From Planctomycetota bacterium (GTDB taxonomy: Bacteria; Planctomycetota; Planctomycetia; Isosphaerales; Isosphaeraceae), in contig JAJYWB010000005.1 in assembly GCA_021791715.1 (NCBI GenBank), forward strand, positions 58,666 through 122,665: a stretch of 64,000 bases of DNA, given 5' to 3'. Both the position numbers and the translations under genes were made by a program. Each line of letters starts with the position of its first letter. The stretch's first letter is position 1. The notes below the pieces were generated by a model. The model was not told the DNA's origin. It searched no databases and worked only from the letters and a program-made list of their open reading frames with translations. Of this stretch, positions 1-64,000 are shown piece by piece.

Positions 1-664
1 AATCATCGGCCGATCCGGTCGGGATTATTCTTTCCCAGAGCGATCGTGAAAGATCTTTTTGGACCGCCGGGTAACGCGATCAATTCGGGCAAGGTTTGCT
101 GCCGATTCGTTTTCGATGTCAAGACCGCCGACGAGGAGGAAATCGACGACGCGATCTTCACGAGCCTTAAACCCGCGATCGGAGCGGGGATCTACGACGG
201 CCGAACCCGAACGCGTAGCGTCAGGATGGGGTGGATGGGAGTTCGAATTGCGAAATCATTGCGCTATCTGAAAAGCAAGGGGATCTCTTTCGATCGGTTC
301 GCCTTGTCGAGAGAAATCACGGCGACGATCGCCGTTTTGTTCCTCGCCGCGTCGACGATTTACGCCCGGCGACGCTTCCAAAAACGATCGTCGAAGCCAT
401 TGAACAAGATCTAACTGTATAATTGAAAAAATCATGACTACATACACCGATCGCATCGTCGGCGTTAGCGGCGTCCGACCCCTCGACCCCGCGTCCGATG
501 TTTTCGGCTCGCGCAGGGTAGATCCAACCAAAATCGATTAGCTTCTCGCAAAACGGCGATCCACGACGACTCGGCGAGATTTGAGACTCATTCCGGCGCC
601 GAAGACGCGCGAAAAATTCACATGCACAATATTTAGAAGCATAATAAATACATACATCCTCGAA
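1..664. other. No supported gene; upstream of the toxin-antitoxin remnant
   Basis: I see no open frame here with convincing protein character. A 122-codon plus-strand frame from 46 to 414 and overlapping frames in both directions have low-complexity, arginine-rich translations and no recognisable domain. The part just below 664 probably holds the frame-shifted remainder of the ParE-like gene described next: one frame there reads IVHVNFSRVF, where ParE proteins usually have an IVRVLHG-like strand. The sequence around 600-660 is AT-rich compared with its surroundings. Confidence 0.5.
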
Positions 665-844
665 TTATGAATTGGTACTGTCGTAAATCGCTCCACTTCC
701 CGGCACGCTCGCCAAACGAGAAATCGAATTCTCAACCTCGATGAAAAACCGCCGCGCGACTCTTATACCGGCGATTTGAACATAATTGCGCACGATATCA
801 ACCAGATCTTGACGAGCCTTTTGTCGAAGGAGTCCGACGTTCAC
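665..844 (-). pseudogene. ParE/RelE-like toxin, truncated and frame-broken
   Basis: A GTG start at 844 overlaps the stop of the ParD gene by four bases (GTGA), the usual coupling of parD-parE pairs. The 59-residue translation reads like the first half of a ParE toxin: a helix with RQKARQDLVDIVRNYV, then ARRFFIEVENSISRLASVPG, matching the family pattern of A-x-x-DL-x-x-I, an ARRF helix and a RL-x-x-x-PG turn. The frame then stops at TAA (665-667), where a complete toxin would have about 95 residues. Downstream, a shifted frame keeps a weak trace of the expected C-terminal strands. I infer a broken toxin; a genuinely short variant is less likely because the catalytic or DNA gyrase-binding C-terminal strands would be missing. 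Confidence 0.6.
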
Positions 845-1101
845 GGCGGAATCGATTCGTCAGGTAGTCCCTCGAGCGCATCTCGTTCGACGCCGAGCAA
901 CTCTTCATGCGAAATTGGCGTCGATGGACTTTGCAAACCCTCGAGCGGCAAGGATTCGAGATCCAGTTTCGCACGTCGCTTCCTCGCTTCCTGAACCAGA
1001 TTCCTCAAATAATCGCTCTCGGAGGCGAATCCCTCACAAACAAGCTCGGCTTCGAGAAATTCTTTTAACTCTTCCGATAATGAAATATTTAGAATCGTCA
1101 T
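841..1101 (-). CDS. parD: ParD-like ribbon-helix-helix antitoxin
   Basis: A predicted 86-residue antitoxin that should bind its own promoter as a ribbon-helix-helix dimer and neutralise a ParE toxin with its C-terminus. The N-terminus MTILNISLSEELKEF has the short beta strand followed by helix A, and SESDYLRNLVQEARK is the typical helix B with the S-x-S-x-Y/V-R pattern. The acidic, proline-rich C-terminus is typical of the toxin-binding tail. The start at 1101 is chosen over an upstream in-frame codon at 1173 because an AAGGAGG ribosome binding site lies about 8 bases before it. The toxin gene that follows is broken, so this may be an orphan antitoxin that still works as a regulator or anti-addiction protein. 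Confidence 0.8.
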   Translation of the reverse strand: MTILNISLSEELKEFLEAELVCEGFASESDYLRNLVQEARKRRAKLDLESLPLEGLQSPSTPISHEELLGVERDALEGLPDESIPP

Positions 1102-1275
1102 GTTGCAAAACCTCCTTCCCCCCCTCGATTTTGAAACACAAGTCGCATGACGACACGAGGATCCGGTCGACACCGAATAAATTCACGCAATGAACCAATT
1201 ACATATTATTGATTTCGCACGCGGATCGATTCCATGTCGAATCGGCGGCTATCCGGTCGCTTTTATCCAAACTCA

Positions 1276-2055
1276 TCAACGATTTCCATTCGGAACTTCG
1301 CTTTCCAGCTTTTCCAGCTCCTCCCGCATCGCTTTGATCCGACGCTCGATCTCGGGGTCGATCTCGAGATCGGGAGGGTTCTCGGCGCCTGCGCCGGGCT
1401 TGTTCGCGCCGGTCACGTCGAGTTCGCGCGACGGCCGATTCTCTCGCCTCGCCGTGCGGTTCGAAGCCGAATCGCCTTCCCCCTCGTTCCGCGCGGGTCG
1501 AAGATCGACCCCCTCGCGTCGAACGTAAGAAACAAAATGCGTCACCGGCTCGGACTTCCAGATGCGCTCCGCGGGCCGATACTTGTGCGATAACGCCAAC
1601 GAATACGATTGAAAAATGTGCTCGTCCGCCCAACTTTCACTTCTCAAATATTTGAGAGCATATTCATCCATCGCCGCGATAAGAAACGCCGCGACGATCG
1701 CGCTTTTGGCGAGGCCGAAAAAAAAGCCCGCCGAACGGTCGCCGAACCTCGAATCGGGCGGAACGCCGGGAACGGGAGGTCGACGCGTCACGTTGATCAG
1801 CGCGCTCGCCAACGCTCGAATCAACACATAACAAAGAAAAACGGCGCCCCACCAAATCAACTTGTCGAGTACGATCGGGTCGACCGAAGCCAACATCGAT
1901 TTGATTTTGGGACGCACGAGTTCGCGAATCGGGGTCGCGAGATAAACCGACGCGATCACCCCGCCGATCTGAATCGACTGGGCGAGAAAGCCCTTAAACC
2001 AGCCGCGTACTCCTCCGAAGAGGATCATCAGACCAAGCGCGACGTCGAGGCCCAT
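1276..2055 (-). CDS. CvpA-family membrane protein
   Basis: Predicted inner-membrane protein of the CvpA (colicin V production) family. The start MGLDVALGLMILFGGVRGW and the following GWFKGFLAQSIQIGG region give the characteristic first helices, with glycine-rich G-x-x-x-G turns, followed by helices near residues 25-50, 65-90 and 110-130. A charged, mostly hydrophilic tail of about 110 residues follows and ends in a predicted coiled coil rich in Glu/Arg (EIERRIKAMREELEKLE). CvpA proteins are usually about 160-220 residues, so the tail is an extension. Start at 2055 is preferred over an upstream TTG; a GGGGA run lies upstream of it. The substrate or role of this family is poorly defined in general; no neighbour clarifies it. 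Confidence 0.75.
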   Translation of the reverse strand: MGLDVALGLMILFGGVRGWFKGFLAQSIQIGGVIASVYLATPIRELVRPKIKSMLASVDPIVLDKLIWWGAVFLCYVLIRALASALINVTRRPPVPGVPPDSRFGDRSAGFFFGLAKSAIVAAFLIAAMDEYALKYLRSESWADEHIFQSYSLALSHKYRPAERIWKSEPVTHFVSYVRREGVDLRPARNEGEGDSASNRTARRENRPSRELDVTGANKPGAGAENPPDLEIDPEIERRIKAMREELEKLESEVPNGNR

Positions 2056-2424
2056 CTCCGCAGTCCCCTTCAAGTTGTCGGTGTAAAATCAACCGCGCCT
2101 TATCGTCTATTCGCTCTCGGTGGGCGAATCTTGATCGAAATCTCGAATATCTCATTCTATCGACCAAAACACACCAAAAGCGTGAATGCGACCGCGACAC
2201 AATCGATTCGACGCCGATCAAACCCGACCCCGAACGCGAAACTGCGAGGTTCGAACGCGGAAAACCCTCGTCACAATCGATAAAGGCCCCCCCGTTTCCA
2301 GGAAATTCACCCCGCTCCGAGTTCCGCGAAAACTCGATAATAGGCGGACGCGCGACGATCGACGTTCGAGAGAAACATCCCCTCAAGACACCCCGCACCG
2401 GCGCGCGTTCATGAACCCACGCGA
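2056..2424. other. Intergenic region without a supported gene
   Basis: This stretch lies between the start of the CvpA-like gene and the 3' end of the aldehyde dehydrogenase gene, both on the minus strand. It contains only overlapping arginine-rich frames without domain character and is a probable promoter region for the CvpA-like gene. I see no strong hairpin plus T-run to act as a terminator. Confidence 0.5.
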
Positions 2425-3897
2425 TCAGAACGCTCGCAGGCCGATCGAAACGTATTTGGTTTCAAGATATGCTTCGAGACCTTCATGTCCGAGCTCTCGC
2501 CCCATGCCCGATTCCTTCATCCCGCCGAACGGACATTGGGGAGTCGCGGGAACGGGGTCGTTGATACCGATAATGCCGGCTTCAAGCCCCTCGGCCATAC
2601 GCGTGGCGACGGTGAGATCGTTCGTAAAAACATACGCCGCGAGGCCGAACGGGGTGTCGTTCGCCGCGGCGATCACGTCGTCGAGCTTGGAGAAATCGAT
2701 CAAAGGCATCACCGGAGCGAACGGTTCCTCAGACATAATTCGCATTGCTCCGTCGACCTCGCGAATGACCGTCGGCTCGAAAAAGTAGCCCTTGTCGAAC
2801 CGTTTCGACCGTTCGCCGCCGAGGAGGATCTTCGCCCCCTTGTTTTTGGCGTCGTCGATCAGGCTCGCGGTTTTGGCGAGAGCGCGCTCCTCGAACATCG
2901 GACCGACCTGAACGCCGTCCTCCAGACCGTTGCCGATCTTGAGCTTGCGCGCCATCTCGACCGCGGTCTCGGTGAATCGCCTGGCAATCTTCTCATGAAC
3001 ATAAAATCGCGAAGGAGCGATACAAACTTGTCCATTATTGCGGAATTTGCCGATCACGGCGGCCTGCGCCACCTGTTCGACGTCGGCGTCGGGAAAGACG
3101 ATCAGCGGCGCATGGCCGCCGAGTTCGAGGCTCAATCGTTTGACTCCGTCGGCCGATCGGCGGATCAGTTCTTTGCCGACGGGTGTCGAACCCGTGAAGC
3201 TGATCTTGCGGACCGAGGCGTGCGCGAAGAGCGAATCGGCGAACGGAACCGCCGACGAAAGCACCAAATTCGCGACTCCCGGAGGCGCTCCCGCCTCTTG
3301 AAGACATTCAAACAACTGAATCAGAACGAGCGGAGTTTGCTCGGCGGGACGAGAAACCACGGTGCAACCGACGGCGAGCGCCGGAGCGATCTTCCGGCTC
3401 GGCAACGTGATCGGGAAGTTCCACGGCGTGATCGTCCCCACCACTCCCACGGGATGCTTAATCGCATGATGACGCTTCATCGCGTTCGATTGCGGGATGA
3501 TTTGACCGTAAGCGCGCTTGCCTTCCTCGGCGAACCACTCGAACGTATCCGCCGCGTGAAGCACCTCGGCCTTGGCCTCGGGAAGCGGCTTGCCTTGCTC
3601 GAGAGTGAGCGTGCGAGCCATCCGATCGGCTCGTTCACGCATCAGATCGGCCGTCTTTTTCAGCACCTTGGCGCGGTCGTAAGCCGTAAGCGCGCTCCAT
3701 TTGGGAAACGCTTTCGTCGCCGCCTCGATTGCGCGATCGGCCTCGGCCCGGCCGCCGTAAGCGACCTTCGCGATCGTCGATTCGTCCGCGGGGTTGATCA
3801 CGTCGAGCGTTCCCCCGCCGTCGGCGTCGATCCATTCGCCGTTAATGTACATCTTCGTTTGAAAATTCATGCTGATATCAGTTTTTACAGCGGCCAT
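2425..3897 (-). CDS. gabD: NAD(P)-dependent aldehyde dehydrogenase, succinate-semialdehyde type
   Basis: A 490-residue cytosolic enzyme of the ALDH superfamily that oxidises an aldehyde to an acid, closest by eye to succinate-semialdehyde dehydrogenase (GABA shunt). The glutamate motif LELGGHAP (Glu about 258) and the catalytic cysteine motif [11 protein letters not shown] (Cys about 292) are present, as is the Rossmann turn FTGSTPVG and the C-terminal [14 protein letters not shown] motif used for oligomerisation. Length matches the family. The cofactor-binding KPAEQTP motif here reads RPAEQTP, an arginine for the usual lysine. The start at 3897 has a weak GGGAA-type site; a second Met nine codons later is possible. 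No GABA transaminase is adjacent, so the exact substrate is uncertain. Confidence 0.85.
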
Positions 3898-4002
3898 AAC
3901 GTCGATTCCCGTCGAAAAGTGATCGGAGAGCGCCGAGCCGATGCGACTCGTAAGGCTTCGGCGCTTTCACGATACAACGGAATCGAACGCGATTCAATCA
4001 AT

Positions 4003-4794
4003 CTACCCGCGCGGCCACGCGAGAAACGCCGCCAGGATCGCCGCGGCCGATATCGTCCCCAGCCGCAACGCCGTTCGATAAATCAGGAACCGCTTGCGCC
4101 TCGACCGTTCATCCGCGCCCCTCGCCTGTTCCGAGGTCGAATCGTCGTAAGCCGATCGCGCCTTTTCGCGCGTCCATCGTTCGACATTCGCGAGCGAATT
4201 CATCCCCACAACGTGAGCCAGCCAAAGCACCAGAAAGCCGAACCCCTGCTCCATCCACGAGCGCCATGGAATCGCGGGCAACGCCGGGGCGAACTTTGAT
4301 GGAAGTACGAGGCGATCGCTCGGTTGATAAACGACGAGATTCGTCGTCGCGATCGCGGTATCGTGATCGTCCGAAACCCTCAGCGTGATCGCGACGGGTT
4401 CGGGCGTGGCGCGTGTCGGCGTTCCCTCGATGCACCCCTTTTCGGGATCGAACTTGAGCCCCTTGGGAAGCTCTCCCGCGACCGTCCAACGAGGCTTACC
4501 CACGCCTCCGACGGCCGCCGGAGCAAGCACGTAAGGCCTGCCGACGATCGCCTCGGGAAGCCGATCGGGCGTCTTGATTTCAAGCGGCAAAGGCGGATCA
4601 CCGGGCGTTCGATTCTTCGGGCTCGACCCGTCCGCGAGATCGACCGCCTTGGGAGCGAGCGCCATGATCACCATCGTTAACAACAAGATGAACAAAAGCG
4701 CGCCCGTCAGCTTGGTGACGACGACCGCGACGAACGAGTCTTCGCCCGACCCGCCGAATTCGCCGCCTCCAAGCCCTCGTCTCGACCTTCGCAT
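4003..4794 (-). CDS. Membrane protein with putative Ig domain, partner of the ExbB/MotA-like channel
   Basis: A 263-residue protein that I do not recognise as a named family. A basic, glycine-rich N-terminus leads into a transmembrane helix (about residues 24-46, VVVTKLTGALLFILLL). A periplasmic part of about 90 residues follows and resembles a putative immunoglobulin-like He_PIG domain (GVGKPRWTVAGELPKGLKF and IEGTPTRATPEPVAITL). Two further hydrophobic segments lie near residues 180-200 and at the C-terminus. It starts about 90 bases after the stop of the channel gene on the same strand, so the pair probably forms one transcript and one complex. An ExbD-type Asp in the first helix is absent, so it is not a standard ExbD/MotB partner. 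Confidence 0.6.
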   Translation of the reverse strand: MRRSRRGLGGGEFGGSGEDSFVAVVVTKLTGALLFILLLTMVIMALAPKAVDLADGSSPKNRTPGDPPLPLEIKTPDRLPEAIVGRPYVLAPAAVGGVGKPRWTVAGELPKGLKFDPEKGCIEGTPTRATPEPVAITLRVSDDHDTAIATTNLVVYQPSDRLVLPSKFAPALPAIPWRSWMEQGFGFLVLWLAHVVGMNSLANVERWTREKARSAYDDSTSEQARGADERSRRKRFLIYRTALRLGTISAAAILAAFLAWPRG

Positions 4795-4887
4795 CGCAAA
4801 CCGTCCCCGTTTCGAATATCCAACAACCGATCACGTCTAATCAATAGATCACTTGATCAAATCCGTCGAACCAAAAGATATGATTGA

Positions 4888-6225
4888 TCAAGCGGCTTTC
4901 ACTCCGTCGCCGCCGAACGAACGATCGTCGAACATTTTCTTGACGATATTTCGATAAAGCGAATTCCCCTGCTCGATCGAAACCTGCAGCAGGTCGAGCG
5001 CGTCTTTCAGGCTGCTGAGCGTGCGGGCGAGCTGTTCCTGCGTGGCCCTGCTCGATTTTTCGAGCGATTGCGCCCACGCGGTCGATAGCGATTCGATCGC
5101 GGCGCATGTTCGATCGATTCCGCGCTGGATTTCCGTCAATTGTTCATCGGGCCCCGCGTTCGACGCGAGCGCCGATTCGATCCGTCCCAGGCTCGCCGCC
5201 GAGCGTCGCGTCGCCTCGCCCGATTCGGCCAATTCGCGAAGCTCGTCGCCGAGTCCGCCGAACGTCTCGGCGCCGCGGCGGAAGCTCGCGAACGCCTCGG
5301 GAAGCGGGCCGATCGATTCGGCGAACCGCTCGATATAAGGACCCATCCCCAGGCCGTCTCCCAACCGAGCGGTCAATCCCTCGATCGCGGCGCGAGAAGT
5401 CTCGGCCTGTCCCAGCAACGCCGCCTCGAGAGCCTGGAAGCGAGCGTCGAGAGTCGCCGCGAGATCGGCGAACGATCCCTTCTCGATCGTCTGCAAACTT
5501 CCCAATCGCGGCAAAACCTCTTCATCAATAAATCGATCGATCCGCGCCAGCAGCTCCTCGGCGCGACGATGAACAAGCGTTTGCGCCAACATCAGCGCTG
5601 CGCTCAGGAACAACGCGAGCAACGTGCTGTCGAACGCGATCTGGAGCGCCGAGGTCACGCTCGTCAGGTTGCTTAAAAAGCCGTCGAGGTCTTTCACCAT
5701 CGGCAGCACGCGGCTGATGTTCATCAGCGCCTTCGAGATCCCCTCGACCGTGCCGATAAATCCGATCACGGGAAGTAAATACAAAATATATTTGGTGAGA
5801 GTGAACCGTCCCGAAGCCTGCTCCTGATCGAGCCCCGAAGCCTCTTGGTTGAGCTGCATGAACTGATCCATCGAGGGCTTGGCGGTTTCGGACTCGGCGT
5901 GTCGCGTTAAGTGACGAATCCGAGCGGCGAGCAAGCGGGAATCGTCGGCGGCGATCGTCGCGCCGAGTTTGGCGGATTTGAGCCAACCGGGCGCCTCGTC
6001 GAAGGCTTTGTCGTTGCCTCTGAGAAACCTGAGCTCAAGAATTAACGTGACGACGGCCCAAAAGTAGATGCCCGTGCCGACGTACTGCTCCCAACCGCGC
6101 TCGAACATGAGCGTCGGGTTTCCGATCATGAGCGCGATCGGAAACATAAAGGCGAGCGCCAGCATCGCCATCGTCACCATATCGGCCCGCCGCGAAGCGT
6201 TATGCGTTCCGCGTTTCTCGCTCAT
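4888..6225 (-). CDS. MotA/TolQ/ExbB-like proton channel with long coiled-coil tail
   Basis: A 445-residue inner-membrane protein. Four hydrophobic helices are visible: near residues 15-36, 48-68, 145-170 and 195-225. The third contains LPVIGFIGTVEGIS, the family G-x-x-GTV-x-G signature, and the fourth TSALQIAFDSTLLALFLSAA matches the conserved last helix of TolQ/ExbB. The C-terminal 200 residues are hydrophilic and heptad-like (repeated Leu/Ala with Glu/Arg), suggesting a long cytoplasmic coiled coil. The start at 6225 is supported by CCAAGGAGG seven bases upstream. Such channels use proton or sodium flow to power a partner; the next gene in the operon, an Ig-domain membrane protein, is the obvious candidate partner instead of an ExbD. 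Confidence 0.8.
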   Translation of the reverse strand: MSEKRGTHNASRRADMVTMAMLALAFMFPIALMIGNPTLMFERGWEQYVGTGIYFWAVVTLILELRFLRGNDKAFDEAPGWLKSAKLGATIAADDSRLLAARIRHLTRHAESETAKPSMDQFMQLNQEASGLDQEQASGRFTLTKYILYLLPVIGFIGTVEGISKALMNISRVLPMVKDLDGFLSNLTSVTSALQIAFDSTLLALFLSAALMLAQTLVHRRAEELLARIDRFIDEEVLPRLGSLQTIEKGSFADLAATLDARFQALEAALLGQAETSRAAIEGLTARLGDGLGMGPYIERFAESIGPLPEAFASFRRGAETFGGLGDELRELAESGEATRRSAASLGRIESALASNAGPDEQLTEIQRGIDRTCAAIESLSTAWAQSLEKSSRATQEQLARTLSSLKDALDLLQVSIEQGNSLYRNIVKKMFDDRSFGGDGVKAA

Positions 6226-6620
6226 GACCCCTCCTTGGAACAAACCTCAAACCGACGAAACGAACCGAGTTTCTGATCAACGTCTTTCGATGAACCCGCG
6301 CTATCGCGTCAAACCCGGCTCGATCGAGTCTTTATTTGAAACGCCCCTCGCGATCGAGACGCGCCGGCGCCCTCGCCTCGCGATCGAATCCGCGGACGGC
6401 ATTGAGCCAAGGAAGTCGATTTCTGGCAAGGTCAATCACGAGGCGATAGCGGATCGAGACGATCGAACAAAAAGGCCGAGTTTGATCGATCCCGATCCGC
6501 CGGTCAGGCGAACGATACGATCGCGACCGCGGACTTTTGGTATGATCCGGGTTGTGAGACGAGTCTCGGTTATCCGCGACTCACGCACGAGCGTTACATA
6601 CGCTTTTTTGCCATTTGATC
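6226..6620. other. Divergent intergenic region
   Basis: This 395-base stretch separates the minus-strand channel gene from the plus-strand site-2 protease gene and should contain both promoters. Open frames that cross it are arginine-rich and antisense to flanking genes. I see no RNA gene or terminator. Confidence 0.5.
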
Positions 6621-7427
6621 ATGTTTGGAAGATCGCCGATGCTCGCCGAACCCGCTCGCACGCCGTACGACGTTAAGTTCCGCTTTTTGGGCTTCCCTGT
6701 GCGGATTCATCCGTTTTTTTGGCTCACCTCGCTTCTGACGTATCGAGCCGGCGGCGGCGATTTAAGACCCGCGTTCATCTGGGCGGGGGTCGTTTTCGTG
6801 TCGATCCTGATCCACGAAACGGGTCACGCGCTCGCGGCGCGAGCGTGTCGCGAGCGACCCTGGATCGTACTTCACGGGATGGGGGGCTTGTGCGTCCACG
6901 AGGGGCGCTTCCTGACGATCTCCGAGCGGCTCTTGATCTCGTTTTGCGGGCCGGGCGCGGGATTCATCCTCGCCGCGATCGTGTTTCTCTTCGGCTATAT
7001 CGCGATCGGCGTGCGGCCGCTCGACGTCCTGGCGCTCTACGATATCGGCCCGGGCGACGTCGACGCCGCGTTCGCGAGCTTGAGACGCCTGAATTACGTC
7101 GGCAGATTTGTATTTGTTCAGATGATTTGGGTGAACCTATGTTGGGGGCTTGTCAATCTATTACCGATCTGGCCGCTCGACGGCGGGCAGATGTCCGAGG
7201 CTCTCTTCGAACGATCGGGGGCGAACGCGCCGATGCGATCGACTCACATCCTTTCGATCGCGACTTCGGCTTTGATGGCGATCGTCGGCTTCGTTCGCAA
7301 GGATGAATTTCTGCTTATCTTCTTCCTGATCTTCGCGGCGTACAACTTTTACGTGCTGAGAGCGACCGGCGGATACGGCGGATACCGGACCGAACGCGAT
7401 CCCGCCGACTGGTGGAAATCGAAGTGA
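6621..7427 (+). CDS. Site-2 protease (M50) family intramembrane metalloprotease
   Basis: A 268-residue polytopic membrane protein. The zinc motif HETGHALAA (HExxH) lies inside a hydrophobic helix near residues 70-80, and the third ligand comes from the second family motif LPIWPLDGGQ near residue 190. At least five hydrophobic stretches are visible, and the early FPVRIHPFFWLTSLL segment is typical of the rhomboid-like M50 subgroup of bacterial S2P proteins. It has no PDZ or CBS domain. The ATG at 6621 was chosen over a TTG two codons upstream; a Met further in (6639) is also possible since no strong ribosome binding site is visible. Substrate is unknown and no regulator gene is adjacent. Confidence 0.82.
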   Translation: MFGRSPMLAEPARTPYDVKFRFLGFPVRIHPFFWLTSLLTYRAGGGDLRPAFIWAGVVFVSILIHETGHALAARACRERPWIVLHGMGGLCVHEGRFLTISERLLISFCGPGAGFILAAIVFLFGYIAIGVRPLDVLALYDIGPGDVDAAFASLRRLNYVGRFVFVQMIWVNLCWGLVNLLPIWPLDGGQMSEALFERSGANAPMRSTHILSIATSALMAIVGFVRKDEFLLIFFLIFAAYNFYVLRATGGYGGYRTERDPADWWKSK

Positions 7428-7568
7428 CGATCGGCATAATACGCGTCAGGCGAAAATCACGCGTCGCGAACGCCGAGGCGCATTCACCGAGATCGAACCC
7501 GATCGGCGCACGAGATCGATCTTGCGAAATTCTTCTTAATATCTATATAGCAAAGGGAGAAACGAACG

Positions 7569-8471
7569 ATGCCGTACATGGGTTATGAGCCCGATCAGAT
7601 GGTCGGACCGCGGCGGCGCGGCTTGCCGATGCGGATGATCATGGCGCTGTTGATCGCGGCTTTCGGGCTTTTCGTTTATTACAGTCATACCGAGGTCAAC
7701 CCCGTGACGGGGAAGAAGCAGCGGATCGCGCTCACGGTCGATCAGGAGATGACGTTGGGGCTTGAAGCCGCGCCCAAAATGGCGCGCGAGATGGGAGGAG
7801 CGCTCGATCCCCGAAAAGACGCCGCGGCGGCGTTCGTCGAACGGATCGGATCGAAAATCGTCGCCGAGAGCGACGCGTCGCTCAGTCCTTATAAAAACAA
7901 CTTTCACTTCCGGTTACTTGATGATCCCAAGACGATCAACGCCTTCGCGCTGCCGGGCGGCCAGGTGTTCATAACAAAGGGTTTGTTCGATAAGTTGGGG
8001 GACGAGGCCGAATTGGCGGGAGTTTTGGGTCACGAGATCGGCCACGTCGTCGGCAGGCACGCCGCGGCGCAAATGGCGAAGGGACGTCTCGGGCAGATGC
8101 TCGCGGTCGCGGTCGGCATCGGCGCCTCGGGCGATCAGAATCAACGTGGGGATCGGGGGGCGATGGCCGCCGCGGCGATGGCGAATCAGATGATGCAGCT
8201 TCACTTCGGCCGCGACGACGAATCCGAGGCCGATCGGTTCGGCATCCGGTTCATGATTGAAGCGGGCTACGATCCCAGAGCGCTCCTCGACGTGATGAAC
8301 ATCCTCAAGGCCGCGTCGGGAGGAAGCCATACCCCCGAATTCCTCTCGACGCACCCCCTTCCCGAAACCCGCCTGCGGGCGATCGAAGAAGTGATCAAAG
8401 CCGAATTCCCCGGCAAAATCCCTTCGAGCCTCACCAGGGGGCGGAAGCTTAAGGGCGATCCGGGACGATAG
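7569..8471 (+). CDS. M48-family zinc metallopeptidase (BepA/Oma1-like)
   Basis: A 300-residue membrane-anchored or exported protease. After a short hydrophilic start, a hydrophobic helix (MRMIMALLIAAFGLFVYY, about residues 19-36) acts as signal anchor. The zinc site is in LGHEIGHVVGRHAA, with the third ligand Glu in DESEADRFG about 60 residues later, as in M48 peptidases. The motif INAFALPGGQVFI precedes it, also typical, and the C-terminal STHPLPETRLRAIEE is the family helix that closes the active site. A ribosome binding site AAGGGAG lies 8 bases before the ATG. No TPR repeats are present, so it is the short form, likely working in periplasmic protein quality control. Confidence 0.9.
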   Translation: MPYMGYEPDQMVGPRRRGLPMRMIMALLIAAFGLFVYYSHTEVNPVTGKKQRIALTVDQEMTLGLEAAPKMAREMGGALDPRKDAAAAFVERIGSKIVAESDASLSPYKNNFHFRLLDDPKTINAFALPGGQVFITKGLFDKLGDEAELAGVLGHEIGHVVGRHAAAQMAKGRLGQMLAVAVGIGASGDQNQRGDRGAMAAAAMANQMMQLHFGRDDESEADRFGIRFMIEAGYDPRALLDVMNILKAASGGSHTPEFLSTHPLPETRLRAIEEVIKAEFPGKIPSSLTRGRKLKGDPGR

Positions 8472-8684
8472 ACCGAGGTTCGGCGTCGAGCGTCCGAATT
8501 CGATCGGGAACGGCCGAAGTTTAAGTCGATCGTCGTCTCGTCTGATTAACCCGACACGGAATCGAAGGTGCGATATGCGAGTCGCCGGATTCGTAAACGC
8601 ACGCACGGCGACGGGTCCGATACATTCGAGAATTAACGTCTTTCGATTCGATGATTCAAACCAGAAATAGTGAGGTTAAAGTAT

Positions 8685-9434
8685 ATGATACGGCGTCGAC
8701 GTTTGATCGCGTTCCTCGCGGCGTTTGGTTTCGCGGCTTTCTTGGCGTTGGGCGTTCCTCGATACGGCGCGGGCTCGGCCGACGAGAAACGTCGCTTCGA
8801 CCCGACCGATCGGTACGAGCGTAAGCAGATCGAAGGCTGGAATGTACTTGTGAACAAAGATTTTCTCGCGAGGAACCCCGAGCTCGCCGATCGAACGCTC
8901 GAGCTGTTGCGATTTCAGTTGTATCAGATTGGTCGAGTGGTTCGAGAGAAGAGCCTCGACGATTTGAAGAAGATCACGATCTGGGTCGAGGAGAACGAGC
9001 CGCATCATCCGTGTATGGCGTATCATCCCGACGCGGGCTGGCTGCGCGATCACGACATGAACCCCGACAAGGCGAGATGCGTCGAGATCGCGAACGCGAA
9101 AACGTTTTTAAGTTGGACGATCGAACAACCGTGGATGGTGCTTCATGAACTTGCGCACGGATATCATCATCAGTTTTTGAAGAACGGATTCCAGAACCGC
9201 GAGGTACTCGACGCTTTCCGGAGTGCGATGAAAAAAGAGTTATATAAAAGGGTGGTATATTTCAACGGTTCCGAGAAGGAGGCGTACGCGACGACGAATC
9301 AGCAGGAGTATTTCGCCGAGGCGAGCGAGGCGTTCCTGGGGACGAACGACTTTTATCCGTTCGTCCGCGCCGAGCTGAAGAAGCACGACCCCAAGATCGA
9401 GGCCCTGCTGCGAACGATCTGGAGGGGGGAGTGA
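8685..9434 (+). CDS. Secreted HExxH metallopeptidase-like protein
   Basis: A predicted exported protein of about 249 residues. The N-terminus MIRRRRLIAFLAAFGFAAFL is a signal peptide. The zinc motif VLHELAHGYHHQFL near residue 155 and a downstream EYFAEASEAFLG about 55 residues later give the HExxH plus distal Glu arrangement of gluzincins, similar to the lethal-factor-like metallopeptidase group in planctomycetes. The start at 8685 is preferred because GTGAGG lies 11 bases upstream; an in-frame GTG at 8670 would overlap that site. Substrate is unknown. It sits in a run of three unrelated metalloprotease genes on the same strand, separated by gaps over 100 bases, so each may have its own promoter. 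Confidence 0.75.
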   Translation: MIRRRRLIAFLAAFGFAAFLALGVPRYGAGSADEKRRFDPTDRYERKQIEGWNVLVNKDFLARNPELADRTLELLRFQLYQIGRVVREKSLDDLKKITIWVEENEPHHPCMAYHPDAGWLRDHDMNPDKARCVEIANAKTFLSWTIEQPWMVLHELAHGYHHQFLKNGFQNREVLDAFRSAMKKELYKRVVYFNGSEKEAYATTNQQEYFAEASEAFLGTNDFYPFVRAELKKHDPKIEALLRTIWRGE

Positions 9435-9480
9435 CGAGCGGCGTCGTTTATCGTCGCTAACCCCCCCGCCGAATAATGAA

Positions 9481-10809
9481 TTACTTCAGGTTCGAATCGT
9501 CACAGACGACCTCGCCGGCTTTCATCACGAACTTTACGCGCTCAAGCTCGCTTATGTCTTGAAGCGGATCGCGCGCGACCGCGATCAGGTCGGCGAGCTT
9601 GCCGGGCTCGATCGCGCCGAGTTCGCTTTCAACCCCCAAAAGCTCGGCCGCGACGACCGTCGCCGAACGGATCGCACGCATCGGAGTCATCCCATACCGA
9701 ACCATATACGTAAACTCTTTCGCCTGATTCTCGGTCCAGGGATATCCCCCCGCGTCGGTCCCGTACGCGATCCTCAATCCCTTTTTCACCGCGAGCTCGA
9801 ACGCCGATCGCTCGATCTTCACCATCTCGTTCCAGATCGGAGCGCCCGCCGCGGCCCGCCCCTCCGCCACATAAACCCCCACATAAATCGTCGGACACCA
9901 ATAAACGTTTTGCTTGATCATACGATCAATCAACTCGTCGTTCAAACCGTCGCCGTGCTCGATCGAATCGACCCCGGCTCGCAACGCCGCGTCGATTCCG
10001 TCGTAACCGATCGCGTGAGCGGCGACCTTGCGGTCGAGCCGGTGCGCCTCGGATACCAATACAAGCAACTCTTGCTCGGTAAAGTTCGTCTTGCTCCGCA
10101 ACACCCCGTCCTTGAGATAATACCTGCGATCGGCGTAAAACTTGATCCAGTCGGCGCCGAACTTCACCTGCTCGCGCACAGCCTTGCGGATCTCGTCGGG
10201 TCCGTCGACGATCTGCACCCCCTCGGGCGTTTTCAACTCCCACGAATAACCCATTAACGGATAAGTGCCCGTTGTCGACAAGGCCCGAGTCGCGACATGC
10301 ATGCGAGGCCCGGGTATGATTTTCTTTTCAATCGCTTTCTTGATATCGACGTCGGCGTACATCGCGCCTTCGGTTTCGAGATCCCTGATCGTCGTGAAGC
10401 CGTTTTTCACCGCGATTCCGGCGGCGACGGTCGCTCGAATCGTCCGAAACGGAATCGATTCCTTGAGAAGCTGTTCGTCGTAATCCGCCGCGGTCACATC
10501 GCCTTGTAATAAAACATGTGTATGACAATCAATGAGCCCCGGGAGGACGGTCGAAGTCGAAAGGTCGATCGCCTTCGCCGATAAGCCCGCCGCGGCGACG
10601 ATCTCGGCCTTATCGCCGATCTTCTTGATCCGATTCCCCTCGATCCAGATCGATCGATCGGTCAAAACCTTCTCGCCTCGAACGTCGATCAATCGCCCCG
10701 CGTGAATCACAAAGCTTTTGGGAGATTCGGCGCCCCGGCAAACGGACGTCGCGGTAACGAAGCCGATCGTCAAGGCCGCGATACATGCGTAATTCATAAA
10801 GCTCTTCAT
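9481..10809 (-). CDS. Secreted amidohydrolase, imidazolonepropionase-like
   Basis: A 442-residue metal-dependent hydrolase of the amidohydrolase superfamily. A signal peptide (residues 1-27, MNYACIAALTIGFVTATSV) sends it out of the cytoplasm. Metal ligands are recognisable: LIDCHTHVLL (first HxH), KVAAHAIGYDGI and DSIEHGDGL (two histidines of the later strands), and AYGTDAGGYPW (catalytic Asp). The N-terminal ADxLIDxxG-type beta sandwich and the C-terminal GAIEPGKLADLIAV motif frame the barrel, as in Xaa-Pro dipeptidases and imidazolonepropionase-like proteins. A GGAG site lies 11 bases before the ATG. Substrate cannot be predicted. Confidence 0.88.
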   Translation of the reverse strand: MKSFMNYACIAALTIGFVTATSVCRGAESPKSFVIHAGRLIDVRGEKVLTDRSIWIEGNRIKKIGDKAEIVAAAGLSAKAIDLSTSTVLPGLIDCHTHVLLQGDVTAADYDEQLLKESIPFRTIRATVAAGIAVKNGFTTIRDLETEGAMYADVDIKKAIEKKIIPGPRMHVATRALSTTGTYPLMGYSWELKTPEGVQIVDGPDEIRKAVREQVKFGADWIKFYADRRYYLKDGVLRSKTNFTEQELLVLVSEAHRLDRKVAAHAIGYDGIDAALRAGVDSIEHGDGLNDELIDRMIKQNVYWCPTIYVGVYVAEGRAAAGAPIWNEMVKIERSAFELAVKKGLRIAYGTDAGGYPWTENQAKEFTYMVRYGMTPMRAIRSATVVAAELLGVESELGAIEPGKLADLIAVARDPLQDISELERVKFVMKAGEVVCDDSNLK

Positions 10810-10948
10810 CTCGGTTTATCTCCGCGATTCGCCCTTGTTTTCAATCTCAAACGCGACGGGAGAGGCCGCGACGGTCTAACATGATCGAGATCGCGTCGCG
10901 AACACAACCGTTCGATCGCGCGACGTTCAGGATTTGATCAGGATGAAA

Positions 10949-12088
10949 TCATTTTTTACCCGTGATTCGTTTGATGTAAGCGACCTCGCGGGGATCGAAC
11001 GGGGTTCCGTCTTGGCGGAAGATGTCGTGAAACCAGATTTTCGGTTCCGCCGTATACGGCTTTTGCCAGGAATCCCACGGGTAAATCGTTTGCGTCTTGC
11101 CCGCGACGAAACCCCAGTTGTACGCTCCGACGCGTTCGTTTTTGAGATAACCGAGGATCGGATCGAACGCGCTCCCCGCGGGACGCGCCATGTACTCGGT
11201 GCAAACGAGCGGCCGATGAAATCGCTTGAGCGATTCGACCGCGTTCTTCATCTCGGATAATTTTGCGTAATTATGATAAGAGATAATATCCGAGCGTTCG
11301 AGCATAAAACGATTGATAGGCGAGAGCTTTTCGTCTCCCGACCAATCGCCCGTCCAAACGCCCGAGGTGATCGGCTGAGCGGGGTTTACCTCGAGGGCCC
11401 ACGCGTACGCCTTTTCGATCAGTTTGAGCGCGTATTCGTGTTTATTCCGCAATTCGATCTTGCCGTAAGAATTGCCGTTTTCGTTATCGGGTTCGTTGAA
11501 CAGGTCCCAAACCTGAACGCGACGGTCGTTCGCAAATCGGCCGACGACGCCTTGAATGTAAGGCTTAAGTTCGACGTGTCGCGCGGGATCGCGAAGGATC
11601 TCGATCCCGGGGCATTGCACCCAGCCCGAATTGTGCAGTCCGGGCTTGGGTTCGCGCTGTTTGCCGGCTTTGGGATGAGGATCCCAAACCGAATCGAGCA
11701 GAACGAACATCGCTCCGATCTTGTGCTTATCGGCGAATTCGAGGAACTTGTCGATCCGTTTCAAAAAGCCTTCGGAATCTTGCACATAAGGAATATGATG
11801 AAGGAACACGCGAACGCTATTGAATCCGAGATCCTCGGCGAGTCCGAGTTCGCGGTCGATCGTAACGGGGTCGAACGTATCGGCCTGCCACATTTCGAGC
11901 TGATTGATCGCGGTGCTCGGCGAAAAATTGCAGCCGACGAGCCAGGGCGTCTTTCGCGCCCACGCGCCGGCCTGATCAATCGTCCACTGTTCGCGGGCCG
12001 ACGCCGAAGCGCAAAAAACGACGACGATCGCGATCGCGGGCGAAACAAAACGACAAACGTTCTTTATGGATGTTTGCATATCTTTCAT
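10949..12088 (-). CDS. Secreted glycoside hydrolase, GH5-like cellulase-fold protein
   Basis: A 379-residue exported protein. The N-terminal hydrophobic stretch (FVSPAIAIVVVFCASASA) is a signal peptide. The remainder looks like a (beta/alpha)8 barrel of glycosidase clan A: WDLFNEPDN gives the acid/base Glu after the fourth strand, ISYHNYA the sixth-strand region, and PLVCTEYMAR the nucleophile Glu on strand seven. GH5-like secreted proteins of this form are often labelled 1,4-beta-xylanase, but substrate is not deducible. The ATG at 12088 is preferred over the GTG directly before it. It is 140 bases upstream of the amidohydrolase gene on the same strand and could be co-transcribed with it. 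Confidence 0.8.
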   Translation of the reverse strand: MKDMQTSIKNVCRFVSPAIAIVVVFCASASAREQWTIDQAGAWARKTPWLVGCNFSPSTAINQLEMWQADTFDPVTIDRELGLAEDLGFNSVRVFLHHIPYVQDSEGFLKRIDKFLEFADKHKIGAMFVLLDSVWDPHPKAGKQREPKPGLHNSGWVQCPGIEILRDPARHVELKPYIQGVVGRFANDRRVQVWDLFNEPDNENGNSYGKIELRNKHEYALKLIEKAYAWALEVNPAQPITSGVWTGDWSGDEKLSPINRFMLERSDIISYHNYAKLSEMKNAVESLKRFHRPLVCTEYMARPAGSAFDPILGYLKNERVGAYNWGFVAGKTQTIYPWDSWQKPYTAEPKIWFHDIFRQDGTPFDPREVAYIKRITGKK

Positions 12089-12359
12089 CACAATCTAAAA
12101 TATCATCAATACGAACGAGCGAACCGAGATTCATCCGGGCGATTGCGCACGGGGTTCGATCACGCGATTCTTATTGTGAGGAACGGTCGACGCGGATCAA
12201 GGGTCGAGCGGCGGATCGCGAGCGATTCTTGATCGACCGAGCGAATCCGAGATCGACCGAGCGATTCTTGTTTCGAATGCGGGCAGCCGATCGCGTATGA
12301 TCGTGTTTCATTCTCAACCCATACCAGACGATCGATCGGCGAGCGAGGCTTTGATTTCC

Positions 12360-13319
12360 ATGACGATCCAGGCGAACCGGCGCGAATTTTTGGGACATTT
12401 GGTCGCGGCGGGGGCGACTGCGTCGGTCGGTTCCGCGGCTAGTTCGGCGAAGGGTACGATTGAAGAAAACCGTGACGACTCGGCGATTCGCGTGCTCGTT
12501 TGGGATGAGCGTCAGCCGGCGCAGAAGGAGGCTTATAAAACCTTTATCGGCGATCGGATCGCCGATCATTTGCGTTCGGTCGGAGGGTTCGACGTCAAAT
12601 CGGTTTGTCTCGACGATCCCGAACGCGGTCTTTCGCGAGCGAATCTTGATTTTTGTCAGGTGCTGATTTAGTGGGGGCATGTGCGGAATCGCGAAGTTCC
12701 GATCGAGGTCGGTCGGGCGATCGTCGAGCGGATCAAGGAGGGGAAGCTCTCTCTGATCGCGCTCCACTCGGCGCATTGGTCGACGCCGTTCGTAGCGGCG
12801 ATGAACGAGCGGGCTCGCGTCGATCTTGAAAAGAATCGACATGCGAGCGAGCGAAAGAACATTTCGATTGAGGTTGTACCGGCGCGATTATATGTGGCGC
12901 CGCGGCGAGACGAACGGATCACGCCTTATATCGAGCCTCGCAAGTATCCCGACGGCGGCGAGAGGTGGGTTTTGCACGAGCCGAACTGTTGTTTCCCGGC
13001 TTATCGCGGCGACGGCAAGCCGAGTCGCTTATTCGTGGTCGATCGTGCGCACGCGTTCGCTTCGGGCGTACCCGATTCGTTCGAGATCGCGCAAACCGAG
13101 ATGTACGACGAGCCTTTCCACGTCCCCGAGCCCGATCGGGTGATCTTCGAGGAGCGTTGGGCGACGGGCGAATGGTTTCGGTCGGGGATGACCTGGCGGA
13201 TCGGCGCGGGGAGCGTGTTTTATTTCCGCCCCGGTCACGAAACGTATCCCGTTTACAAAGATTTAAACGTTCTTAAGATCATCACGAACGCGGCCCGGGT
13301 CGGACGGATCGGATCCTAA
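12360..13319 (+). pseudogene. ThuA-like Tat-exported protein interrupted by an amber codon
   Basis: The frame begins at 12360 with a twin-arginine signal (NRREFLGHLVAAG) and runs through IRVLVWDERQP, the start of the ThuA (trehalose-utilisation) glutamine-amidotransferase-like fold. At 12669-12671 a TAG stops it. The same frame continues at once with WGHVRNREVPIEVGRAIVE, LIALHSAHWSTPF and VFYFRPGHETYPVYKD, all recognisable ThuA-domain sequence, and ends at 13319. ThuA proteins have two tryptophans (D-x-L-x-WWGH) at this point, so a TGG to TAG change is the simplest explanation. The rest of the 319-codon frame is intact, which implies a recent mutation, a sequencing error, or read-through. A GAGG site precedes the ATG by 11 bases. 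Confidence 0.85.
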
Positions 13320-13496
13320 GCGAAACATAACAAAAGGCATGCCTTAATTGTATTAATCCGATCTTGATCAACATACACATGATCTTTCATGCTATCCGAA
13401 TCCGTTAATGATGTTTGGAGATAGCGATTGATTTGAGCCGATTCGATTTCGACGTTGGATTCGAGCGGATTCGAAAACTTGACGATTCGCGCGGGA

Positions 13497-15062
13497 TCAA
13501 AAAATCGCGTTCATCGTCGTATCGTGCGATTCGAGCCGATCGCGTAGTTCGCGAGCCGCGGCGCGAGGGTGTTCCGCCGCTGAGATCGCCTGGCCGACCG
13601 CGATTCGCGTCGCTCCGGCCTCGATCACTCGATCGACGTTCGTCAGGTTGATCCCGCCGATCGCGAACCAGGGAATCGTCGTCGTTTCGGCGGCTCGCCT
13701 TACAAATTCGAGCCCGGCGAGGCTTTCAAACTCTTTCGTTCCGCTGGGAAACACCGGGCCGACGCCGAGATAACCCGCTCCGTCGAGGACGGCTCGCTCG
13801 ATCTGCTCGGCGTCGTGGGTTGAAACCCCAAGCAACGCTTGCGGCCCCACGATCCGACGTGCGTCGCGGGGACGAACGTCGTCTTGTCCCAGATGAACGC
13901 CGTCGGCGGAAGCGAGCCGGGCGAGATCGGGGCGATCGTTGAGGATGAATTTCGCCCCCGAGGCCGCGGTCATCAAACGGATCTCGCGCGCACGCTCCAA
14001 AACGACGCGGTCGGGGGGCGATTTCAACCGCAATTGAACGACGTCGACGCCTCCGGCGAGCGCCTCTCCGACCAACCAGGTTAGATCGCCGAGCGTCGGC
14101 GTTTCTCCAATCAAAAAATAAAGCTTCGCCGTTCCAAGTGTTTGAACCGAACGCGCCGCGGTGAGCGTCAATTTTTCGAGCGTGTAGACGTCGTATCGAA
14201 GAATCTCGAAACGTCCCGAAAGCCATTCGTCGACGAGTTTGGCGTATTCTTCGAGCGAGCGGAGCGCCTCGGCGGATCGCTTGAAATTGGCGGTCAAAAG
14301 CTCACGCGTGTTCGAGCGAAATCGCTCGGTGTTCGTCATGATGTGCGTGCCGACGTCGCCGTCGACATCGCGAGCGGCGATTCGATCGTCGTCGTCGAGT
14401 CCGCGAAGCGCCGCCGCCAAGCGGCTTCGTACATCCTTCACGCGGCGCGTGAGGCCGGGGTCGTTGAGGACGAATCGGATGTAATCCTCGACGACGCGTA
14501 GCCCCTCTTGCGCTCGATTCGCCGAAGCGTCGAGGATGCGCGCCAGATCGACGGTCTCGGTGGGATCGGCGAGTTCAAGTCGTGAGAAATCGGCGGGCAA
14601 TGGAATCGACGACGATTCGATCTCGATCGATTCCGCGAGCCGACTCCGAATCGCTTCGATCTCGAGCCCGGATTGAACGAGTACTGTGGATATGAGCGGG
14701 GCGATCTCGATGACCGCGGCGAGCAAATGCTCGGTCCCGGCGATACCCGATCGGTCCGAGGCCCGTGCTTTGAGGGTCGCCTCGCGGATCGTCTCACGGA
14801 GTTCGTCGGAATGAGTCGGGTCGGATACGGAGGGAGAATCGGCTTCGGGTTCGAAATCGACCGGAACGCCGAGGATCGCGAACAGGCGTTCAGATTCGAG
14901 GCCGAACTCCGCGAGAATCGTCGACGCTCGGCTCTCGGATTCATCAACCAAAGCAGCGAGCAAATCGATCGATTCGACGACCGCCGAGCCCCTGGATCGT
15001 GCGCGCGCCGACGCTCCCTCGAGAACTCGTTGCGCCCCGGCCGTTATCGATTCCCGCATCAT
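13497..15062 (-). CDS. thiE: Thiamine phosphate synthase fused to Clp_N-like and ThiD2-like domains
   Basis: A 521-residue fusion. Residues about 1-165 form two tandem repeats similar to the Clp chaperone N-terminal domain (MRESITAGAQRVLEGASARA, and SGIAGTEHLLAAVIE in the second). Residues about 170-300 (ILDASANRAQEGLRVVEDY to the YDVYTLEK region) are helical and match the ThiD2-like domain attached to ThiE in several bacteria. Residues about 310-515 are ThiE, which joins HMP-pyrophosphate and thiazole phosphate: VDVVQLRLK, KFILNDRPDLA, DGVHLGQDD and GYLGVGPVFPSGTK are its substrate and magnesium motifs. The start is one of two adjacent ATGs; GAGGA lies directly upstream, favouring the second (15059). 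No TPP riboswitch is visible upstream. Confidence 0.88.
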   Translation of the reverse strand: MMRESITAGAQRVLEGASARARSRGSAVVESIDLLAALVDESESRASTILAEFGLESERLFAILGVPVDFEPEADSPSVSDPTHSDELRETIREATLKARASDRSGIAGTEHLLAAVIEIAPLISTVLVQSGLEIEAIRSRLAESIEIESSSIPLPADFSRLELADPTETVDLARILDASANRAQEGLRVVEDYIRFVLNDPGLTRRVKDVRSRLAAALRGLDDDDRIAARDVDGDVGTHIMTNTERFRSNTRELLTANFKRSAEALRSLEEYAKLVDEWLSGRFEILRYDVYTLEKLTLTAARSVQTLGTAKLYFLIGETPTLGDLTWLVGEALAGGVDVVQLRLKSPPDRVVLERAREIRLMTAASGAKFILNDRPDLARLASADGVHLGQDDVRPRDARRIVGPQALLGVSTHDAEQIERAVLDGAGYLGVGPVFPSGTKEFESLAGLEFVRRAAETTTIPWFAIGGINLTNVDRVIEAGATRIAVGQAISAAEHPRAAARELRDRLESHDTTMNAIF

Positions 15063-15184
15063 TCCTCACGAAACGCTTCGGCGGCTCGCGTCAATCGTCA
15101 CACTCCCGTTCGGCGATGAGCGTCGCGGGAGTTCGAGGCCATGAATCGTACACCATCGCGCCGACAACCCGAACGACGACGCGA

Positions 15185-17383
15185 TTAATTCGCGCGAGCG
15201 ACGACTTTATTTTGAACGATTCGAGGCGCGGGTGACAAGTCGGAAGGGTTGGCGATCACGCGATCTCCCGGTTTGAGACCGTCGGTGATCTCGGCGAATT
15301 GCGGTCCGATGAGACCGAGTTCGATCTCCTGCCAGCCGAAGCCTTTCACATTCGGAATCGCCACGAACGGCTTGCGATCGACCCAGCGAATCGCGCCGAT
15401 CGGAATCCGCGTGACGGCGGTGCGGAAATCGCGGAAAAACTCGACCTCGGCGCTCAAACCGGGACGCAATTCTTTAAAACCTCCCGTATCAATATTCACC
15501 ATCGCGTAATAGACCTTCACATCTGAAATCGGGCCGTTTGAAGGCGCGGGGATACCGGTGATCTCGGCGACCGTGCCGTAAAGGACCTGTTCGGGGAAGG
15601 CGTCGATACGAATTTTCGCTTTTTGACCGGTATAAATATAATCGATCTTGGTTTCATTAACCTTGGTGCGAACTCGCATATGGCTCGGATCGGGAAGGTT
15701 GATAATTTCTTGTCCCTGGCGAACGGTGACGCCTTCTTGAATCTGATCCTCGACGCGTCCCCAACCGTTCGCCTTGGTGGCGTAAACGACCAGGCCGTCT
15801 TTCGGCGCGGTGATCGTGCAATTATCGACCATCTTCTGCAACCGTCGGAGTCGATCGTTTTCGATCTCGAACGCGGCCCGCTGCGCGAAGAGATCGGTGC
15901 GATTCGCCTCGATTTTCGCCTTGAGCGAGGTCCTCAATTTGGGACCCGTGTAATTGACGAGCCGATCGGCCATCAGCTTGGCCTCGCGTTCGAGCAACAC
16001 GGCCTGATCGTAAACCCAACGGTCCGAAGACAACTGCTCGGGAGAACGCAATTTTTTCTTGAACAGATCGAGCGACCAATCGTAATTTTGCTTGGCCTGC
16101 TCGGTCGCGACCCTACTCGATTTGATATACGCCTGAATTACCATCACGTCTTGTGGATAAAGACCTTGCTCGTATTCTTCTAGCAGCAATTGATTGACAC
16201 GAAGCATCGATTCGGCCTGATCGACATACGACTTGGCCTGAATGTAGCGAATTTGTTGCGCCTGGAGCGCGTCTTCAAACGCCGAGGCGTCGAGTTTGCA
16301 AACGACGTCTCCCGCGTTAACCCACGAGCCCTCGGGAGCGATCCAGACGATCCGAGTCGAGCCCGCTTTCTCTTGCATGTTATTACCGCCGCCTCGTCCG
16401 CCTCGTTGTTGTTGTTGAGGAGGAGGAGCCGCTTTCGCCTGAGTTTGAACGGCCTTGGTGATCGGTCGAACCGCTTTGTACGCCGCGACATTATATGTAA
16501 AACTGCGCAACGTGGGCTTGGGATTGAGAGCCACCGCGTTTTGAGCGCCCGTAGTCGCGCCCGCTCCACCTCCCGCGCTCGCTCCTCCTCCGCCGCCGCC
16601 TCTTCCTCCCCCTCCTCCTCCGCCACCACCTCCGCCCATTCCTCCTCCGCCGCCACCGCCGCTCATCCCCCCTCCCCCTCCTCCGCCGCCGCTGGAGCCG
16701 CTACTAGAGGATGACGAGCTCGATGAATCCGACCCTGAAGAACCCGTACCTCCCATCCCCGAGGAGATCGCATCGCTCGTCGACTGGGCCAATTTCGCGG
16801 CTTCACCGGTCGTTCCCGGTCGGCTTAGCGGCTTCATCGTTGATAATGATTTGCTCGTGATCGTCCCCGGTTTTCGACTTCCTGGACGCGCGACTTTCTT
16901 CGCCTTGAGCGAGGCGCCCTCGGCCCCCGCCGCGCCCCCCGCGGCGCCCGCCGCGCCTCCCGCCGCCGCTCCTCCAGCCGCGCCCCCTTGTTGGCCCTGG
17001 GCGCTCGAAGCCGTTCCTCCCGCAGCCGCTCCACCTTGTTGACCTTGCCCCCCGGCCGCGCCGCCGCCGGCCTGCTGTTGCGCCGACCCTCCCACGACGC
17101 CGATCAACGCCTCAACCTGACACCGGAGCGTCGTGTTGTTGGCGCTTTCCAGCGAGCCGTTCTCAACGACGAGTTGCTCAACGTCGCCCGAATCGATCGC
17201 GAGCGTCTCGTAAACGACCGCCTTCGGTTTCCAGAGCCGAGCGAACGTCGCGGACGACGCCCACAAGCTCGCGGGAACGAGAATCACCACCGCGATCAAA
17301 ACCAAAAATCGGCCGAGCGCGCCGCCGCGTCGTTTATCCTTAGCCGGCCCTGGAGAAGATTTCGGCTGATCCACTTTTGACAT
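15185..17383 (-). CDS. HlyD/RND-type efflux adaptor with a large glycine-rich insertion
   Basis: A 732-residue periplasmic adaptor anchored by one N-terminal helix (about residues 23-43, LGRFLVLIAVVILVPASLW). The lipoyl-like domain starts with VVENGSLESANNTTLRCQVE but is broken by a low-complexity insert of about 240 residues (about 98-341) rich in Gly, Ala, Ser and Gln, after which VWIAPEGSWVNAGDVVCKLD closes the domain. A long alpha-helical hairpin, a beta barrel (RTKVNETKIDYIYTGQKAKI) and a membrane-proximal domain (PGDRVIANPSDLSPAP) follow. The start at 17383 has GAGGGAA seven bases upstream. Family members are usually 350-500 residues, so the insert explains the length. No transporter or outer-membrane gene is adjacent. 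Confidence 0.85.
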   Translation of the reverse strand: MSKVDQPKSSPGPAKDKRRGGALGRFLVLIAVVILVPASLWASSATFARLWKPKAVVYETLAIDSGDVEQLVVENGSLESANNTTLRCQVEALIGVVGGSAQQQAGGGAAGGQGQQGGAAAGGTASSAQGQQGGAAGGAAAGGAAGAAGGAAGAEGASLKAKKVARPGSRKPGTITSKSLSTMKPLSRPGTTGEAAKLAQSTSDAISSGMGGTGSSGSDSSSSSSSSSGSSGGGGGGGGMSGGGGGGGMGGGGGGGGGGGRGGGGGGASAGGGAGATTGAQNAVALNPKPTLRSFTYNVAAYKAVRPITKAVQTQAKAAPPPQQQQRGGRGGGNNMQEKAGSTRIVWIAPEGSWVNAGDVVCKLDASAFEDALQAQQIRYIQAKSYVDQAESMLRVNQLLLEEYEQGLYPQDVMVIQAYIKSSRVATEQAKQNYDWSLDLFKKKLRSPEQLSSDRWVYDQAVLLEREAKLMADRLVNYTGPKLRTSLKAKIEANRTDLFAQRAAFEIENDRLRRLQKMVDNCTITAPKDGLVVYATKANGWGRVEDQIQEGVTVRQGQEIINLPDPSHMRVRTKVNETKIDYIYTGQKAKIRIDAFPEQVLYGTVAEITGIPAPSNGPISDVKVYYAMVNIDTGGFKELRPGLSAEVEFFRDFRTAVTRIPIGAIRWVDRKPFVAIPNVKGFGWQEIELGLIGPQFAEITDGLKPGDRVIANPSDLSPAPRIVQNKVVARAN

Positions 17384-18171
17384 CAGATGTTCCCTCGCGT
17401 CGCGGGGATCGACGCATCCCATGAAACCATGCAACATCGGGAGCGAATTACGCCGTGCGATCAAACCGCTGTAACCGCCGATGCTCCCGATCGCCGCTAC
17501 CCACAGACGGACGAATCGAACCGTTCACGCCTCGCCGCGGTCAATCCCTGATCTCCAAATGTATCATAAACGGAACAAGCGAGGAAAATCGAGGGCAAGC
17601 GGCGGGCTCGATCGATCAGAACGACGGAAAAGCTTCCGGCGACTAATAAGATTGAGCGTCAAAATCGATCGAAGCGAGCCCAGAAAAACAAGCGCTGAGA
17701 ACGATCCGCATTCACCACCATTCCATCACCCCTCGACGCACGATCGTCGGAACACCGGTAACATGGAAATTCACGAGAATCCGAAAATTTTTGGCACGTC
17801 CCAAAAAATAGTCTAAAGTTCCGTTATCCCCGAGACGACGCATCGCGACGAAATGCGATCGCCATGAGCCGGCTCGACGGATGCGGCCTCCTTATCGATC
17901 GACCCCTCGCGGGTGCGATCGACACTCGGTCGCCTGCGAAACGCTCTCGATCCGAGGGAACGCACGGATCCAACCTCACGCGAACGTCGCGGTCTCGACC
18001 CGCCGGCTTTGCCGACGAGGTTCGCCGCCGCGCCGGCTCGGTCTCGATCCAAATTCTGTTATGGACGACTATTGATTTCTTCATTTACCGGAACCCGCCG
18101 GCCGCGAACTCGCGCGCCGACGCAGAATCATAAACAACAGCCGATATTAGCATCTATGGAGTTGAGACCGC
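17384..18171. other. Large intergenic region without a supported gene
   Basis: This 788-base stretch lies between divergent genes (RND adaptor on minus, matrixin on plus). Open frames in it are short, overlapping and arginine-rich with no domain. The part from about 17780 to 17830 is AT-rich and contains inverted pieces (TTTTTGGCACG and GTCCCAAAAAA) that could be promoter or operator sequence, but nothing firm can be assigned. Confidence 0.5.
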
Positions 18172-19569
18172 ATGTGGTTTGACCAGCCGAACCGAGGAAA
18201 ACGGAAGCCGCGGTCGCGGACGTGGAGCGTCGAGACGCTCGAGGTCCGGTCGCTGTTGAGCGCCGCGGGAACGGGTTACGTGCTCGAGGGAACGCAATGG
18301 CCCGATCCCGGCCACATCACCTACAGCATCGTTCCCGACGGAACGCAATGGGATCACGGGGTGAGCGACCTCAACGCCGTGATGAACGCCAAATTCGGCG
18401 CGGGTGTTTGGGAATACCAAATCGCCAAGGCGCTCGCGACCTGGGAATCGGTCTCAAACATCGAAATTTCTCCAACAACTGATTCGGGGGCGCCGTTCAA
18501 CACCTACGGTCCGGGTCAGGGAGACCCCAATTTCGGCGATATTCGGATCGCGGGTTATAACTTCAACAATCCGACGGTCGCGGCTCAAACGTACCCTCCG
18601 CCCCCCGACGGCTGGACAGCGGCGGGAGATTCGGAGATCAACACCGCGGTCAATTTCTCGATCGGCAGCGGCATCGACCTCTACAGCGTGATGCTTCACG
18701 AAATGGGCCACGCGCTCGGCCTCGCCGAATCGCCCGACCCCGCCGCCGTGATGTATCAACAATATCAAGGTGTGAGAACCGGACTCAATTCCGCCGATAT
18801 CGCGGGCATTCAATCGCTTTACGGCCCGCGCACGCTTGATACTTATCAACAGCAAGGAATCGGTACGTCGTTCGGATCGGCGATCAATCTCAACGGCGCG
18901 CTAACCTCCGCGGGTCAGGCGACGGTGACGGGGGTTTCGCTCGGATCGATCGGCGACGTCGAGTATTACGTCGTTCAAGCTCCCGCGAACGCGGGCCCGG
19001 GAACGACGCTCGCCGCCGAAGCCGTCGCCGCGGGCCAAAGCATGTTGAGCCCAAAGATTGAGATTTTCAATACTTCTCAAAGCTTGCTCGCTTCCCAGGC
19101 GAATCCTTCGGCCTTCAGCGACAACGTCGCCGCAAACGTGACGAACGTGCAACCGGGCGCCTTCTATTATGTCGCGGTGACGGGAGCGACGAACGACGTT
19201 TTCTCGGTCGGAACGTACGAGTTGGCGATCAACTTCTCGGGGCTTCAAACCCCGGTCGCGGCGAGCACGCCCCCCGTTTCGTCGCCGCCCCCCGTGCAAC
19301 CTTCGAATCCCGTCCCGGCTTCGAACACCCCCGTGGTCGCGAGCACCAACCCGACCCCGGTCGATAATTCCACACCGAATAACGCGGGAGCGATCGTCCC
19401 CTTCGGCTACAATCGAGCCAAAGAAAATCAGATGCTCACATGGCAACGTATTATGGCCCGCATTCAGGCTCAAGAATGGGAGACATGGTGGCGCTTATCG
19501 CACGCTCCGCAAACCCAGGTTCGTTTTCCGACGATCGCTCGTCACCCGTTTTTCCGCAGGTATCGTTGA
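18172..19569 (+). CDS. Matrixin-family (M10) extracellular metalloprotease
   Basis: A 465-residue secreted protein. The N-terminus carries VETLEVRSLLS, a variant of the LEPRxLLS motif found at the start of many planctomycete surface and secreted proteins. The protease domain (about residues 35-220) has the matrixin zinc motif MLHEMGHALGLAES (HExxHxxGxxH/D type) followed by the AAVMYQQYQG Met-turn, and DIAGIQSLYGP closes the domain. After it come beta-rich sequence typical of a bacterial pre-peptidase-like domain (VEYYVVQAPANAGPG), a proline/serine-rich linker and a basic C-terminus. A rho-independent terminator follows about 95 bases after the stop. Substrate unknown; likely acts outside the cell. 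Confidence 0.88.
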   Translation: MWFDQPNRGKRKPRSRTWSVETLEVRSLLSAAGTGYVLEGTQWPDPGHITYSIVPDGTQWDHGVSDLNAVMNAKFGAGVWEYQIAKALATWESVSNIEISPTTDSGAPFNTYGPGQGDPNFGDIRIAGYNFNNPTVAAQTYPPPPDGWTAAGDSEINTAVNFSIGSGIDLYSVMLHEMGHALGLAESPDPAAVMYQQYQGVRTGLNSADIAGIQSLYGPRTLDTYQQQGIGTSFGSAINLNGALTSAGQATVTGVSLGSIGDVEYYVVQAPANAGPGTTLAAEAVAAGQSMLSPKIEIFNTSQSLLASQANPSAFSDNVAANVTNVQPGAFYYVAVTGATNDVFSVGTYELAINFSGLQTPVAASTPPVSSPPPVQPSNPVPASNTPVVASTNPTPVDNSTPNNAGAIVPFGYNRAKENQMLTWQRIMARIQAQEWETWWRLSHAPQTQVRFPTIARHPFFRRYR

Positions 19570-19662
19570 TGGAATCGGCGCACGATCGATCTCGACCCGT
19601 GCGAGCGCAAACCGATCATAATATCGGTTAGTTGTGGATACCCTAATATCGAATCCGACGCG

Positions 19663-19686
19663 GCCCGGCGGTTCCGCCGGGCTTTT
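19663..19686 (+). terminator. Rho-independent terminator after the matrixin gene
   Basis: The sequence GCCCGGCGG, a TT loop and CCGCCGGGC form a perfect 9-bp stem, followed directly by TTTT. It lies 94 bases after the matrixin stop codon and before the superoxide dismutase gene, so it separates the two transcripts. The short T-run makes it a moderate terminator; the opposite strand lacks a matching T-run. Confidence 0.75.
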
Positions 19687-19916
19687 CGGTTGCGCTCGCG
19701 ATCGAGCGCGAATCGGAAGCGTATTCTCCTCGGCGGCTCGCGCCCGATTGTGAAGCTCGGCGAATTCGACCATTTGCCCCGGGGCGCGGCGGGTGGTACG
19801 TTAACGCTTCGAGTCGCCTCGTCGGGTCGTCGCACACACTCCGATCACGGGGTGGGTCGACGACGACCGGTCGTGAGCGCGGTCGTTCGCTTTCAGGGTC
19901 TTCAACCAGGAGCCGC

Positions 19917-20534
19917 ATGATGTCGGAATACGCTTTACCTCCGTTGCCTTACGATTACTCGGCCCTCGAGCCTCATATCGACGCTCGAACGATGGAAATC
20001 CATTATACCAAACATCATCAAGCGTACATTAACAATTTGAACGCGGCGCTCAAGGATCACCCCGAGCATCAGGGGAAGACGATCGAGGATTTGATCGCGA
20101 ACTTGAACGCTCTTCCCGAATCGATCCGCACCGCGGTCCGTAACAACGGAGGGGGTCACGCCAATCATTCGTTGTTCTGGCAATTGATGAAACAGGGAGG
20201 AGGAGGCGAGCCGACGGGAGCGCTCGCGGACGCGATCGGATCGCAGCTCGGCGGCTTCGCGGCCTTCAAGGAAGCGTTCTCGAAGGCGGGTGCGACTCGC
20301 TTCGGCTCGGGCTGGGCCTGGCTCGTCCTGGGCAAGGACGGCAAGCTCGCGGTCACATCCACTCCCAACCAAGACAGTCCGATCATGGACGGGCAGAAGC
20401 CGCTCCTCGGGCTCGACGTTTGGGAACACGCTTATTATCTCAAGTATCAAAACCGACGTCCCGATTATATCTCGGCGTGGTGGAACACGATCGCTTGGGA
20501 CGAAGTCGCCCGCCGCTTCGCCGCGGGTGTTTGA
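19917..20534 (+). CDS. sodA: Superoxide dismutase, Mn/Fe family
   Basis: A 205-residue enzyme that converts superoxide to peroxide and oxygen. The N-terminal hairpin ([15 protein letters not shown]) and the four metal ligands are visible: His in [12 protein letters not shown], His in [11 protein letters not shown], Asp and His in [14 protein letters not shown]. The GSGWAWLVL and [14 protein letters not shown] motifs complete the fold. The GGGGHANHS region with a Gly at the outer sphere is more typical of manganese enzymes, but metal choice is an inference. An AGGAG lies upstream of two adjacent ATGs; the second (19920) has the better spacing. A short palindrome TTTGAGCC-CC-GGCTCAAA overlaps the stop codon, without a T-run. 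Confidence 0.95.
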
Positions 20535-20738
20535 GCCCCGGCTCAAATCGGCCGGTTTCTTCGAATTCGATCAGCGGTCACGGCGCGAGCTTCGCTCTCG
20601 TCGCGACCGCTTGGTTTATTTTGGATCGAGGATACCGCTCGCCAAAATTCACGCCGATCCGATTTATCAAGCGTTCAAATACTTTTATTATATAATTTTT
20701 CTGAAACATTTCGGTTCCCGGTATACGAGACGATCGCG

Positions 20739-21413
20739 ATGGACGTGCATTCGCTTCCCGATTCAGCACGAAATATGATAATGAATGAGCTTGCCGAGGG
20801 GGAAAGCGTTCTCTACCTCGAACGGCCCCGGCCGCGCGATAAGCTCCCCATTTTCGCTTATTTTCCATTTCTCATCGGCCTCCTCTGGTCGGGCTTTCTC
20901 ACGTTCTTCTTCTCAGACCTCGTCTCAACGTTCAATCAACCTCCAGGCGAGAATGTACAAGTACCGAGCGCCGGTGAACGAATCTTCACAGTGATCTTTT
21001 GCGTTCCATTCGCTATCATCGGGATCGCGCTCTTAACCAGTCCGATCTGGATCCGGATGCGACTGCGTAAAACCGCGTCGAAAACGTTTTATCTCGTCAC
21101 CGATCGCCGCGTTCTCGTCTTCGACGGAGGCTACCGAGGCGAAGACGCTCTCACGCTCGTATCCGAAGTTCTTCAACCGAGATTCTCACGCGGCATCGAC
21201 ATTCGATCATACACCTGGAATAAGATTGGATCGATTCGTAAGATTCTCAGAGTCGACGGCTCGGGAGATTTAATCTTCGGCGAGCCTTTGTTCACGAACG
21301 CCGTTTTCTTGATGCGAGAGATCCACCGCGACGGCTTCTATTCGATCCCGAACGTCGCCGAGGCCGAAAAGATACTGACGCCCCGGATCCAGGCCGCGGA
21401 AAAACCCGCTTGA
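20739..21413 (+). CDS. Membrane protein with PH-like domain, unknown role
   Basis: A 224-residue protein. Two hydrophobic segments are visible: FAYFPFLIGLLWSGFLTFFF (about 40-60) and IFTVIFCVPFAIIGIALL (about 85-102). After them, TFYLVTDRRVLVFDGG (about 121-136) is the start of a bacterial PH-like domain, followed by beta strands to residue 200. The family does not have a defined job. It shares the plus strand with the next small membrane protein gene but is separated by about 120 bases. Confidence 0.55.
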   Translation: MDVHSLPDSARNMIMNELAEGESVLYLERPRPRDKLPIFAYFPFLIGLLWSGFLTFFFSDLVSTFNQPPGENVQVPSAGERIFTVIFCVPFAIIGIALLTSPIWIRMRLRKTASKTFYLVTDRRVLVFDGGYRGEDALTLVSEVLQPRFSRGIDIRSYTWNKIGSIRKILRVDGSGDLIFGEPLFTNAVFLMREIHRDGFYSIPNVAEAEKILTPRIQAAEKPA

Positions 21414-21534
21414 CGGATCGCTCGCTTCGGGGTTTGATTCGCGTACGACCGAGGCGCGGGTCGTCGATTCATGATGCGGTCTAGCGGATCGGCCTCCGAC
21501 GCGATCCCGACCTCGGCGCCGAGAGTTATTTTTG

Positions 21535-22047
21535 ATGAAGCTATTTTTGATCATGATTTACGCGATTCCCGCGATCGCGATCACCGCGATCTCGGCGATC
21601 GTGAAAGTTCCGATCTTGGTATCGATCGCGGCGCTGTTGTTAGCGGCCCTCCCGATCGTCGTCACGAGCGTGCTGATTGGATTCACGATTAAAAAGAATC
21701 GCGGCGTGGCGCCGATCGTCGCTTTGATGTTGGTTTATTGGGTGTTTTTCGGCTCGGTCGCAGTGACCAACTGGCCGTTTCGACTTTTGTTTTTTATATC
21801 GCGTTCGTCGATCGAACGCGCCGCGAACCAGGTCCAAGCCGGGAATCCGCCGAAGACGCCGTTTCGCGTCGGATTATTCCGAATCGAAAAGGCCGAGTTG
21901 AAGTCCAAAGGCGTCGTTTGTCTCTGGACCGATCCCGATCCGGGAGGCGACAAGGGATTCGTCCGCCATGAAGGCGAAATCGTTCCTTTGAACCTATTTA
22001 CATGCATCGATCTCGATAGGCGTTGGAAATACGTCGAGGAGGATTGA
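21535..22047 (+). CDS. Small membrane protein, unknown role
   Basis: A 170-residue protein that I do not recognise. Three hydrophobic helices occupy residues about 3-30, 30-55 and 62-95 (LFLIMIYAIPAIAITAIS, SIAALLLAALPIVVTSVLIG and APIVALMLVYWVFFG), followed by a soluble tail of about 75 residues ending WKYVEED. The tail contains RIEKAELKSKGVVCLW, a short beta-like segment. Start is ATG at 21535 rather than a TTG immediately before it; no clear ribosome binding site. It lies 120 bases after the PH-like membrane protein, on the same strand, which suggests a link but not proof. Confidence 0.5.
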   Translation: MKLFLIMIYAIPAIAITAISAIVKVPILVSIAALLLAALPIVVTSVLIGFTIKKNRGVAPIVALMLVYWVFFGSVAVTNWPFRLLFFISRSSIERAANQVQAGNPPKTPFRVGLFRIEKAELKSKGVVCLWTDPDPGGDKGFVRHEGEIVPLNLFTCIDLDRRWKYVEED

Positions 22048-22499
22048 ACCCGATCGGTCAAACGAGTTTGATTAGCTGAGATTTACCGATTAGAAACGCA
22101 TATTCAATCTTGATCGAAAAATATCCTTAATATTAATAATAGTTTATTTTTTAAAGATTCAACGCGAACTTCTCCGGAGCGGGAACGGATCGGAGCAATT
22201 CGTAGAATCGCCGAATCGCCGCTTCGACATCCGCTCTCGAAACTCGTTCCGTCATCCTACGGGCGGGATCGAAATCGCAAGAGCGATTTCGCCGGCGCGT
22301 TGCATATCGCTCGGGTTCGCCTTGTCGATTTTGTATTTTCCGTCTACGTTTAGCCCCCGGCGTGCCGATGGATACATGACGTACGGACGGCGCCGCCGCC
22401 GGTCGAGCAGGGATGCGCGTGACGGATCGCCCGGCGCAATCTCGGCTTGTGAGCACTCCGGCGGTTTGAGTCGCCGATCCGAGCAGGAGTCGACCGGAC
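22048..22499. other. Intergenic region, AT-rich at its left end
   Basis: The first 110 bases are AT-rich (22090-22155) and could be promoter or terminator sequence. A minus-strand frame from 22519 to 22151 ends in a helical-looking stretch (VSRADVEAAIRRFYELLRS) but has no start with a ribosome binding site and no recognised domain, so I do not call it a gene. Confidence 0.45.
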
Positions 22500-23126
22500 A
22501 TGCGGATGCTCGATCTCACCGCGTTTGAAAACCAAACGCTTGTTCCAGAGCCGTTTCCCTATCTCGTTCTCCCCGAATTCCTCAATCTCGAGGCGCGCGC
22601 CGCGGTCAACGCCGATTTCCCCAAAATCGACAAACCAGGAAGCTTCCCTCTCGATACGCTCAAGTTCGGATCGACTTTCGCAGCCTTTATGGACGAACTT
22701 CGATCAATCCCCGTGCGGAACGCGTTCGCCGCCAAATTCGGCGTCGACCTCTCGGATAAACCGACGATGATCACCGTTCGCGGCCGCTGCTCGGAACGCG
22801 ACGGCTCGATCCATACAGACGCCGTCACCAAAATCATCACCGTACTCATTTACCTCAATCCCAATTGGGATCAGGCGGGCGGGAGGCTCCGATTGCTCCG
22901 CTCGGGTGAGGATCTCGAAGACGTCATCCTCGAAGTTCCGCCCCACGACGGCACGCTCATCGCCTTTAAACGGAGCGACAATTCGTGGCATGGACACAAA
23001 CCGTTCGTCGGCGAACGGAGGGTGATTCAGCTCAACTGGGTGACGAGCGAAGCCGTCGTCAAACGCGAGCAGATGAGGCATCGCGTTTCGGCGTTCGTCA
23101 AACGGATCCTCCCCAAGGCGAGCTAA
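22500..23126 (+). CDS. 2OG-Fe(II) oxygenase
   Basis: A 208-residue cytosolic dioxygenase-like protein. The iron ligands are in GSIHTDAVTKIITVL (HxD) and NSWHGHKPFV (distal His), and GERRVIQLNWV supplies the Arg that binds 2-oxoglutarate. The double-stranded beta-helix region ALIYLNPNW and GGRLRLLRS is typical of the prolyl-4-hydroxylase-like group (about 200 residues), often found beside glycosyltransferase genes. It is followed 130 bases later by a GT9 glycosyltransferase on the same strand, which suggests a role in surface polysaccharide or protein modification; the substrate is unknown. Confidence 0.85.
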   Translation: MRMLDLTAFENQTLVPEPFPYLVLPEFLNLEARAAVNADFPKIDKPGSFPLDTLKFGSTFAAFMDELRSIPVRNAFAAKFGVDLSDKPTMITVRGRCSERDGSIHTDAVTKIITVLIYLNPNWDQAGGRLRLLRSGEDLEDVILEVPPHDGTLIAFKRSDNSWHGHKPFVGERRVIQLNWVTSEAVVKREQMRHRVSAFVKRILPKAS

Positions 23127-23256
23127 ACGCGTCGCTCGGCGGCGGACGAATCGATCCTTCGATCCTTCAAGGAACGCCTCGATCATTATTCCGCCGGCGC
23201 GATCGCTCCGGATCGCGTCGGCTCGCTCGATCCCGGTGAATTTCTGAGACTCACAC

Positions 23257-24432
23257 GTGACGAAGCTTAACGAACGAGAATTCGAGCGTATTTTACTGAT
23301 AAAGCCCTCGGCGCTTGGCGACGTGATCCACGCGATTCCCGTGCTGGCGAAGCTCCGCGCTCGTTATCCCAAGGCGCGGATCGACTGGCTGCTGACGCCG
23401 CAAAACGCCGACCTGATTCGCCATCATCCCGCGCTCTCGAACGTCGTCGAGTTCGATCGCGGTCGCTACGCGAAGATCGGCCGCGATTGGTCCGCGACGC
23501 TCGGCCCCGCTCGGCTCGCGATGACGATCCGCGCGAATCGCTACGACCTCGTCGTCGATCTGCACGGCCAATTCCGGTCGGCGTTGCTCGCTCTCGCGAG
23601 CGGCGCCCGCACGAGGATCGGCTTCGATAAACCAAGGAAAAATAAAAACACCTTCACATCGTTGATTCAGGGGAAGATCGAACACGGCTGGTCGGGAGCG
23701 CGCGAGGGAGCGTGGCTCGCGTACACGCACCGGATCGCGTTGCCGACGCTCGACGCGCACGCGGTCGACCGTTACTTGTGGGTCGGCGAGCTCCTCGGAT
23801 TCGACAAAGAACCGGCCGATTTTTCGCTTGTGGTCCCGCAAGCGGCGCAAGATCGGATCGATCGGCGATTGGAGGCGGCGGGTTTCGGCGTATCGAAACC
23901 CCTCGCGGTAATCGTGCCGTGCACGATCTGGGCCACGAAACACTGGCACGTCGAAGGGTTCGCCGATACGGCTCGCAGGTTTATCGCCGAGGGATTCGGC
24001 GTCGTACTCGCGGGAACGATCAAAGACATGAGCCGATGTCGAGAGATCGCCGATCGTACGCCGGGCGCGATCGATTTATCGGGCGAGACGAGCGTATCGG
24101 AGCTCGCGGCTCTGATTCGTCGAGCGACGATCTGCGTGACGAACGATTCGGGATCGATGCACCTCGCGGTCGCGCTCGATCGTCCCGTCGTCAGCGTTTT
24201 CGGCCCGACCGATCCGGCGCGGATCGGCCCGTACGGTCGCCCGGGGTCGGTCGTCCGCGCCGATATCGCGTGTTCGCCCTGTCATCTCAGACGATTAAGT
24301 GATTGTCATCATGGTCATCTTTGCATGAAATCGATCTCGGGGGCGAACGTTCACTCCGCGGCGAAGAGCGTGCTGGCGGCGAGCCGATCGGCGTATTGGA
24401 ATGAACATCGGCAAGCGCCGTCAATCTATTGA
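23257..24432 (+). CDS. Glycosyltransferase family 9, heptosyltransferase-like
   Basis: A 391-residue GT-B enzyme that transfers an ADP-heptose-like sugar during lipopolysaccharide core assembly in relatives. The N-terminal motif LLIKPSALGDVIHAIPVLAKL is the family signature for acceptor binding, and the C-terminal nucleotide-sugar site appears in ATICVTNDSGSMHLAVAL and VVSVFGPTDPARIGPYG. The start is a GTG at 23257. The last part (SPCHLRRLSDCHHGHLCM) contains clustered Cys/His as in many heptosyltransferases. Its job here is inferred from family membership; it follows the 2OG oxygenase gene and may share a transcript. Confidence 0.88.
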   Translation: MTKLNEREFERILLIKPSALGDVIHAIPVLAKLRARYPKARIDWLLTPQNADLIRHHPALSNVVEFDRGRYAKIGRDWSATLGPARLAMTIRANRYDLVVDLHGQFRSALLALASGARTRIGFDKPRKNKNTFTSLIQGKIEHGWSGAREGAWLAYTHRIALPTLDAHAVDRYLWVGELLGFDKEPADFSLVVPQAAQDRIDRRLEAAGFGVSKPLAVIVPCTIWATKHWHVEGFADTARRFIAEGFGVVLAGTIKDMSRCREIADRTPGAIDLSGETSVSELAALIRRATICVTNDSGSMHLAVALDRPVVSVFGPTDPARIGPYGRPGSVVRADIACSPCHLRRLSDCHHGHLCMKSISGANVHSAAKSVLAASRSAYWNEHRQAPSIY

Positions 24433-24611
24433 TCTCCGACATGCTTGTTCGCCGATCCGAGAATTCGGTCGAAGTTCGTTTGCCCGCGACGCGATTCGAG
24501 CGATAATACACGATCGACGCGCGATGTTTTCGGCCGGCCGGTCGAAAGAATCGTTCGGAGCGATCGAAAGCGCGAATTCGCCGAACGGGTGTGAACGGAC
24601 GAGGCGATTCT

Positions 24612-26135
24612 ATGAAACGGGATCATTGGATGCGTCGATCGATATCGGGGCTTTTCGTCTTACCGGCGTTTGCGATATCGACGATCGATTCTCGAGCGCA
24701 AGACGTTCCTCCCGCGATCCTTCAGGCCGCCGAAGGCGCGACGGCGCCCGCTCCCGCGACGACCGAGATGAAAGACGCGAAGGGGGATCTCGTCGCGACT
24801 CCAGCGGGAGAGATCCGCGACGATCGCCCGGTCGACGACAAACGGATCGTCAAAATCCTTGAGGAATTTCTGCCGATTTATCCCGGAGTGCGGAAAATCC
24901 AAGTTTCCTCGCGCGACGGGCTCGTCGTCCTTAAAGGGCATATCGAGAACAAAGAAATAAGCCGCGAGGTGACCGAGATCGCCGGTCGAGTCGAGGGGGT
25001 GAGGCTCGTCATCAACTCGATGAAGACCGACGACGAGATCCTCACGGGCGATCAGATCGCCTGGAAGGTGATTCAAGAATACCTCGCGGTCGTGCGCCGC
25101 AAATGGCTCTTGGCGATCGTGGCGATCGGCGTCTTCGCCGCGGCGATCTTCCTGGCGCGAAAATGCAACGACAACTCGGAACGCCTCCTCGCTCCACTTT
25201 TTAAAAACTTGCTCCTGCGATCGGTCGTGGGTTCGCTGCTGGGAACCGCGATCGCGTTCGGAGGAGCCATGCTGGCATTATCAATTTTGGATTTAACGCA
25301 TATCGTTTTATCGATTATGGGGGTCGCGGGGTTGGCCACTTTGGCTGTCGGTTTCGCGTTTCGCGATATCGTCGAGAATTTCATCGCGTCGATTCTGCTC
25401 GGAGTTCGCCGGCCGTTTCAGATCGGCGATTACGTGCAAGTCGCGGGACACTCGGGGGTGATCAAATCGCTCAACTCGCGCGCGACCGTGCTCGTCACGC
25501 TCGAAGGTAACCAGGTACGAATCCCAAACGCAACAATATACAAAGAAATTTTGGTCAACTTCACCGCTTCGTCGAGCGTACGGGGAAGTTTCGACGTCGT
25601 CATACCCCACGACGTATCGATAGACAGGGCGCAAACCGCGATCGGCAAGGCGCTCGCGGGACACGACGGCATCCTCGACGAACCCGCCCCCCGTACCCTC
25701 GTCGAGGCTCTCGAACGCGACGGAGTTCGCTTGCGCGCTTATTATTGGTATCCCGCGCGCGACGTCGATCGATTTAAGATCCTTAGCGATTGCAAGTTAC
25801 GGACGAAGGTCGAATTACAACGCGCCGGGATCGAGATCGGCGCCGACCCGACCGAGATCGCGATCACCCAACCCGTTCGAATGATCTCGGCCGCCTCGAC
25901 TCACGCGAACGAGGATCAATCCGATCGCGATCGATCGGGCCAAGATCGCGAAAACCTCCGCCGCGATTCGATCGCCGCCAAACACGCTTCCGCGGTCATC
26001 AAACGCGGAACCGAGCCCCCGCTCGATCAACTCCTCGACGACGCCGAATCGAACGGTCGACGCGACGAGGGGCAAAATCTCATCGACGATTCACGCCGAA
26101 CCGACGACGACCGTCCCTTCGTCGAAGGCTTGTGA
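24612..26135 (+). CDS. Mechanosensitive ion channel, MscS family, with BON-like domain
   Basis: A 507-residue membrane protein. A signal peptide (MKRDHWMRRSISGLFVLPAF) is followed by a BON-like domain (about residues 70-140, VRKIQVSSRDGLVVLKGHIE) in the periplasm. Three hydrophobic helices then lead to the MscS pore helix and beta domain: VGFAFRDIVENFIASILLG and RRPFQIGDYVQVAGHSGVI, then NGNQ-type GNQVRIPNATIYKEILVN. A hydrophilic, charged tail of about 110 residues ends the protein. The ATG at 24612 has GAGG 9 bases upstream; an earlier GTG would add seven codons. It should open under membrane tension; the BON domain suggests an added membrane or lipid contact. Confidence 0.88.
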   Translation: MKRDHWMRRSISGLFVLPAFAISTIDSRAQDVPPAILQAAEGATAPAPATTEMKDAKGDLVATPAGEIRDDRPVDDKRIVKILEEFLPIYPGVRKIQVSSRDGLVVLKGHIENKEISREVTEIAGRVEGVRLVINSMKTDDEILTGDQIAWKVIQEYLAVVRRKWLLAIVAIGVFAAAIFLARKCNDNSERLLAPLFKNLLLRSVVGSLLGTAIAFGGAMLALSILDLTHIVLSIMGVAGLATLAVGFAFRDIVENFIASILLGVRRPFQIGDYVQVAGHSGVIKSLNSRATVLVTLEGNQVRIPNATIYKEILVNFTASSSVRGSFDVVIPHDVSIDRAQTAIGKALAGHDGILDEPAPRTLVEALERDGVRLRAYYWYPARDVDRFKILSDCKLRTKVELQRAGIEIGADPTEIAITQPVRMISAASTHANEDQSDRDRSGQDRENLRRDSIAAKHASAVIKRGTEPPLDQLLDDAESNGRRDEGQNLIDDSRRTDDDRPFVEGL

Positions 26136-26221
26136 AATCCAGACATAAATTGTTCCAGACGCGCGGATATCAAGATTCTTTGTCATATCAAATCCGAGAC
26201 CGACGGTGCGCCGTCGAATCG

Positions 26222-27634
26222 CTACATGCCGCCTTTCGGAGCGGCGGGCGCGGGAGGCGGCGCTCCGCTCGATTCCTGGCTCGGCTGACCGACGGCGACG
26301 CTCAGGCCGATCTCGTTCGCCGCGTCGTAGGCCATCACCGCGTCGCGATGAGGCGTGTTGTAATCGACGTTGAGCAACATCGTGTTTCGCCCTCCCGACG
26401 ATTCGCGCGCGGTCCGCAATCGTTCGACGAGCGCGTCGAAATTCGCCGCGACGGGCTCCTGATCGACCTTGATCGATCCCTCGGCGTCCATTTCAACAAG
26501 AATATAATCGTGCATCAGGTCGTCGAGCGTCCGCCCCTGCCCCTGCGAAACGCCCCCCGCGGGCTTGTCGGGATTCGGCTTGGGAACCTCCATCGTTTTG
26601 AACATCACCGTTAGACCGGTTACAAGAAAGAACAGCACGAGCTGCATCGCGACGTCCACCATCGCGGCGAGATCGAGCTCTTCAACCTTCTCCGTTCCGC
26701 CGCGAGTCAACGATAAATCGTCCTCATCCTCGCCCCCGTGCTCTCCCAGAGCCATGTCGGCGATTTCAGCCTTCGTCGAATGATCCCACTCGGTCGCGGG
26801 AGACAGCGCTCCGCCGATCCCCAGCACGACCGTTTCCGACTCGGCCCTCAAATCGTCTCGACCCAACTCGGCTCGCAAACCCGCGGGTAAAGGATCGTCG
26901 GTATAACCATCCGAATGATCATGTGTATGATCGACTGAACGAACATGCGACAAACGTCCGCCGAGATCGCCGGGTCGCGAATCTTGCGGAGACCGCCGCT
27001 CGTCCGCTTTTTCAAGCATCTCGACGCTGGGAAAATCGTCGTCGTCGTCTTCGGCTTCGACGAGTTCATCCTCGTCTTCGTCGGCGAAGAGAGCGACGGG
27101 ACGTTCCGGCGGTTGCGGCGGAACGACGGGTGAGGAAGGCGCTTCCGAAAAAGATTTGCCTATATCAGCCGACTTTTCAGTCGCTTCGGGTTCGCGTGGA
27201 ACCTTCGATACCTTCTCACCGGTCGTTCCCGTTTGAGATTCCTTGGGCGTTTTTAAACCGAGGATTTCACCGAAAAATTCGGTCGTCCCCGCCTCGACGC
27301 CGGTGATCGGCGCATTGGAACTCGCTGAAACGGTCGGAATTGAAGGAACGTCCAAATCCGCCGCCGCGGGTTCGACAAATACCGGTGGAACCGGCGGATG
27401 AGGAGTTTGAGGAGGAGAAGGAGGTTGAGTAATCGCCGCGGGCGCCGCGGGTTCGACCGATGTCGCGGGGGGGAGCCGATCGACGATCGGCGCCCAGGGA
27501 TCGGCCGAGCCGGCGGGACGAATCAAATCGTCGTCGCGAATCTCGCCGCGCGCAACCGCCGCGTGTACCTCGGCGGTGCTCAACCCGCGTCGAACCTCGA
27601 GCTGATCGGTCAGAAAGATATCCCACGTTTCCAC
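26222..27634 (-). CDS. ExbD/TolR-like protein with N-terminal GYF-like domain
   Basis: A 470-residue protein. The first 55 residues (FLTDQLEVRRGLSTAEVHAA, DDDLIRPAGSADPW) resemble the bacterial GYF_2-type domain that binds proline-rich or peptide ligands. A long proline-, acid-rich region of low complexity (about 60-300) follows. The C-terminal 150 residues are ExbD-like: VEELDLAAMVDVAMQLVLFFLV is the transmembrane helix with the conserved Asp, and the periplasmic part ends with GQPSQESSGAPPP. It is the last gene of a three-gene operon with ExbB and a short ExbD. Start is GTG with GAGG 11 bases upstream. ExbD is normally about 140 residues, so the N-terminal part is an extra cytoplasmic module. 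Confidence 0.8.
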   Translation of the reverse strand: METWDIFLTDQLEVRRGLSTAEVHAAVARGEIRDDDLIRPAGSADPWAPIVDRLPPATSVEPAAPAAITQPPSPPQTPHPPVPPVFVEPAAADLDVPSIPTVSASSNAPITGVEAGTTEFFGEILGLKTPKESQTGTTGEKVSKVPREPEATEKSADIGKSFSEAPSSPVVPPQPPERPVALFADEDEDELVEAEDDDDDFPSVEMLEKADERRSPQDSRPGDLGGRLSHVRSVDHTHDHSDGYTDDPLPAGLRAELGRDDLRAESETVVLGIGGALSPATEWDHSTKAEIADMALGEHGGEDEDDLSLTRGGTEKVEELDLAAMVDVAMQLVLFFLVTGLTVMFKTMEVPKPNPDKPAGGVSQGQGRTLDDLMHDYILVEMDAEGSIKVDQEPVAANFDALVERLRTARESSGGRNTMLLNVDYNTPHRDAVMAYDAANEIGLSVAVGQPSQESSGAPPPAPAAPKGGM

Positions 27635-27752
27635 GATCGGCGAACCTCGTCGAGAAGGTGACGTCGCTGAATCCGTCGTTCACACGCTAAAAAATGAATC
27701 GATCTCGTAATCTTGAATCGTCGCGCAACGCGGAAAGCGATTCGCACCGAAT

Positions 27753-28235
27753 TTAAGGCCCGCGACCCACTTTGACCGCGGCGACGTCGTTCGCGGCTCG
27801 CCCTCCGCCGGGCTTGAACGCCTGCACGCCGATGTGAATCGTGATCCCTTCGATATCCGCCAAGGAACCGATCAATTTGATCACTTCTCCCTCGGGAACC
27901 AAACCGTCGGCCTGAATCACGACTCGCTTACGCCCTTCGCCGATTCCCTTGGCGACGATCGCTTTGGCCTGTTCCAGCGAAATCGGCGCCCCCGAGCCGT
28001 TGCCGCCGATCAATTGAGGCTCGCCGCCGGCCTTTTCGGGCTTGGCGAGAGTGAGAATCGTCGACACGCTTTCCTCAACCCCCACGCCATGATGCGAAGG
28101 TGGTACGTCGACCTTCTCGCCGCCGCTAACCTGCAACGAAAAGAGCATGAATGTCATCAACTGAAACACGACGTCCACCATTGGAGTCATGTCGATATGT
28201 TCGTCACGTTCTTCGTCGTCGCTTCGACGCAACAT
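27753..28235 (-). CDS. exbD: ExbD/TolR-family biopolymer transport protein
   Basis: A 160-residue single-pass protein. The N-terminus ERDEHIDMTPMVDVVFQLMT carries the family signature D-M-T-P-M-V-D with the proton-relaying Asp in the helix (VDVVFQLMTFMLFSL). The periplasmic part contains the typical two alpha/beta repeats (GRKRVVIQADGLVPEGEVIKL). The gene lies 92 bases after the ExbB-like gene and 118 bases before the longer ExbD-like gene, all on the minus strand. The complex would use proton flow to energise an outer-membrane or surface process; no TonB or TonB-dependent receptor is in the window. Confidence 0.88.
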   Translation of the reverse strand: MLRRSDDEERDEHIDMTPMVDVVFQLMTFMLFSLQVSGGEKVDVPPSHHGVGVEESVSTILTLAKPEKAGGEPQLIGGNGSGAPISLEQAKAIVAKGIGEGRKRVVIQADGLVPEGEVIKLIGSLADIEGITIHIGVQAFKPGGGRAANDVAAVKVGRGP

Positions 28236-28327
28236 GATAACTCAAGCCCTTCTATACGTTTACAGAGCCGTTTAATCGAACCGGCCGAGCGGATTAATCG
28301 CATGATCCCATGTTGATCCTATAATAT

Positions 28328-29149
28328 CTAACGACTCGCTCCGGCTCGTTGCGCGCCGGCGCCCCGCCCCGCCGCCGCGATCGCCGCCTGAGCCGCGGCC
28401 TGAACGGCCGCCTGGGTCGCGGTTCCAGGCGCCACGGGCGCGGGAATCGTCGAGGTCGATTCAAGGGGATGTTTCGAAGGACCGGAGGGAATCCCCGCCT
28501 GTTCAAGAATCTCGATGAAATCTCCCAATTGCCGCTCGGTTCGATCGCGCAGCTTCCGTAATTTCGCGTGAATATCGTTGCCGAGGATCATCATCGGAGT
28601 CGCGATCAACAATCCCGAACCCGTCGCCCAGAGAGCCAAAGAGATGTCCATCGCGAGCTCGTTGGGATTGACTTTGTCGCCGCCGCCGATCCGCCCGAAC
28701 GCGCCGATCATGCTCGCGACCGTTCCCAACAATCCCAGGAGCGGACCCATCCGAACGATCGTCGAGATCGACGCCAACCGGCTTTCCAATCCCGAGATCA
28801 CTTCGGAATGAAATTCCATCACCAACAATTGCTTGATCTTGGCGATCCCTTTATCGCGATTCTTCAAAGCCACCGCGATCAATTGCGCAAAGGCGGTGTG
28901 CCAATAGGCCGGCGTCCGACACGCCTCGATCGCGGCGTTGTAATTGCCGACCTTCACCAACTCACGCACCTGGTGAACCAACCCCTCGACCTGCGCCGCG
29001 GGTATCGATTTTTTGGCGATCGATCGATAAAGCATGATCGAATTGTAAACGCCCCAAGTCGCCAACACGGCGAGCGCCGCGTAAATGACGTTGCCGAATT
29101 TCTCGATAATCGCCGGGATGCTCATCGCGGCGAAATAGATATTGGTCAT
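28328..29149 (-). CDS. exbB: MotA/TolQ/ExbB-family proton channel
   Basis: A 273-residue inner-membrane protein. Three helices are visible: about residues 20-40 (VIYAALAVLATWGVYNSIM), 130-155 with the signature GPLLGLLGTVASMIGAF, and 165-195 (AMDISLALWATGSGLLIATP). The cytoplasmic loop between helices 1 and 2 contains the AIEACRTP motif of ExbB proteins. The last 60 residues are an alanine-rich tail (AAVQAAAQAAIAAAGRG) absent from E. coli ExbB. It heads a three-gene operon with two ExbD-like genes, which would form the channel core. Confidence 0.9.
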   Translation of the reverse strand: MTNIYFAAMSIPAIIEKFGNVIYAALAVLATWGVYNSIMLYRSIAKKSIPAAQVEGLVHQVRELVKVGNYNAAIEACRTPAYWHTAFAQLIAVALKNRDKGIAKIKQLLVMEFHSEVISGLESRLASISTIVRMGPLLGLLGTVASMIGAFGRIGGGDKVNPNELAMDISLALWATGSGLLIATPMMILGNDIHAKLRKLRDRTERQLGDFIEILEQAGIPSGPSKHPLESTSTIPAPVAPGTATQAAVQAAAQAAIAAAGRGAGAQRAGASR

Positions 29150-29345
29150 AAGTGAAACTCACGAAGGGATTCTTGGCTCATCCACGCCCTCATTTTGACC
29201 GACCGTTTCGCCGCGATCAAGAGCGCGTCCGAAATCGATTCCGTTTCGCGCGTTCCTCGGAACGTTCGTCGGAAAAAACGGAGCCCACTGGATTCAACGC
29301 AATCCTCCTGATATGTTTTGAGCGTCGTCGAGGAGAACACGATAC

Positions 29346-30119
29346 ATGACAACTCTCTTGGCGGGTAAAACCGCGATTATCACGGGCGCGGCCTCGGGCA
29401 TCGGCCTGGCGACGACGGAACGATTCCTCCGCGACGGAGCGGCGGTCGTTCTCGTCGACAACCAATTCGACGCCGTCGACCGCGAAACCAAACGGCTCAA
29501 AGACGAGGGATTCCGCGTCGTCGGAGTCGGCGCCGACGTCGTCGATTCGAGCGACATCCGCCACGCGTTCGAAAAAGGCGTCGCTCGCTTCGGCCGAGTC
29601 GACATCGTTTACGCCAACGCCGGAGTCGGTTATACGGGGACGATCGTCGATACATCGGACGACGATTGGGATCTCGTGATGGGGGTGAACGCCAAAGGCG
29701 TGTTCATCACCGCACGAGAGGCGGTTAAACAAATGCTTGCACAAAAACCGCCGGGAGGATCGATCATTTTGAACGCGTCGATCTCGGGGCTCGTCGGCAT
29801 TCCCGGGCAAGCGCCTTACGCTCCGAGCAAAGGCGCGGTCGTCCAACTGACGCGTCAGCTCGCGGTCGAATACGCCGCGAAAGGGATCCGCGTCAACGCG
29901 GTTTGCCCCGGCACGGTCGACACCCCCCTGCTCCGCCGCGCCATGGCGATGTCTCCCGATCCCGACGCCTTCCTCGCGATGCTCGTCGCGGGACATCCGA
30001 TCGGCCGAATCGGTCTCGGCGAAGAAATCGCCGCCGCGGTCGCGTTCCTCGCTTCCGATCAGGCGAGTTTCGTCACCGGAGCGATCCTCCCCGTCGACGG
30101 CGGATACACCGCTCGCTAA
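29346..30119 (+). CDS. SDR-family NAD(P)-dependent oxidoreductase
   Basis: A 257-residue classical short-chain dehydrogenase. The cofactor motif TGAASGIG is at residues 13-20, NAG at about residue 90, the catalytic Ser in NASISGL and Tyr/Lys in YAPSKGAVV, with C-terminal PGTVDTPLLRRA and VTGAILPVDGGYTA typical of the family. An acidic residue after the second strand (LVDNQ) favours NAD over NADP. A GAGGAG site lies 10 bases before the ATG. The substrate is not predictable. It is alone on this strand, divergent from the ExbB operon. Confidence 0.88.
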   Translation: MTTLLAGKTAIITGAASGIGLATTERFLRDGAAVVLVDNQFDAVDRETKRLKDEGFRVVGVGADVVDSSDIRHAFEKGVARFGRVDIVYANAGVGYTGTIVDTSDDDWDLVMGVNAKGVFITAREAVKQMLAQKPPGGSIILNASISGLVGIPGQAPYAPSKGAVVQLTRQLAVEYAAKGIRVNAVCPGTVDTPLLRRAMAMSPDPDAFLAMLVAGHPIGRIGLGEEIAAAVAFLASDQASFVTGAILPVDGGYTAR

Positions 30120-30421
30120 TTGAAAGTACGCCCGCGGAGAGCCCGGGAAAGCTCGCTCATACGCGCGATCGTCGATTCCAAACCCATAGATTGTCGTCCG
30201 CGCGTTTGAGCCCGGCCGATCGAACCCGACATTCTCTCGACGATTTCATCGCTCCGCCGCGCGGAACGAATCACCGGGAGAACCAGGGTGTTGAAAAGAT
30301 CGACGCACGCTTTTATCAACAAATCCGGCGTTCCTCAATCTCTTGATCAATCCATCGGGACGTCGGTCGGCGATTCGGCCCGATCTCAAGCTCGCCCGGG
30401 CTTCGGTTCTCCGACGGTCGC
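30120..30421. other. Convergent intergenic region
   Basis: This 302-base stretch separates the 3' ends of the SDR gene and of the beta-propeller protein gene. I see no gene in it. A GC-rich inverted run (CGCCCGCGGAGAGCCCGGG, near 30128) lies soon after the SDR stop but lacks a clear T-run. Confidence 0.45.
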
Positions 30422-31921
30422 TTAAGGCTTCGATTCCTCGGCTGGGATCGCGTTCATCGTGTAATACGCCGCGGGATGCAATAACGGCGCCCCCTCGGCC
30501 GATCGAACCCCCGGAAGATGAAGCTCGTGAACGTGCCCGGGCGCGAGCGATTTCACCGTGAGGACCACGCTCTTGTGATCGTCCGAGACGACCGCGGACG
30601 CGATCTCGGGCTTCGTTTGATCGACCTCGGGACTGCCGTAATTGGCTTGATAAATATAGGTGTATGTTTCAATCTGGTACGACTTGGGATCTCCCGCGGT
30701 CCTGGAATCGACGGGCTCGGTGAACGTGAGCTTGAAGCCGTCGTGTCGCGCGCGCATCTCGAGAATTTCAAACGGAACCTTCCCCGTCCAATCGAGCCGT
30801 TCGAGAGCGAACTCTTTACTGCCGCGCGATCCCCAGCCGCGGTTCGTTCCGCCCACGAACAGAGATCCCGAAGGGCTCAACTCCAAAGCCAGATTCCCCG
30901 ACGAAAATCCCTCGCGAAACGGAAAACACGCCCCCTGATAACGACCGTTCACCTTTTCCAGATCAACTCGCATCACCGTGCTCGCGGTTTGATCCCCAAC
31001 AAATAATTGATTATAGAACGGGCCAAATTTTCCGTCCGTCGTATCGCAGGCGATCCCGCTCGCCGATTGCCCCATCTTGGAATACGGGAAGTAAATCGCG
31101 GGGGGACTAAGCTCGGGGATTCGCTTCGCCTCTTCAATCAAACGCGAGTCGCTCTTCGGCTCATCGGGGCGTTTACCCAGGTTTTTGGCGAGGTCGTACC
31201 ATTTAAATCCCGCGGGATGCCCCAAAAACGCTCCAGGCTCGAGGTGTTTCAACGCGCAAGCGCCGTTCCAAGGGCCTTGATTCTCGGTGTAAAACATATC
31301 ACCCGCGGCGTTCGCGCCGACCCCGCCGGGCGAACGAAGACCCGAGCAAGTCGGCACGAGCGAGCCGTCGGGCTTGAGCCGCAAGCACCAACCGCGAAAC
31401 TTGACGTCGCTCGTGAACGAACCCGTCAGCGTAAGCGCAATCCAGATATCGCCGTTTTTATCAAATTTGGAACAAAATCCATATTCATGATAATCGCCGC
31501 TGATCTCCCAGCCGTCGGCGACGGTTTCGAACCGATCGGCGCGGCCGTCGCCGTCGTCGTCCAACAACTTCGTCAGCTCGCACCGTTGCATCGCATACAA
31601 AACGCCGTCGCGCTCGGCGAGGCCGAGAACCTCGTGCAGCCCCGACGCGAATTTGACGAACTTCGAATCTTTGGCGGGATCGGCCGCGAACGGATTCGAG
31701 ATCCAATAAATATCCCCCCGACGCGTGGAAAACGCCAAGCGACCGTCGCGCGAAAGCTGGAGCGCGCCCGCCTCGAGAACCAAGCCGTCGGGAATCTTAA
31801 ACTTCGTGATCTTGTAGTAATCGTCTTCCCTGGGAGCGTCCGCGGCCCGCGCCGGTCGATCGAAGCCGAGATCAAGGGCGATTACCGATAAACACACAAT
31901 CACGCCGGCGACGATTTTCAT
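30422..31921 (-). CDS. Secreted beta-propeller dehydrogenase-like protein
   Basis: A 499-residue exported protein resembling the membrane-bound dehydrogenase / soluble sorbosone dehydrogenase-like proteins of planctomycetes. A signal peptide ([20 protein letters not shown]) starts it. Repeated beta-blade units are visible, such as [51 protein letters not shown] and [20 protein letters not shown]. The DDDGDGRAD segment looks like a calcium-binding loop. The last 110 residues look like an Ig-like or Fn3-like domain ([18 protein letters not shown]). It begins 78 bases after the multi-haem PA14 protein on the same strand and is probably co-transcribed with it. A start at 31948 is also possible; 31921 has GAGAAG upstream. 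Confidence 0.72.
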
Positions 31922-31998
31922 CTTGATCTTCTCGTGTAAGCGGTTCATAAGGAGGGCTCGCTCAAGAATCCTCGGCGGTCGGTCGGGTGAGATCGATC

Positions 31999-34803
31999 TC
32001 ACCAAATGAATATTTGTACGATTTTGGCGGTTCTCGCCGTGTCGGTGGCGGGACGGATCGGCACGAGAAGTTCGGCCTTGCCCGCCGAATTCCTGACGAT
32101 CGGCTTGACCGACGTTTCAAGACTCGTTCGCCACGTTCCGTCGATCACGTAGCGATCGCGATCGGCGGGATCGATTTCGATCTTGTTCCCCGCCGCGGCG
32201 CGATAATACGCGTCGGCGCCCGCGTCGTCGGCCTTGAGATCAAACGAAAGCGTTCGCTTCAACCGCGGCCCCCGGGGATCGGGAATTCCATCAGAATAAT
32301 CGTCGATCCTGATCGCGCCGAGGCGATAATGGAACGTCGGCTTGCGGTCGATTTTGGCGAGCGAATAGCCGAGAAAACGATAATCGCCTTGCCGCGCCGA
32401 GGTTTCGGGCCAGGGAGCTTCGGCCGAGGCGAGCCGGGCGACGCTCACGCCTTCGGGCAGCCGCAGGATATCGTCGCCGAGCGGCGCCTCGAAACCTTCG
32501 CCTCGACCCGTCCAGTGCCGCGACGCGTCGATAAAATCCCCCTGCCAGATCACCGCGAGCCGAAGATTGTTCGCATCGAATGCTATGTTCACCTTTTCAG
32601 GATAACCGACTCCGATCGCCCGCGGCCCCGCTCCCTCGATGAAATTGCGGTAAATCACGGCCTCTTTGCCGACGACGAGCGGGATCGGGCTTCGACCCAA
32701 GCCGTAAGGAACCGCGGCCTGATCGCCGTCCGAAAGATATCGCCACACCGCCTCGATCTGTTTGGTCGAATCGCCGTTGAACGACTCGGTGATCAGGCTC
32801 TTTTCCTGGGGCCAAGCCGAAGGCATCCGCGTACCGGGTCGATATTCCTGAGGATTACGCACGTAGCGATGAAACCAATCGCGCCGCAGCCTGCGCGTCA
32901 TGATCGTCATGTTGATCGCCTGAATCCCGCTCGCCTGAAAATTCTTGAAGGCATGGCAAGTTCCGCAATTATTCGCCTTCGACCCGACCAGATAGCGACC
33001 CTGCGCCTTCACCTGCTTCTCGGGAAGATCGAAATCGATCGCCGGAACGGGATCGAGCCGATCGACCTCGGCCAACGCCTCGCCGAGCGATCCCGCGTTC
33101 GACGCGGCGAACCTTGGCATATGCGTGATCATATACGGACGATCTTTCGATCCATTTTCGAGAATGTTTTTAAGCCATTCCGATTCGAGTTTGCCGCCGA
33201 CTCCGTTGAGATGGGGCGGCAGCCTTCCCTCGTCCCCCATCTCTTTTTGCGTCGTCGTGAAGTACGCGTCGCGCTCTTTTTCAACCCCGCCCACTCCGTC
33301 GCGCACATGACACGCGTAACAGTTTAGCCGTAAAAGGACGGAGGCGATCGAATCGCGCGGGGTCGGTTTTTTGACGTCGGCCGAGGTCGCGGCTTTGATC
33401 GCCGCGACGATCGCCGCTTTTTGACTCGAACCCAACGCGTAATCGGGCGATCCCGCCGCGGGACGATCGGCCAAACATCCCGAGGTCAAATTATGAAGAT
33501 CTTTTAACGACTTGGCGGAAAGTTTCGATTCGACGATTCCGCGAGAATCTTTGAGAGCGTGGCACGACGCGCAGCCGCGGTCGGCGAAGACCGACCGTCC
33601 CCGTTCGACGAGCACGGGATCGGGCCTGAACGCGGGTTTCGAATCGGGGCGTTCGGGTTTGATCGTGACCGCGGGAGAGAGCGACTGCCGAGCGATCCCC
33701 GCCCCCTCGAATTCAACGGTGAGAGCGTCTTCGCCGCCGCCGTTAAAGTGTTCGACGACGAGTTTGTGCGAACCGACCGTCAGCTTTCGTTCGCCTTCCT
33801 TGAAAGTTTCGGAATGCACCCCGTCGTGATCGACGACGACGTCGCCGTCGATCGAAAGCTTAGCCCCGTCGTCCGAGGCGACATGAAATCGATAGACCCC
33901 CTCGCGGTCGACCTGCAAATACCCCTCGAATCGGAGCGCGTAATTATTGACGCGCTTTCGGATTCTCACAACAAAATCATCGACGGTTCCCTGCGCGACC
34001 GGTTCGAGCTTGGCGAAATCGGGCAGCTTCTCCCATTCTCCCTCGTAATATTGATATTTAAGATTTGGTTCATTTTTGACGCTGAGACCCTCGAGAAGAA
34101 AATGCGCGACGTCGCGCGATTCGTCTCCTTTGAGGTTCAGCGAGGGCATTCGTCCCGAGGGTCGAATCGCGAGGGGGTCTTGAAGGAATGTCGCGAGCCC
34201 GTTCACGGTATATTTTTTGGTGAGATCGCCGAGCGGAACCGAAGTTTTAAGGTCTTCGCGTTCCCCCTCCTTACGCGCCCCATGGCAAGCGACACAGCCG
34301 ACTTGATGATAAACGCGTTCGCCGAAGCCGACCTGAAGCGCTCGGACGGGGGATTCGAGCGCGACTCCCGTGTTCGCGAGAAAATGAACAAGCGCTTCGA
34401 TTTCTTCTTTCGCGCGAGCCTCGGGCACGTTCGCGAAGACGTTCGGCATCGTCGTCCCCGGCTTCGTTTTCCGCGGATCGGCGAGATAAGCTCGGAGAAA
34501 ATCGGGCCGAACGCGACCGCCGATCTGATCGAGAATCGGCGCCTGTTTCGTTTGTACGAGCAAGGCGGCGATTCCTTCGACCTTATGGCACGAGGCGCAG
34601 TTGAGTTCTCCCAGAAGGAGCGTGCCGCCGCGCACGGGGTCGGCTTCGGCTTCGGGCCGATCGTAGAATCGTTCGAAGCCGGCGACGACGGGGCGACCGT
34701 CGCGTTTGCTCGCAGCCGCGGAGGCGAGGGTCGCGATTGAAAGTGATGCGATCGCGATCGCCGGAAACCCGTTCAAACGATCGCGGAGGCGCGAAACGGT
34801 CAT
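31999..34803 (-). CDS. PA14-domain multi-haem cytochrome c protein
   Basis: A 934-residue exported protein with a signal peptide (about residues 1-30). It holds five CxxCH haem-binding motifs: NCASCH (about residue 70), CVACH (about 170), a PA14 domain (about 240-370, with [12 protein letters not shown] and [17 protein letters not shown]), then CASCH, CYACH and CGTCH. Methionine-containing MPNVF and MPSLN segments after the haems fit class I axial ligands. The C-terminal 300 residues are beta-rich. The start at 34803 has GAGGAG 10 bases upstream. Proteins of this form in planctomycetes are paired with beta-propeller dehydrogenase genes, as here; I infer electron transfer from an extracytoplasmic sugar or polymer oxidation. 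Confidence 0.85.
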
Positions 34804-35298
34804 GCGAACGACTCCTCGGAAGGTGCGGAAATCACCGAAAGTAAGCGTCATGGAATCGGTCAAACTTCAAGGGAAAACGCGTTTGGGCGGGTCGATTTCG
34901 CGGAACGCACACAGGGAGTTCGCGAGCGAACCTCGGCGGAAAGCCGCATGCGCGGAGAATCCTATATATCGTTCAAGAGCGAACCGAACAACCCCCCGCT
35001 CCGAATCGAGCCGATCGGGGCGACTCGGCTTAAAAACTTAATTGATTTAATATTATTATTATAATTATAGTTATAATTATAAGACGTATGGGATCGGCTC
35101 GGCGCCGGTCGATCGGAGATTCGCGGCGAGAGCGCGCCTTGAGTGTGATCGAGGACGACGAAAAAATGATCGACTCGACGCTGGAAGAATCGATTCTCGT
35201 GAGTTATCATGCCGTGGATCGTTCGGAAAAAGCATTCGGGGCTTTCGTGTAAATACGTAATAGGAACTTCAACTCAAGCGTCGTCGAGATTTAATACG
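34804..35298. other. Divergent intergenic region with AT-rich island
   Basis: The region between the multi-haem gene (minus) and the chaperone operon (plus) should contain both promoters. Bases about 35031-35085 are almost pure A/T with repeated TTATAATTATA units and short palindromes, unlike the rest of the GC-rich window. It could be an UP-type promoter element, a curved region or an SMC/nucleoid-protein binding site. No ribosome binding site or open frame of interest lies in it. Confidence 0.55.
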
Positions 35299-37791
<2,493 letters not shown>

Positions 37792-37844
37792 CCCGCCGAT
37801 CGTCGATTCGGTCGACCGCGGGATTGAATTGGAGACGAGCGGGT

Positions 37845-38138
37845 ATGTCTGATGCGTATGATATTCTGGGATTAACATCCGATTGCAACGAGGCCGAGTT
37901 GCGGGCTCGTTATTTGCAACTGGTGCGCGAGTCGCCCCCCGATCGCGATCCCGAACGGTTCGCGAAGATTCGAGCCGCGTATGACGAGATCCGCGATCCC
38001 GTCGCTCTCGTCGAACGGAAATTATTCATCCCCTCGAAAACCGACACGCTTGAAACCCTCGAAAAGGAACTCGTCGAGCGATTAACCTCCGCCAAGTTTT
38101 CCTCGGCGGTTCTTCTCTCTTTGGCGGACGACGTATGA
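37845..38138 (+). CDS. J-domain-like protein lacking the HPD histidine
   Basis: A 97-residue protein. Residues 1-47 align by eye to a J domain: YDILGLTSDCNEAELRARYL is helices I and II, then the loop, then FAKIRAAYDEIRDP is helix III. The loop reads PPDRDP where DnaJ has HPDRNP, so the histidine needed to trigger Hsp70 ATP hydrolysis is replaced by proline (about residue 31). The C-terminal half is helical and not a known DnaJ domain (no G/F linker or zinc finger). GGAG lies 10 bases before the ATG. The stop overlaps the GrpE start by four bases (ATGA), so the two are translationally coupled. I expect it to work with the downstream DnaK, perhaps as a docking protein. Confidence 0.75.
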   Translation: MSDAYDILGLTSDCNEAELRARYLQLVRESPPDRDPERFAKIRAAYDEIRDPVALVERKLFIPSKTDTLETLEKELVERLTSAKFSSAVLLSLADDV

Positions 38139-39031
38139 TCGATCTAGATAATGATGAACAAATTCTCGATCGATTTCGCGATTGGCTCCGCGAGACGCGC
38201 GTCGAGGCCGCCGAGATCGACGATTCGACGAACGGAATCGTCGATGAATCGAGCCGAATCGGCCTCGACCGACTGATCGAGGAATTCACGGCGCTTCGGC
38301 ATGAATTGAAGCTTCAAACGCGAAGCGCGCGGTCGATCGAAGAGCGCTTCGAGAATTCGTTGGAGACGCTCGATTCGGCGACTTCGGCGTTTCGCGAGGT
38401 CGCCGCTCAAACGATTTCGGCGGGTTCGGAATCGATCGCCAAATCTTTGGCGCTGACGATCGCCGAACTTGAAGAGGCGCTCACGCGATGCCTCGATCAA
38501 TGGAAAAAGAACTTCGAACGCTTGATCGGTCCTCCCGCGTCGGCCAAAACCGACGTTCTCGATGAGCGATTTCGGCGACAATCGTGGCTGCGACGTAAGC
38601 TGACAAAAAGTTATCACGCCGGCGTTATTCGAATTATCGAGGAGGACGAGGAGAGATCGCGTTCCGACCGTCGATCGCTCTTAACGGCGCTCGTGAGCGG
38701 TTACGACTTGATTCTCAAACGTCTGAATCGCAATATGAGGGATCTTGGCGTCGGTCGAATCGCGACGGTCGGTCGAATCGTCGATCCCGAACGAATGGTC
38801 GTCGTCGAAGTCGTCGAATCGGATGATCGTCATGGCGAGGTGATCGAGGAGATCAGGCCCGGATACGAATGGAAAGGCGTACTTTTACGTCCCGCCGAGG
38901 TGCGAGCCGTCCGTCCCCGATTCATCGCCGAAAAGCTTCAAGATCACGAACACGATCAAGATCTCGATAGCGATCGCGAACCTTGCGTTCACGACGATCA
39001 AGATTCTCCGTTGAATAATTCATCCACATGA
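38135..39031 (+). CDS. grpE: GrpE-like nucleotide exchange factor
   Basis: A 298-residue protein. The C-terminal half contains the GrpE beta domain: LGVGRIATVGRIVDPERMVV, then VEVVESDDRHGEVIEEIRPG and WKGVLLRPAEVRAVR, close to the usual VG...FDP..HEAV...V....GY...RVLRPA.V.V pattern. The N-terminal part is long and helical (LIEEFTALRHELKLQTRSA), as expected for the GrpE dimer stalk, but is about 90 residues longer than in E. coli GrpE (197). It overlaps the J-like gene by four bases and ends 10 bases before dnaK. It would release ADP from the DnaK encoded next. Confidence 0.82.
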   Translation: MIDLDNDEQILDRFRDWLRETRVEAAEIDDSTNGIVDESSRIGLDRLIEEFTALRHELKLQTRSARSIEERFENSLETLDSATSAFREVAAQTISAGSESIAKSLALTIAELEEALTRCLDQWKKNFERLIGPPASAKTDVLDERFRRQSWLRRKLTKSYHAGVIRIIEEDEERSRSDRRSLLTALVSGYDLILKRLNRNMRDLGVGRIATVGRIVDPERMVVVEVVESDDRHGEVIEEIRPGYEWKGVLLRPAEVRAVRPRFIAEKLQDHEHDQDLDSDREPCVHDDQDSPLNNSST

Positions 39032-39041
39032 AAGGTTACTC

Positions 39042-40847
39042 ATGGAAGTGATTATCGGCATCGATCTTGGCACGACGAATAGCGAGGTCGCGGTGATACG
39101 ATCGGGCTCTCCCGTCGTATTAACCGACGACGGCGACCCGATCCTGCCGTCGGTCGTCGGGCTCGATCCGCAAGGGAAATTGCTCGTCGGCCGCGCCGCG
39201 AGGAACCAATACGTGCTCGCCCCCGAACGGACGATCCGTTCGATCAAGCGGAAGATGGGGCAAGACGTAACCGTCGAGCTTGGGAAAGAAAAATACAGGC
39301 CGCAGGAAATCTCGGCGATCATTCTTCGCGCCCTTAAGCAGCGCGCCGAGCGAGCGCTCGGTCACGAGGTGAAGAAAGCGGTCATCACCGTTCCCGCGTT
39401 TTTCAACGAGGGGCAGCGAGAGGCCACGCGCGAGGCGGGCGAGCTCGCGGGACTCGAGGTCGTACGGATCATCAACGAGCCGACCGCGGCGATCCTCACA
39501 TACGATCCCAATCCTCCCGAGATGGAACGGCTCTTGGTTTACGATCTCGGCGGCGGAACGTTCGACGTTTCGATCGCGATGGTGGAATCGGGCGTTGTTG
39601 AAATCTTGTCAAGTCACGGCGATACGCACCTCGGCGGCGACGATTTCGATCAACGCTTGCTCGATCTCGTATGCGATCGATTTCAAACCGAACACGGAAT
39701 CGACCTTCGCGAATCGATTCGGGCGCGATCGCGTCTCCTCGCCGCGGTTGAGGACGCGAAAAAACGGTTGTCGAGCGAACCCGTCGCGTCGATCACCGAA
39801 GAATTCATCGCCGAGAAGAAAGGCGAGCCGCTTCACCTCTCGATTGAAGTGATGCGCGAAGAATATGAATCATTGATTGAACCGCTGTTGGCGAAAACGT
39901 TGAAATGCGTCGACGACGCGCTCACCGACGCGAATCTGCAGGCGCAACAGATTGATAAAGTCGTGCTCGTCGGAGGAGCGACGCGAACGCCTCTCGTTCA
40001 TCATATGCTTTCGACACGGCTCGGCCGTCCCGTCCATTGCGAGATCGAACCCGACCTCGCGGTCGCGATGGGCGCCGCGGTTCAGGGAGGGTTGATCTCG
40101 GGTGTGGAAGTCGGCACGGTTCTCGTCGATATCACTCCGCACACCCTTGGAATCGAGGTTCTTGATTATTCCGACGGTTTCCCGGCGCCTCACGGTTTTT
40201 CGCCGATCATCGAGCGAAACACGCCGTTGCCGGTCTCGAAAACCGAGATCTATTCGACTTCGAGAGACGGCCAGATCGTCGCGTCGATCCGCGTGTTTCA
40301 AGGTGAGGAGGACGACACAAGGCTGAATTCGCTCGTCGGCGAGTTCCAAATCCAGGGCCTCGCCCCCGTTCCCTATCCCAATCAGATTTTGGTCAAGCTC
40401 GATCTCGATCTCAACGGAATCCTCAAGGTGACCGCGACCGAACGCGCCACGGGGTTGGCCAAACATGTTGTGATTGAAAACATGATGGAGCGTTTTCGCA
40501 AACGCGAACGCGTCGGCGCGCTCGATCGTATCAACGAGCTCTTCGCCGATTCCGACGACGACTCCTTTTCTCCGACAAAGCCCGGCGCGCTTTCGATCGA
40601 GGCTTCGTTCGATTCTCAGAAGGAGGAAAACTCGGACGACGCCGAATTGCGCGAAACGATCGAAACGGCGCGTTCGCTGATCGCCAAATCGGAAACGCTC
40701 GCCGCGTCGGCCGCGGGAGAAGACGCCGCTGAAATGAGAGGACTTGTTCAAGACTTGCAAGCCGCGATTTCACGCAATTCGATCGACGATATCCGACGCG
40801 TCTCGGCGGCGCTCGAAGACATCGTTTACTATCTGAGCGACGTTTAA
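39042..40847 (+). CDS. dnaK: DnaK-family (Hsp70) chaperone, divergent form
   Basis: A 601-residue Hsp70. The ATPase domain shows IIGIDLGTTNSEVAV (phosphate 1), PAFFNEGQREATREAGELAG, IINEPTAAILTY, VYDLGGGTFDVSIAMVESG (phosphate 2) and VVLVGGATRTPLVHHML (adenosine site). The substrate-binding domain follows (LVDITPHTLGIEVLD and VKLDLDLNGILKVTATERATG). After it the helical lid is short and the usual C-terminal disordered tail is absent, so the protein is about 35 residues shorter than E. coli DnaK. AAAGG lies 8 bases upstream of the ATG. It is the fourth gene of the operon and is probably a second, specialised Hsp70. Confidence 0.93.
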   Translation: MEVIIGIDLGTTNSEVAVIRSGSPVVLTDDGDPILPSVVGLDPQGKLLVGRAARNQYVLAPERTIRSIKRKMGQDVTVELGKEKYRPQEISAIILRALKQRAERALGHEVKKAVITVPAFFNEGQREATREAGELAGLEVVRIINEPTAAILTYDPNPPEMERLLVYDLGGGTFDVSIAMVESGVVEILSSHGDTHLGGDDFDQRLLDLVCDRFQTEHGIDLRESIRARSRLLAAVEDAKKRLSSEPVASITEEFIAEKKGEPLHLSIEVMREEYESLIEPLLAKTLKCVDDALTDANLQAQQIDKVVLVGGATRTPLVHHMLSTRLGRPVHCEIEPDLAVAMGAAVQGGLISGVEVGTVLVDITPHTLGIEVLDYSDGFPAPHGFSPIIERNTPLPVSKTEIYSTSRDGQIVASIRVFQGEEDDTRLNSLVGEFQIQGLAPVPYPNQILVKLDLDLNGILKVTATERATGLAKHVVIENMMERFRKRERVGALDRINELFADSDDDSFSPTKPGALSIEASFDSQKEENSDDAELRETIETARSLIAKSETLAASAAGEDAAEMRGLVQDLQAAISRNSIDDIRRVSAALEDIVYYLSDV

Positions 40848-40852
40848 CCCGA

Positions 40853-41179
40853 ATGATCGAACCGACGACCGAAGCGACGATGCGCTGTCCGACCTGCCGC
40901 GCCGTGCAACCCTGGTCCGACTCGTGCCGACGCTGCAAAACCGATCTCCGTTTGTTGCGCGAGCTCGCGGAGCGATTCGAGGAATCGCGTCGCTCCTGTC
41001 TCGCCGAATTGCGGCGAAACCGCTTCCGCGCTGCGCTCGAACACGCGCGCGAATGCGTTCTCTTGCGTAATAACGCCGATTCGCTCCGCCTCCTCGCCGT
41101 TTGCGAACTGCTTAATCATAACTGGACCTCGGCGCGTACGCTCGCTTCCACGCTAATATCTCATAATGACGGGTCCTGA
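40853..41179 (+). CDS. Zinc-ribbon protein with helical repeat, last gene of the Hsp70 operon
   Basis: A 108-residue protein starting five bases after the dnaK stop. The N-terminus has MRCPTCRAVQPWSDSCRRCK, two CxxC pairs that form a zinc ribbon. Residues 35-105 are helical and TPR-like (AALEHARECVLLRNNADSLRLLAV). I do not know a named family. The tight spacing to dnaK indicates co-translation, and a small zinc-ribbon plus TPR adaptor fits a role in recruiting clients or partner proteins to the chaperone. There is no visible terminator directly after it; the DR/IR element begins about 70 bases downstream. Confidence 0.7.
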   Translation: MIEPTTEATMRCPTCRAVQPWSDSCRRCKTDLRLLRELAERFEESRRSCLAELRRNRFRAALEHARECVLLRNNADSLRLLAVCELLNHNWTSARTLASTLISHNDGS

Positions 41180-41243
41180 TTTACTAAAAGGCTATCCGGA
41201 AAGAATACCGCGTAGATCGCGCGAGTTTAGGACGATCACGAAA

Positions 41244-41535
41244 TTGGGAGGGCGAACTCTTATGGGAGGACGAACCTCCTGGTGAGCCGGCATGTTTTCA
41301 TTATTGTCTAGGGTGAACCCGTTTAGAAGGGTGAACTCTTATGGGAGGGCGAACCTCCTGGTGAGCCGGCATGTTTTCATTATTGTGTAGGGCGAACCCG
41401 TTTGTCGGGGACACCGAAATTGGGACGGCGAACCTCCCGGCGAGCCTCTTCGTCAAATCATCGATCAACGGCGACGCTCTTTGCATAAAGAATAAATATA
41501 TTAATTCGGCTCACCGGGAGGTTCGCCCTCCCAAG
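41244..41535. mobile_element. MITE-like intergenic repeat element with inverted ends
   Basis: Two 75-base direct copies (41250-41324 and 41329-41403) share GGGAGG-type starts, GAACTCTTATGGGAGG, CGAACCTCCTGGTGAGCCGG and CATGTTTTCATTATTG, with only a few differences. A third partial copy of the CGAACCTCC-GGCGAGCC core lies at 41429-41447. Its inverted form, GGCTCACCGGGAGG followed by TTCGCCCTCCC, lies at 41508-41532. The element therefore has direct repeats flanked by an inverted copy, like a non-autonomous transposon remnant. No transposase frame is present. It lies at the 3' end of both the chaperone operon and the outer-membrane gene. Confidence 0.65.
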
Positions 41536-41708
41536 CAAAACAATCAATTATAATCTCATAATAAATGTGCGATATCGACGGACAAGAAGCGACTGAAACC
41601 GGGAAAATTAATTCGAGTTCGATAGGATTGAGTTTCCGGATAGACTCTACGATGAATTAAAAATTCTGAATCCCGAACGCACGCTCCCCCTCCGTGCGGC
41701 CTGAACAA

Positions 41709-42911
41709 TCAAAAATTTTTGATAACCTGAAAGATCGTCTGCGTTTGAAACGGCAATGGACCGACGAGGGGAACCTCGACGCCTCCAAGGAAATACCATT
41801 CGTTACCGATGCCGAACCGAAAACCGGGAGTGAGGCTAAAATAGCTCGCGTTCCCTCCGCTGATCGCGGTGTGCAGGTTCGCCGCCACGTCGACGACGAG
41901 ATTCGGCAAAAACCTGGCGTCGGGCGCGGTGACGTACTTACCGACCGCGAACCGCGCGTCGAACGACGAAAACGTCGACGGCGACGCGTTGAACCCCGTC
42001 CAGGGATTGCCCGAAAGGAGCGCGATTTTGGCGGGCGTGAGGTTCGTGGGAGTCGTCACGCCGACTCCGCCGCGGAAAACCCAGCCGCCGAACGGATTCG
42101 CCCAAAACTCGACGTCGGGCGAAAGGCTCGCGACGCCGTTTCCGTTCAATCCGTTCCCAGTTGGAACACGCACGAATAAATTCGACGTCACCGAATATCG
42201 CTTATCCTCGGCGAGCAAAAACCGCGGCGCGATCGTCAAATCGCCCACCCCCGTATCATAATTCGTCGGAGATTTGCCGGGCGATCGCGGATCCGAAACG
42301 ACGAACGGAAAAAACCAGCCGATCTCGAAACGTCGACTCAATGGTGTGAACATAAAATAACTTCCATTGTATAAATCGGCGTTCCCGGGAAGACCGCGCG
42401 CGTAGCCGAACGAGAAGACGAAAAGGCGATAAAACGCTCCGTCCGCGTTGTTAACCCACGTTTGACGCGGAGCGATTCGGCTCGTCCCGTCGGTCGACGG
42501 AACGGGCGCGTACGCCTCGTCCCAGCCTTCGGATAAAAAGCCCGCGAGCCCGAGAGGCCGCCAACGTTCGGGGCGAAGCGGACCGAAGAGCGATTGTCCG
42601 ATCACATCGGCGAACGATTCCCTCCGAAAAGGTTCAACCAGAACTTGCGGAGGCTCGACGACGGGATCTTCGATCGACTCGCCCGGAGCGAACAGCGGAG
42701 TCGTTCCGACGGACGAATTCGCTCGAACCTCCTCAATATTGGGCGGATTCGTCGCATTCGACACGGGGAACGATGGATTCGATACGGGCGTTTGCGAGAA
42801 CCCGATCCGCGCAGCGACCGCGACGAAGATCGTCATAATAAATAAACGGATCAGAGCCTGATAAGTCCTTTCTTCGCATCGATGAAATCCGCCGTAATGT
42901 TTTCGGAACAT
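41709..42911 (-). CDS. Putative outer-membrane beta-barrel protein under a fluoride riboswitch
   Basis: A 400-residue exported protein. The signal peptide covers about residues 1-39 (LIRLFIMTIFVAVAARIGFS). The mature part alternates short amphipathic strands and loops, with GVGDLTIAPRFLL and SNLFVRVPTGN matching the pattern of the MetA-pathway phenol-degradation/transporter-type barrels, and it ends in FQVIKNF, a C-terminal phenylalanine as required by the BAM machinery. A fluoride riboswitch lies directly upstream (42951-43054), about 40 bases from the ATG. A paralogue lies at 44187-45443; both share a long identical stretch (VPSTDGTSRIAPRQ). What the barrel transports is unknown; fluoride-induced expression is inferred from the riboswitch. 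The ribosome binding site (CGCGAGA) is weak. Confidence 0.72.
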   Translation of the reverse strand: MFRKHYGGFHRCEERTYQALIRLFIMTIFVAVAARIGFSQTPVSNPSFPVSNATNPPNIEEVRANSSVGTTPLFAPGESIEDPVVEPPQVLVEPFRRESFADVIGQSLFGPLRPERWRPLGLAGFLSEGWDEAYAPVPSTDGTSRIAPRQTWVNNADGAFYRLFVFSFGYARGLPGNADLYNGSYFMFTPLSRRFEIGWFFPFVVSDPRSPGKSPTNYDTGVGDLTIAPRFLLAEDKRYSVTSNLFVRVPTGNGLNGNGVASLSPDVEFWANPFGGWVFRGGVGVTTPTNLTPAKIALLSGNPWTGFNASPSTFSSFDARFAVGKYVTAPDARFLPNLVVDVAANLHTAISGGNASYFSLTPGFRFGIGNEWYFLGGVEVPLVGPLPFQTQTIFQVIKNF

Positions 42912-42950
42912 ATTAGTTTATCTCGCGGTACGGGTTCTTGTTCGGCGCGC

Positions 42951-42999
42951 AAAAAAAGACTCCCGCCGGGGACCAAAAAATTGGTCTTTGGCAGGAGTC
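42951..42999 (-). terminator. Intrinsic terminator of the fluoride riboswitch
   Basis: Read on the minus strand, GACTCCTGCCAAAGACCAA pairs with TTGGTCCCCGGCGGGAGTC across a TTTT loop, and TTTTTTT follows at 42957-42951. Its 5' arm is the 3' part of the aptamer, so aptamer pseudoknot and terminator exclude each other. Confidence 0.9.
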
Positions 43000-43054
43000 A
43001 TCAGCCCCGAACGAGCTTGGGGCGGTTGATCGGTCGGGCGAACTCCATCACCCG
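42951..43054 (-). promoter_or_regulatory. Fluoride riboswitch (crcB motif)
   Basis: On the minus strand the RNA reads CGGGUGAUGGAGUUCGCCCG (43054-43035), then a linker with AACC, then a GCCCC...GGGGC hairpin, then UGAUGACUCCUGCC. These are the conserved parts of the crcB/fluoride aptamer; the GAUGGAGUUCGCC and GAUGACUCCU segments are close to those in the published B. cereus crcB riboswitch. GGAGU in the first loop can pair with ACUCC, forming the pseudoknot. ACUCCUGCC alternatively pairs with GGCGGGAGU in the terminator, giving an on-switch: fluoride binding prevents termination. It controls the barrel-protein gene at 42911. Confidence 0.9.
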
Positions 43055-43325
43055 TTTTTTCGGCTCGACACGACGAATCGCGCCGTGTCTCAGGCTTCAT
43101 TATCGGCGAATCGGCGGCATGACTTTAAGGATAAATGCGATTTTAGCGGATCTAGCATGGCGGGAAGACGAATCCTCTTGTATCGGATCACACGAATAAA
43201 TTCACTTATTTATATAATCTTGTCATCTTTCTTCCCCACCTCGGTTCCCAAGCGGATCGGCTGGACAATCCTCTACAAATCGTCTTCAATGAGGAGGTGG
43301 AACGCGTTTTGGGAGGTATCGCTTC
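43055..43325. other. Intergenic region between riboswitch and Uma2 gene
   Basis: This stretch must contain the promoter for the riboswitch (minus strand) and for the Uma2 gene (plus strand). It is AT-richer towards 43190-43235. I see no gene or hairpin plus T-run in it. Confidence 0.5.
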
Positions 43326-43895
43326 ATGAGCGCGGCGACGAAAATCAAGATCGATCGACAAACTCTCGCCGATCTGGCTCGGATCGACGCGAAGGCCGAG
43401 TTGATCAATGGAAGGATCGTTACACAAATGCCGACTGGTTATCTCCCGAGCCGGGTGGCCTTTCGGATCGCGCGAGGTCTCGATGATTTCGCCGATTCGA
43501 CGCGAACGGGCTACGCCTTCGGCGATAACGTCGGATTTATCGTTCCGAGGCTGCGCTCCGGACGCGAATCCTTTGCTCCCGACGCTTCGTTTTACATAGG
43601 CGCGATACCGTCCAATCCAATGCGATTCATCGAAGGCGCGCCGACTTTCGCGGTCGAGGTTCGAAGCGAGAACGATTACGGAACGTCGGCCGAAGCCGAA
43701 GCCGCCGCGAAACGACTCGATTATTTCGAAGCGGGAACGCGTGTCGTATGGGACGTCGATCCGATCTTAAAACGAATTCTGAAATATCGATCCGATTCGC
43801 CTCTCGCGCCGATCGCCTTCGCTCCGGGCGGGATCGCCGACGCCGATCCCGCGGTCGCGGGTTGGACGATCGAAGTCGATCGTGTTTTCGCATAA
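43326..43895 (+). CDS. Uma2-family (DUF820) endonuclease-like protein
   Basis: A 189-residue protein of the PD-(D/E)XK superfamily. Conserved points are VGFIVPR, FAPDASFYIG (the PD of the motif), TFAVEVRSEND (the ExK-like strand with E, here followed by R and E), AAAKRLDYFEAGTRVVWDVDP and RVFA at the end. The family spreads widely in cyanobacteria and planctomycetes with many paralogues; its biological role is not defined. GGGAGG lies 8 bases before the ATG. A truncated relative lies at 45612-45888 and both sit beside barrel-protein genes of a duplicated pair. Confidence 0.85.
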   Translation: MSAATKIKIDRQTLADLARIDAKAELINGRIVTQMPTGYLPSRVAFRIARGLDDFADSTRTGYAFGDNVGFIVPRLRSGRESFAPDASFYIGAIPSNPMRFIEGAPTFAVEVRSENDYGTSAEAEAAAKRLDYFEAGTRVVWDVDPILKRILKYRSDSPLAPIAFAPGGIADADPAVAGWTIEVDRVFA

Positions 43896-44186
43896 CAAGA
43901 CAGATCGATATCTCCATGAATTTTGTTTAAATTTTAGAGCGTTCGTTTCAAGGCGAAATTCAATAATCTTTAATCATGATTTCAAATGGTCGGCTAAGCG
44001 TTCGATTCAGCGTCGAAGTCGATCGACGCCGATATGTCCGATCGTTCCAAGAATTTCTTTCGGATCCGAGGCGTATAAATAACTGAGACATAATCAAGAA
44101 CGAATTCTCGAAGCTCGGATTGTTCGTCCGCCAAACGGTTATCCAATCGATCAAAACGGCTCCGAGGATTATTTCGAAATTTGTAT
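43896..44186. other. Convergent intergenic spacer
   Basis: This 291-base stretch separates the 3' ends of the Uma2 gene (plus) and of the second barrel gene (minus). It is AT-richer than its neighbours. I see no gene and no hairpin plus T-run strong enough to call a terminator. Confidence 0.45.
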
Positions 44187-45443
44187 TTAAAATGGTTTAA
44201 TAATCTGAAAGAATGATTGTGTTTGAAACGGAGTGATCCCGACCATAGGGACCTCGATACCCGCCCGGAAGACCCAATTATTCCGAAGGCCGAAAAGTAT
44301 CCCCGGAGTGAGGCTAAAATAGGTGTAATTCCCGCCGCTAATCGCCGTATGCAGATTGGCGGCGACATCAACGCATAAGTTTGGCATGATCTTCGCGTCG
44401 GAAGGACGAAGGTATTTGCCGACCGCGAATCGAGCGTCGAACGACGAGAACGGCCCCGGCGATCCGTAAAACCCTGTCCAGGGGGGGCTTTTATCGAGGA
44501 GAGCGATCTTGGACGCCGACAAATTCGTCGGCTCGGTAACGCCGAGTCCTCCTCGCACCACCCAACCCGTAAACGGATTGGCCCAAAACTCGATATCGGG
44601 AGAAAGGCTCGTCACGTTATTGCCGATCCGGGCGTTTCCCGTGGGAACTCGAACGAAAAGGTTTGTGCTGATCGTGTAACGCTTGTCCTCGGCGAGCAGG
44701 AACCTGGGGATAATCGTCAGATCTCCCGCCCCGGTCCAATAATCGGTCGGTCCAGTTCCCAGGGCGTTCGGCGCCGATTGGACGAACGGAACTCCCCAAC
44801 CGATCTCGAACCTTCGGCTAAAAGGTGTGAACATACCAAAAATACCCGTATATTCGTTGGTATTACCGGGAAGTCCGCGGGCGTAACCGAACGAAAAGAG
44901 GAAGAGCCGATAAAACGCTCCGTCGTCGCTGTTAACCCAAGGCTGACGGGGCGCGATGCGCGACGTTCCATCGGTTGAGGGAACAGGGGCGTACGGCTCA
45001 TCCCACCCCTCGCTGAAAAACGAACCGATGCCAAGCGGTCGCCAACGATCCGAACGAAGCGTGCCGATCAAAGATTGACCGATCACATTCAAAATCGATT
45101 CCGATCGATTCGAAGTCTGAGGTTGTATCGAACTAAAAGGAGACGCTTCGACGGGTGGGTTGGACGACGACGAACCGTCGCCGGACGTCGAAGCGAAGGG
45201 ATTTGGATCAACCAAATCATTTGCGGTGGAATTCGTCGCGCTTTCGTCGAAGACTCGCGTCGAAATGGAACCGCTTCCGAACGGAGAAGACGGATTTTGT
45301 GAAGGGATCGTTTGCGCTTCGGCGGGCGTCTCGGCCGATCCCGTTGTAACCGTAAAGATAACAATAAATACAAGACAAAATACAGAACGATATGTAATTC
45401 GTACGCTTCGATTGGCCCCGCAAACCCGCAAGTCGTCACCCAT
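44187..45443 (-). CDS. Putative outer-membrane beta-barrel protein, paralogue of the riboswitch-controlled gene
   Basis: A 418-residue exported protein. The signal peptide is about residues 13-37 (SVFCLVFIVIFTVTTGSA). The part from VIGQSLIGTLRSDRWRPLG to the C-terminus is clearly homologous to the 41709-42911 protein: SEGWDEPYAPVPSTDGTSR, GDLTIIPRFLLAEDKRY and FVRVPTGNARIG recur. It ends FQIIKPF, again with a terminal phenylalanine suited to outer-membrane insertion. No fluoride-riboswitch motif is present upstream of this copy. The N-terminal linker is serine/asparagine-rich and differs between copies. Transport substrate is unknown. Confidence 0.72.
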   Translation of the reverse strand: MGDDLRVCGANRSVRITYRSVFCLVFIVIFTVTTGSAETPAEAQTIPSQNPSSPFGSGSISTRVFDESATNSTANDLVDPNPFASTSGDGSSSSNPPVEASPFSSIQPQTSNRSESILNVIGQSLIGTLRSDRWRPLGIGSFFSEGWDEPYAPVPSTDGTSRIAPRQPWVNSDDGAFYRLFLFSFGYARGLPGNTNEYTGIFGMFTPFSRRFEIGWGVPFVQSAPNALGTGPTDYWTGAGDLTIIPRFLLAEDKRYTISTNLFVRVPTGNARIGNNVTSLSPDIEFWANPFTGWVVRGGLGVTEPTNLSASKIALLDKSPPWTGFYGSPGPFSSFDARFAVGKYLRPSDAKIMPNLCVDVAANLHTAISGGNYTYFSLTPGILFGLRNNWVFRAGIEVPMVGITPFQTQSFFQIIKPF

Positions 45444-45611
45444 GATTCCACCCGCCTCGACACATGGAAATCGGCGTCAGGCCGAAACGATTCGATTAAT
45501 ACCTCGGCGCCTGGTTTTCGAGCCCACCTTTAATTCAGGACCTCGATATCCAGTTAATCGACCGGATCGCATTCCGACTTGAACGACTCTAGCGATTAAA
45601 ACGAGACGAAC

Positions 45612-45888
45612 GATCCGATTCATCGAAGGCGAGCCGACTTTCGCGGTTGAAGCTCGAAGCGAGAACGATTACGGAGCGTCGGCCGAAGCCGAAGCCGCCG
45701 CGAAACGACTCGATTATTTCGAAGCGGGTACGCGTGTCGTCTGGGATGTCGATCCGATCTTAAAAAAAATTCTGAAATATCGATCCGATTCGCCTCTCGC
45801 GACGATCGCCTTCGCTCCGGGTGGGATCGCCGACGCCGAGCCCGCGGTCGCGGGCCGGCCGATCGAAGCCGATCGTAATATCGCATGA
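45612..45888 (+). pseudogene. Truncated Uma2 gene, duplicate of the intact copy
   Basis: The sequence from 45612 to the TGA at 45886-45888 translates as RFIEGEPTFAVEARSEND, then AEAEAAAKRLDYFEAGTR and VVWDVDPILKKILKYRSD, nearly identical to residues 98-189 of the Uma2 gene at 43326. The first half of the gene, including the PD motif, is missing and no start codon with a ribosome binding site is in place. The copy lies beside the second barrel gene just as the intact one lies beside the first, so the fragment results from a module duplication followed by loss. Confidence 0.88.
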
Positions 45889-45950
45889 TTAACTATTTGG
45901 GATATAATTTCTCCGATATATGTTGTTATACTTATGCTTGAGGATCGTTC

Positions 45951-46691
45951 CTAGCCTTGTTCGGCGAGAAGATCGCGCGTCGCCTGTTGCGCGGGGTTTT
46001 CGAGAACGCGATCGGGAGGGCCCGATTCGACGACTCGGCCTTTGTCGAAAACGTGCACGGTGTGCGCGACCCTTCTCGCGAAGCCGATCGCGTGGGTGAC
46101 GACGATCATCGTTTGGCCGTCGCGCGCCAGATCGGCCATCACCGAAAGGACCTCGCCCGTCATTCGAGGGTCGAGCGCGCTCGTCGGCTCGTCGAAGAGG
46201 ATCGCCTGGGGACGCATCGCGAGCGCTCGCGCGATCGCCACCCGCTGCTGTTGCCCTCCCGAAAGCTCGCTCGGCGCCGCGGTCAATCGATCTCCCATCC
46301 CCACGCGATCCAATAATCGGCGCGCCCGCTCCTCGGCCTCGGGTCGCGAAAGACCCAAAACGCGAATCGGCGGCTCGGCGACGTTGCGCAAAACATTCCA
46401 ATGCGCGAATAAGTGAAACGCTTGAAACACCATGCCGATTTTTTGACAGATGCGCCGGTTCGCCTCGCGACGACGAGCCTGCGGAACGCGCGCGTCGATC
46501 GTTTCGCCGTCGATCGTCACGCTTCCGCCGTCGAACGATTCGAGCCCGTTCAAACATCGCAGGAACGTGCTTTTTCCCCCTCCCGAAGGGCCGATGATCG
46601 CCGCGACCTCGCCCCGCGAAACCTCGAGCGAAACGCCCCGAAGAATCTCGGTTTTTCCATAACGCTTCCAAAGATCATTTGTTTGAATCAT
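45951..46691 (-). CDS. glnQ: Polar amino-acid ABC transporter, ATP-binding protein
   Basis: A 246-residue ATPase. The Walker A motif GPSGGGKSTFLRC (residue 33 on), the ABC signature LSGGQQQRVAIARALA and Walker B AILFDEPTSALDP are complete, and the H-loop His is in VVTHAIGFARRVA. KIGMVFQAFHLFAHW is the Q-loop typical of glutamine-type importers. Its ATG overlaps the TGA of the permease gene (ATGA), showing coupled translation. It powers uptake through the fused binding-protein/permease encoded upstream. Confidence 0.93.
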   Translation of the reverse strand: MIQTNDLWKRYGKTEILRGVSLEVSRGEVAAIIGPSGGGKSTFLRCLNGLESFDGGSVTIDGETIDARVPQARRREANRRICQKIGMVFQAFHLFAHWNVLRNVAEPPIRVLGLSRPEAEERARRLLDRVGMGDRLTAAPSELSGGQQQRVAIARALAMRPQAILFDEPTSALDPRMTGEVLSVMADLARDGQTMIVVTHAIGFARRVAHTVHVFDKGRVVESGPPDRVLENPAQQATRDLLAEQG

Positions 46692-48310
46692 ATCCCGATC
46701 CCCCTACCCGATCCCGCTCCGATCGCGTTCCGTTCGAACCTTCGCGAAAGCCAAGAAAACGGCAAACCCATCAACAAATAAAACAAAGCCGCGGTCGCGG
46801 CGAATTCGACGACCGCCCCGGTGCTGAGCGCCAGGATGTTGTATTGCTTGGTCAATTCCACAAGCGTAATCGCCGAACAGACCGACGTATCTTTAAAGAG
46901 CGCGATGAAATCGTTGGTGATCGCGGGGGTCGCGATCCGCGCCGCCTGGGGGATGATGATGAGACGAATCGCCGTCCCCCGGCTCATCCCGAGCGCAAGC
47001 GCCGCCTCGAATTGGCCGATCGGGATCGCCTGGAGCGCCGCGCGATGAATCTCGGCCTCGTACGCCGAGTAATTGATCGCGAGCCCCGCGATCGCCGCGA
47101 CGATCGGATCGAGCGTGAGCCCGAGCCTGGGAAACAAAAAGAAAAGCACATACAATTGCAGCATCAACGGTGTTCCACGAACTATCTCAATATAAACACG
47201 CGATAAAAATCGCGCCGGTCGAGGTCCGTAAAGCCTGGCGATCGCGAGAATCAGGCCGATCGCGGTCGCGAGCGGCATCGAAGCGACGGCGAGCAGCACG
47301 GTCGTCGCCGCGCCTTGAAGCAAGAGCGGCAAGTTCTTGGCGACGATCGCCCAATTGCCGACCGACGTGTTCGCCTCGGTTCGCGTCGTCGCGAAAAGCT
47401 CGGGAGTCCACGAAGCGAGATCGACCTGAGCGTCGTTCCAAACGTCGTACCGCTCGTAAATCGTTCGCAATGATCCATCTTGAATCATACGCTCAATCGT
47501 ATGATCAAGGCGTTTCTTCAAATCAATATCATTCTTGCGCAAATAGATCACGTAATATCCGCGACCGACGGGATCGCCGACGAGCCTCAGTTTGGGCATC
47601 CGTTTCACGTAAAACCGAGCCGACGGAACGTCTTGAAGCGTCGCTTCGATCTGACCGTTGACGACCGCCTCCATCGCGTCGGTCGCTCCGTCGAATCCGA
47701 TGATCGTCGTATGCGATCCGCCGTTCTCGCGCGCGAATCGCTCGGCGACCGACCCTCTCAGCACGCCGATTCTGCGCCTTCGAGGTCGAGCCGAATCGTT
47801 CGCCGTAAAATCGCTCCACGATCGAAATCCGGCGTCGGCGCGAGCCATGAGCTGAAGGCGATAGACGTAATAAGGACGCGTGGAAAGATAGCGCAGCGCG
47901 TGCTCCTCGGTCCATTCGTATCCATTCATCACGATATCCACTCGTCCCGAATCGAGAACCTGAAGGAGGGTGTCCCATTGGCCCTGGGCGACGACCGGAG
48001 CGGCGCCGAGATCGGCGGCGATCGCGTTGAACAAGTCTTTTTCGAAGCCGATCGTGCGATTCGGGTTTTCGGGATCGAGATAAATATAAGGCGCGCCCCC
48101 TTCCATATCGGAGCCGCATGTGATTTTTTTTGTATGATGAATTGTTTCTAGTGTGTCGGCGCGGCCGATCACGGCGAATCGCGCGAGACAAAGAATCGCG
48201 AGCGTCGGGAGAACGTAGCCGCGCCGTGCGAGACGACGAAGGATCGTCGCGGGAGGGGTTGGAAACGCAACGATCGACGCGGGATGATCGCGAGAGGCGT
48301 CTTCTTCCAT
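46688..48310 (-). CDS. glnP: ABC transporter: fused substrate-binding and permease protein (GlnP-like)
   Basis: A 540-residue protein. After a signal-anchor helix (VLPTLAILCLARFAVIG), residues about 55-290 are a family 3 solute-binding domain (TIGFEKDLFNAIAADLG, VDIVMNGYEWTEEHALRY, GGSHTTIIGFDGATDAMEAV). The C-terminal 230 residues are a five-helix permease with PLLLQGAATTVLLAVASMPL and the EAA loop ALALGMSRGTAIRLIIIPQA. Fusion of binding protein and permease is known in Gram-positive GlnPQ-type systems. ATG at 48310 has AAGGACG upstream; an earlier start is less likely. The ATPase gene follows with a four-base overlap. Substrate is probably glutamine or another polar amino acid. Confidence 0.9.
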   Translation of the reverse strand: MEEDASRDHPASIVAFPTPPATILRRLARRGYVLPTLAILCLARFAVIGRADTLETIHHTKKITCGSDMEGGAPYIYLDPENPNRTIGFEKDLFNAIAADLGAAPVVAQGQWDTLLQVLDSGRVDIVMNGYEWTEEHALRYLSTRPYYVYRLQLMARADAGFRSWSDFTANDSARPRRRRIGVLRGSVAERFARENGGSHTTIIGFDGATDAMEAVVNGQIEATLQDVPSARFYVKRMPKLRLVGDPVGRGYYVIYLRKNDIDLKKRLDHTIERMIQDGSLRTIYERYDVWNDAQVDLASWTPELFATTRTEANTSVGNWAIVAKNLPLLLQGAATTVLLAVASMPLATAIGLILAIARLYGPRPARFLSRVYIEIVRGTPLMLQLYVLFFLFPRLGLTLDPIVAAIAGLAINYSAYEAEIHRAALQAIPIGQFEAALALGMSRGTAIRLIIIPQAARIATPAITNDFIALFKDTSVCSAITLVELTKQYNILALSTGAVVEFAATAALFYLLMGLPFSWLSRRFERNAIGAGSGRGIGI

Positions 48311-48467
48311 CAAGGTCGTCCTTTCGATAACGGACCGATCGCGCGAGCCGGTACTTGCACTGTTCGATCTTGATTCCACGGCGTCAAGAGTCTTAGCTGG
48401 AACCCGCCGATTGTTCTTGGGTATTCGATGAAAAACGACGGACAAAGTTCGGTCGTCGGGGGTTCGG

Positions 48468-49661
48468 ATGAAATCGATCGCGGCGCTGCTCGCTCGGAAT
48501 CAAAATCGACCTTGGCCCGATCGACCCGTACGGATCGCTCTGACGATCACCGATCTCGACGTCGGCGGCGCCGAGCGGGCGCTCGTCTCGCTGGCTAAGG
48601 GTATCGATCGCCGGCGTTTTGATCCGACCGTCGTTTGTCTCGGCGGAGAAGGCTCGCTCGCAAAGGTTTTGCGCGAATCGGGAATCGAGACGATCTGTCT
48701 GGGAGCGAGTCCTCGGCGGCCGATCCAGGGGGTCTCGGCGCTCGCCCGCACGTTCAAATCGATTTCGCCACAGATTGTGCAGAGTTTTTTATTTCACGCG
48801 AACGTTTCTTCGAGGGTCGCGGCGCGGTTCGCGGGTCGACCGATCGTCGTCGGCGGGATGCGGGTCGCCGAGCGTGAAAAAACGTGGCACGTCTTGCTCG
48901 AATCGCTCCTTTCGGGGCTCGCCGCGGGCTCGGTGTGCGTCTCGCACGGCGTTTGGCGGTTCGCTCGGTTCGAGTGCCGAATCCCGTCCGAGCGGCTCGT
49001 CGTCATCCCCAACGCGATCGACCCCGAACCTTACGATCGAGCGCAACCGATCGCCAAAACCGAACTCGGCCTTCCCGAAGATTCCTTCGCGGCGATTTAC
49101 GTGGGAAGGCTCGATCGACAGAAAGGGATTGAACATTTATTACATGCCGCTGATATCGTTATTCATGAACATCCGAATTGGAGATTGTTGATCGTCGGCG
49201 ACGGTCCCGAACGCGAACGCGTCGCTTCGGCGATCGAATCGAGCGCGACGATGCGCGGGCGCGTGCTGACGACGGGCCGGCGCGACGACGTTCCCCGGCT
49301 TTTAAAAACATGCGAGCATCTCGTTTTACCTTCGCTTTGGGAGGGGATGCCGAACGTCGTGCTCGAGGCGATGGCCGCGGGACGCGCCGTGATCGCGACG
49401 AACGTCGAGGGGAGCGAGGAACTCGTCGTTCCCGGAGAAACCGGCTCGCTCGTTCCGCCTGGAGATCCCGTCGCGCTCGCCGGCGCGCTTTCCAAAGCGG
49501 CGAGCGATCCCGCGGCGATCCGCGCGTTGGGCGCCGCGGCGCGGATTCGCGTCGGCGAATTCCATCAACCAAGAACAATTATTCAAGCATACGAACGCTT
49601 ATGGGCTTCGCTTCTCGGGCTCGGTTACGAATCGTCCTCCGAGCCCGAGAATCACCTTTAA
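48468..49661 (+). CDS. Glycosyltransferase family 4
   Basis: A 397-residue GT-B enzyme that probably transfers a sugar from a nucleotide donor onto a lipid or polysaccharide at the inner face of the membrane. The N-terminal domain has TDLDVGGAERALVSLAKGI, the family acceptor-side motif. The C-terminal domain shows AIYVGRLDRQKGIEHLLHAA and LLIVGDGPERERV, then HLVLPSLWEGMPNVVLEAMA with the E-x7-E donor site. The gene is divergent from the ABC transporter genes. Acceptor and donor are unknown. Confidence 0.9.
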   Translation: MKSIAALLARNQNRPWPDRPVRIALTITDLDVGGAERALVSLAKGIDRRRFDPTVVCLGGEGSLAKVLRESGIETICLGASPRRPIQGVSALARTFKSISPQIVQSFLFHANVSSRVAARFAGRPIVVGGMRVAEREKTWHVLLESLLSGLAAGSVCVSHGVWRFARFECRIPSERLVVIPNAIDPEPYDRAQPIAKTELGLPEDSFAAIYVGRLDRQKGIEHLLHAADIVIHEHPNWRLLIVGDGPERERVASAIESSATMRGRVLTTGRRDDVPRLLKTCEHLVLPSLWEGMPNVVLEAMAAGRAVIATNVEGSEELVVPGETGSLVPPGDPVALAGALSKAASDPAAIRALGAAARIRVGEFHQPRTIIQAYERLWASLLGLGYESSSEPENHL

Positions 49662-49702
49662 TAATCGAACGCTCACTCGATTATGTTTTATTATCGCAAA
49701 GA

Positions 49703-50395
49703 TCAATGTTTTTTGGGCGTGAGGACGACGTTGTCGACCCGGCATACGACGTCTTGAAAGTCGTCGTTGGTCGAGTATTCCCAGCCGATCAGATAGGCGT
49801 TGGGAATGATCATATCGGTAGCCTTATCCTTAACGGGATAGATCATCGCCTTGTACGGTTGTTTGGCGAGTCGCTTGTTGATCGCGGCGACAACCGAAGG
49901 TTGCGTGTAAACCCCGCCGTCGTCGAAGCCGTCGTTCGAGATCCAAAGGCCGAACGGTTCGCGGCCCGGATCGAACATCGTCGACGAACCCTCCAAAAGC
50001 GGCGGAGGAAGATTCTTCTCGTGTTCGAGATCGGACGCGGTATTTTTATACTTATATGACCATAAATTATGTTTATGAGGAGCGTCGGCTTTGGCGCCGG
50101 GGGCGTACCAACCGCCGCGAGTCGTCGTTTCGAGCCCGAGAGCGATGAGAGGGGTGAACTTGACGGGGCCGTCGCCGGCTTTTTGGAACAGCCCGGGGAC
50201 GGCTTCGACCGTAGTTTCGACGCGATTCGCCAGATCGCCGCGCATCGACAGGCCGTACCTTGTTTTGAGAATATCTTCCCAATTCGGCTCGCCCGGGCCC
50301 GGTTGAACCTTGGGTTGCTTGGGAGATTGCGCGAACGCCGCGGTTAACGCGATCATCGCGAGAATGTATATACTAGTAATCTTTTGGATCCGCAT
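49703..50395 (-). CDS. Secreted protein of unknown function
   Basis: A 230-residue exported protein. The signal peptide is residues 1-22 (TSIYILAMIALTAAFAQS). The rest shows no recognised domain. Beta-strand-like segments (PVKFTPLIALGLETTTRGGW, REPFGLWISNDGFDDGGVY, KAMIYPVKDK and VCRVDNVVLTPKK) suggest a compact fold of the kind found in planctomycete surface proteins. It is convergent with the GT4 gene. A repeat-rich stretch lies upstream of its start. Confidence 0.55.
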   Translation of the reverse strand: MRIQKITSIYILAMIALTAAFAQSPKQPKVQPGPGEPNWEDILKTRYGLSMRGDLANRVETTVEAVPGLFQKAGDGPVKFTPLIALGLETTTRGGWYAPGAKADAPHKHNLWSYKYKNTASDLEHEKNLPPPLLEGSSTMFDPGREPFGLWISNDGFDDGGVYTQPSVVAAINKRLAKQPYKAMIYPVKDKATDMIIPNAYLIGWEYSTNDDFQDVVCRVDNVVLTPKKH

Positions 50396-50512
50396 GATTG
50401 CTCTTTCATGAATGCGTGGAACGATCGAAGAAGACGATATCGATCGAATGTATCACGAATCGCCTCGTTCGCAATCATTCGTTTCCCGTGTCGCTCGAGC
50501 CCGATACGCGTC

Positions 50513-50690
50513 CGACCGCTTCGTTTCACTTCGATCTCGTCCCCGCGTCGCGACCGACCGACCGCTTCGTTTCCCCAGGTTCTCGCGAGCGATACGCGAT
50601 CGACCGATTCGTTTCACTTCGATCTCGTCCCCGCGTCGCGACCGACCGACCGCTTCGTTTCACTTCGATCTCGTCCCCGCGTCGCGTCCC
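50513..50690. repeat. Direct repeats of a 30-base core
   Basis: The core TTCACTTCGATCTCGTCC plus CCGCGTCGCG appears three times, at about 50523-50552, 50610-50640 and 50657-50686. Copies two and three are spaced about 47 bases apart and include CGACCGACCGACCGCTTCG between them, which also follows the first copy. Near-copies of ACCGATTCGTTT and CGAGCGATACGCG flank them. The block lies in the gap between the secreted-protein gene start and the 3' end of the YfhO gene and does not encode a plausible protein. Confidence 0.8.
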
Positions 50691-50771
50691 ACCGATTCGT
50701 TTTCCCTGGATTTCCTCCCCGCGGAGCGTTCAAAGCCGTCGACTTCTTCGGCGCTCGAACCCGCCGAGCGA

Positions 50772-53735
50772 TCAACGGTTACGAGTCCGTATCGCGGCGA
50801 GCACGCGGAACGATCCGATCGCGCATCCCGCTAAAACGATCGCCAGCCCCGCCGCGGTCAGCGCGGCGCCGATCCGAAAAGACTCAGGCTCATAAATATA
50901 CGTTAGCTTATGCTCACCTTTATCGACCGCCGCTCCGCGCATCATGCGATTGACGCGTAAAATCGGCGCGGGGCGACCGTCGACATAAAGCCTCCAGCCC
51001 GGATAATAAACGTCGGCCAAAACGACGATCCCGGGAGCGTCGAGTTTCGCCTTCAACTCGACCCGGGTCGGCTCGGGAATCGTCACGTCGACTTTCTCCG
51101 ATCGAGATCCCCCTCCCCTCGAATAACGCGTGAGCTTCGCTTCCTGATCGCGATCGATTTCGACGAGCGCCGTGCGCCCGAGATCGAACTCGTCCGCGGT
51201 CGGATCCGACCACAAACCATCATTCTTATATAATAACTTCTCCACAATCTTCGCTCGCGCAGCGCGCTCCAGCCCCTTGATCGGCTCGATCGTTCGAATC
51301 TCGTGAACCACCCAGGCGCGCGGAAAAGCGTCGAGATTGCGAAGAATCTGAAAATCTTCTTTCATGATCCAGTTTTTAACTTTTTCGCCGCGATCGCGAC
51401 CTTCGAACGCGTCTCGCTCGGGATAAACGGGCTCGGTTCGCGGCAGGAACGAAGCGTAGCCGCGGTGTTCTTGCACCCAACCCGCGGCCATCGCCGGCAC
51501 GAGAAAGTAACGAACGCCCCAAAGATCGTAACCCCGCCGCGGATGGCAAACGATGCGAGCCCCCGCGACCTCCTGGCCGAACGACGCGCGGCTTAAAGCC
51601 GAGGCGATCGCGGGCTTGACCGACATCATGAACGGCCCGAAGAAAAATTCATAATCATAAAGCTCGGCGGTTCCCTTGGTGATCGCGTAGCAGATTCCGT
51701 ATGGAAGCCCGTATTTGGGCTGGAGCGTGTCGCGTTCCCAACGCATGATCGCGGGATAACGATCGGATGATGAATATAAAAGCCAATCATTCGGCTCCCA
51801 TACGTGCATGCGAAAGACGCGAAACGGTCCCGCGGACGGATCGGCCTTCTCGGCCTTTTCGATCAGTTCGATCGCGTGCGGCTTTTTTTCAAAATCGGCT
51901 TGGGGAACGGTGACGATCAGGCTCGCGTCGGCGATCGCGAGATCGATCGATATGCATAAGAGCGCAAGAGCCGATGCGATTCGAGGTCGCGTGCGAATCA
52001 GCTTCGCCGCGACGATCGCGACCGCGAAGACGACCGCTCCTTGTACGAGAGCCGATTGGATTTCGATCAAAGATTCGTTCGCCTCGAACGGGCCGAAGAT
52101 CGAAGGATCCGCGGTCGCGCTCGCGCGGAACGCCGCGACGATCGATCGACGAGCCGACGCCGTCGCTCCGAGCGCGGCGATCGAGACGACGACGAGAGCG
52201 ATCGCGCCCCACCAAAACCGCCGCGACCGAGTGAGACGCAAGCGATCCCAGCCGATCGCCGCCAATCCCGACATCGCAAAGCATGTGAACGTAATTAACT
52301 TGCCTGGATAACGGAAACGGCGAAATCCCGGAAGTGCGAGCGCAGTCAGTCCGTAGAGGCCGCCGTCGCCGTCTGGAAAGAGGCCGTCGGAGCGGTAAGC
52401 GCGGTCGATCGGATCATGCGGGCCGAGCTTCGCGGCGCCGAGCTTCGTCTCCCGTCCCCACCAAACCGGGTCGCCGTATTCGCCGAAGCTCGCGACCAAA
52501 CTGATCACGAAAACGAGCGAGAGCCACGTTCGGATCGGCGATCCCGATCGAAAGCCGAACGCCGAGATCGCGAGCAAAATCGCCGCCCCCCCCGAATAAA
52601 GCGAAGGAACCCAAATATGCTGATTCCCACACGTCGGTAAAAGCTCAAGCCAATGCCGATTTCGTCCGACCGACGAACCGAAAACGTTGGGCCAAAAAAA
52701 TTCGACGACGCGGAACGGGTGAAGACTAAACGGGAAGATTTCGTGCGGCCCCTCCGACGACGCGCGGCTTGTGAGCGACGTAAACTCCAGTCCCGGCAGC
52801 AATTGCGCCGCGGAAAGCAAGAACGCGAGCGTCCCCGCCAGGCCTAGGCCAAGCGCCGTCTTAAAAAGCGCGCCGAATCGACGCTTCGCACGCGCCCGAA
52901 GAACGATAAAAACCGCGGCGATCGTCCAAAAAACCGCGACTCCGATCGTTATCATTCGGGGCGCCCTGTCGATCCACCACGCTCGATCGCGCACTCGCGA
53001 AAGCGACCCCAATTCGCCCGCGATGATCAAAGGTGTTATAAATGTCAGTATCAATAAAATGACGATAATCGCGGAAGCGAATCGCTTTTTCGAGACGTTC
53101 GCCGGATTGTGAAACACGTGTAAAATCGCGTAAATCGCGGCGAAAACGCCGATCAGGTAGGTCGATTCGGGATCGCCGCCGAGCGTTTGCATCGCGAGCG
53201 CGATCGCGAGTTCGAAGATTCCCGAGATCAAACCTCTTCGGATCCAACGATCCGCGCCCCGAAACGCGATCGGCGTCCACGCCGCGCCTACAAGAAAAAT
53301 TATATTACAATATTGAAATAAGATCGGCGCCGCGAACGCGTACGAAATCGCCCCGATCGCCGCGGCCGAGCGCGAGCGATCCCACGATCGCAAGAGCGCG
53401 TACGTTCCGGCGAGCGCGAGCAGCACGTGCGCGATCACGTACAACCTGGCGCCCCAGGCGTAAGGAAAAAGCGCGTAAATCAACTTGCCTGGATAAAGAA
53501 CCGCCGCGGTCGGATTGCCCAAGAGCGGCATCCCCGCGTTCTCCTCGACCTCCCACAACGGTACCCGACCGGCGATCCATTCATTTTGAACGATCTTATA
53601 TAAAGGATAGTAAAAATGACCCGCGTCGCGATATGCGAACTGTTCGCCGGAAAACAGTACCGAGGAAAAACACGCCAGAAACGGCGTCGAAACGCACGCC
53701 AGACCGAACAGAATCCAACCCGGGCGTCGTTTCAT
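50772..53735 (-). CDS. YfhO-family membrane protein
   Basis: A 987-residue polytopic protein. The N-terminal periplasmic motif EQFAYRDAGHFYYPLYK and WEVEENAGMPLLGNP matches the YfhO family, which is related to GT39/GT-C enzymes and implicated in glycosylation of lipoteichoic acid in Firmicutes. About 12 hydrophobic helices span the first 600 residues (for example VFAAIYAILHV and LGLAGTLAFLLSAAQLLPGL). The C-terminal 300 residues form a soluble domain with beta-rich YLVPAMAAGWVQEH and IVVLADVYYPGWRLYVDG. Usual length is 850-1000, so it is full length. Start at 53735; an in-frame TTG lies four codons upstream. Confidence 0.88.
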   Translation of the reverse strand: MKRRPGWILFGLACVSTPFLACFSSVLFSGEQFAYRDAGHFYYPLYKIVQNEWIAGRVPLWEVEENAGMPLLGNPTAAVLYPGKLIYALFPYAWGARLYVIAHVLLALAGTYALLRSWDRSRSAAAIGAISYAFAAPILFQYCNIIFLVGAAWTPIAFRGADRWIRRGLISGIFELAIALAMQTLGGDPESTYLIGVFAAIYAILHVFHNPANVSKKRFASAIIVILLILTFITPLIIAGELGSLSRVRDRAWWIDRAPRMITIGVAVFWTIAAVFIVLRARAKRRFGALFKTALGLGLAGTLAFLLSAAQLLPGLEFTSLTSRASSEGPHEIFPFSLHPFRVVEFFWPNVFGSSVGRNRHWLELLPTCGNQHIWVPSLYSGGAAILLAISAFGFRSGSPIRTWLSLVFVISLVASFGEYGDPVWWGRETKLGAAKLGPHDPIDRAYRSDGLFPDGDGGLYGLTALALPGFRRFRYPGKLITFTCFAMSGLAAIGWDRLRLTRSRRFWWGAIALVVVSIAALGATASARRSIVAAFRASATADPSIFGPFEANESLIEIQSALVQGAVVFAVAIVAAKLIRTRPRIASALALLCISIDLAIADASLIVTVPQADFEKKPHAIELIEKAEKADPSAGPFRVFRMHVWEPNDWLLYSSSDRYPAIMRWERDTLQPKYGLPYGICYAITKGTAELYDYEFFFGPFMMSVKPAIASALSRASFGQEVAGARIVCHPRRGYDLWGVRYFLVPAMAAGWVQEHRGYASFLPRTEPVYPERDAFEGRDRGEKVKNWIMKEDFQILRNLDAFPRAWVVHEIRTIEPIKGLERAARAKIVEKLLYKNDGLWSDPTADEFDLGRTALVEIDRDQEAKLTRYSRGGGSRSEKVDVTIPEPTRVELKAKLDAPGIVVLADVYYPGWRLYVDGRPAPILRVNRMMRGAAVDKGEHKLTYIYEPESFRIGAALTAAGLAIVLAGCAIGSFRVLAAIRTRNR

Positions 53736-53848
53736 GGAATCGATCAAATCGAACTCGATCGTTGGGCGCGTAAGAACGCTCGGCGAAACCGCGAGCCTCG
53801 CCGAGCGTCACAAAATTTGATATTTCCAACGTTAACGCTTACCGATCT

Positions 53849-55297
53849 TTACCTTACGAACAAGTGAAGATCGTTCGCCGCGGTTTTATCCTGTGAGGGG
53901 GGCGTGAACGCCGAGCGGGGATCGGGCGACTTGCCGTCGGGTCCCGGCGGCAGCTTGGGAAGTTCAAGCTTGATCGCCTCTCCGGTCAGCGACTCCATGA
54001 AGGCGACGACGTCGGCCTTCTCTTGCGCCGTGAGGTTCAGCTTCTTTTTCAGCTCGAAATCGAGATACGGATTGGGATTTCCACCCTTGTCGTAATGCTC
54101 GACGACCTCGGCCAACGTTTTGATCGAACCGTCGTGCATATAAGGGGCGGTTTTGGCGATCTCGCGCACCGTCGGAGTTTTAAACGCTCCCAGGCTCGTC
54201 AGGTTCTTCGCCCCCACGGGCTCGGCGCCGAAGCGACCGGGATCTTTAAACTCCTTCTTCGCCTCGTCCCAACCCACTCCCAAATTATGAAATTGCTCGT
54301 CGGTGAAGTTCGAACCCGCATGGCACGCCGTGCAAGCAGCCTTGCGCTTCACGACGCCTTTCATGCTATCTTTATATTCGTCGTCGTCGTTGAGATCGAG
54401 GCCGAACAACACCATGCCGCGCTTCTGGCTTTCATTCAAAGCCTTGTTATCGCCTTTCACGTATTTATCGTAAGCCGAATTCCCCGAAAGGACGGTGCGC
54501 TCGAAACTCGCGATCGCCTTGGCCATGCCGTCGAGAGTCACGTCGGTTCCGAACACCTTCTTGAACCGTTCCTTGTAACCGTCGATCTTGCGAAAGCGAT
54601 CAATAATCTCTTTATATGTTTGATCGCCCATTTCGATCGGATTTCGCGGCGGACCCTGGCATTGGCCTTCGAGCGAGGGGGCTCTTCCGTCCCAGAACAT
54701 CGATCGACCGTAAACCGTGTTGATCACGCTCGGGGCGCTCCGCCCTCCCTTTTGGCCGTGAATTCCCGTCGAAACGGGGGATTGATCGGTCCAGCCTTTT
54801 TCGGGGTTGTGGCATGTCGCGCAGCTCACCGTGCCGTTTTTCGACATCCTGGGATCAAAGTAGATTTGTTTGCCGAGTTCGATCTTGCCTTTGGTCAGCG
54901 GATTCGCCGCGGGAACGACCGCGACGGGCGTCAGCTCGCTTAAACCCGCCGGAGGCGTGATCGTCACGGGCTCGTCCTGGATCAAGGCGGGATCGCTCGG
55001 AAGCCACAGGTAATTGTCGGGCGTTCCCTCGGTCGCGCTCGTCGTCTCTTTAACGAGAGAAACGAGCGACAAGGGATTCACCTCGCCGGTGTAATTGTAT
55101 GTTGAGGTTTGAGACGCCGGCTTGGAAGCCTCGGCTTGCGTTCGATCGGCCGCGGGCTTGGCTTCGGTCGACGCTTTCTCCTCGACCTTCGCCGTCGTTT
55201 CGGGCGCCGCGGCGTCGTCGACGTTCGCCGTGCAACCGCCCAGGACGATGAGACACGCCGTAGCCGGATAGGATAAAAACCGAATCATTCGTGACAT
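53849..55297 (-). CDS. Di-haem cytochrome c peroxidase/MauG-family lipoprotein
   Basis: A 482-residue lipoprotein. The lipobox LIVLGGC (Cys about 22) follows a short signal peptide. Two CxxCH haem sites are present: VSCATCHNPEKGWTDQSPVS (high-potential or peroxidatic side) and KAACTACHAGSNFTDEQFHN. The peroxidase motifs GRSMFWDGRAPSLEGQ and APYMHDGSIKTLAEVVEHY are conserved. A spacer of about 110 residues rich in Pro and Lys lies after the lipobox. Function: reduction of peroxide or oxidation of a protein partner at the periplasmic face. ATG at 55297 has GGAGAGG seven bases upstream. The C-terminus is long and proline-rich. Confidence 0.9.
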   Translation of the reverse strand: MSRMIRFLSYPATACLIVLGGCTANVDDAAAPETTAKVEEKASTEAKPAADRTQAEASKPASQTSTYNYTGEVNPLSLVSLVKETTSATEGTPDNYLWLPSDPALIQDEPVTITPPAGLSELTPVAVVPAANPLTKGKIELGKQIYFDPRMSKNGTVSCATCHNPEKGWTDQSPVSTGIHGQKGGRSAPSVINTVYGRSMFWDGRAPSLEGQCQGPPRNPIEMGDQTYKEIIDRFRKIDGYKERFKKVFGTDVTLDGMAKAIASFERTVLSGNSAYDKYVKGDNKALNESQKRGMVLFGLDLNDDDEYKDSMKGVVKRKAACTACHAGSNFTDEQFHNLGVGWDEAKKEFKDPGRFGAEPVGAKNLTSLGAFKTPTVREIAKTAPYMHDGSIKTLAEVVEHYDKGGNPNPYLDFELKKKLNLTAQEKADVVAFMESLTGEAIKLELPKLPPGPDGKSPDPRSAFTPPSQDKTAANDLHLFVR

Positions 55298-55506
55298 ACA
55301 TCCTCTCCAGGTGAATTCAATTGGCGCCGATAGTTCACGCGACGTCGCGCTCGGCTCGAGCGGAAGCACAACCGTTAAACATCAAGGTAGACTCGCGCGA
55401 GGCGCGGAGCAAGCGCCCAAAGCGGGAAAATCGCTTCGATCCCGAACCGACCTCCGGCCTACGCGCCGATCGCGATCGGCTTAAACGCGTCTCGGCCGAA
55501 AGATAA

Positions 55507-55869
55507 TTATCGTTTGGCGACCGCCTCGGCGTTGCGGTGAGCCGCATCGACCAGATCGTCCCAATGCCTTTCGACATATTCGGGAGGGCCCCCTTTAAGA
55601 GCCACATAAAGGGCCGATTCGATCGTATCAACCATCTCGATCGCGTCCCACGGGCAAATCACGGCGCAATGCTTGCAGCCGATGCATCGGTCGAGGTCGA
55701 TATCGCACCACGTTTGAAGGCTCGAATGCTCCTCGCCGGGCACCTTGTAGATGCAATCGACGGGACAGACCTCGATACACGCCTCACACCCCGTGCAGCC
55801 GTCGGCGTTGATCACGGCGAGAATCTTGGGGACGACCTTACGAGGTTTGCCGGCGATTTTCGTTGCCAT
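55507..55869 (-). CDS. Ferredoxin with two 4Fe-4S clusters
   Basis: A roughly 120-residue cytosolic electron carrier. It has two cluster-binding motifs: DGCTGCEACIEVCPVDCIY and DRCIGCKHCAVICPWDAIE, with CxxCxxCxxxCP spacing in both, characteristic of 2[4Fe-4S] ferredoxins, with an insertion of about 20 residues between (EEHSSLQTWCDIDL). The C-terminus is a helical tail (PPEYVERHWDDLVDAAHRN) with unknown purpose. Two starts are possible, at 55869 or 55887; the first is preferred because GGGAA precedes it. No oxidoreductase gene is adjacent. Confidence 0.9.
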   Translation of the reverse strand: MATKIAGKPRKVVPKILAVINADGCTGCEACIEVCPVDCIYKVPGEEHSSLQTWCDIDLDRCIGCKHCAVICPWDAIEMVDTIESALYVALKGGPPEYVERHWDDLVDAAHRNAEAVAKR

Positions 55870-56101
55870 CGGATTCCCGTTCCCCATCGTTCGCGATCAA
55901 TCGATTCCAGGTCGATTGCGACGCCGAATCAACCCGAACAGACGCGATCGCTTCGTGAAATCTTGCACGATCCGCTATTCATCGTATTATCGGTTGAGAC
56001 GATCGCGGGGTCAAGCGCGAGCCGAACGTATCGAATTCGGCGATCGGCCGCGGGATCAAACCGAGGCTCGGTTAAATCGCTGAATATTGGAGGATCGACG
56101 G

Positions 56102-56509
56102 ATGAAATCACATCCCAAACCGGGGCTCACGGGCGAGGAACGATTCACGGTCGACGAATCGAACCGAATCCGCTTCGCCGACGATCGCATGCCCCCCGTT
56201 CTCGCGACGCCCTGGTTGATCCAGCATCTCGAATTCGCGGCGCGCCGCGCGCTCGAGCCGCTTCTCGACGACCACGAACGGTCGGTCGGCGCCTATGTTG
56301 AAGTCGAGCACCTCGCCCCCGCTCCGCTCGGCGCGAACGTCGTATGCAAGGCTCGAGTGATTCATGTCGAAGGACAAGTCGTCACGTTTCAAGTCGAGGC
56401 GCACGACGAAATCGAACCCCTCGCCCGCGGCATCCACCGCCGCCGAATCATCGACGTCGATCGCTTCTCCAAACGCGTCGCGAAAAAGCTCGAACGAATC
56501 AGAAACTGA
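56102..56509 (+). CDS. FlK-like hotdog thioesterase
   Basis: A 135-residue single-domain hotdog protein, likely a dimer that cleaves an acyl-CoA. The catalytic triad known in FlK (Thr42, Glu50, His76) maps onto Thr36, Glu44 and His70, with identical spacing (8 and 26 residues): ATPWLIQHLEFAARRALEP and VEVEHLAPAPLGANV. Phe33 and Phe36, which form the FlK lid and give it fluoroacetyl-CoA selectivity, are not conserved (Asp27 and Met30), so the substrate is probably another acyl-CoA. GGAGG lies 8 bases before the ATG. It is convergent with the sigma-factor gene, whose 3' end is seven bases away. Confidence 0.85.
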   Translation: MKSHPKPGLTGEERFTVDESNRIRFADDRMPPVLATPWLIQHLEFAARRALEPLLDDHERSVGAYVEVEHLAPAPLGANVVCKARVIHVEGQVVTFQVEAHDEIEPLARGIHRRRIIDVDRFSKRVAKKLERIRN

Positions 56510-56515
56510 TCCTTT

Positions 56516-58249
56516 TCAATACTTTTTTTCCTGATTAAATACCTTCGGATCGTCGGGCTTCGATTTCCCCGATTTCGGTTCGGCTTTTTCGATCGGAATC
56601 GGATCGCCGAGCTTGCCGTATCGATCGAGCAGCCCCTGTAATCGACGAAGAGAATCGCTAGTTGATTTCATTTTTTCCTTATACATGGATAACTCCATTT
56701 CAAGGCGGTTCAAGTCCGACCGGATCATCTCCCGAGCTTTCTCAATTTTTTGTAATTTCAGCGTGTTTTCGAGCGGTCGTCCACCCGCGTAATTCGCCAT
56801 TCGTTTTTTAGCGATCGCGCTATCGGCGTTCGCATGCTCGAGCCGCAGGATTTGAGTTTGCATCAACATATTGGTATTATGAATACAAAAATCGATATCC
56901 GTTAATTGTGATTTGAGAGAATCGATCGTATCCATAATCTCGGCTCGATCTTTCTCGACCTCGGTCGTCGCTTTGTTGTAATCATCGCGAGCCTCAGGAA
57001 TATTCGACAAAGCGTCTCGTTGACGCGCCGCTATTCGATAGATACTGATGTGCTCAAGAAATTTGCGCTCGATCTCCCAGGTTCTCGCTCGCGGCGCCGC
57101 CGACGGAGCGAAGGCCGCCGACGATCTCGTTGAATACGATCGCTCAATCGCCGAATCCGCCGAGGCGGCCATCATGTCGATGATCCGATCGTCTTGTTCG
57201 GCTTCGGCCTTCGCATCATCCCGCTTCCGCGCTTCCATCTCCTTGATCTCGGCTTTGTTCGACCGGAGCGGGATCGGAGCTTTTTGGGCTTGCTTCTCCA
57301 CCTTGACTTCACCCGATTGAACCGCGGAAGGATTCTCCGGTTCCTGTTTCGCTCGCCGGTGCGCGGCGATCGCGCCGACTCCCCCGACGATTCCCAGGGT
57401 CGACGTCAAAACGACCGACGCGATTGTGATCTTTGAAATCAACATGGCTTTGAACATCTCCTGTGTGAGCGCGGCGGCCGAAGCCTTGAGAACGACCGAC
57501 GAAGAAGATCTCGTCGCCGCCAGTGCGGACGCCGCGCGAACCGTGTTAGTCATCAATAAGGAAGACACGTGAGCCTTTACAATTGATGGAGCGGTCGCTT
57601 GAGCGATCGCCTCCGATCGATGCGCGACGCCTTTTCGGATCAACCGATCTTTCAGAATCGTCCTGCCCCGACTGAGCCGAGAACTCAGCGTGCCGACGGC
57701 GCAGCCGATCCTTCGGGCGGCCTCTTCGTGTTTCAATCCTTCCAGGTCGCAAAGAACGATCGGAATTCGATAACGTTCGGGAAGCGAGGTGATCTCGCGA
57801 TGAAGGATTTCAAATTGATCGCGGAGATCGTCGTCACGCTGAACCGAATCGACCTCTGCCACCAAATTCAGGTCGATCGGGATCGATCCTTCGGATCGGC
57901 GGAGTTTGTCTCGTTTTGTTTTCGCTTTCAGGGCGGCTTTCCGCGCGACGCCGTGCAGCCAAGACCCCACGAGTTCCGGTCGACGTAACGTCTTCGCTTT
58001 GCGGGCGAGGATCATGAAAGTCGCCTGAAAAGCGTCTTCGGCGTCGTGAACGTCGCCGAGTAATCGCCGACAGACCCCCAAAACCATAGCGCCGTGCCGC
58101 TCGACCAAAATCGAAAACGCGAGCTCACCCGCGCCTTGGGGCGAGTCGGTGAAGCGTTCGATCAGTTGATCGTCCGAGAGCCCCGACATCGTTCCAATCT
58201 GGAATAATGTGCGCCAATCGGACGCGAACGGGCTGTTTTGACCGGTCAC
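56516..58249 (-). CDS. ECF sigma factor with transmembrane helix and coiled-coil C-terminus
   Basis: A 577-residue protein. Residues 1-200 are a sigma-70 family ECF factor: region 2 is FSILVERHGAMVLGVCRRLL and DAEDAFQATFMILARKA, and region 4 is ITSLPERYRIPIVLCDLEGL with EEAARRIGCAVGTLSSRLSR. A hydrophobic helix (about residues 272-298, KITIASVVLTSTLGIVGGVG) follows and then 280 residues of mostly helical, charged sequence with heptads, likely extracytoplasmic. Such long ECF factors are typical of planctomycetes (ECF01 group) and need no separate anti-sigma factor gene; none is adjacent. GTG start with AAGGAGG eight bases upstream. The outside part may sense the envelope. Confidence 0.88.
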   Translation of the reverse strand: MTGQNSPFASDWRTLFQIGTMSGLSDDQLIERFTDSPQGAGELAFSILVERHGAMVLGVCRRLLGDVHDAEDAFQATFMILARKAKTLRRPELVGSWLHGVARKAALKAKTKRDKLRRSEGSIPIDLNLVAEVDSVQRDDDLRDQFEILHREITSLPERYRIPIVLCDLEGLKHEEAARRIGCAVGTLSSRLSRGRTILKDRLIRKGVAHRSEAIAQATAPSIVKAHVSSLLMTNTVRAASALAATRSSSSVVLKASAAALTQEMFKAMLISKITIASVVLTSTLGIVGGVGAIAAHRRAKQEPENPSAVQSGEVKVEKQAQKAPIPLRSNKAEIKEMEARKRDDAKAEAEQDDRIIDMMAASADSAIERSYSTRSSAAFAPSAAPRARTWEIERKFLEHISIYRIAARQRDALSNIPEARDDYNKATTEVEKDRAEIMDTIDSLKSQLTDIDFCIHNTNMLMQTQILRLEHANADSAIAKKRMANYAGGRPLENTLKLQKIEKAREMIRSDLNRLEMELSMYKEKMKSTSDSLRRLQGLLDRYGKLGDPIPIEKAEPKSGKSKPDDPKVFNQEKKY

Positions 58250-58709
58250 CGCGATCCCTCCTTCATCGGTTCTCTATCAAATACTCCCTCCGAGCGTCGC
58301 ATTCCTTGCAAAAATCCTCAAAAACTCGATTTTCAAGCCGATCCGGGAGGTCTCGTATTCAAAACGATCCGATGATCGAACCGGTCGACTCGTCTTTCGG
58401 TCGCCGAGATTGCATAAATATTATTATATATTCATTTTGTATTTCAAGCGAACGTTTCGGGCTAACTCGCGAAGGAACGGTTTTTTAGTTTTAAAGATCG
58501 AGAATTCGGCGGCCGAAGGCTCGAAAGTCGAGCGAATCGAGCCGTTTAAACAAAATAACATCACAATATGATTTAATCGCGATTCATCGTCGAGGTTCGG
58601 GACGGGTCATTGCGTCGCCGATCACGGCGCGGATATGATCGTTATTCTTATTTGGCTGGTGAGAAAGCTCGGAGACGAGCGTTTTTTTCGTACAACGAGG
58701 TTCTGGATC
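58250..58709. other. Divergent intergenic region
   Basis: The stretch separates the sigma-factor gene (minus) and the DUF3179 gene (plus). An AT-rich patch lies at about 58410-58445. A frame opening at 58635 is an in-frame upstream extension of the DUF3179 gene, so that gene may start earlier than called. I see no RNA gene. Confidence 0.5.
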
Positions 58710-59729
58710 ATGTTCGCCTTGCCAATTCTGCTCGCGGCGCTCGCGGGGGATCCGGCCCCTCCCAAGGCCGATCCCGTCGCCAAGCCGGGCGTCGACAAAT
58801 CGATCAAGCGCGCGTATAAACCCGATTTCTTCAGTACCCTGGTGAATCCCCAATGCTCGCATTGCGTCGACGAGGCGAAGCTTAAAGGGGACGAACTTCG
58901 TAAAGACGATCGCGTGCTCGCGTGGATACGCGGCAAATATGAGGGGGGCGCGATCCCGCTCCGCTTTTTCCTCGTCCCTTATCGCGTGATCAGCGATTCT
59001 TACGGCGTGTTCGTTTACGACGCCGACGCGGGTTTCACGCGGGGTTGGCCCGCGTCTTACGATTATCGATTTCATGGTTGGCGCAACGGCGTGATGGTGA
59101 TGCGCCATAAAGACGGGACGATTTTTGATTGTTTAACGGGCCTGGCGATCGACGGTCCTCGGAAAGGAGAACGGCTCGTTCCGCTCCCCACGGTTGAAAC
59201 CGATTGGGGGCTTTGGCTCAAGCTTCAGCCCGGAACGGTCGCGTATCGGATGTTCGACAAATATCAACCGTCGCCGCTCCCCACCGAGGTGACGATCGAA
59301 TCCAAACAAACGCGCCCGGCTCCCGACACTCGCCTAAAAGACGAGGAACGCGTATTCGGACTCTCGATCGACGGCAAAAGCCTGGCCTGGCCGTTGCGTC
59401 AGTTCGGCGCGGGTCCCGAAATCAAAAGCGTGAAAATCGGTGAACAGAAGGCTCTTATCCTTTGGAACGGAGCGACCCGCACCGCCGCGGCGTTCGCCCC
59501 GGAAACCGAGGGGGATCACCCCGAGAAAGTGACGATCAAGCTCGATCCGTCGAATCAAGAAGCGCCCTGGATCGACGAGGAAACGGGATCGCGCTGGACG
59601 ATCGCGGGACGCGCGATTTCAGGCTCTCGAAAGGGCTCGACGCTCCGCTGGCTGCCGGGAGTGATGGTGAAATGGTACGCGTGGGCCGCCGAATACCCCG
59701 ATACCGGGATCGCGGGCGATAAGATCTGA
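58710..59729 (+). CDS. DUF3179-domain protein, exported
   Basis: A 339-residue protein. The hydrophobic MFALPILLAALAG start acts as a signal peptide or anchor. The DUF3179 pattern is clear in PRFFLVPYRVISDS-like RFFLVPYRVISDSYGVFVYD, NGVMVMRHKDGTIFDCLTG, and VFGLSIDGKSLAWPLRQFG, with C-terminal DEETGSRWTIAGRAISG and LRWLPGVMVKWYAWAAEYP. The family is exported or periplasmic and has no known activity. A cysteine pair (PQCSHCVDE) may bind a metal. Start at 58710 has GAGG 9 bases upstream; an upstream in-frame ATG at 58635 would add 25 residues. Confidence 0.82.
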   Translation: MFALPILLAALAGDPAPPKADPVAKPGVDKSIKRAYKPDFFSTLVNPQCSHCVDEAKLKGDELRKDDRVLAWIRGKYEGGAIPLRFFLVPYRVISDSYGVFVYDADAGFTRGWPASYDYRFHGWRNGVMVMRHKDGTIFDCLTGLAIDGPRKGERLVPLPTVETDWGLWLKLQPGTVAYRMFDKYQPSPLPTEVTIESKQTRPAPDTRLKDEERVFGLSIDGKSLAWPLRQFGAGPEIKSVKIGEQKALILWNGATRTAAAFAPETEGDHPEKVTIKLDPSNQEAPWIDEETGSRWTIAGRAISGSRKGSTLRWLPGVMVKWYAWAAEYPDTGIAGDKI

Positions 59730-59880
59730 TTTCTTCAAACATCAGTTGATCGGAAACGACGCGCGAAGTCGCCGCGCGCCTTCGATCCGCCGTTCAACCG
59801 CCGAGATCGGCTCGACCGCTGCGAGCCGATCGAGCGGCCCAAATCGAACGCTTCGCGCTAATATAACGCCCCTCAACGAA
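59730..59880. other. Short spacer after DUF3179 gene
   Basis: No gene is supported here. The following 135 bases hold a possible gene remnant on the minus strand, and the gap continues to 60211, where the lipoprotein gene begins; that part includes a GC-rich leader with candidate hairpins. Confidence 0.4.
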
Positions 59881-60015
59881 TTATTTCTTGAGGTTTGCGA
59901 CGATTTTGTCGATTGGAATGAGGTCGATCGCTCGGCGAGCGAATTCCCAATCCGAAACGTGACGGCACGTTCCAGGGGATCTCGACGCGTCAATTTTCGG
60001 GTTCTTCAAGTTCAC
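59881..60015 (-). pseudogene. Possible C-terminal fragment of a protein-coding gene
   Basis: A minus-strand frame ending at 59881 translates to 44 residues that look like genuine protein: SPGTCRHVSDWEFARRAIDL then IPIDKIVANLKK. Codon use is like that of the neighbours. Helical spacing resembles the last turn of zinc-type dehydrogenases but is too short for a firm call. The upstream half is absent, with no fitting start or ribosome binding site. I see it as a decayed remnant, or a very small gene starting at a GTG. Confidence 0.3.
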
Positions 60016-60211
60016 CGAGAATGACGAATCGTGACGATTCGGGAAATTCCTCACAGTCAAGCGGGTTTTAGAACGATAACAGGAATACCATGCCGGTATC
60101 GGCAAGACGACCGGCGCGTCGAGCCATGAGAGGTCGACTCGGCCCCTAAGCGCACTTCGTTGGGGGGAGTGTCCCAGGTCCATGGCACAAGTTCCAAGGA
60201 GGGAACCGACT
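60016..60211 (+). promoter_or_regulatory. Candidate structured leader of the lipoprotein gene
   Basis: The region upstream of the lipoprotein start contains hairpin-prone sequence: GCCGGTATCGGC followed by CGACCGGC (about 60090-60116), and CCCCTAAGCG...GTTGGGGGG (about 60144-60168). AAGGAGG then stands 11 bases before the ATG at 60212. I know no riboswitch class that fits, so it may be a stable 5' leader or a plain promoter region. Confidence 0.3.
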
Positions 60212-60817
60212 ATGACCCGTTCCACGCGGCTTTGGGGCCTGATTAGCCCGCGTTGGGTTCGCGGTTTGCTGATGGGCGCTCTGGTGGCCATGATTTCGAC
60301 AAGCTCCACCGGTTGTGGACTTTCTTATGTATTCCGCAATATCGCTCCGTTCCATCCGACGGGGTGGTCGTTCCCGTGGCCGATCCTACCGTCGCAACAA
60401 CAACGCCTTGAAGAAGATATGCAGCGCGAGGAACGCGATCGCGTGCCGATCCTCGATCCCGTGCCGGGAGAGTTCGCGCCGCAACCGTGCCTCGATCCCC
60501 CCAGCGAGGAAGAAGTTTGGGCTAAAGTTCCCCACTTCCGTCCAGGTTGGCCGGGACTGTACGAAGTTCAACGTAACGACACGAAGATTCTGATCGAAAA
60601 GATCGGCGAGAAGGTCGACCCCTGCAAAATCTACCCCCTCGCCGGGCCTTGCCAGTTGATCCATTGCCACTATAAATGCACGGTCTTCTTCCTCGAAGCC
60701 TACTGGTCGGATTACCCGATTCCGTTTAATCATCGCAAGGATCGGATCGAGGTCGTTTACCTCGATAAAGATTACCTGCGACGCTGCGGCGGACCCGCCA
60801 AAGCCACGATCCAGTAA
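60212..60817 (+). CDS. Planctomycete-type lipoprotein, unknown role
   Basis: A 201-residue protein with a signal peptide (SPRWVRGLLMGALVAMISTS) that ends in STGC, a lipobox-like cleavage site with Cys about 34. The mature part is hydrophilic; features are GWSFPWPILPS, PVPGEFAPQPCLDP, and a C-terminal region with several Cys (PCKIYPLAGPCQLIHCHYKC) that may form disulfides or bind metal. I do not recognise a named family. AAGGAGG lies 11 bases before the ATG, so 60212 is preferred over an ATG 30 bases upstream. A strong hairpin ends the transcript. Confidence 0.65.
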   Translation: MTRSTRLWGLISPRWVRGLLMGALVAMISTSSTGCGLSYVFRNIAPFHPTGWSFPWPILPSQQQRLEEDMQREERDRVPILDPVPGEFAPQPCLDPPSEEEVWAKVPHFRPGWPGLYEVQRNDTKILIEKIGEKVDPCKIYPLAGPCQLIHCHYKCTVFFLEAYWSDYPIPFNHRKDRIEVVYLDKDYLRRCGGPAKATIQ

Positions 60818-60843
60818 TCGCTCACAAATCGATCGCTTAACGA

Positions 60844-60885
60844 CGGGTTCCGCGACGAGACGAACGTCTCGGCTCGCGGAACCCG
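60844..60885 (+). terminator. Hairpin after the lipoprotein gene
   Basis: CGGGTTCCGCG and CGCGGAACCCG form an 11-bp perfect outer stem, with CGAGAC and GTCTCG as an inner stem and GAAC as loop. Only CTTCCTTG follows, so the T-run is poor. It lies 27 bases after the stop codon and could act in both directions between convergent transcripts (the TlpA gene reads from the other side). Confidence 0.6.
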
Positions 60886-60980
60886 CTTCCTTGCGCCTCG
60901 CCGCGGCTAAAAGCGTTAACCGATCCGCCGGAACCGCGCATGAATATCCGTTTAATAACAGATATCCTGATCGCAAACGA

Positions 60981-61589
60981 TTATTCAATCTCTCCCGGTT
61001 TCGGTTCGGCCTTCGGTTTTTGAGTCGCGTACTTTTCAAGAATATCGACGACCTCGGGCGAATCCCAAAGCGCGCTCCCCTCCTCGTGATGAAGGATGCG
61101 GCCGTCGGCGCCGATGATGAACGTCGTCGGTAGATTCGAGAGCGGAATAATGCCCGGAATATCTTCCTTCGTCGTGTAATAAACCGGGACGTCGAGCTTT
61201 CGTTGTTGAACGAAATCGCGAACCATGTCGAGCGTCTCACGGTCGTCGATCGCCACGCACGCGAACGCGACCTTCCCCTTAAGCCTCGGATTCGACGCGA
61301 GGTGATCGATCGAAGGAAGCTCGGCGATACACGGTGCGCACCAGGTGGCCCACAGGTTGAGAAACAGCGGCTTGCCGCGAAATTCCTGTAAATTGAACGG
61401 CTTCTTGTCGAGATCGCTCACCTTCCAGTTCAGGTCGGTGACGAGCGGACCCGTCTCACGCTTGAGCTTGGGAGGTTGAAGCTCGATGCCGGGGTCGGGC
61501 ATCAGAATCGCCATGTAACCGATCACGCCCACGACACACGCGATCGCCAAACCCCAACCGATCTTCTCAGCCGCTCCTGGAACCGCCAT
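60981..61589 (-). CDS. TlpA-like thiol-disulfide oxidoreductase
   Basis: A 202-residue membrane-anchored thioredoxin-fold protein. One N-terminal helix (IGWGLAIACVVGVIGYMAI) anchors it, and the redox motif WATWCAPCIAELP (WCxPC) lies near residue 90. The family signature NLPTTFIIGADGRI holds the cis-proline loop. It reduces or oxidises disulfides of exported proteins such as cytochrome c biogenesis intermediates. The start at 61589 has GGAG 9 bases upstream; the longer frame to 61745 runs through direct repeat DNA and is unlikely. No cytochrome biogenesis operon is adjacent. Confidence 0.88.
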   Translation of the reverse strand: MAVPGAAEKIGWGLAIACVVGVIGYMAILMPDPGIELQPPKLKRETGPLVTDLNWKVSDLDKKPFNLQEFRGKPLFLNLWATWCAPCIAELPSIDHLASNPRLKGKVAFACVAIDDRETLDMVRDFVQQRKLDVPVYYTTKEDIPGIIPLSNLPTTFIIGADGRILHHEEGSALWDSPEVVDILEKYATQKPKAEPKPGEIE

Positions 61590-61697
61590 GCGTAAACTCC
61601 GAAACCCGGTGCCGACCTCGATTCGCTCCGATTTGAAGCGTCTCCTCATTATGTGATATCCTGGCGGCCGCGACAACACGCGCCGTCCGCCGAGACA

Positions 61698-61810
61698 AGA
61701 CGCACGCGATTCCAGCTCGGCTCGAAACGCGTACCCCCGAATCAACCAATGCGAGTGCGCATGGCGTCGAGACGCACGCGATTCCCGATCGGCTCGAAAC
61801 GCGTACCCCC
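61698..61810. repeat. Two 41-base direct repeats
   Basis: AGACGCACGCGATTCC, then a 4-base variable part and TCGGCTCGAAACGCGTACCCCC, occurs at 61698-61738 and at 61770-61810, with only two or three mismatches (CAGC against CGAT in the middle). The spacing is 72 bases. The block lies upstream of the TlpA gene (minus) and of the GT39 gene (plus), in the divergent promoter region, and could be an operator pair or an intergenic repeat. Confidence 0.8.
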
Positions 61811-61923
61811 TCGAGCACGTCGCCTCGACAAAACCGGCCGCGTTTCAACGGTCGCCTCGATCGGAGTCATGACGAATCGACGAATTCAATTAGAACAGAT
61901 ATACTCTATCGTTTATTATTTTT

Positions 61924-63777
61924 ATGATTGAAAATGCGCGATCGTCGAACGCCGAGGGCTTGAATCGCGGGTCTAAGATCGCGGCGGTTCTTTTGGTCGT
62001 CGCGGTGGGGGGGATTTCGCTCTTCGACGTTTGGTTGCGCTCGCACGCGTTCGGTCGAACGATTCCCGGACGCTCAACAGCGGCGAACCCTTCGGCGATC
62101 GACCGTTCGGTCGAACCTCTCGATTGCGACGAGGCTTTATACGCCTACATGGGAAAAAGGATGATTCATGGCGCCGTTCTTTATCGCGACTTATCCGAGA
62201 ACAAGCCCCCGCTCGGTTACTGGCTTTACGAGGCCGCGGTCGCGATCGGCGGATATAACGAAACGGCGATCCGCGTTTTACCGATCCCCCTCGTTCTCCT
62301 CACGATCGTTTTCGTCGCTTTGATCGCGAGCCGAATCGCGGGCGCCGCGGCCGCGGTCGTTTCGGCGTTCCTTTACGCCCTGATGAGCACCGATCCCGTG
62401 ATCTTCGGCGATACGGCGAACCTCGAACACGCGTCCAATCTCTTCGCGGTCGCCTCGCTCGCGGCGTTTCTCGCGTATCTTTTTCACAAAAAAACGCGGT
62501 ATCTCGTCGCGTGCGGCGCGGCGGTCGCGCTCGCGACGCTCGTTCGTCAGGTCGGCGCGATCCACGGAATCGTTTATTTTATTTTATTAACGTTTGATTA
62601 TAATAATAAGCTAGATAATAATTATGTTAGATATCAATTGCGTGTTCAATCGCGTCTCGCGGCGGGGTTCGCCTTGCCGATCGCGATCGCGGTTCTCGTT
62701 TTGACGGCGCGGGGCGCGGCGAACTCGGCGTACGACGATATTTTCCGTTACGGCTCGGCGCTCGCGACCGACGCTCCGCCCGATCCCGGACAACCGTCGG
62801 CCTGGATCCGCTGGCTCACGGGTAACGCCGCGCCCGACGGTTCGCTCGCTCCCCCGTTCGGCAAAACGAATTACGTCGTTTGGTGGGGGAAAGGCCTTTG
62901 GCCGCTTTGGCTCGTCGCCCCCTTCGCGCTCGCCCGAATCGCGTTCGGCCCAAACGATTCATCCTCGGTCGACCTCTCGAACTCCATCGATTCCGCGGCG
63001 AATGAATTCATGCGGCGCCGCGCGATCGCTCGACGAGTCGTCGTTTGGTTTACAATCGCAAGTTTTGTTCAAGTGATTGCGCCCGGGCTTTATTGGCAAC
63101 ACTATTACCTGGCGCTCGTTCCTGGAACCGCGGTCGCGATCGGGGCGCTCGCCGATTCGGCGTTCCGAGAATTCGTCGCCTCGTTCCGCGAACGCCGATT
63201 CGTCGCCGCCGCGGCGCACTCCGCGATCGCCGCCGCGGTCTGCTTGACGATCATCCTAACTTGTAAAATTCAATATGAAATCTATCTTATGGATAAGCCT
63301 GAAAATTTAACGATCAAGCATAAAGGCGGTAGACAATGGGTCGAGCTGCGCGGGCTGGCGCGCGAACTCGCCGCCGCGGCGAAACCCCTCGGCGAACGTA
63401 CGTTATACGTTTGGGGCTGGCAGAGCCCCCTGCTCTTTTACGGCGATTTCAGATCCCCCGCACGCGATAGCTTCGCCAACGCGTTGATCAAAACGGGAGC
63501 GAACCGAACCGCGATGAACCGACTTCGGCCCGCGGCGCGTCGGCTCGTCGACGATCGGTTGCGGCGGATCGTCGCCGATCTCGACGCCCACCCCCCCTTG
63601 CTCATCTTCGTCGCTTACCCCCCTTTTCCAGACCTCAAAGATCGCCTCGAACGCGACTACTCCGCGGTCGAAACGACTCTCGACGGTCTCGGCTTATGGG
63701 TCAGGAAAGATCGTTCTCGAGAATTCAAGAAGTCTCTTAAATCCGTACGTGCGAATCACAATAGCGTACGATCGTAA
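61924..63777 (+). CDS. GT39-like glycosyltransferase, dolichyl-phosphate-mannose type
   Basis: A 617-residue polytopic GT-C enzyme. The first periplasmic loop has PLDCDEALYAYMGKRMIHG, with the catalytic Asp-Glu pair of GT39/ArnT-type enzymes, then RDLSENKPPLGYWLYE. Roughly ten hydrophobic helices follow. Residues about 224-243 (FDYNNKLDNNYVRYQLRVQ) are encoded by an unusually AT-rich stretch (62575-62640) and lie between two helices. The last 170 residues are soluble (TLYVWGWQSPLLFYGDF). The enzyme should transfer a lipid-linked sugar in the periplasm; acceptor and donor are unknown. It follows a direct repeat pair and has no clear ribosome binding site. Confidence 0.88.
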   Translation: MIENARSSNAEGLNRGSKIAAVLLVVAVGGISLFDVWLRSHAFGRTIPGRSTAANPSAIDRSVEPLDCDEALYAYMGKRMIHGAVLYRDLSENKPPLGYWLYEAAVAIGGYNETAIRVLPIPLVLLTIVFVALIASRIAGAAAAVVSAFLYALMSTDPVIFGDTANLEHASNLFAVASLAAFLAYLFHKKTRYLVACGAAVALATLVRQVGAIHGIVYFILLTFDYNNKLDNNYVRYQLRVQSRLAAGFALPIAIAVLVLTARGAANSAYDDIFRYGSALATDAPPDPGQPSAWIRWLTGNAAPDGSLAPPFGKTNYVVWWGKGLWPLWLVAPFALARIAFGPNDSSSVDLSNSIDSAANEFMRRRAIARRVVVWFTIASFVQVIAPGLYWQHYYLALVPGTAVAIGALADSAFREFVASFRERRFVAAAAHSAIAAAVCLTIILTCKIQYEIYLMDKPENLTIKHKGGRQWVELRGLARELAAAAKPLGERTLYVWGWQSPLLFYGDFRSPARDSFANALIKTGANRTAMNRLRPAARRLVDDRLRRIVADLDAHPPLLIFVAYPPFPDLKDRLERDYSAVETTLDGLGLWVRKDRSREFKKSLKSVRANHNSVRS

Positions 63778-64000
63778 CGATCGTATGATGTGAAAAGCGA
63801 ACACGCGCGATCGATCGCGACGTTTCCCAAACGCTTCACGTCGTATAATTCCTGTGGGATCGCGAACACAAACGAGGTTTCGCGACGTAGAAACAACGGG
63901 TCGCGGATGCTGAAGACGGGAGTTCAGGTCCGTTCGACCTTGTCGTAACGCAGTGGCGTCGCACGTCACGATTCGCCGCGAGCCTTTCGATCGCCGATTC
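63778..64000. other. Window end, no supported gene
   Basis: The last 223 bases show no frame with domain character. A GTTCAGGTCC-like run near 63920 does not fold with its surroundings into a tRNA. It may be the promoter or start of a gene beyond the window. Confidence 0.4.

Follow-up and report, generated by a model that had tools for sequence, protein, structure and literature searches.

Control of gene expression in the ON sense by fluoride has already been established elsewhere for the aptamer class RF01734, the crcB motif. The targets known for this class are crcB/Fluc, CLC-F, Na/H antiporters, enolase, pyrophosphatase and formate hydrogenlyase (PMC2864571; PMC11139923), and a model in which the aptamer overlaps a terminator was proposed for the crcB motif in PMC2864571. 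The outer membrane and porins are not mentioned in a 2024 review of fluoride resistance (PMC11139923), and current accounts of bacterial fluoride resistance stop at the inner membrane. A search of the literature for fluoride riboswitches together with porins or the outer membrane returned incidental papers only, the primary target list of Baker et al. 2012 not being covered. Within this limit, it agrees with an earlier note on this DNA, which knew of no described fluoride-regulated outer-membrane barrel. The locus concerned lies in the window, i.e., the whole stretch of 64,000 nucleotides that was analysed.

Fluoride aptamer and overlapping terminator

An Rfam scan of positions 40000-46000 of the window gives a single match, RF01734, on the minus strand at 42985..43061 (cmscan, 53.8 bits, E 3.7e-13). 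This match covers the full model (1-64) and meets the cut-off of the family (gathering score 34). The aptamer comprises the P1 hairpin GGGUGAUGGAGUUCGCCC, the P3 helix GCCCC/GGGGC and a pseudoknot pairing GGAGU with ACUCC, and all the highly conserved letters of the RF01734 aptamer are present. The covariance search that the earlier note had called for thus bears out its claim of a fluoride (crcB) aptamer, all the letters that it cited being found; the element was the right one, and only its 5' edge lies about 7 nt further out, at 43061. RF01734 is matched only once, by this switch, in the whole assembly (6.5 Mb, 92% complete). The element is, by its sequence, a genuine fluoride riboswitch, its binding of fluoride and the resulting change of expression being inferred.

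The aptamer is followed on the same strand by a predicted expression platform, an intrinsic terminator made of a 10-bp stem GACUCCUGCC/GGCGGGAGUC and an inner stem (42958..42999), and by a tract of seven U read directly from the sequence (42951..42957). The 51-nt terminator element folds at -28.3 kcal/mol versus -10.5 +/- 2.6 kcal/mol in shuffled sequences (z -6.8). A simple terminator scan missed it, probably because the inner loop interrupts the stem. The stem competing with the pseudoknot strand and the seven U that follow, as described in the earlier note, are therefore real. The aptamer strand that forms the pseudoknot with GGAGU also serves as the 5' arm of the terminator. This overlap, together with the z-score of -6.8, shows at the level of sequence that aptamer and expression platform are mutually exclusive; since both structures cannot form together, fluoride should turn the gene ON.

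Comparison of ten switches that precede barrel genes in Isosphaeraceae supports this architecture. Pairing in the aptamer helices and the terminator amounts to 99% across them. Both partners are altered in four of the pairs (eight such cells); none of 500 shuffles reaches this number of cells, and none is left when the partners are slid by 1-3 columns. Compensatory changes occur in both P1 and P3, so that covariation supports these RF01734 helices, and the terminator helix of 10 pairs is 98% paired, with two pairs altered on both sides. The pseudoknot strands do not vary among the ten switches and are thus uninformative on covariation. It should be kept in mind that these counts overstate independence because the ten sequences are related. 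Fluoride-ON transcriptional control of the barrel gene is well supported, the ON action itself being inferred in the absence of data on fluoride binding or transcription.

Putative barrel gene, paralogue and inferred upstream promoter

The regulated gene (41709..42911, minus strand) encodes a putative outer-membrane beta-barrel of 400 aa, of a divergent PF13557 type. As the earlier note had stated, it is the only gene in range: it starts at 42911, 40 nt past the U-tract, whose end at 42951 was the left edge of the element given there, and its product ends in Phe. It is apparently monocistronic, the next likely downstream genes being on the opposite strand. The protein begins with a signal-like stretch at its N-terminus, continues with some 60 variable residues and closes with a strand-rich domain that has Phe as its last residue. 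It matches no Pfam family, the cut-offs of PF13557 and Porin_O_P (PF07396) not being reached, and a profile search against solved structures found nothing real. An AlphaFold2 model built from eight sequences is strand-rich with a pLDDT of 38.6, a confidence too poor to prove a barrel or a pore. In two orthologues that are about 70% identical, Phenol_MetA_deg (PF13557, cut-off 22) is found with 28.0 bits (L039) and 28.6 bits (L041, from the Isosphaeraceae Singulisphaera acidiphila DSM 18658). The exported barrel with a terminal Phe put forward in the earlier note is thus upheld through its close orthologues, and not by the Pfam search or the structural model of the window protein itself. That the product is an outer-membrane barrel is inferred, as is its location. 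Charge counts of the barrels gave no anion-selective signature and are uninformative, and a scan of viral contigs found no relatives.

Homologues of the protein occur in 32 of the 45 genomes of the order. Some close orthologues (S. acidiphila, G021 and G031) lack the switch, which indicates that the barrel also has a fluoride-independent role; S. acidiphila DSM 18658 does have a fluoride switch, but in front of crcB. In the tree of the barrels, the switch appears in three separate places, which implies that it was gained and lost, or that the cassette moved. The window itself carries a switchless paralogue (44187..45443, minus strand; 58% identity by BLASTP) without any RF01734 match. Such a paralogue is found just upstream of the switch in the window genome (G000) and in G024, and as a partial copy in G016. 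A weak sigma-28-like motif upstream of the paralogue (45555-45582) has three mismatches and is near chance level. A gene for a Uma2-type nuclease (PF05685; 43326-43895, plus strand) lies between paralogue and switch, and a second, apparently degraded copy (45620-45886, minus strand) lies upstream of the paralogue; G024 has no intervening Uma2 copy, and about 250 nt separate paralogue and switch there. The window genome also has a single CrcB gene (PF02537; G000:C119:30076-30411), which is not preceded by an RF01734 switch. As the genome has one RF01734 match and none at crcB, its sole recognisable fluoride switch serves the barrel, not the exporter.

A simple sigma-70 promoter scan upstream of the aptamer revealed nothing above chance. 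A sequence resembling a sigma-28 (FliA/WhiG) promoter, TAAAGT-N14-GCCGATAA, is present on the minus strand at 43100..43127 (14/14 match), with its start 66 nt upstream of the aptamer; the genome has no other perfect copy of this motif. The sigma-28 consensus is TAAAGTTT-n11-GCCGATAA (PMC2859248). Compared with it, the window sequence has both elements perfect and one additional base in the spacer (TAAA-N16 versus N15). Of 13 barrel switches, 12 match at least 10 of the 14 positions, the motif lying 38-66 nt ahead of the aptamer with a constant spacer (TAAA-N16 in 12 of 12); none of 36 non-barrel switches does so, their scores never exceeding 9. The difference in score (Mann-Whitney p 1.2e-7) is descriptive only, since the motif was first noticed in these same loci. 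A FliA/WhiG sigma factor is found over the cut-off in 44 of the 45 genomes of the order, including that of the window (G000:C3:30227-30895). It is inferred that 43100-43127 is a sigma-28-like promoter, for which there are no transcription data.

Besides the window, the motif loci are L022, L023, L025-L031, L090 and L095, the longer spacer being seen at barrel fluoride switches only; a wider regulon of planctomycete surface genes may use this longer-spacer promoter. The possibility that a sigma-28-like promoter is common to all barrels of these families is weakly supported, most switchless homologues being without a candidate and some having one.

Switch and terminator also appear to be shared between barrel families. 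The cassettes found before two unrelated families have a mean identity of 60%, versus 42% between barrel and non-barrel cassettes. For example, the porin switch of G014 is nearest to the PF13557-like switch of G016 (76%), not to the crcB switch that adjoins it. The cassette tree (about 110 nt) is poorly resolved, and this comparison rests on identities, not on topology.

Recurrence among planctomycetes

RF01734 matches were collected from 45 genomes of the order (15 of them with a total of 19 matches), 398 genomes of the class and 392 genomes of the phylum, the target of each switch being the first gene downstream in the retrieved DNA. In Isosphaeraceae, 10 of the 19 switches are followed by a barrel gene: four encode homologues of the window protein (G000, G024, G016 and G044, the last only about 37% identical) and six encode Porin_O_P proteins (G014, G017, G018, G019, G020 and G032), membership in PF07396 having been checked in two of these six closely related proteins. 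In nine of these ten genomes, no further switch was found beside that of the barrel. The targets of the remaining switches of the family include crcB, CLC, enolase and an NADH-dehydrogenase-like subunit. Alginate_exp barrels are the targets of three switches from a second family of the class; two of these proteins were scanned and match PF13372 with E 1e-86 or better, and the third is a close homologue. No barrel target was seen among the 45 switches inspected outside the class, where the targets are CrcB, CLC, antiporters and dynamin-like GTPases. The same arrangement, which the earlier note had proposed to look for in other planctomycetes, thus recurs with three different barrel families.

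Two islands place the barrels among accepted fluoride-response genes. In G014:C58, a porin gene and crcB are divergent and carry separate switches about 200 nt apart. In G285:C492, genes for an Alginate_exp barrel, a Na/H exchanger, a SulP permease and a metallophosphatase-like protein are each preceded by a switch within 12 kb.

Other genes found near or under fluoride switches deserve mention. In G014:C58 (L030:10223-15438, minus strand), a second Porin_O_P paralogue without its own switch adjoins an AcrB-type RND pump. In the second family of the class, a TolC-type outer-membrane efflux protein (OEP) follows a fluoride switch at L099 (G265:C84), and a HlyD/CusB-type adaptor follows one at L115 (G244:C360); these TolC-type and HlyD/CusB-type targets hint at a tripartite efflux system controlled by fluoride. 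In several planctomycete lineages, the first gene after a fluoride switch frequently encodes a dynamin-like GTPase (motif LGQFKRGKTT/S), as at L093, L102, L108 and L114 and, outside the class, at numerous loci (L166-L182), one planctomycete family there carrying such genes repeatedly; a role in membrane repair under fluoride is possible. Cytidylate-kinase-like proteins (MNVVTITRDFGAGGYEVAERLA...) are encoded directly after switches at L104, L118 and L121. A subunit similar to those of NADH dehydrogenase or hydrogenase-4 (PF00146), with more genes downstream, follows a switch at L033:3793-4800 (minus strand; G014:C20), an arrangement resembling the known association of fluoride switches with formate hydrogenlyase.

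Putative role of the barrels and comparison with known systems

Taken together, these data make it reasonably probable that a fluoride-ON transcriptional riboswitch controls an outer-membrane beta-barrel channel that lets exported fluoride leave the periplasm, transport being inferred. Without fluoride, the terminator would form and the barrel gene would be off. Fluoride bound with Mg would stabilise the pseudoknot and block the 10-bp terminator, and transcription by RNA polymerase, in which a sigma factor of the FliA/WhiG type probably takes part, would then proceed into the barrel gene. The barrel would increase the permeability of the outer membrane to small anions, so that fluoride brought to the periplasm by CrcB/Fluc or antiporters could exit before its re-entry as HF. 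The barrel would thus be the outer-membrane half of fluoride export. The recurrence of the switch before three unrelated kinds of channel genes suggests that fluoride stress is answered at the outer membrane, not at the inner one alone, and a pore of a generic kind is favoured by the fact that the three families are unrelated. The new route for fluoride across the outer membrane raised in the earlier note remains an inference as far as transport is concerned. A broader proposal, that in Isosphaeraceae and some relatives an interchangeable cassette (sigma-28-like promoter and fluoride switch) drives the fluoride-exit beta-barrel of the lineage and forms an outer-membrane arm of resistance, is only tentative and may well not hold.

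The need for a dedicated fluoride channel is not obvious, since HF passes membranes freely and ordinary porins should let F- through. The barrels could instead be induced for the uptake of phosphate or other anions, needed since phosphoryl-transfer enzymes are blocked by fluoride in the form of MgF or AlF complexes. Porin_O_P, the phosphate-selective porin family, does account for six of the regulated barrels, and phosphate importers, polyphosphatase and pyrophosphatase are tied to fluoride resistance in the 2024 review (PMC11139923). However, the PF13557-like and Alginate_exp barrels are not phosphate porins, the former having the same cassette nevertheless, and no phosphate-uptake gene was seen beside the switches inspected in the islands, which leaves this explanation an unlikely one.

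Another explanation would be a remodelling of the envelope, in which fluoride, often together with acid stress, leads to a swap of outer-membrane proteins or to the secretion of a polysaccharide that limits HF, the switched barrel replacing a constitutive paralogue. Such a swap would fit with the switchless paralogue that G000 and G024 carry upstream of the switch, and with the partial copy in G016; the sigma-28-like promoter points to the barrel being part of a surface programme, and Alginate_exp barrels secrete polysaccharide in known cases, although this last point relies on the family name only. On the other hand, an extra barrel normally increases permeability, inspection of the two islands revealed no polysaccharide genes, and the use of one cassette with two different barrel families argues for a generic pore; remodelling is thus regarded as rather improbable. 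It is very difficult to believe that the aptamer is a relic or a sensor of something else and the barrel unrelated to fluoride: switchless orthologues do exist and no evidence other than sequence is at hand, but the aptamer core is fully conserved, the terminator covaries across genera, and barrel switches sit beside crcB and antiporter switches in the multi-switch islands.

If the broader proposal of an outer-membrane arm is true, it would give fluoride export a dedicated step at the outer membrane, the first one known. The relevance of an exit from the periplasm would be greatest in acid habitats, where exported fluoride comes back as HF. A switch whose sole target in a genome is a barrel, together with three unrelated barrel families, makes the exit of fluoride from the periplasm directly testable. 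Furthermore, promoter and riboswitch would provide a fluoride-inducible, double-gated expression module for planctomycetes.

Compared with known fluoride riboswitches, the window switch has the same aptamer, an overlapping terminator and the same predicted ON logic. It differs by its target, as known switches control inner-membrane exporters or cytosolic enzymes whereas this one precedes a putative outer-membrane barrel, and by its sigma-28-like promoter, which is absent at the other, non-barrel switches scanned. Among known barrels, Porin_O_P (PF07396, OprO/OprP) has members controlled by six related Isosphaeraceae switches, the window protein not being one of them; OprP and OprO are known from phosphate starvation, not from fluoride. 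In the case of Phenol_MetA_deg (PF13557), for which we know of no described link with fluoride, the close orthologues are over the cut-off whereas the window protein is below it. Alginate_exp (PF13372, AlgE type), with three switch-controlled members in a second family of the class, is unrelated in sequence to the window barrel, and its switches have an expression platform unlike that of the window switch. The class of switch is thus already known, whereas its putative barrel target, as far as the literature searched shows, and the sigma-28-like promoter inferred at barrel switches are new.
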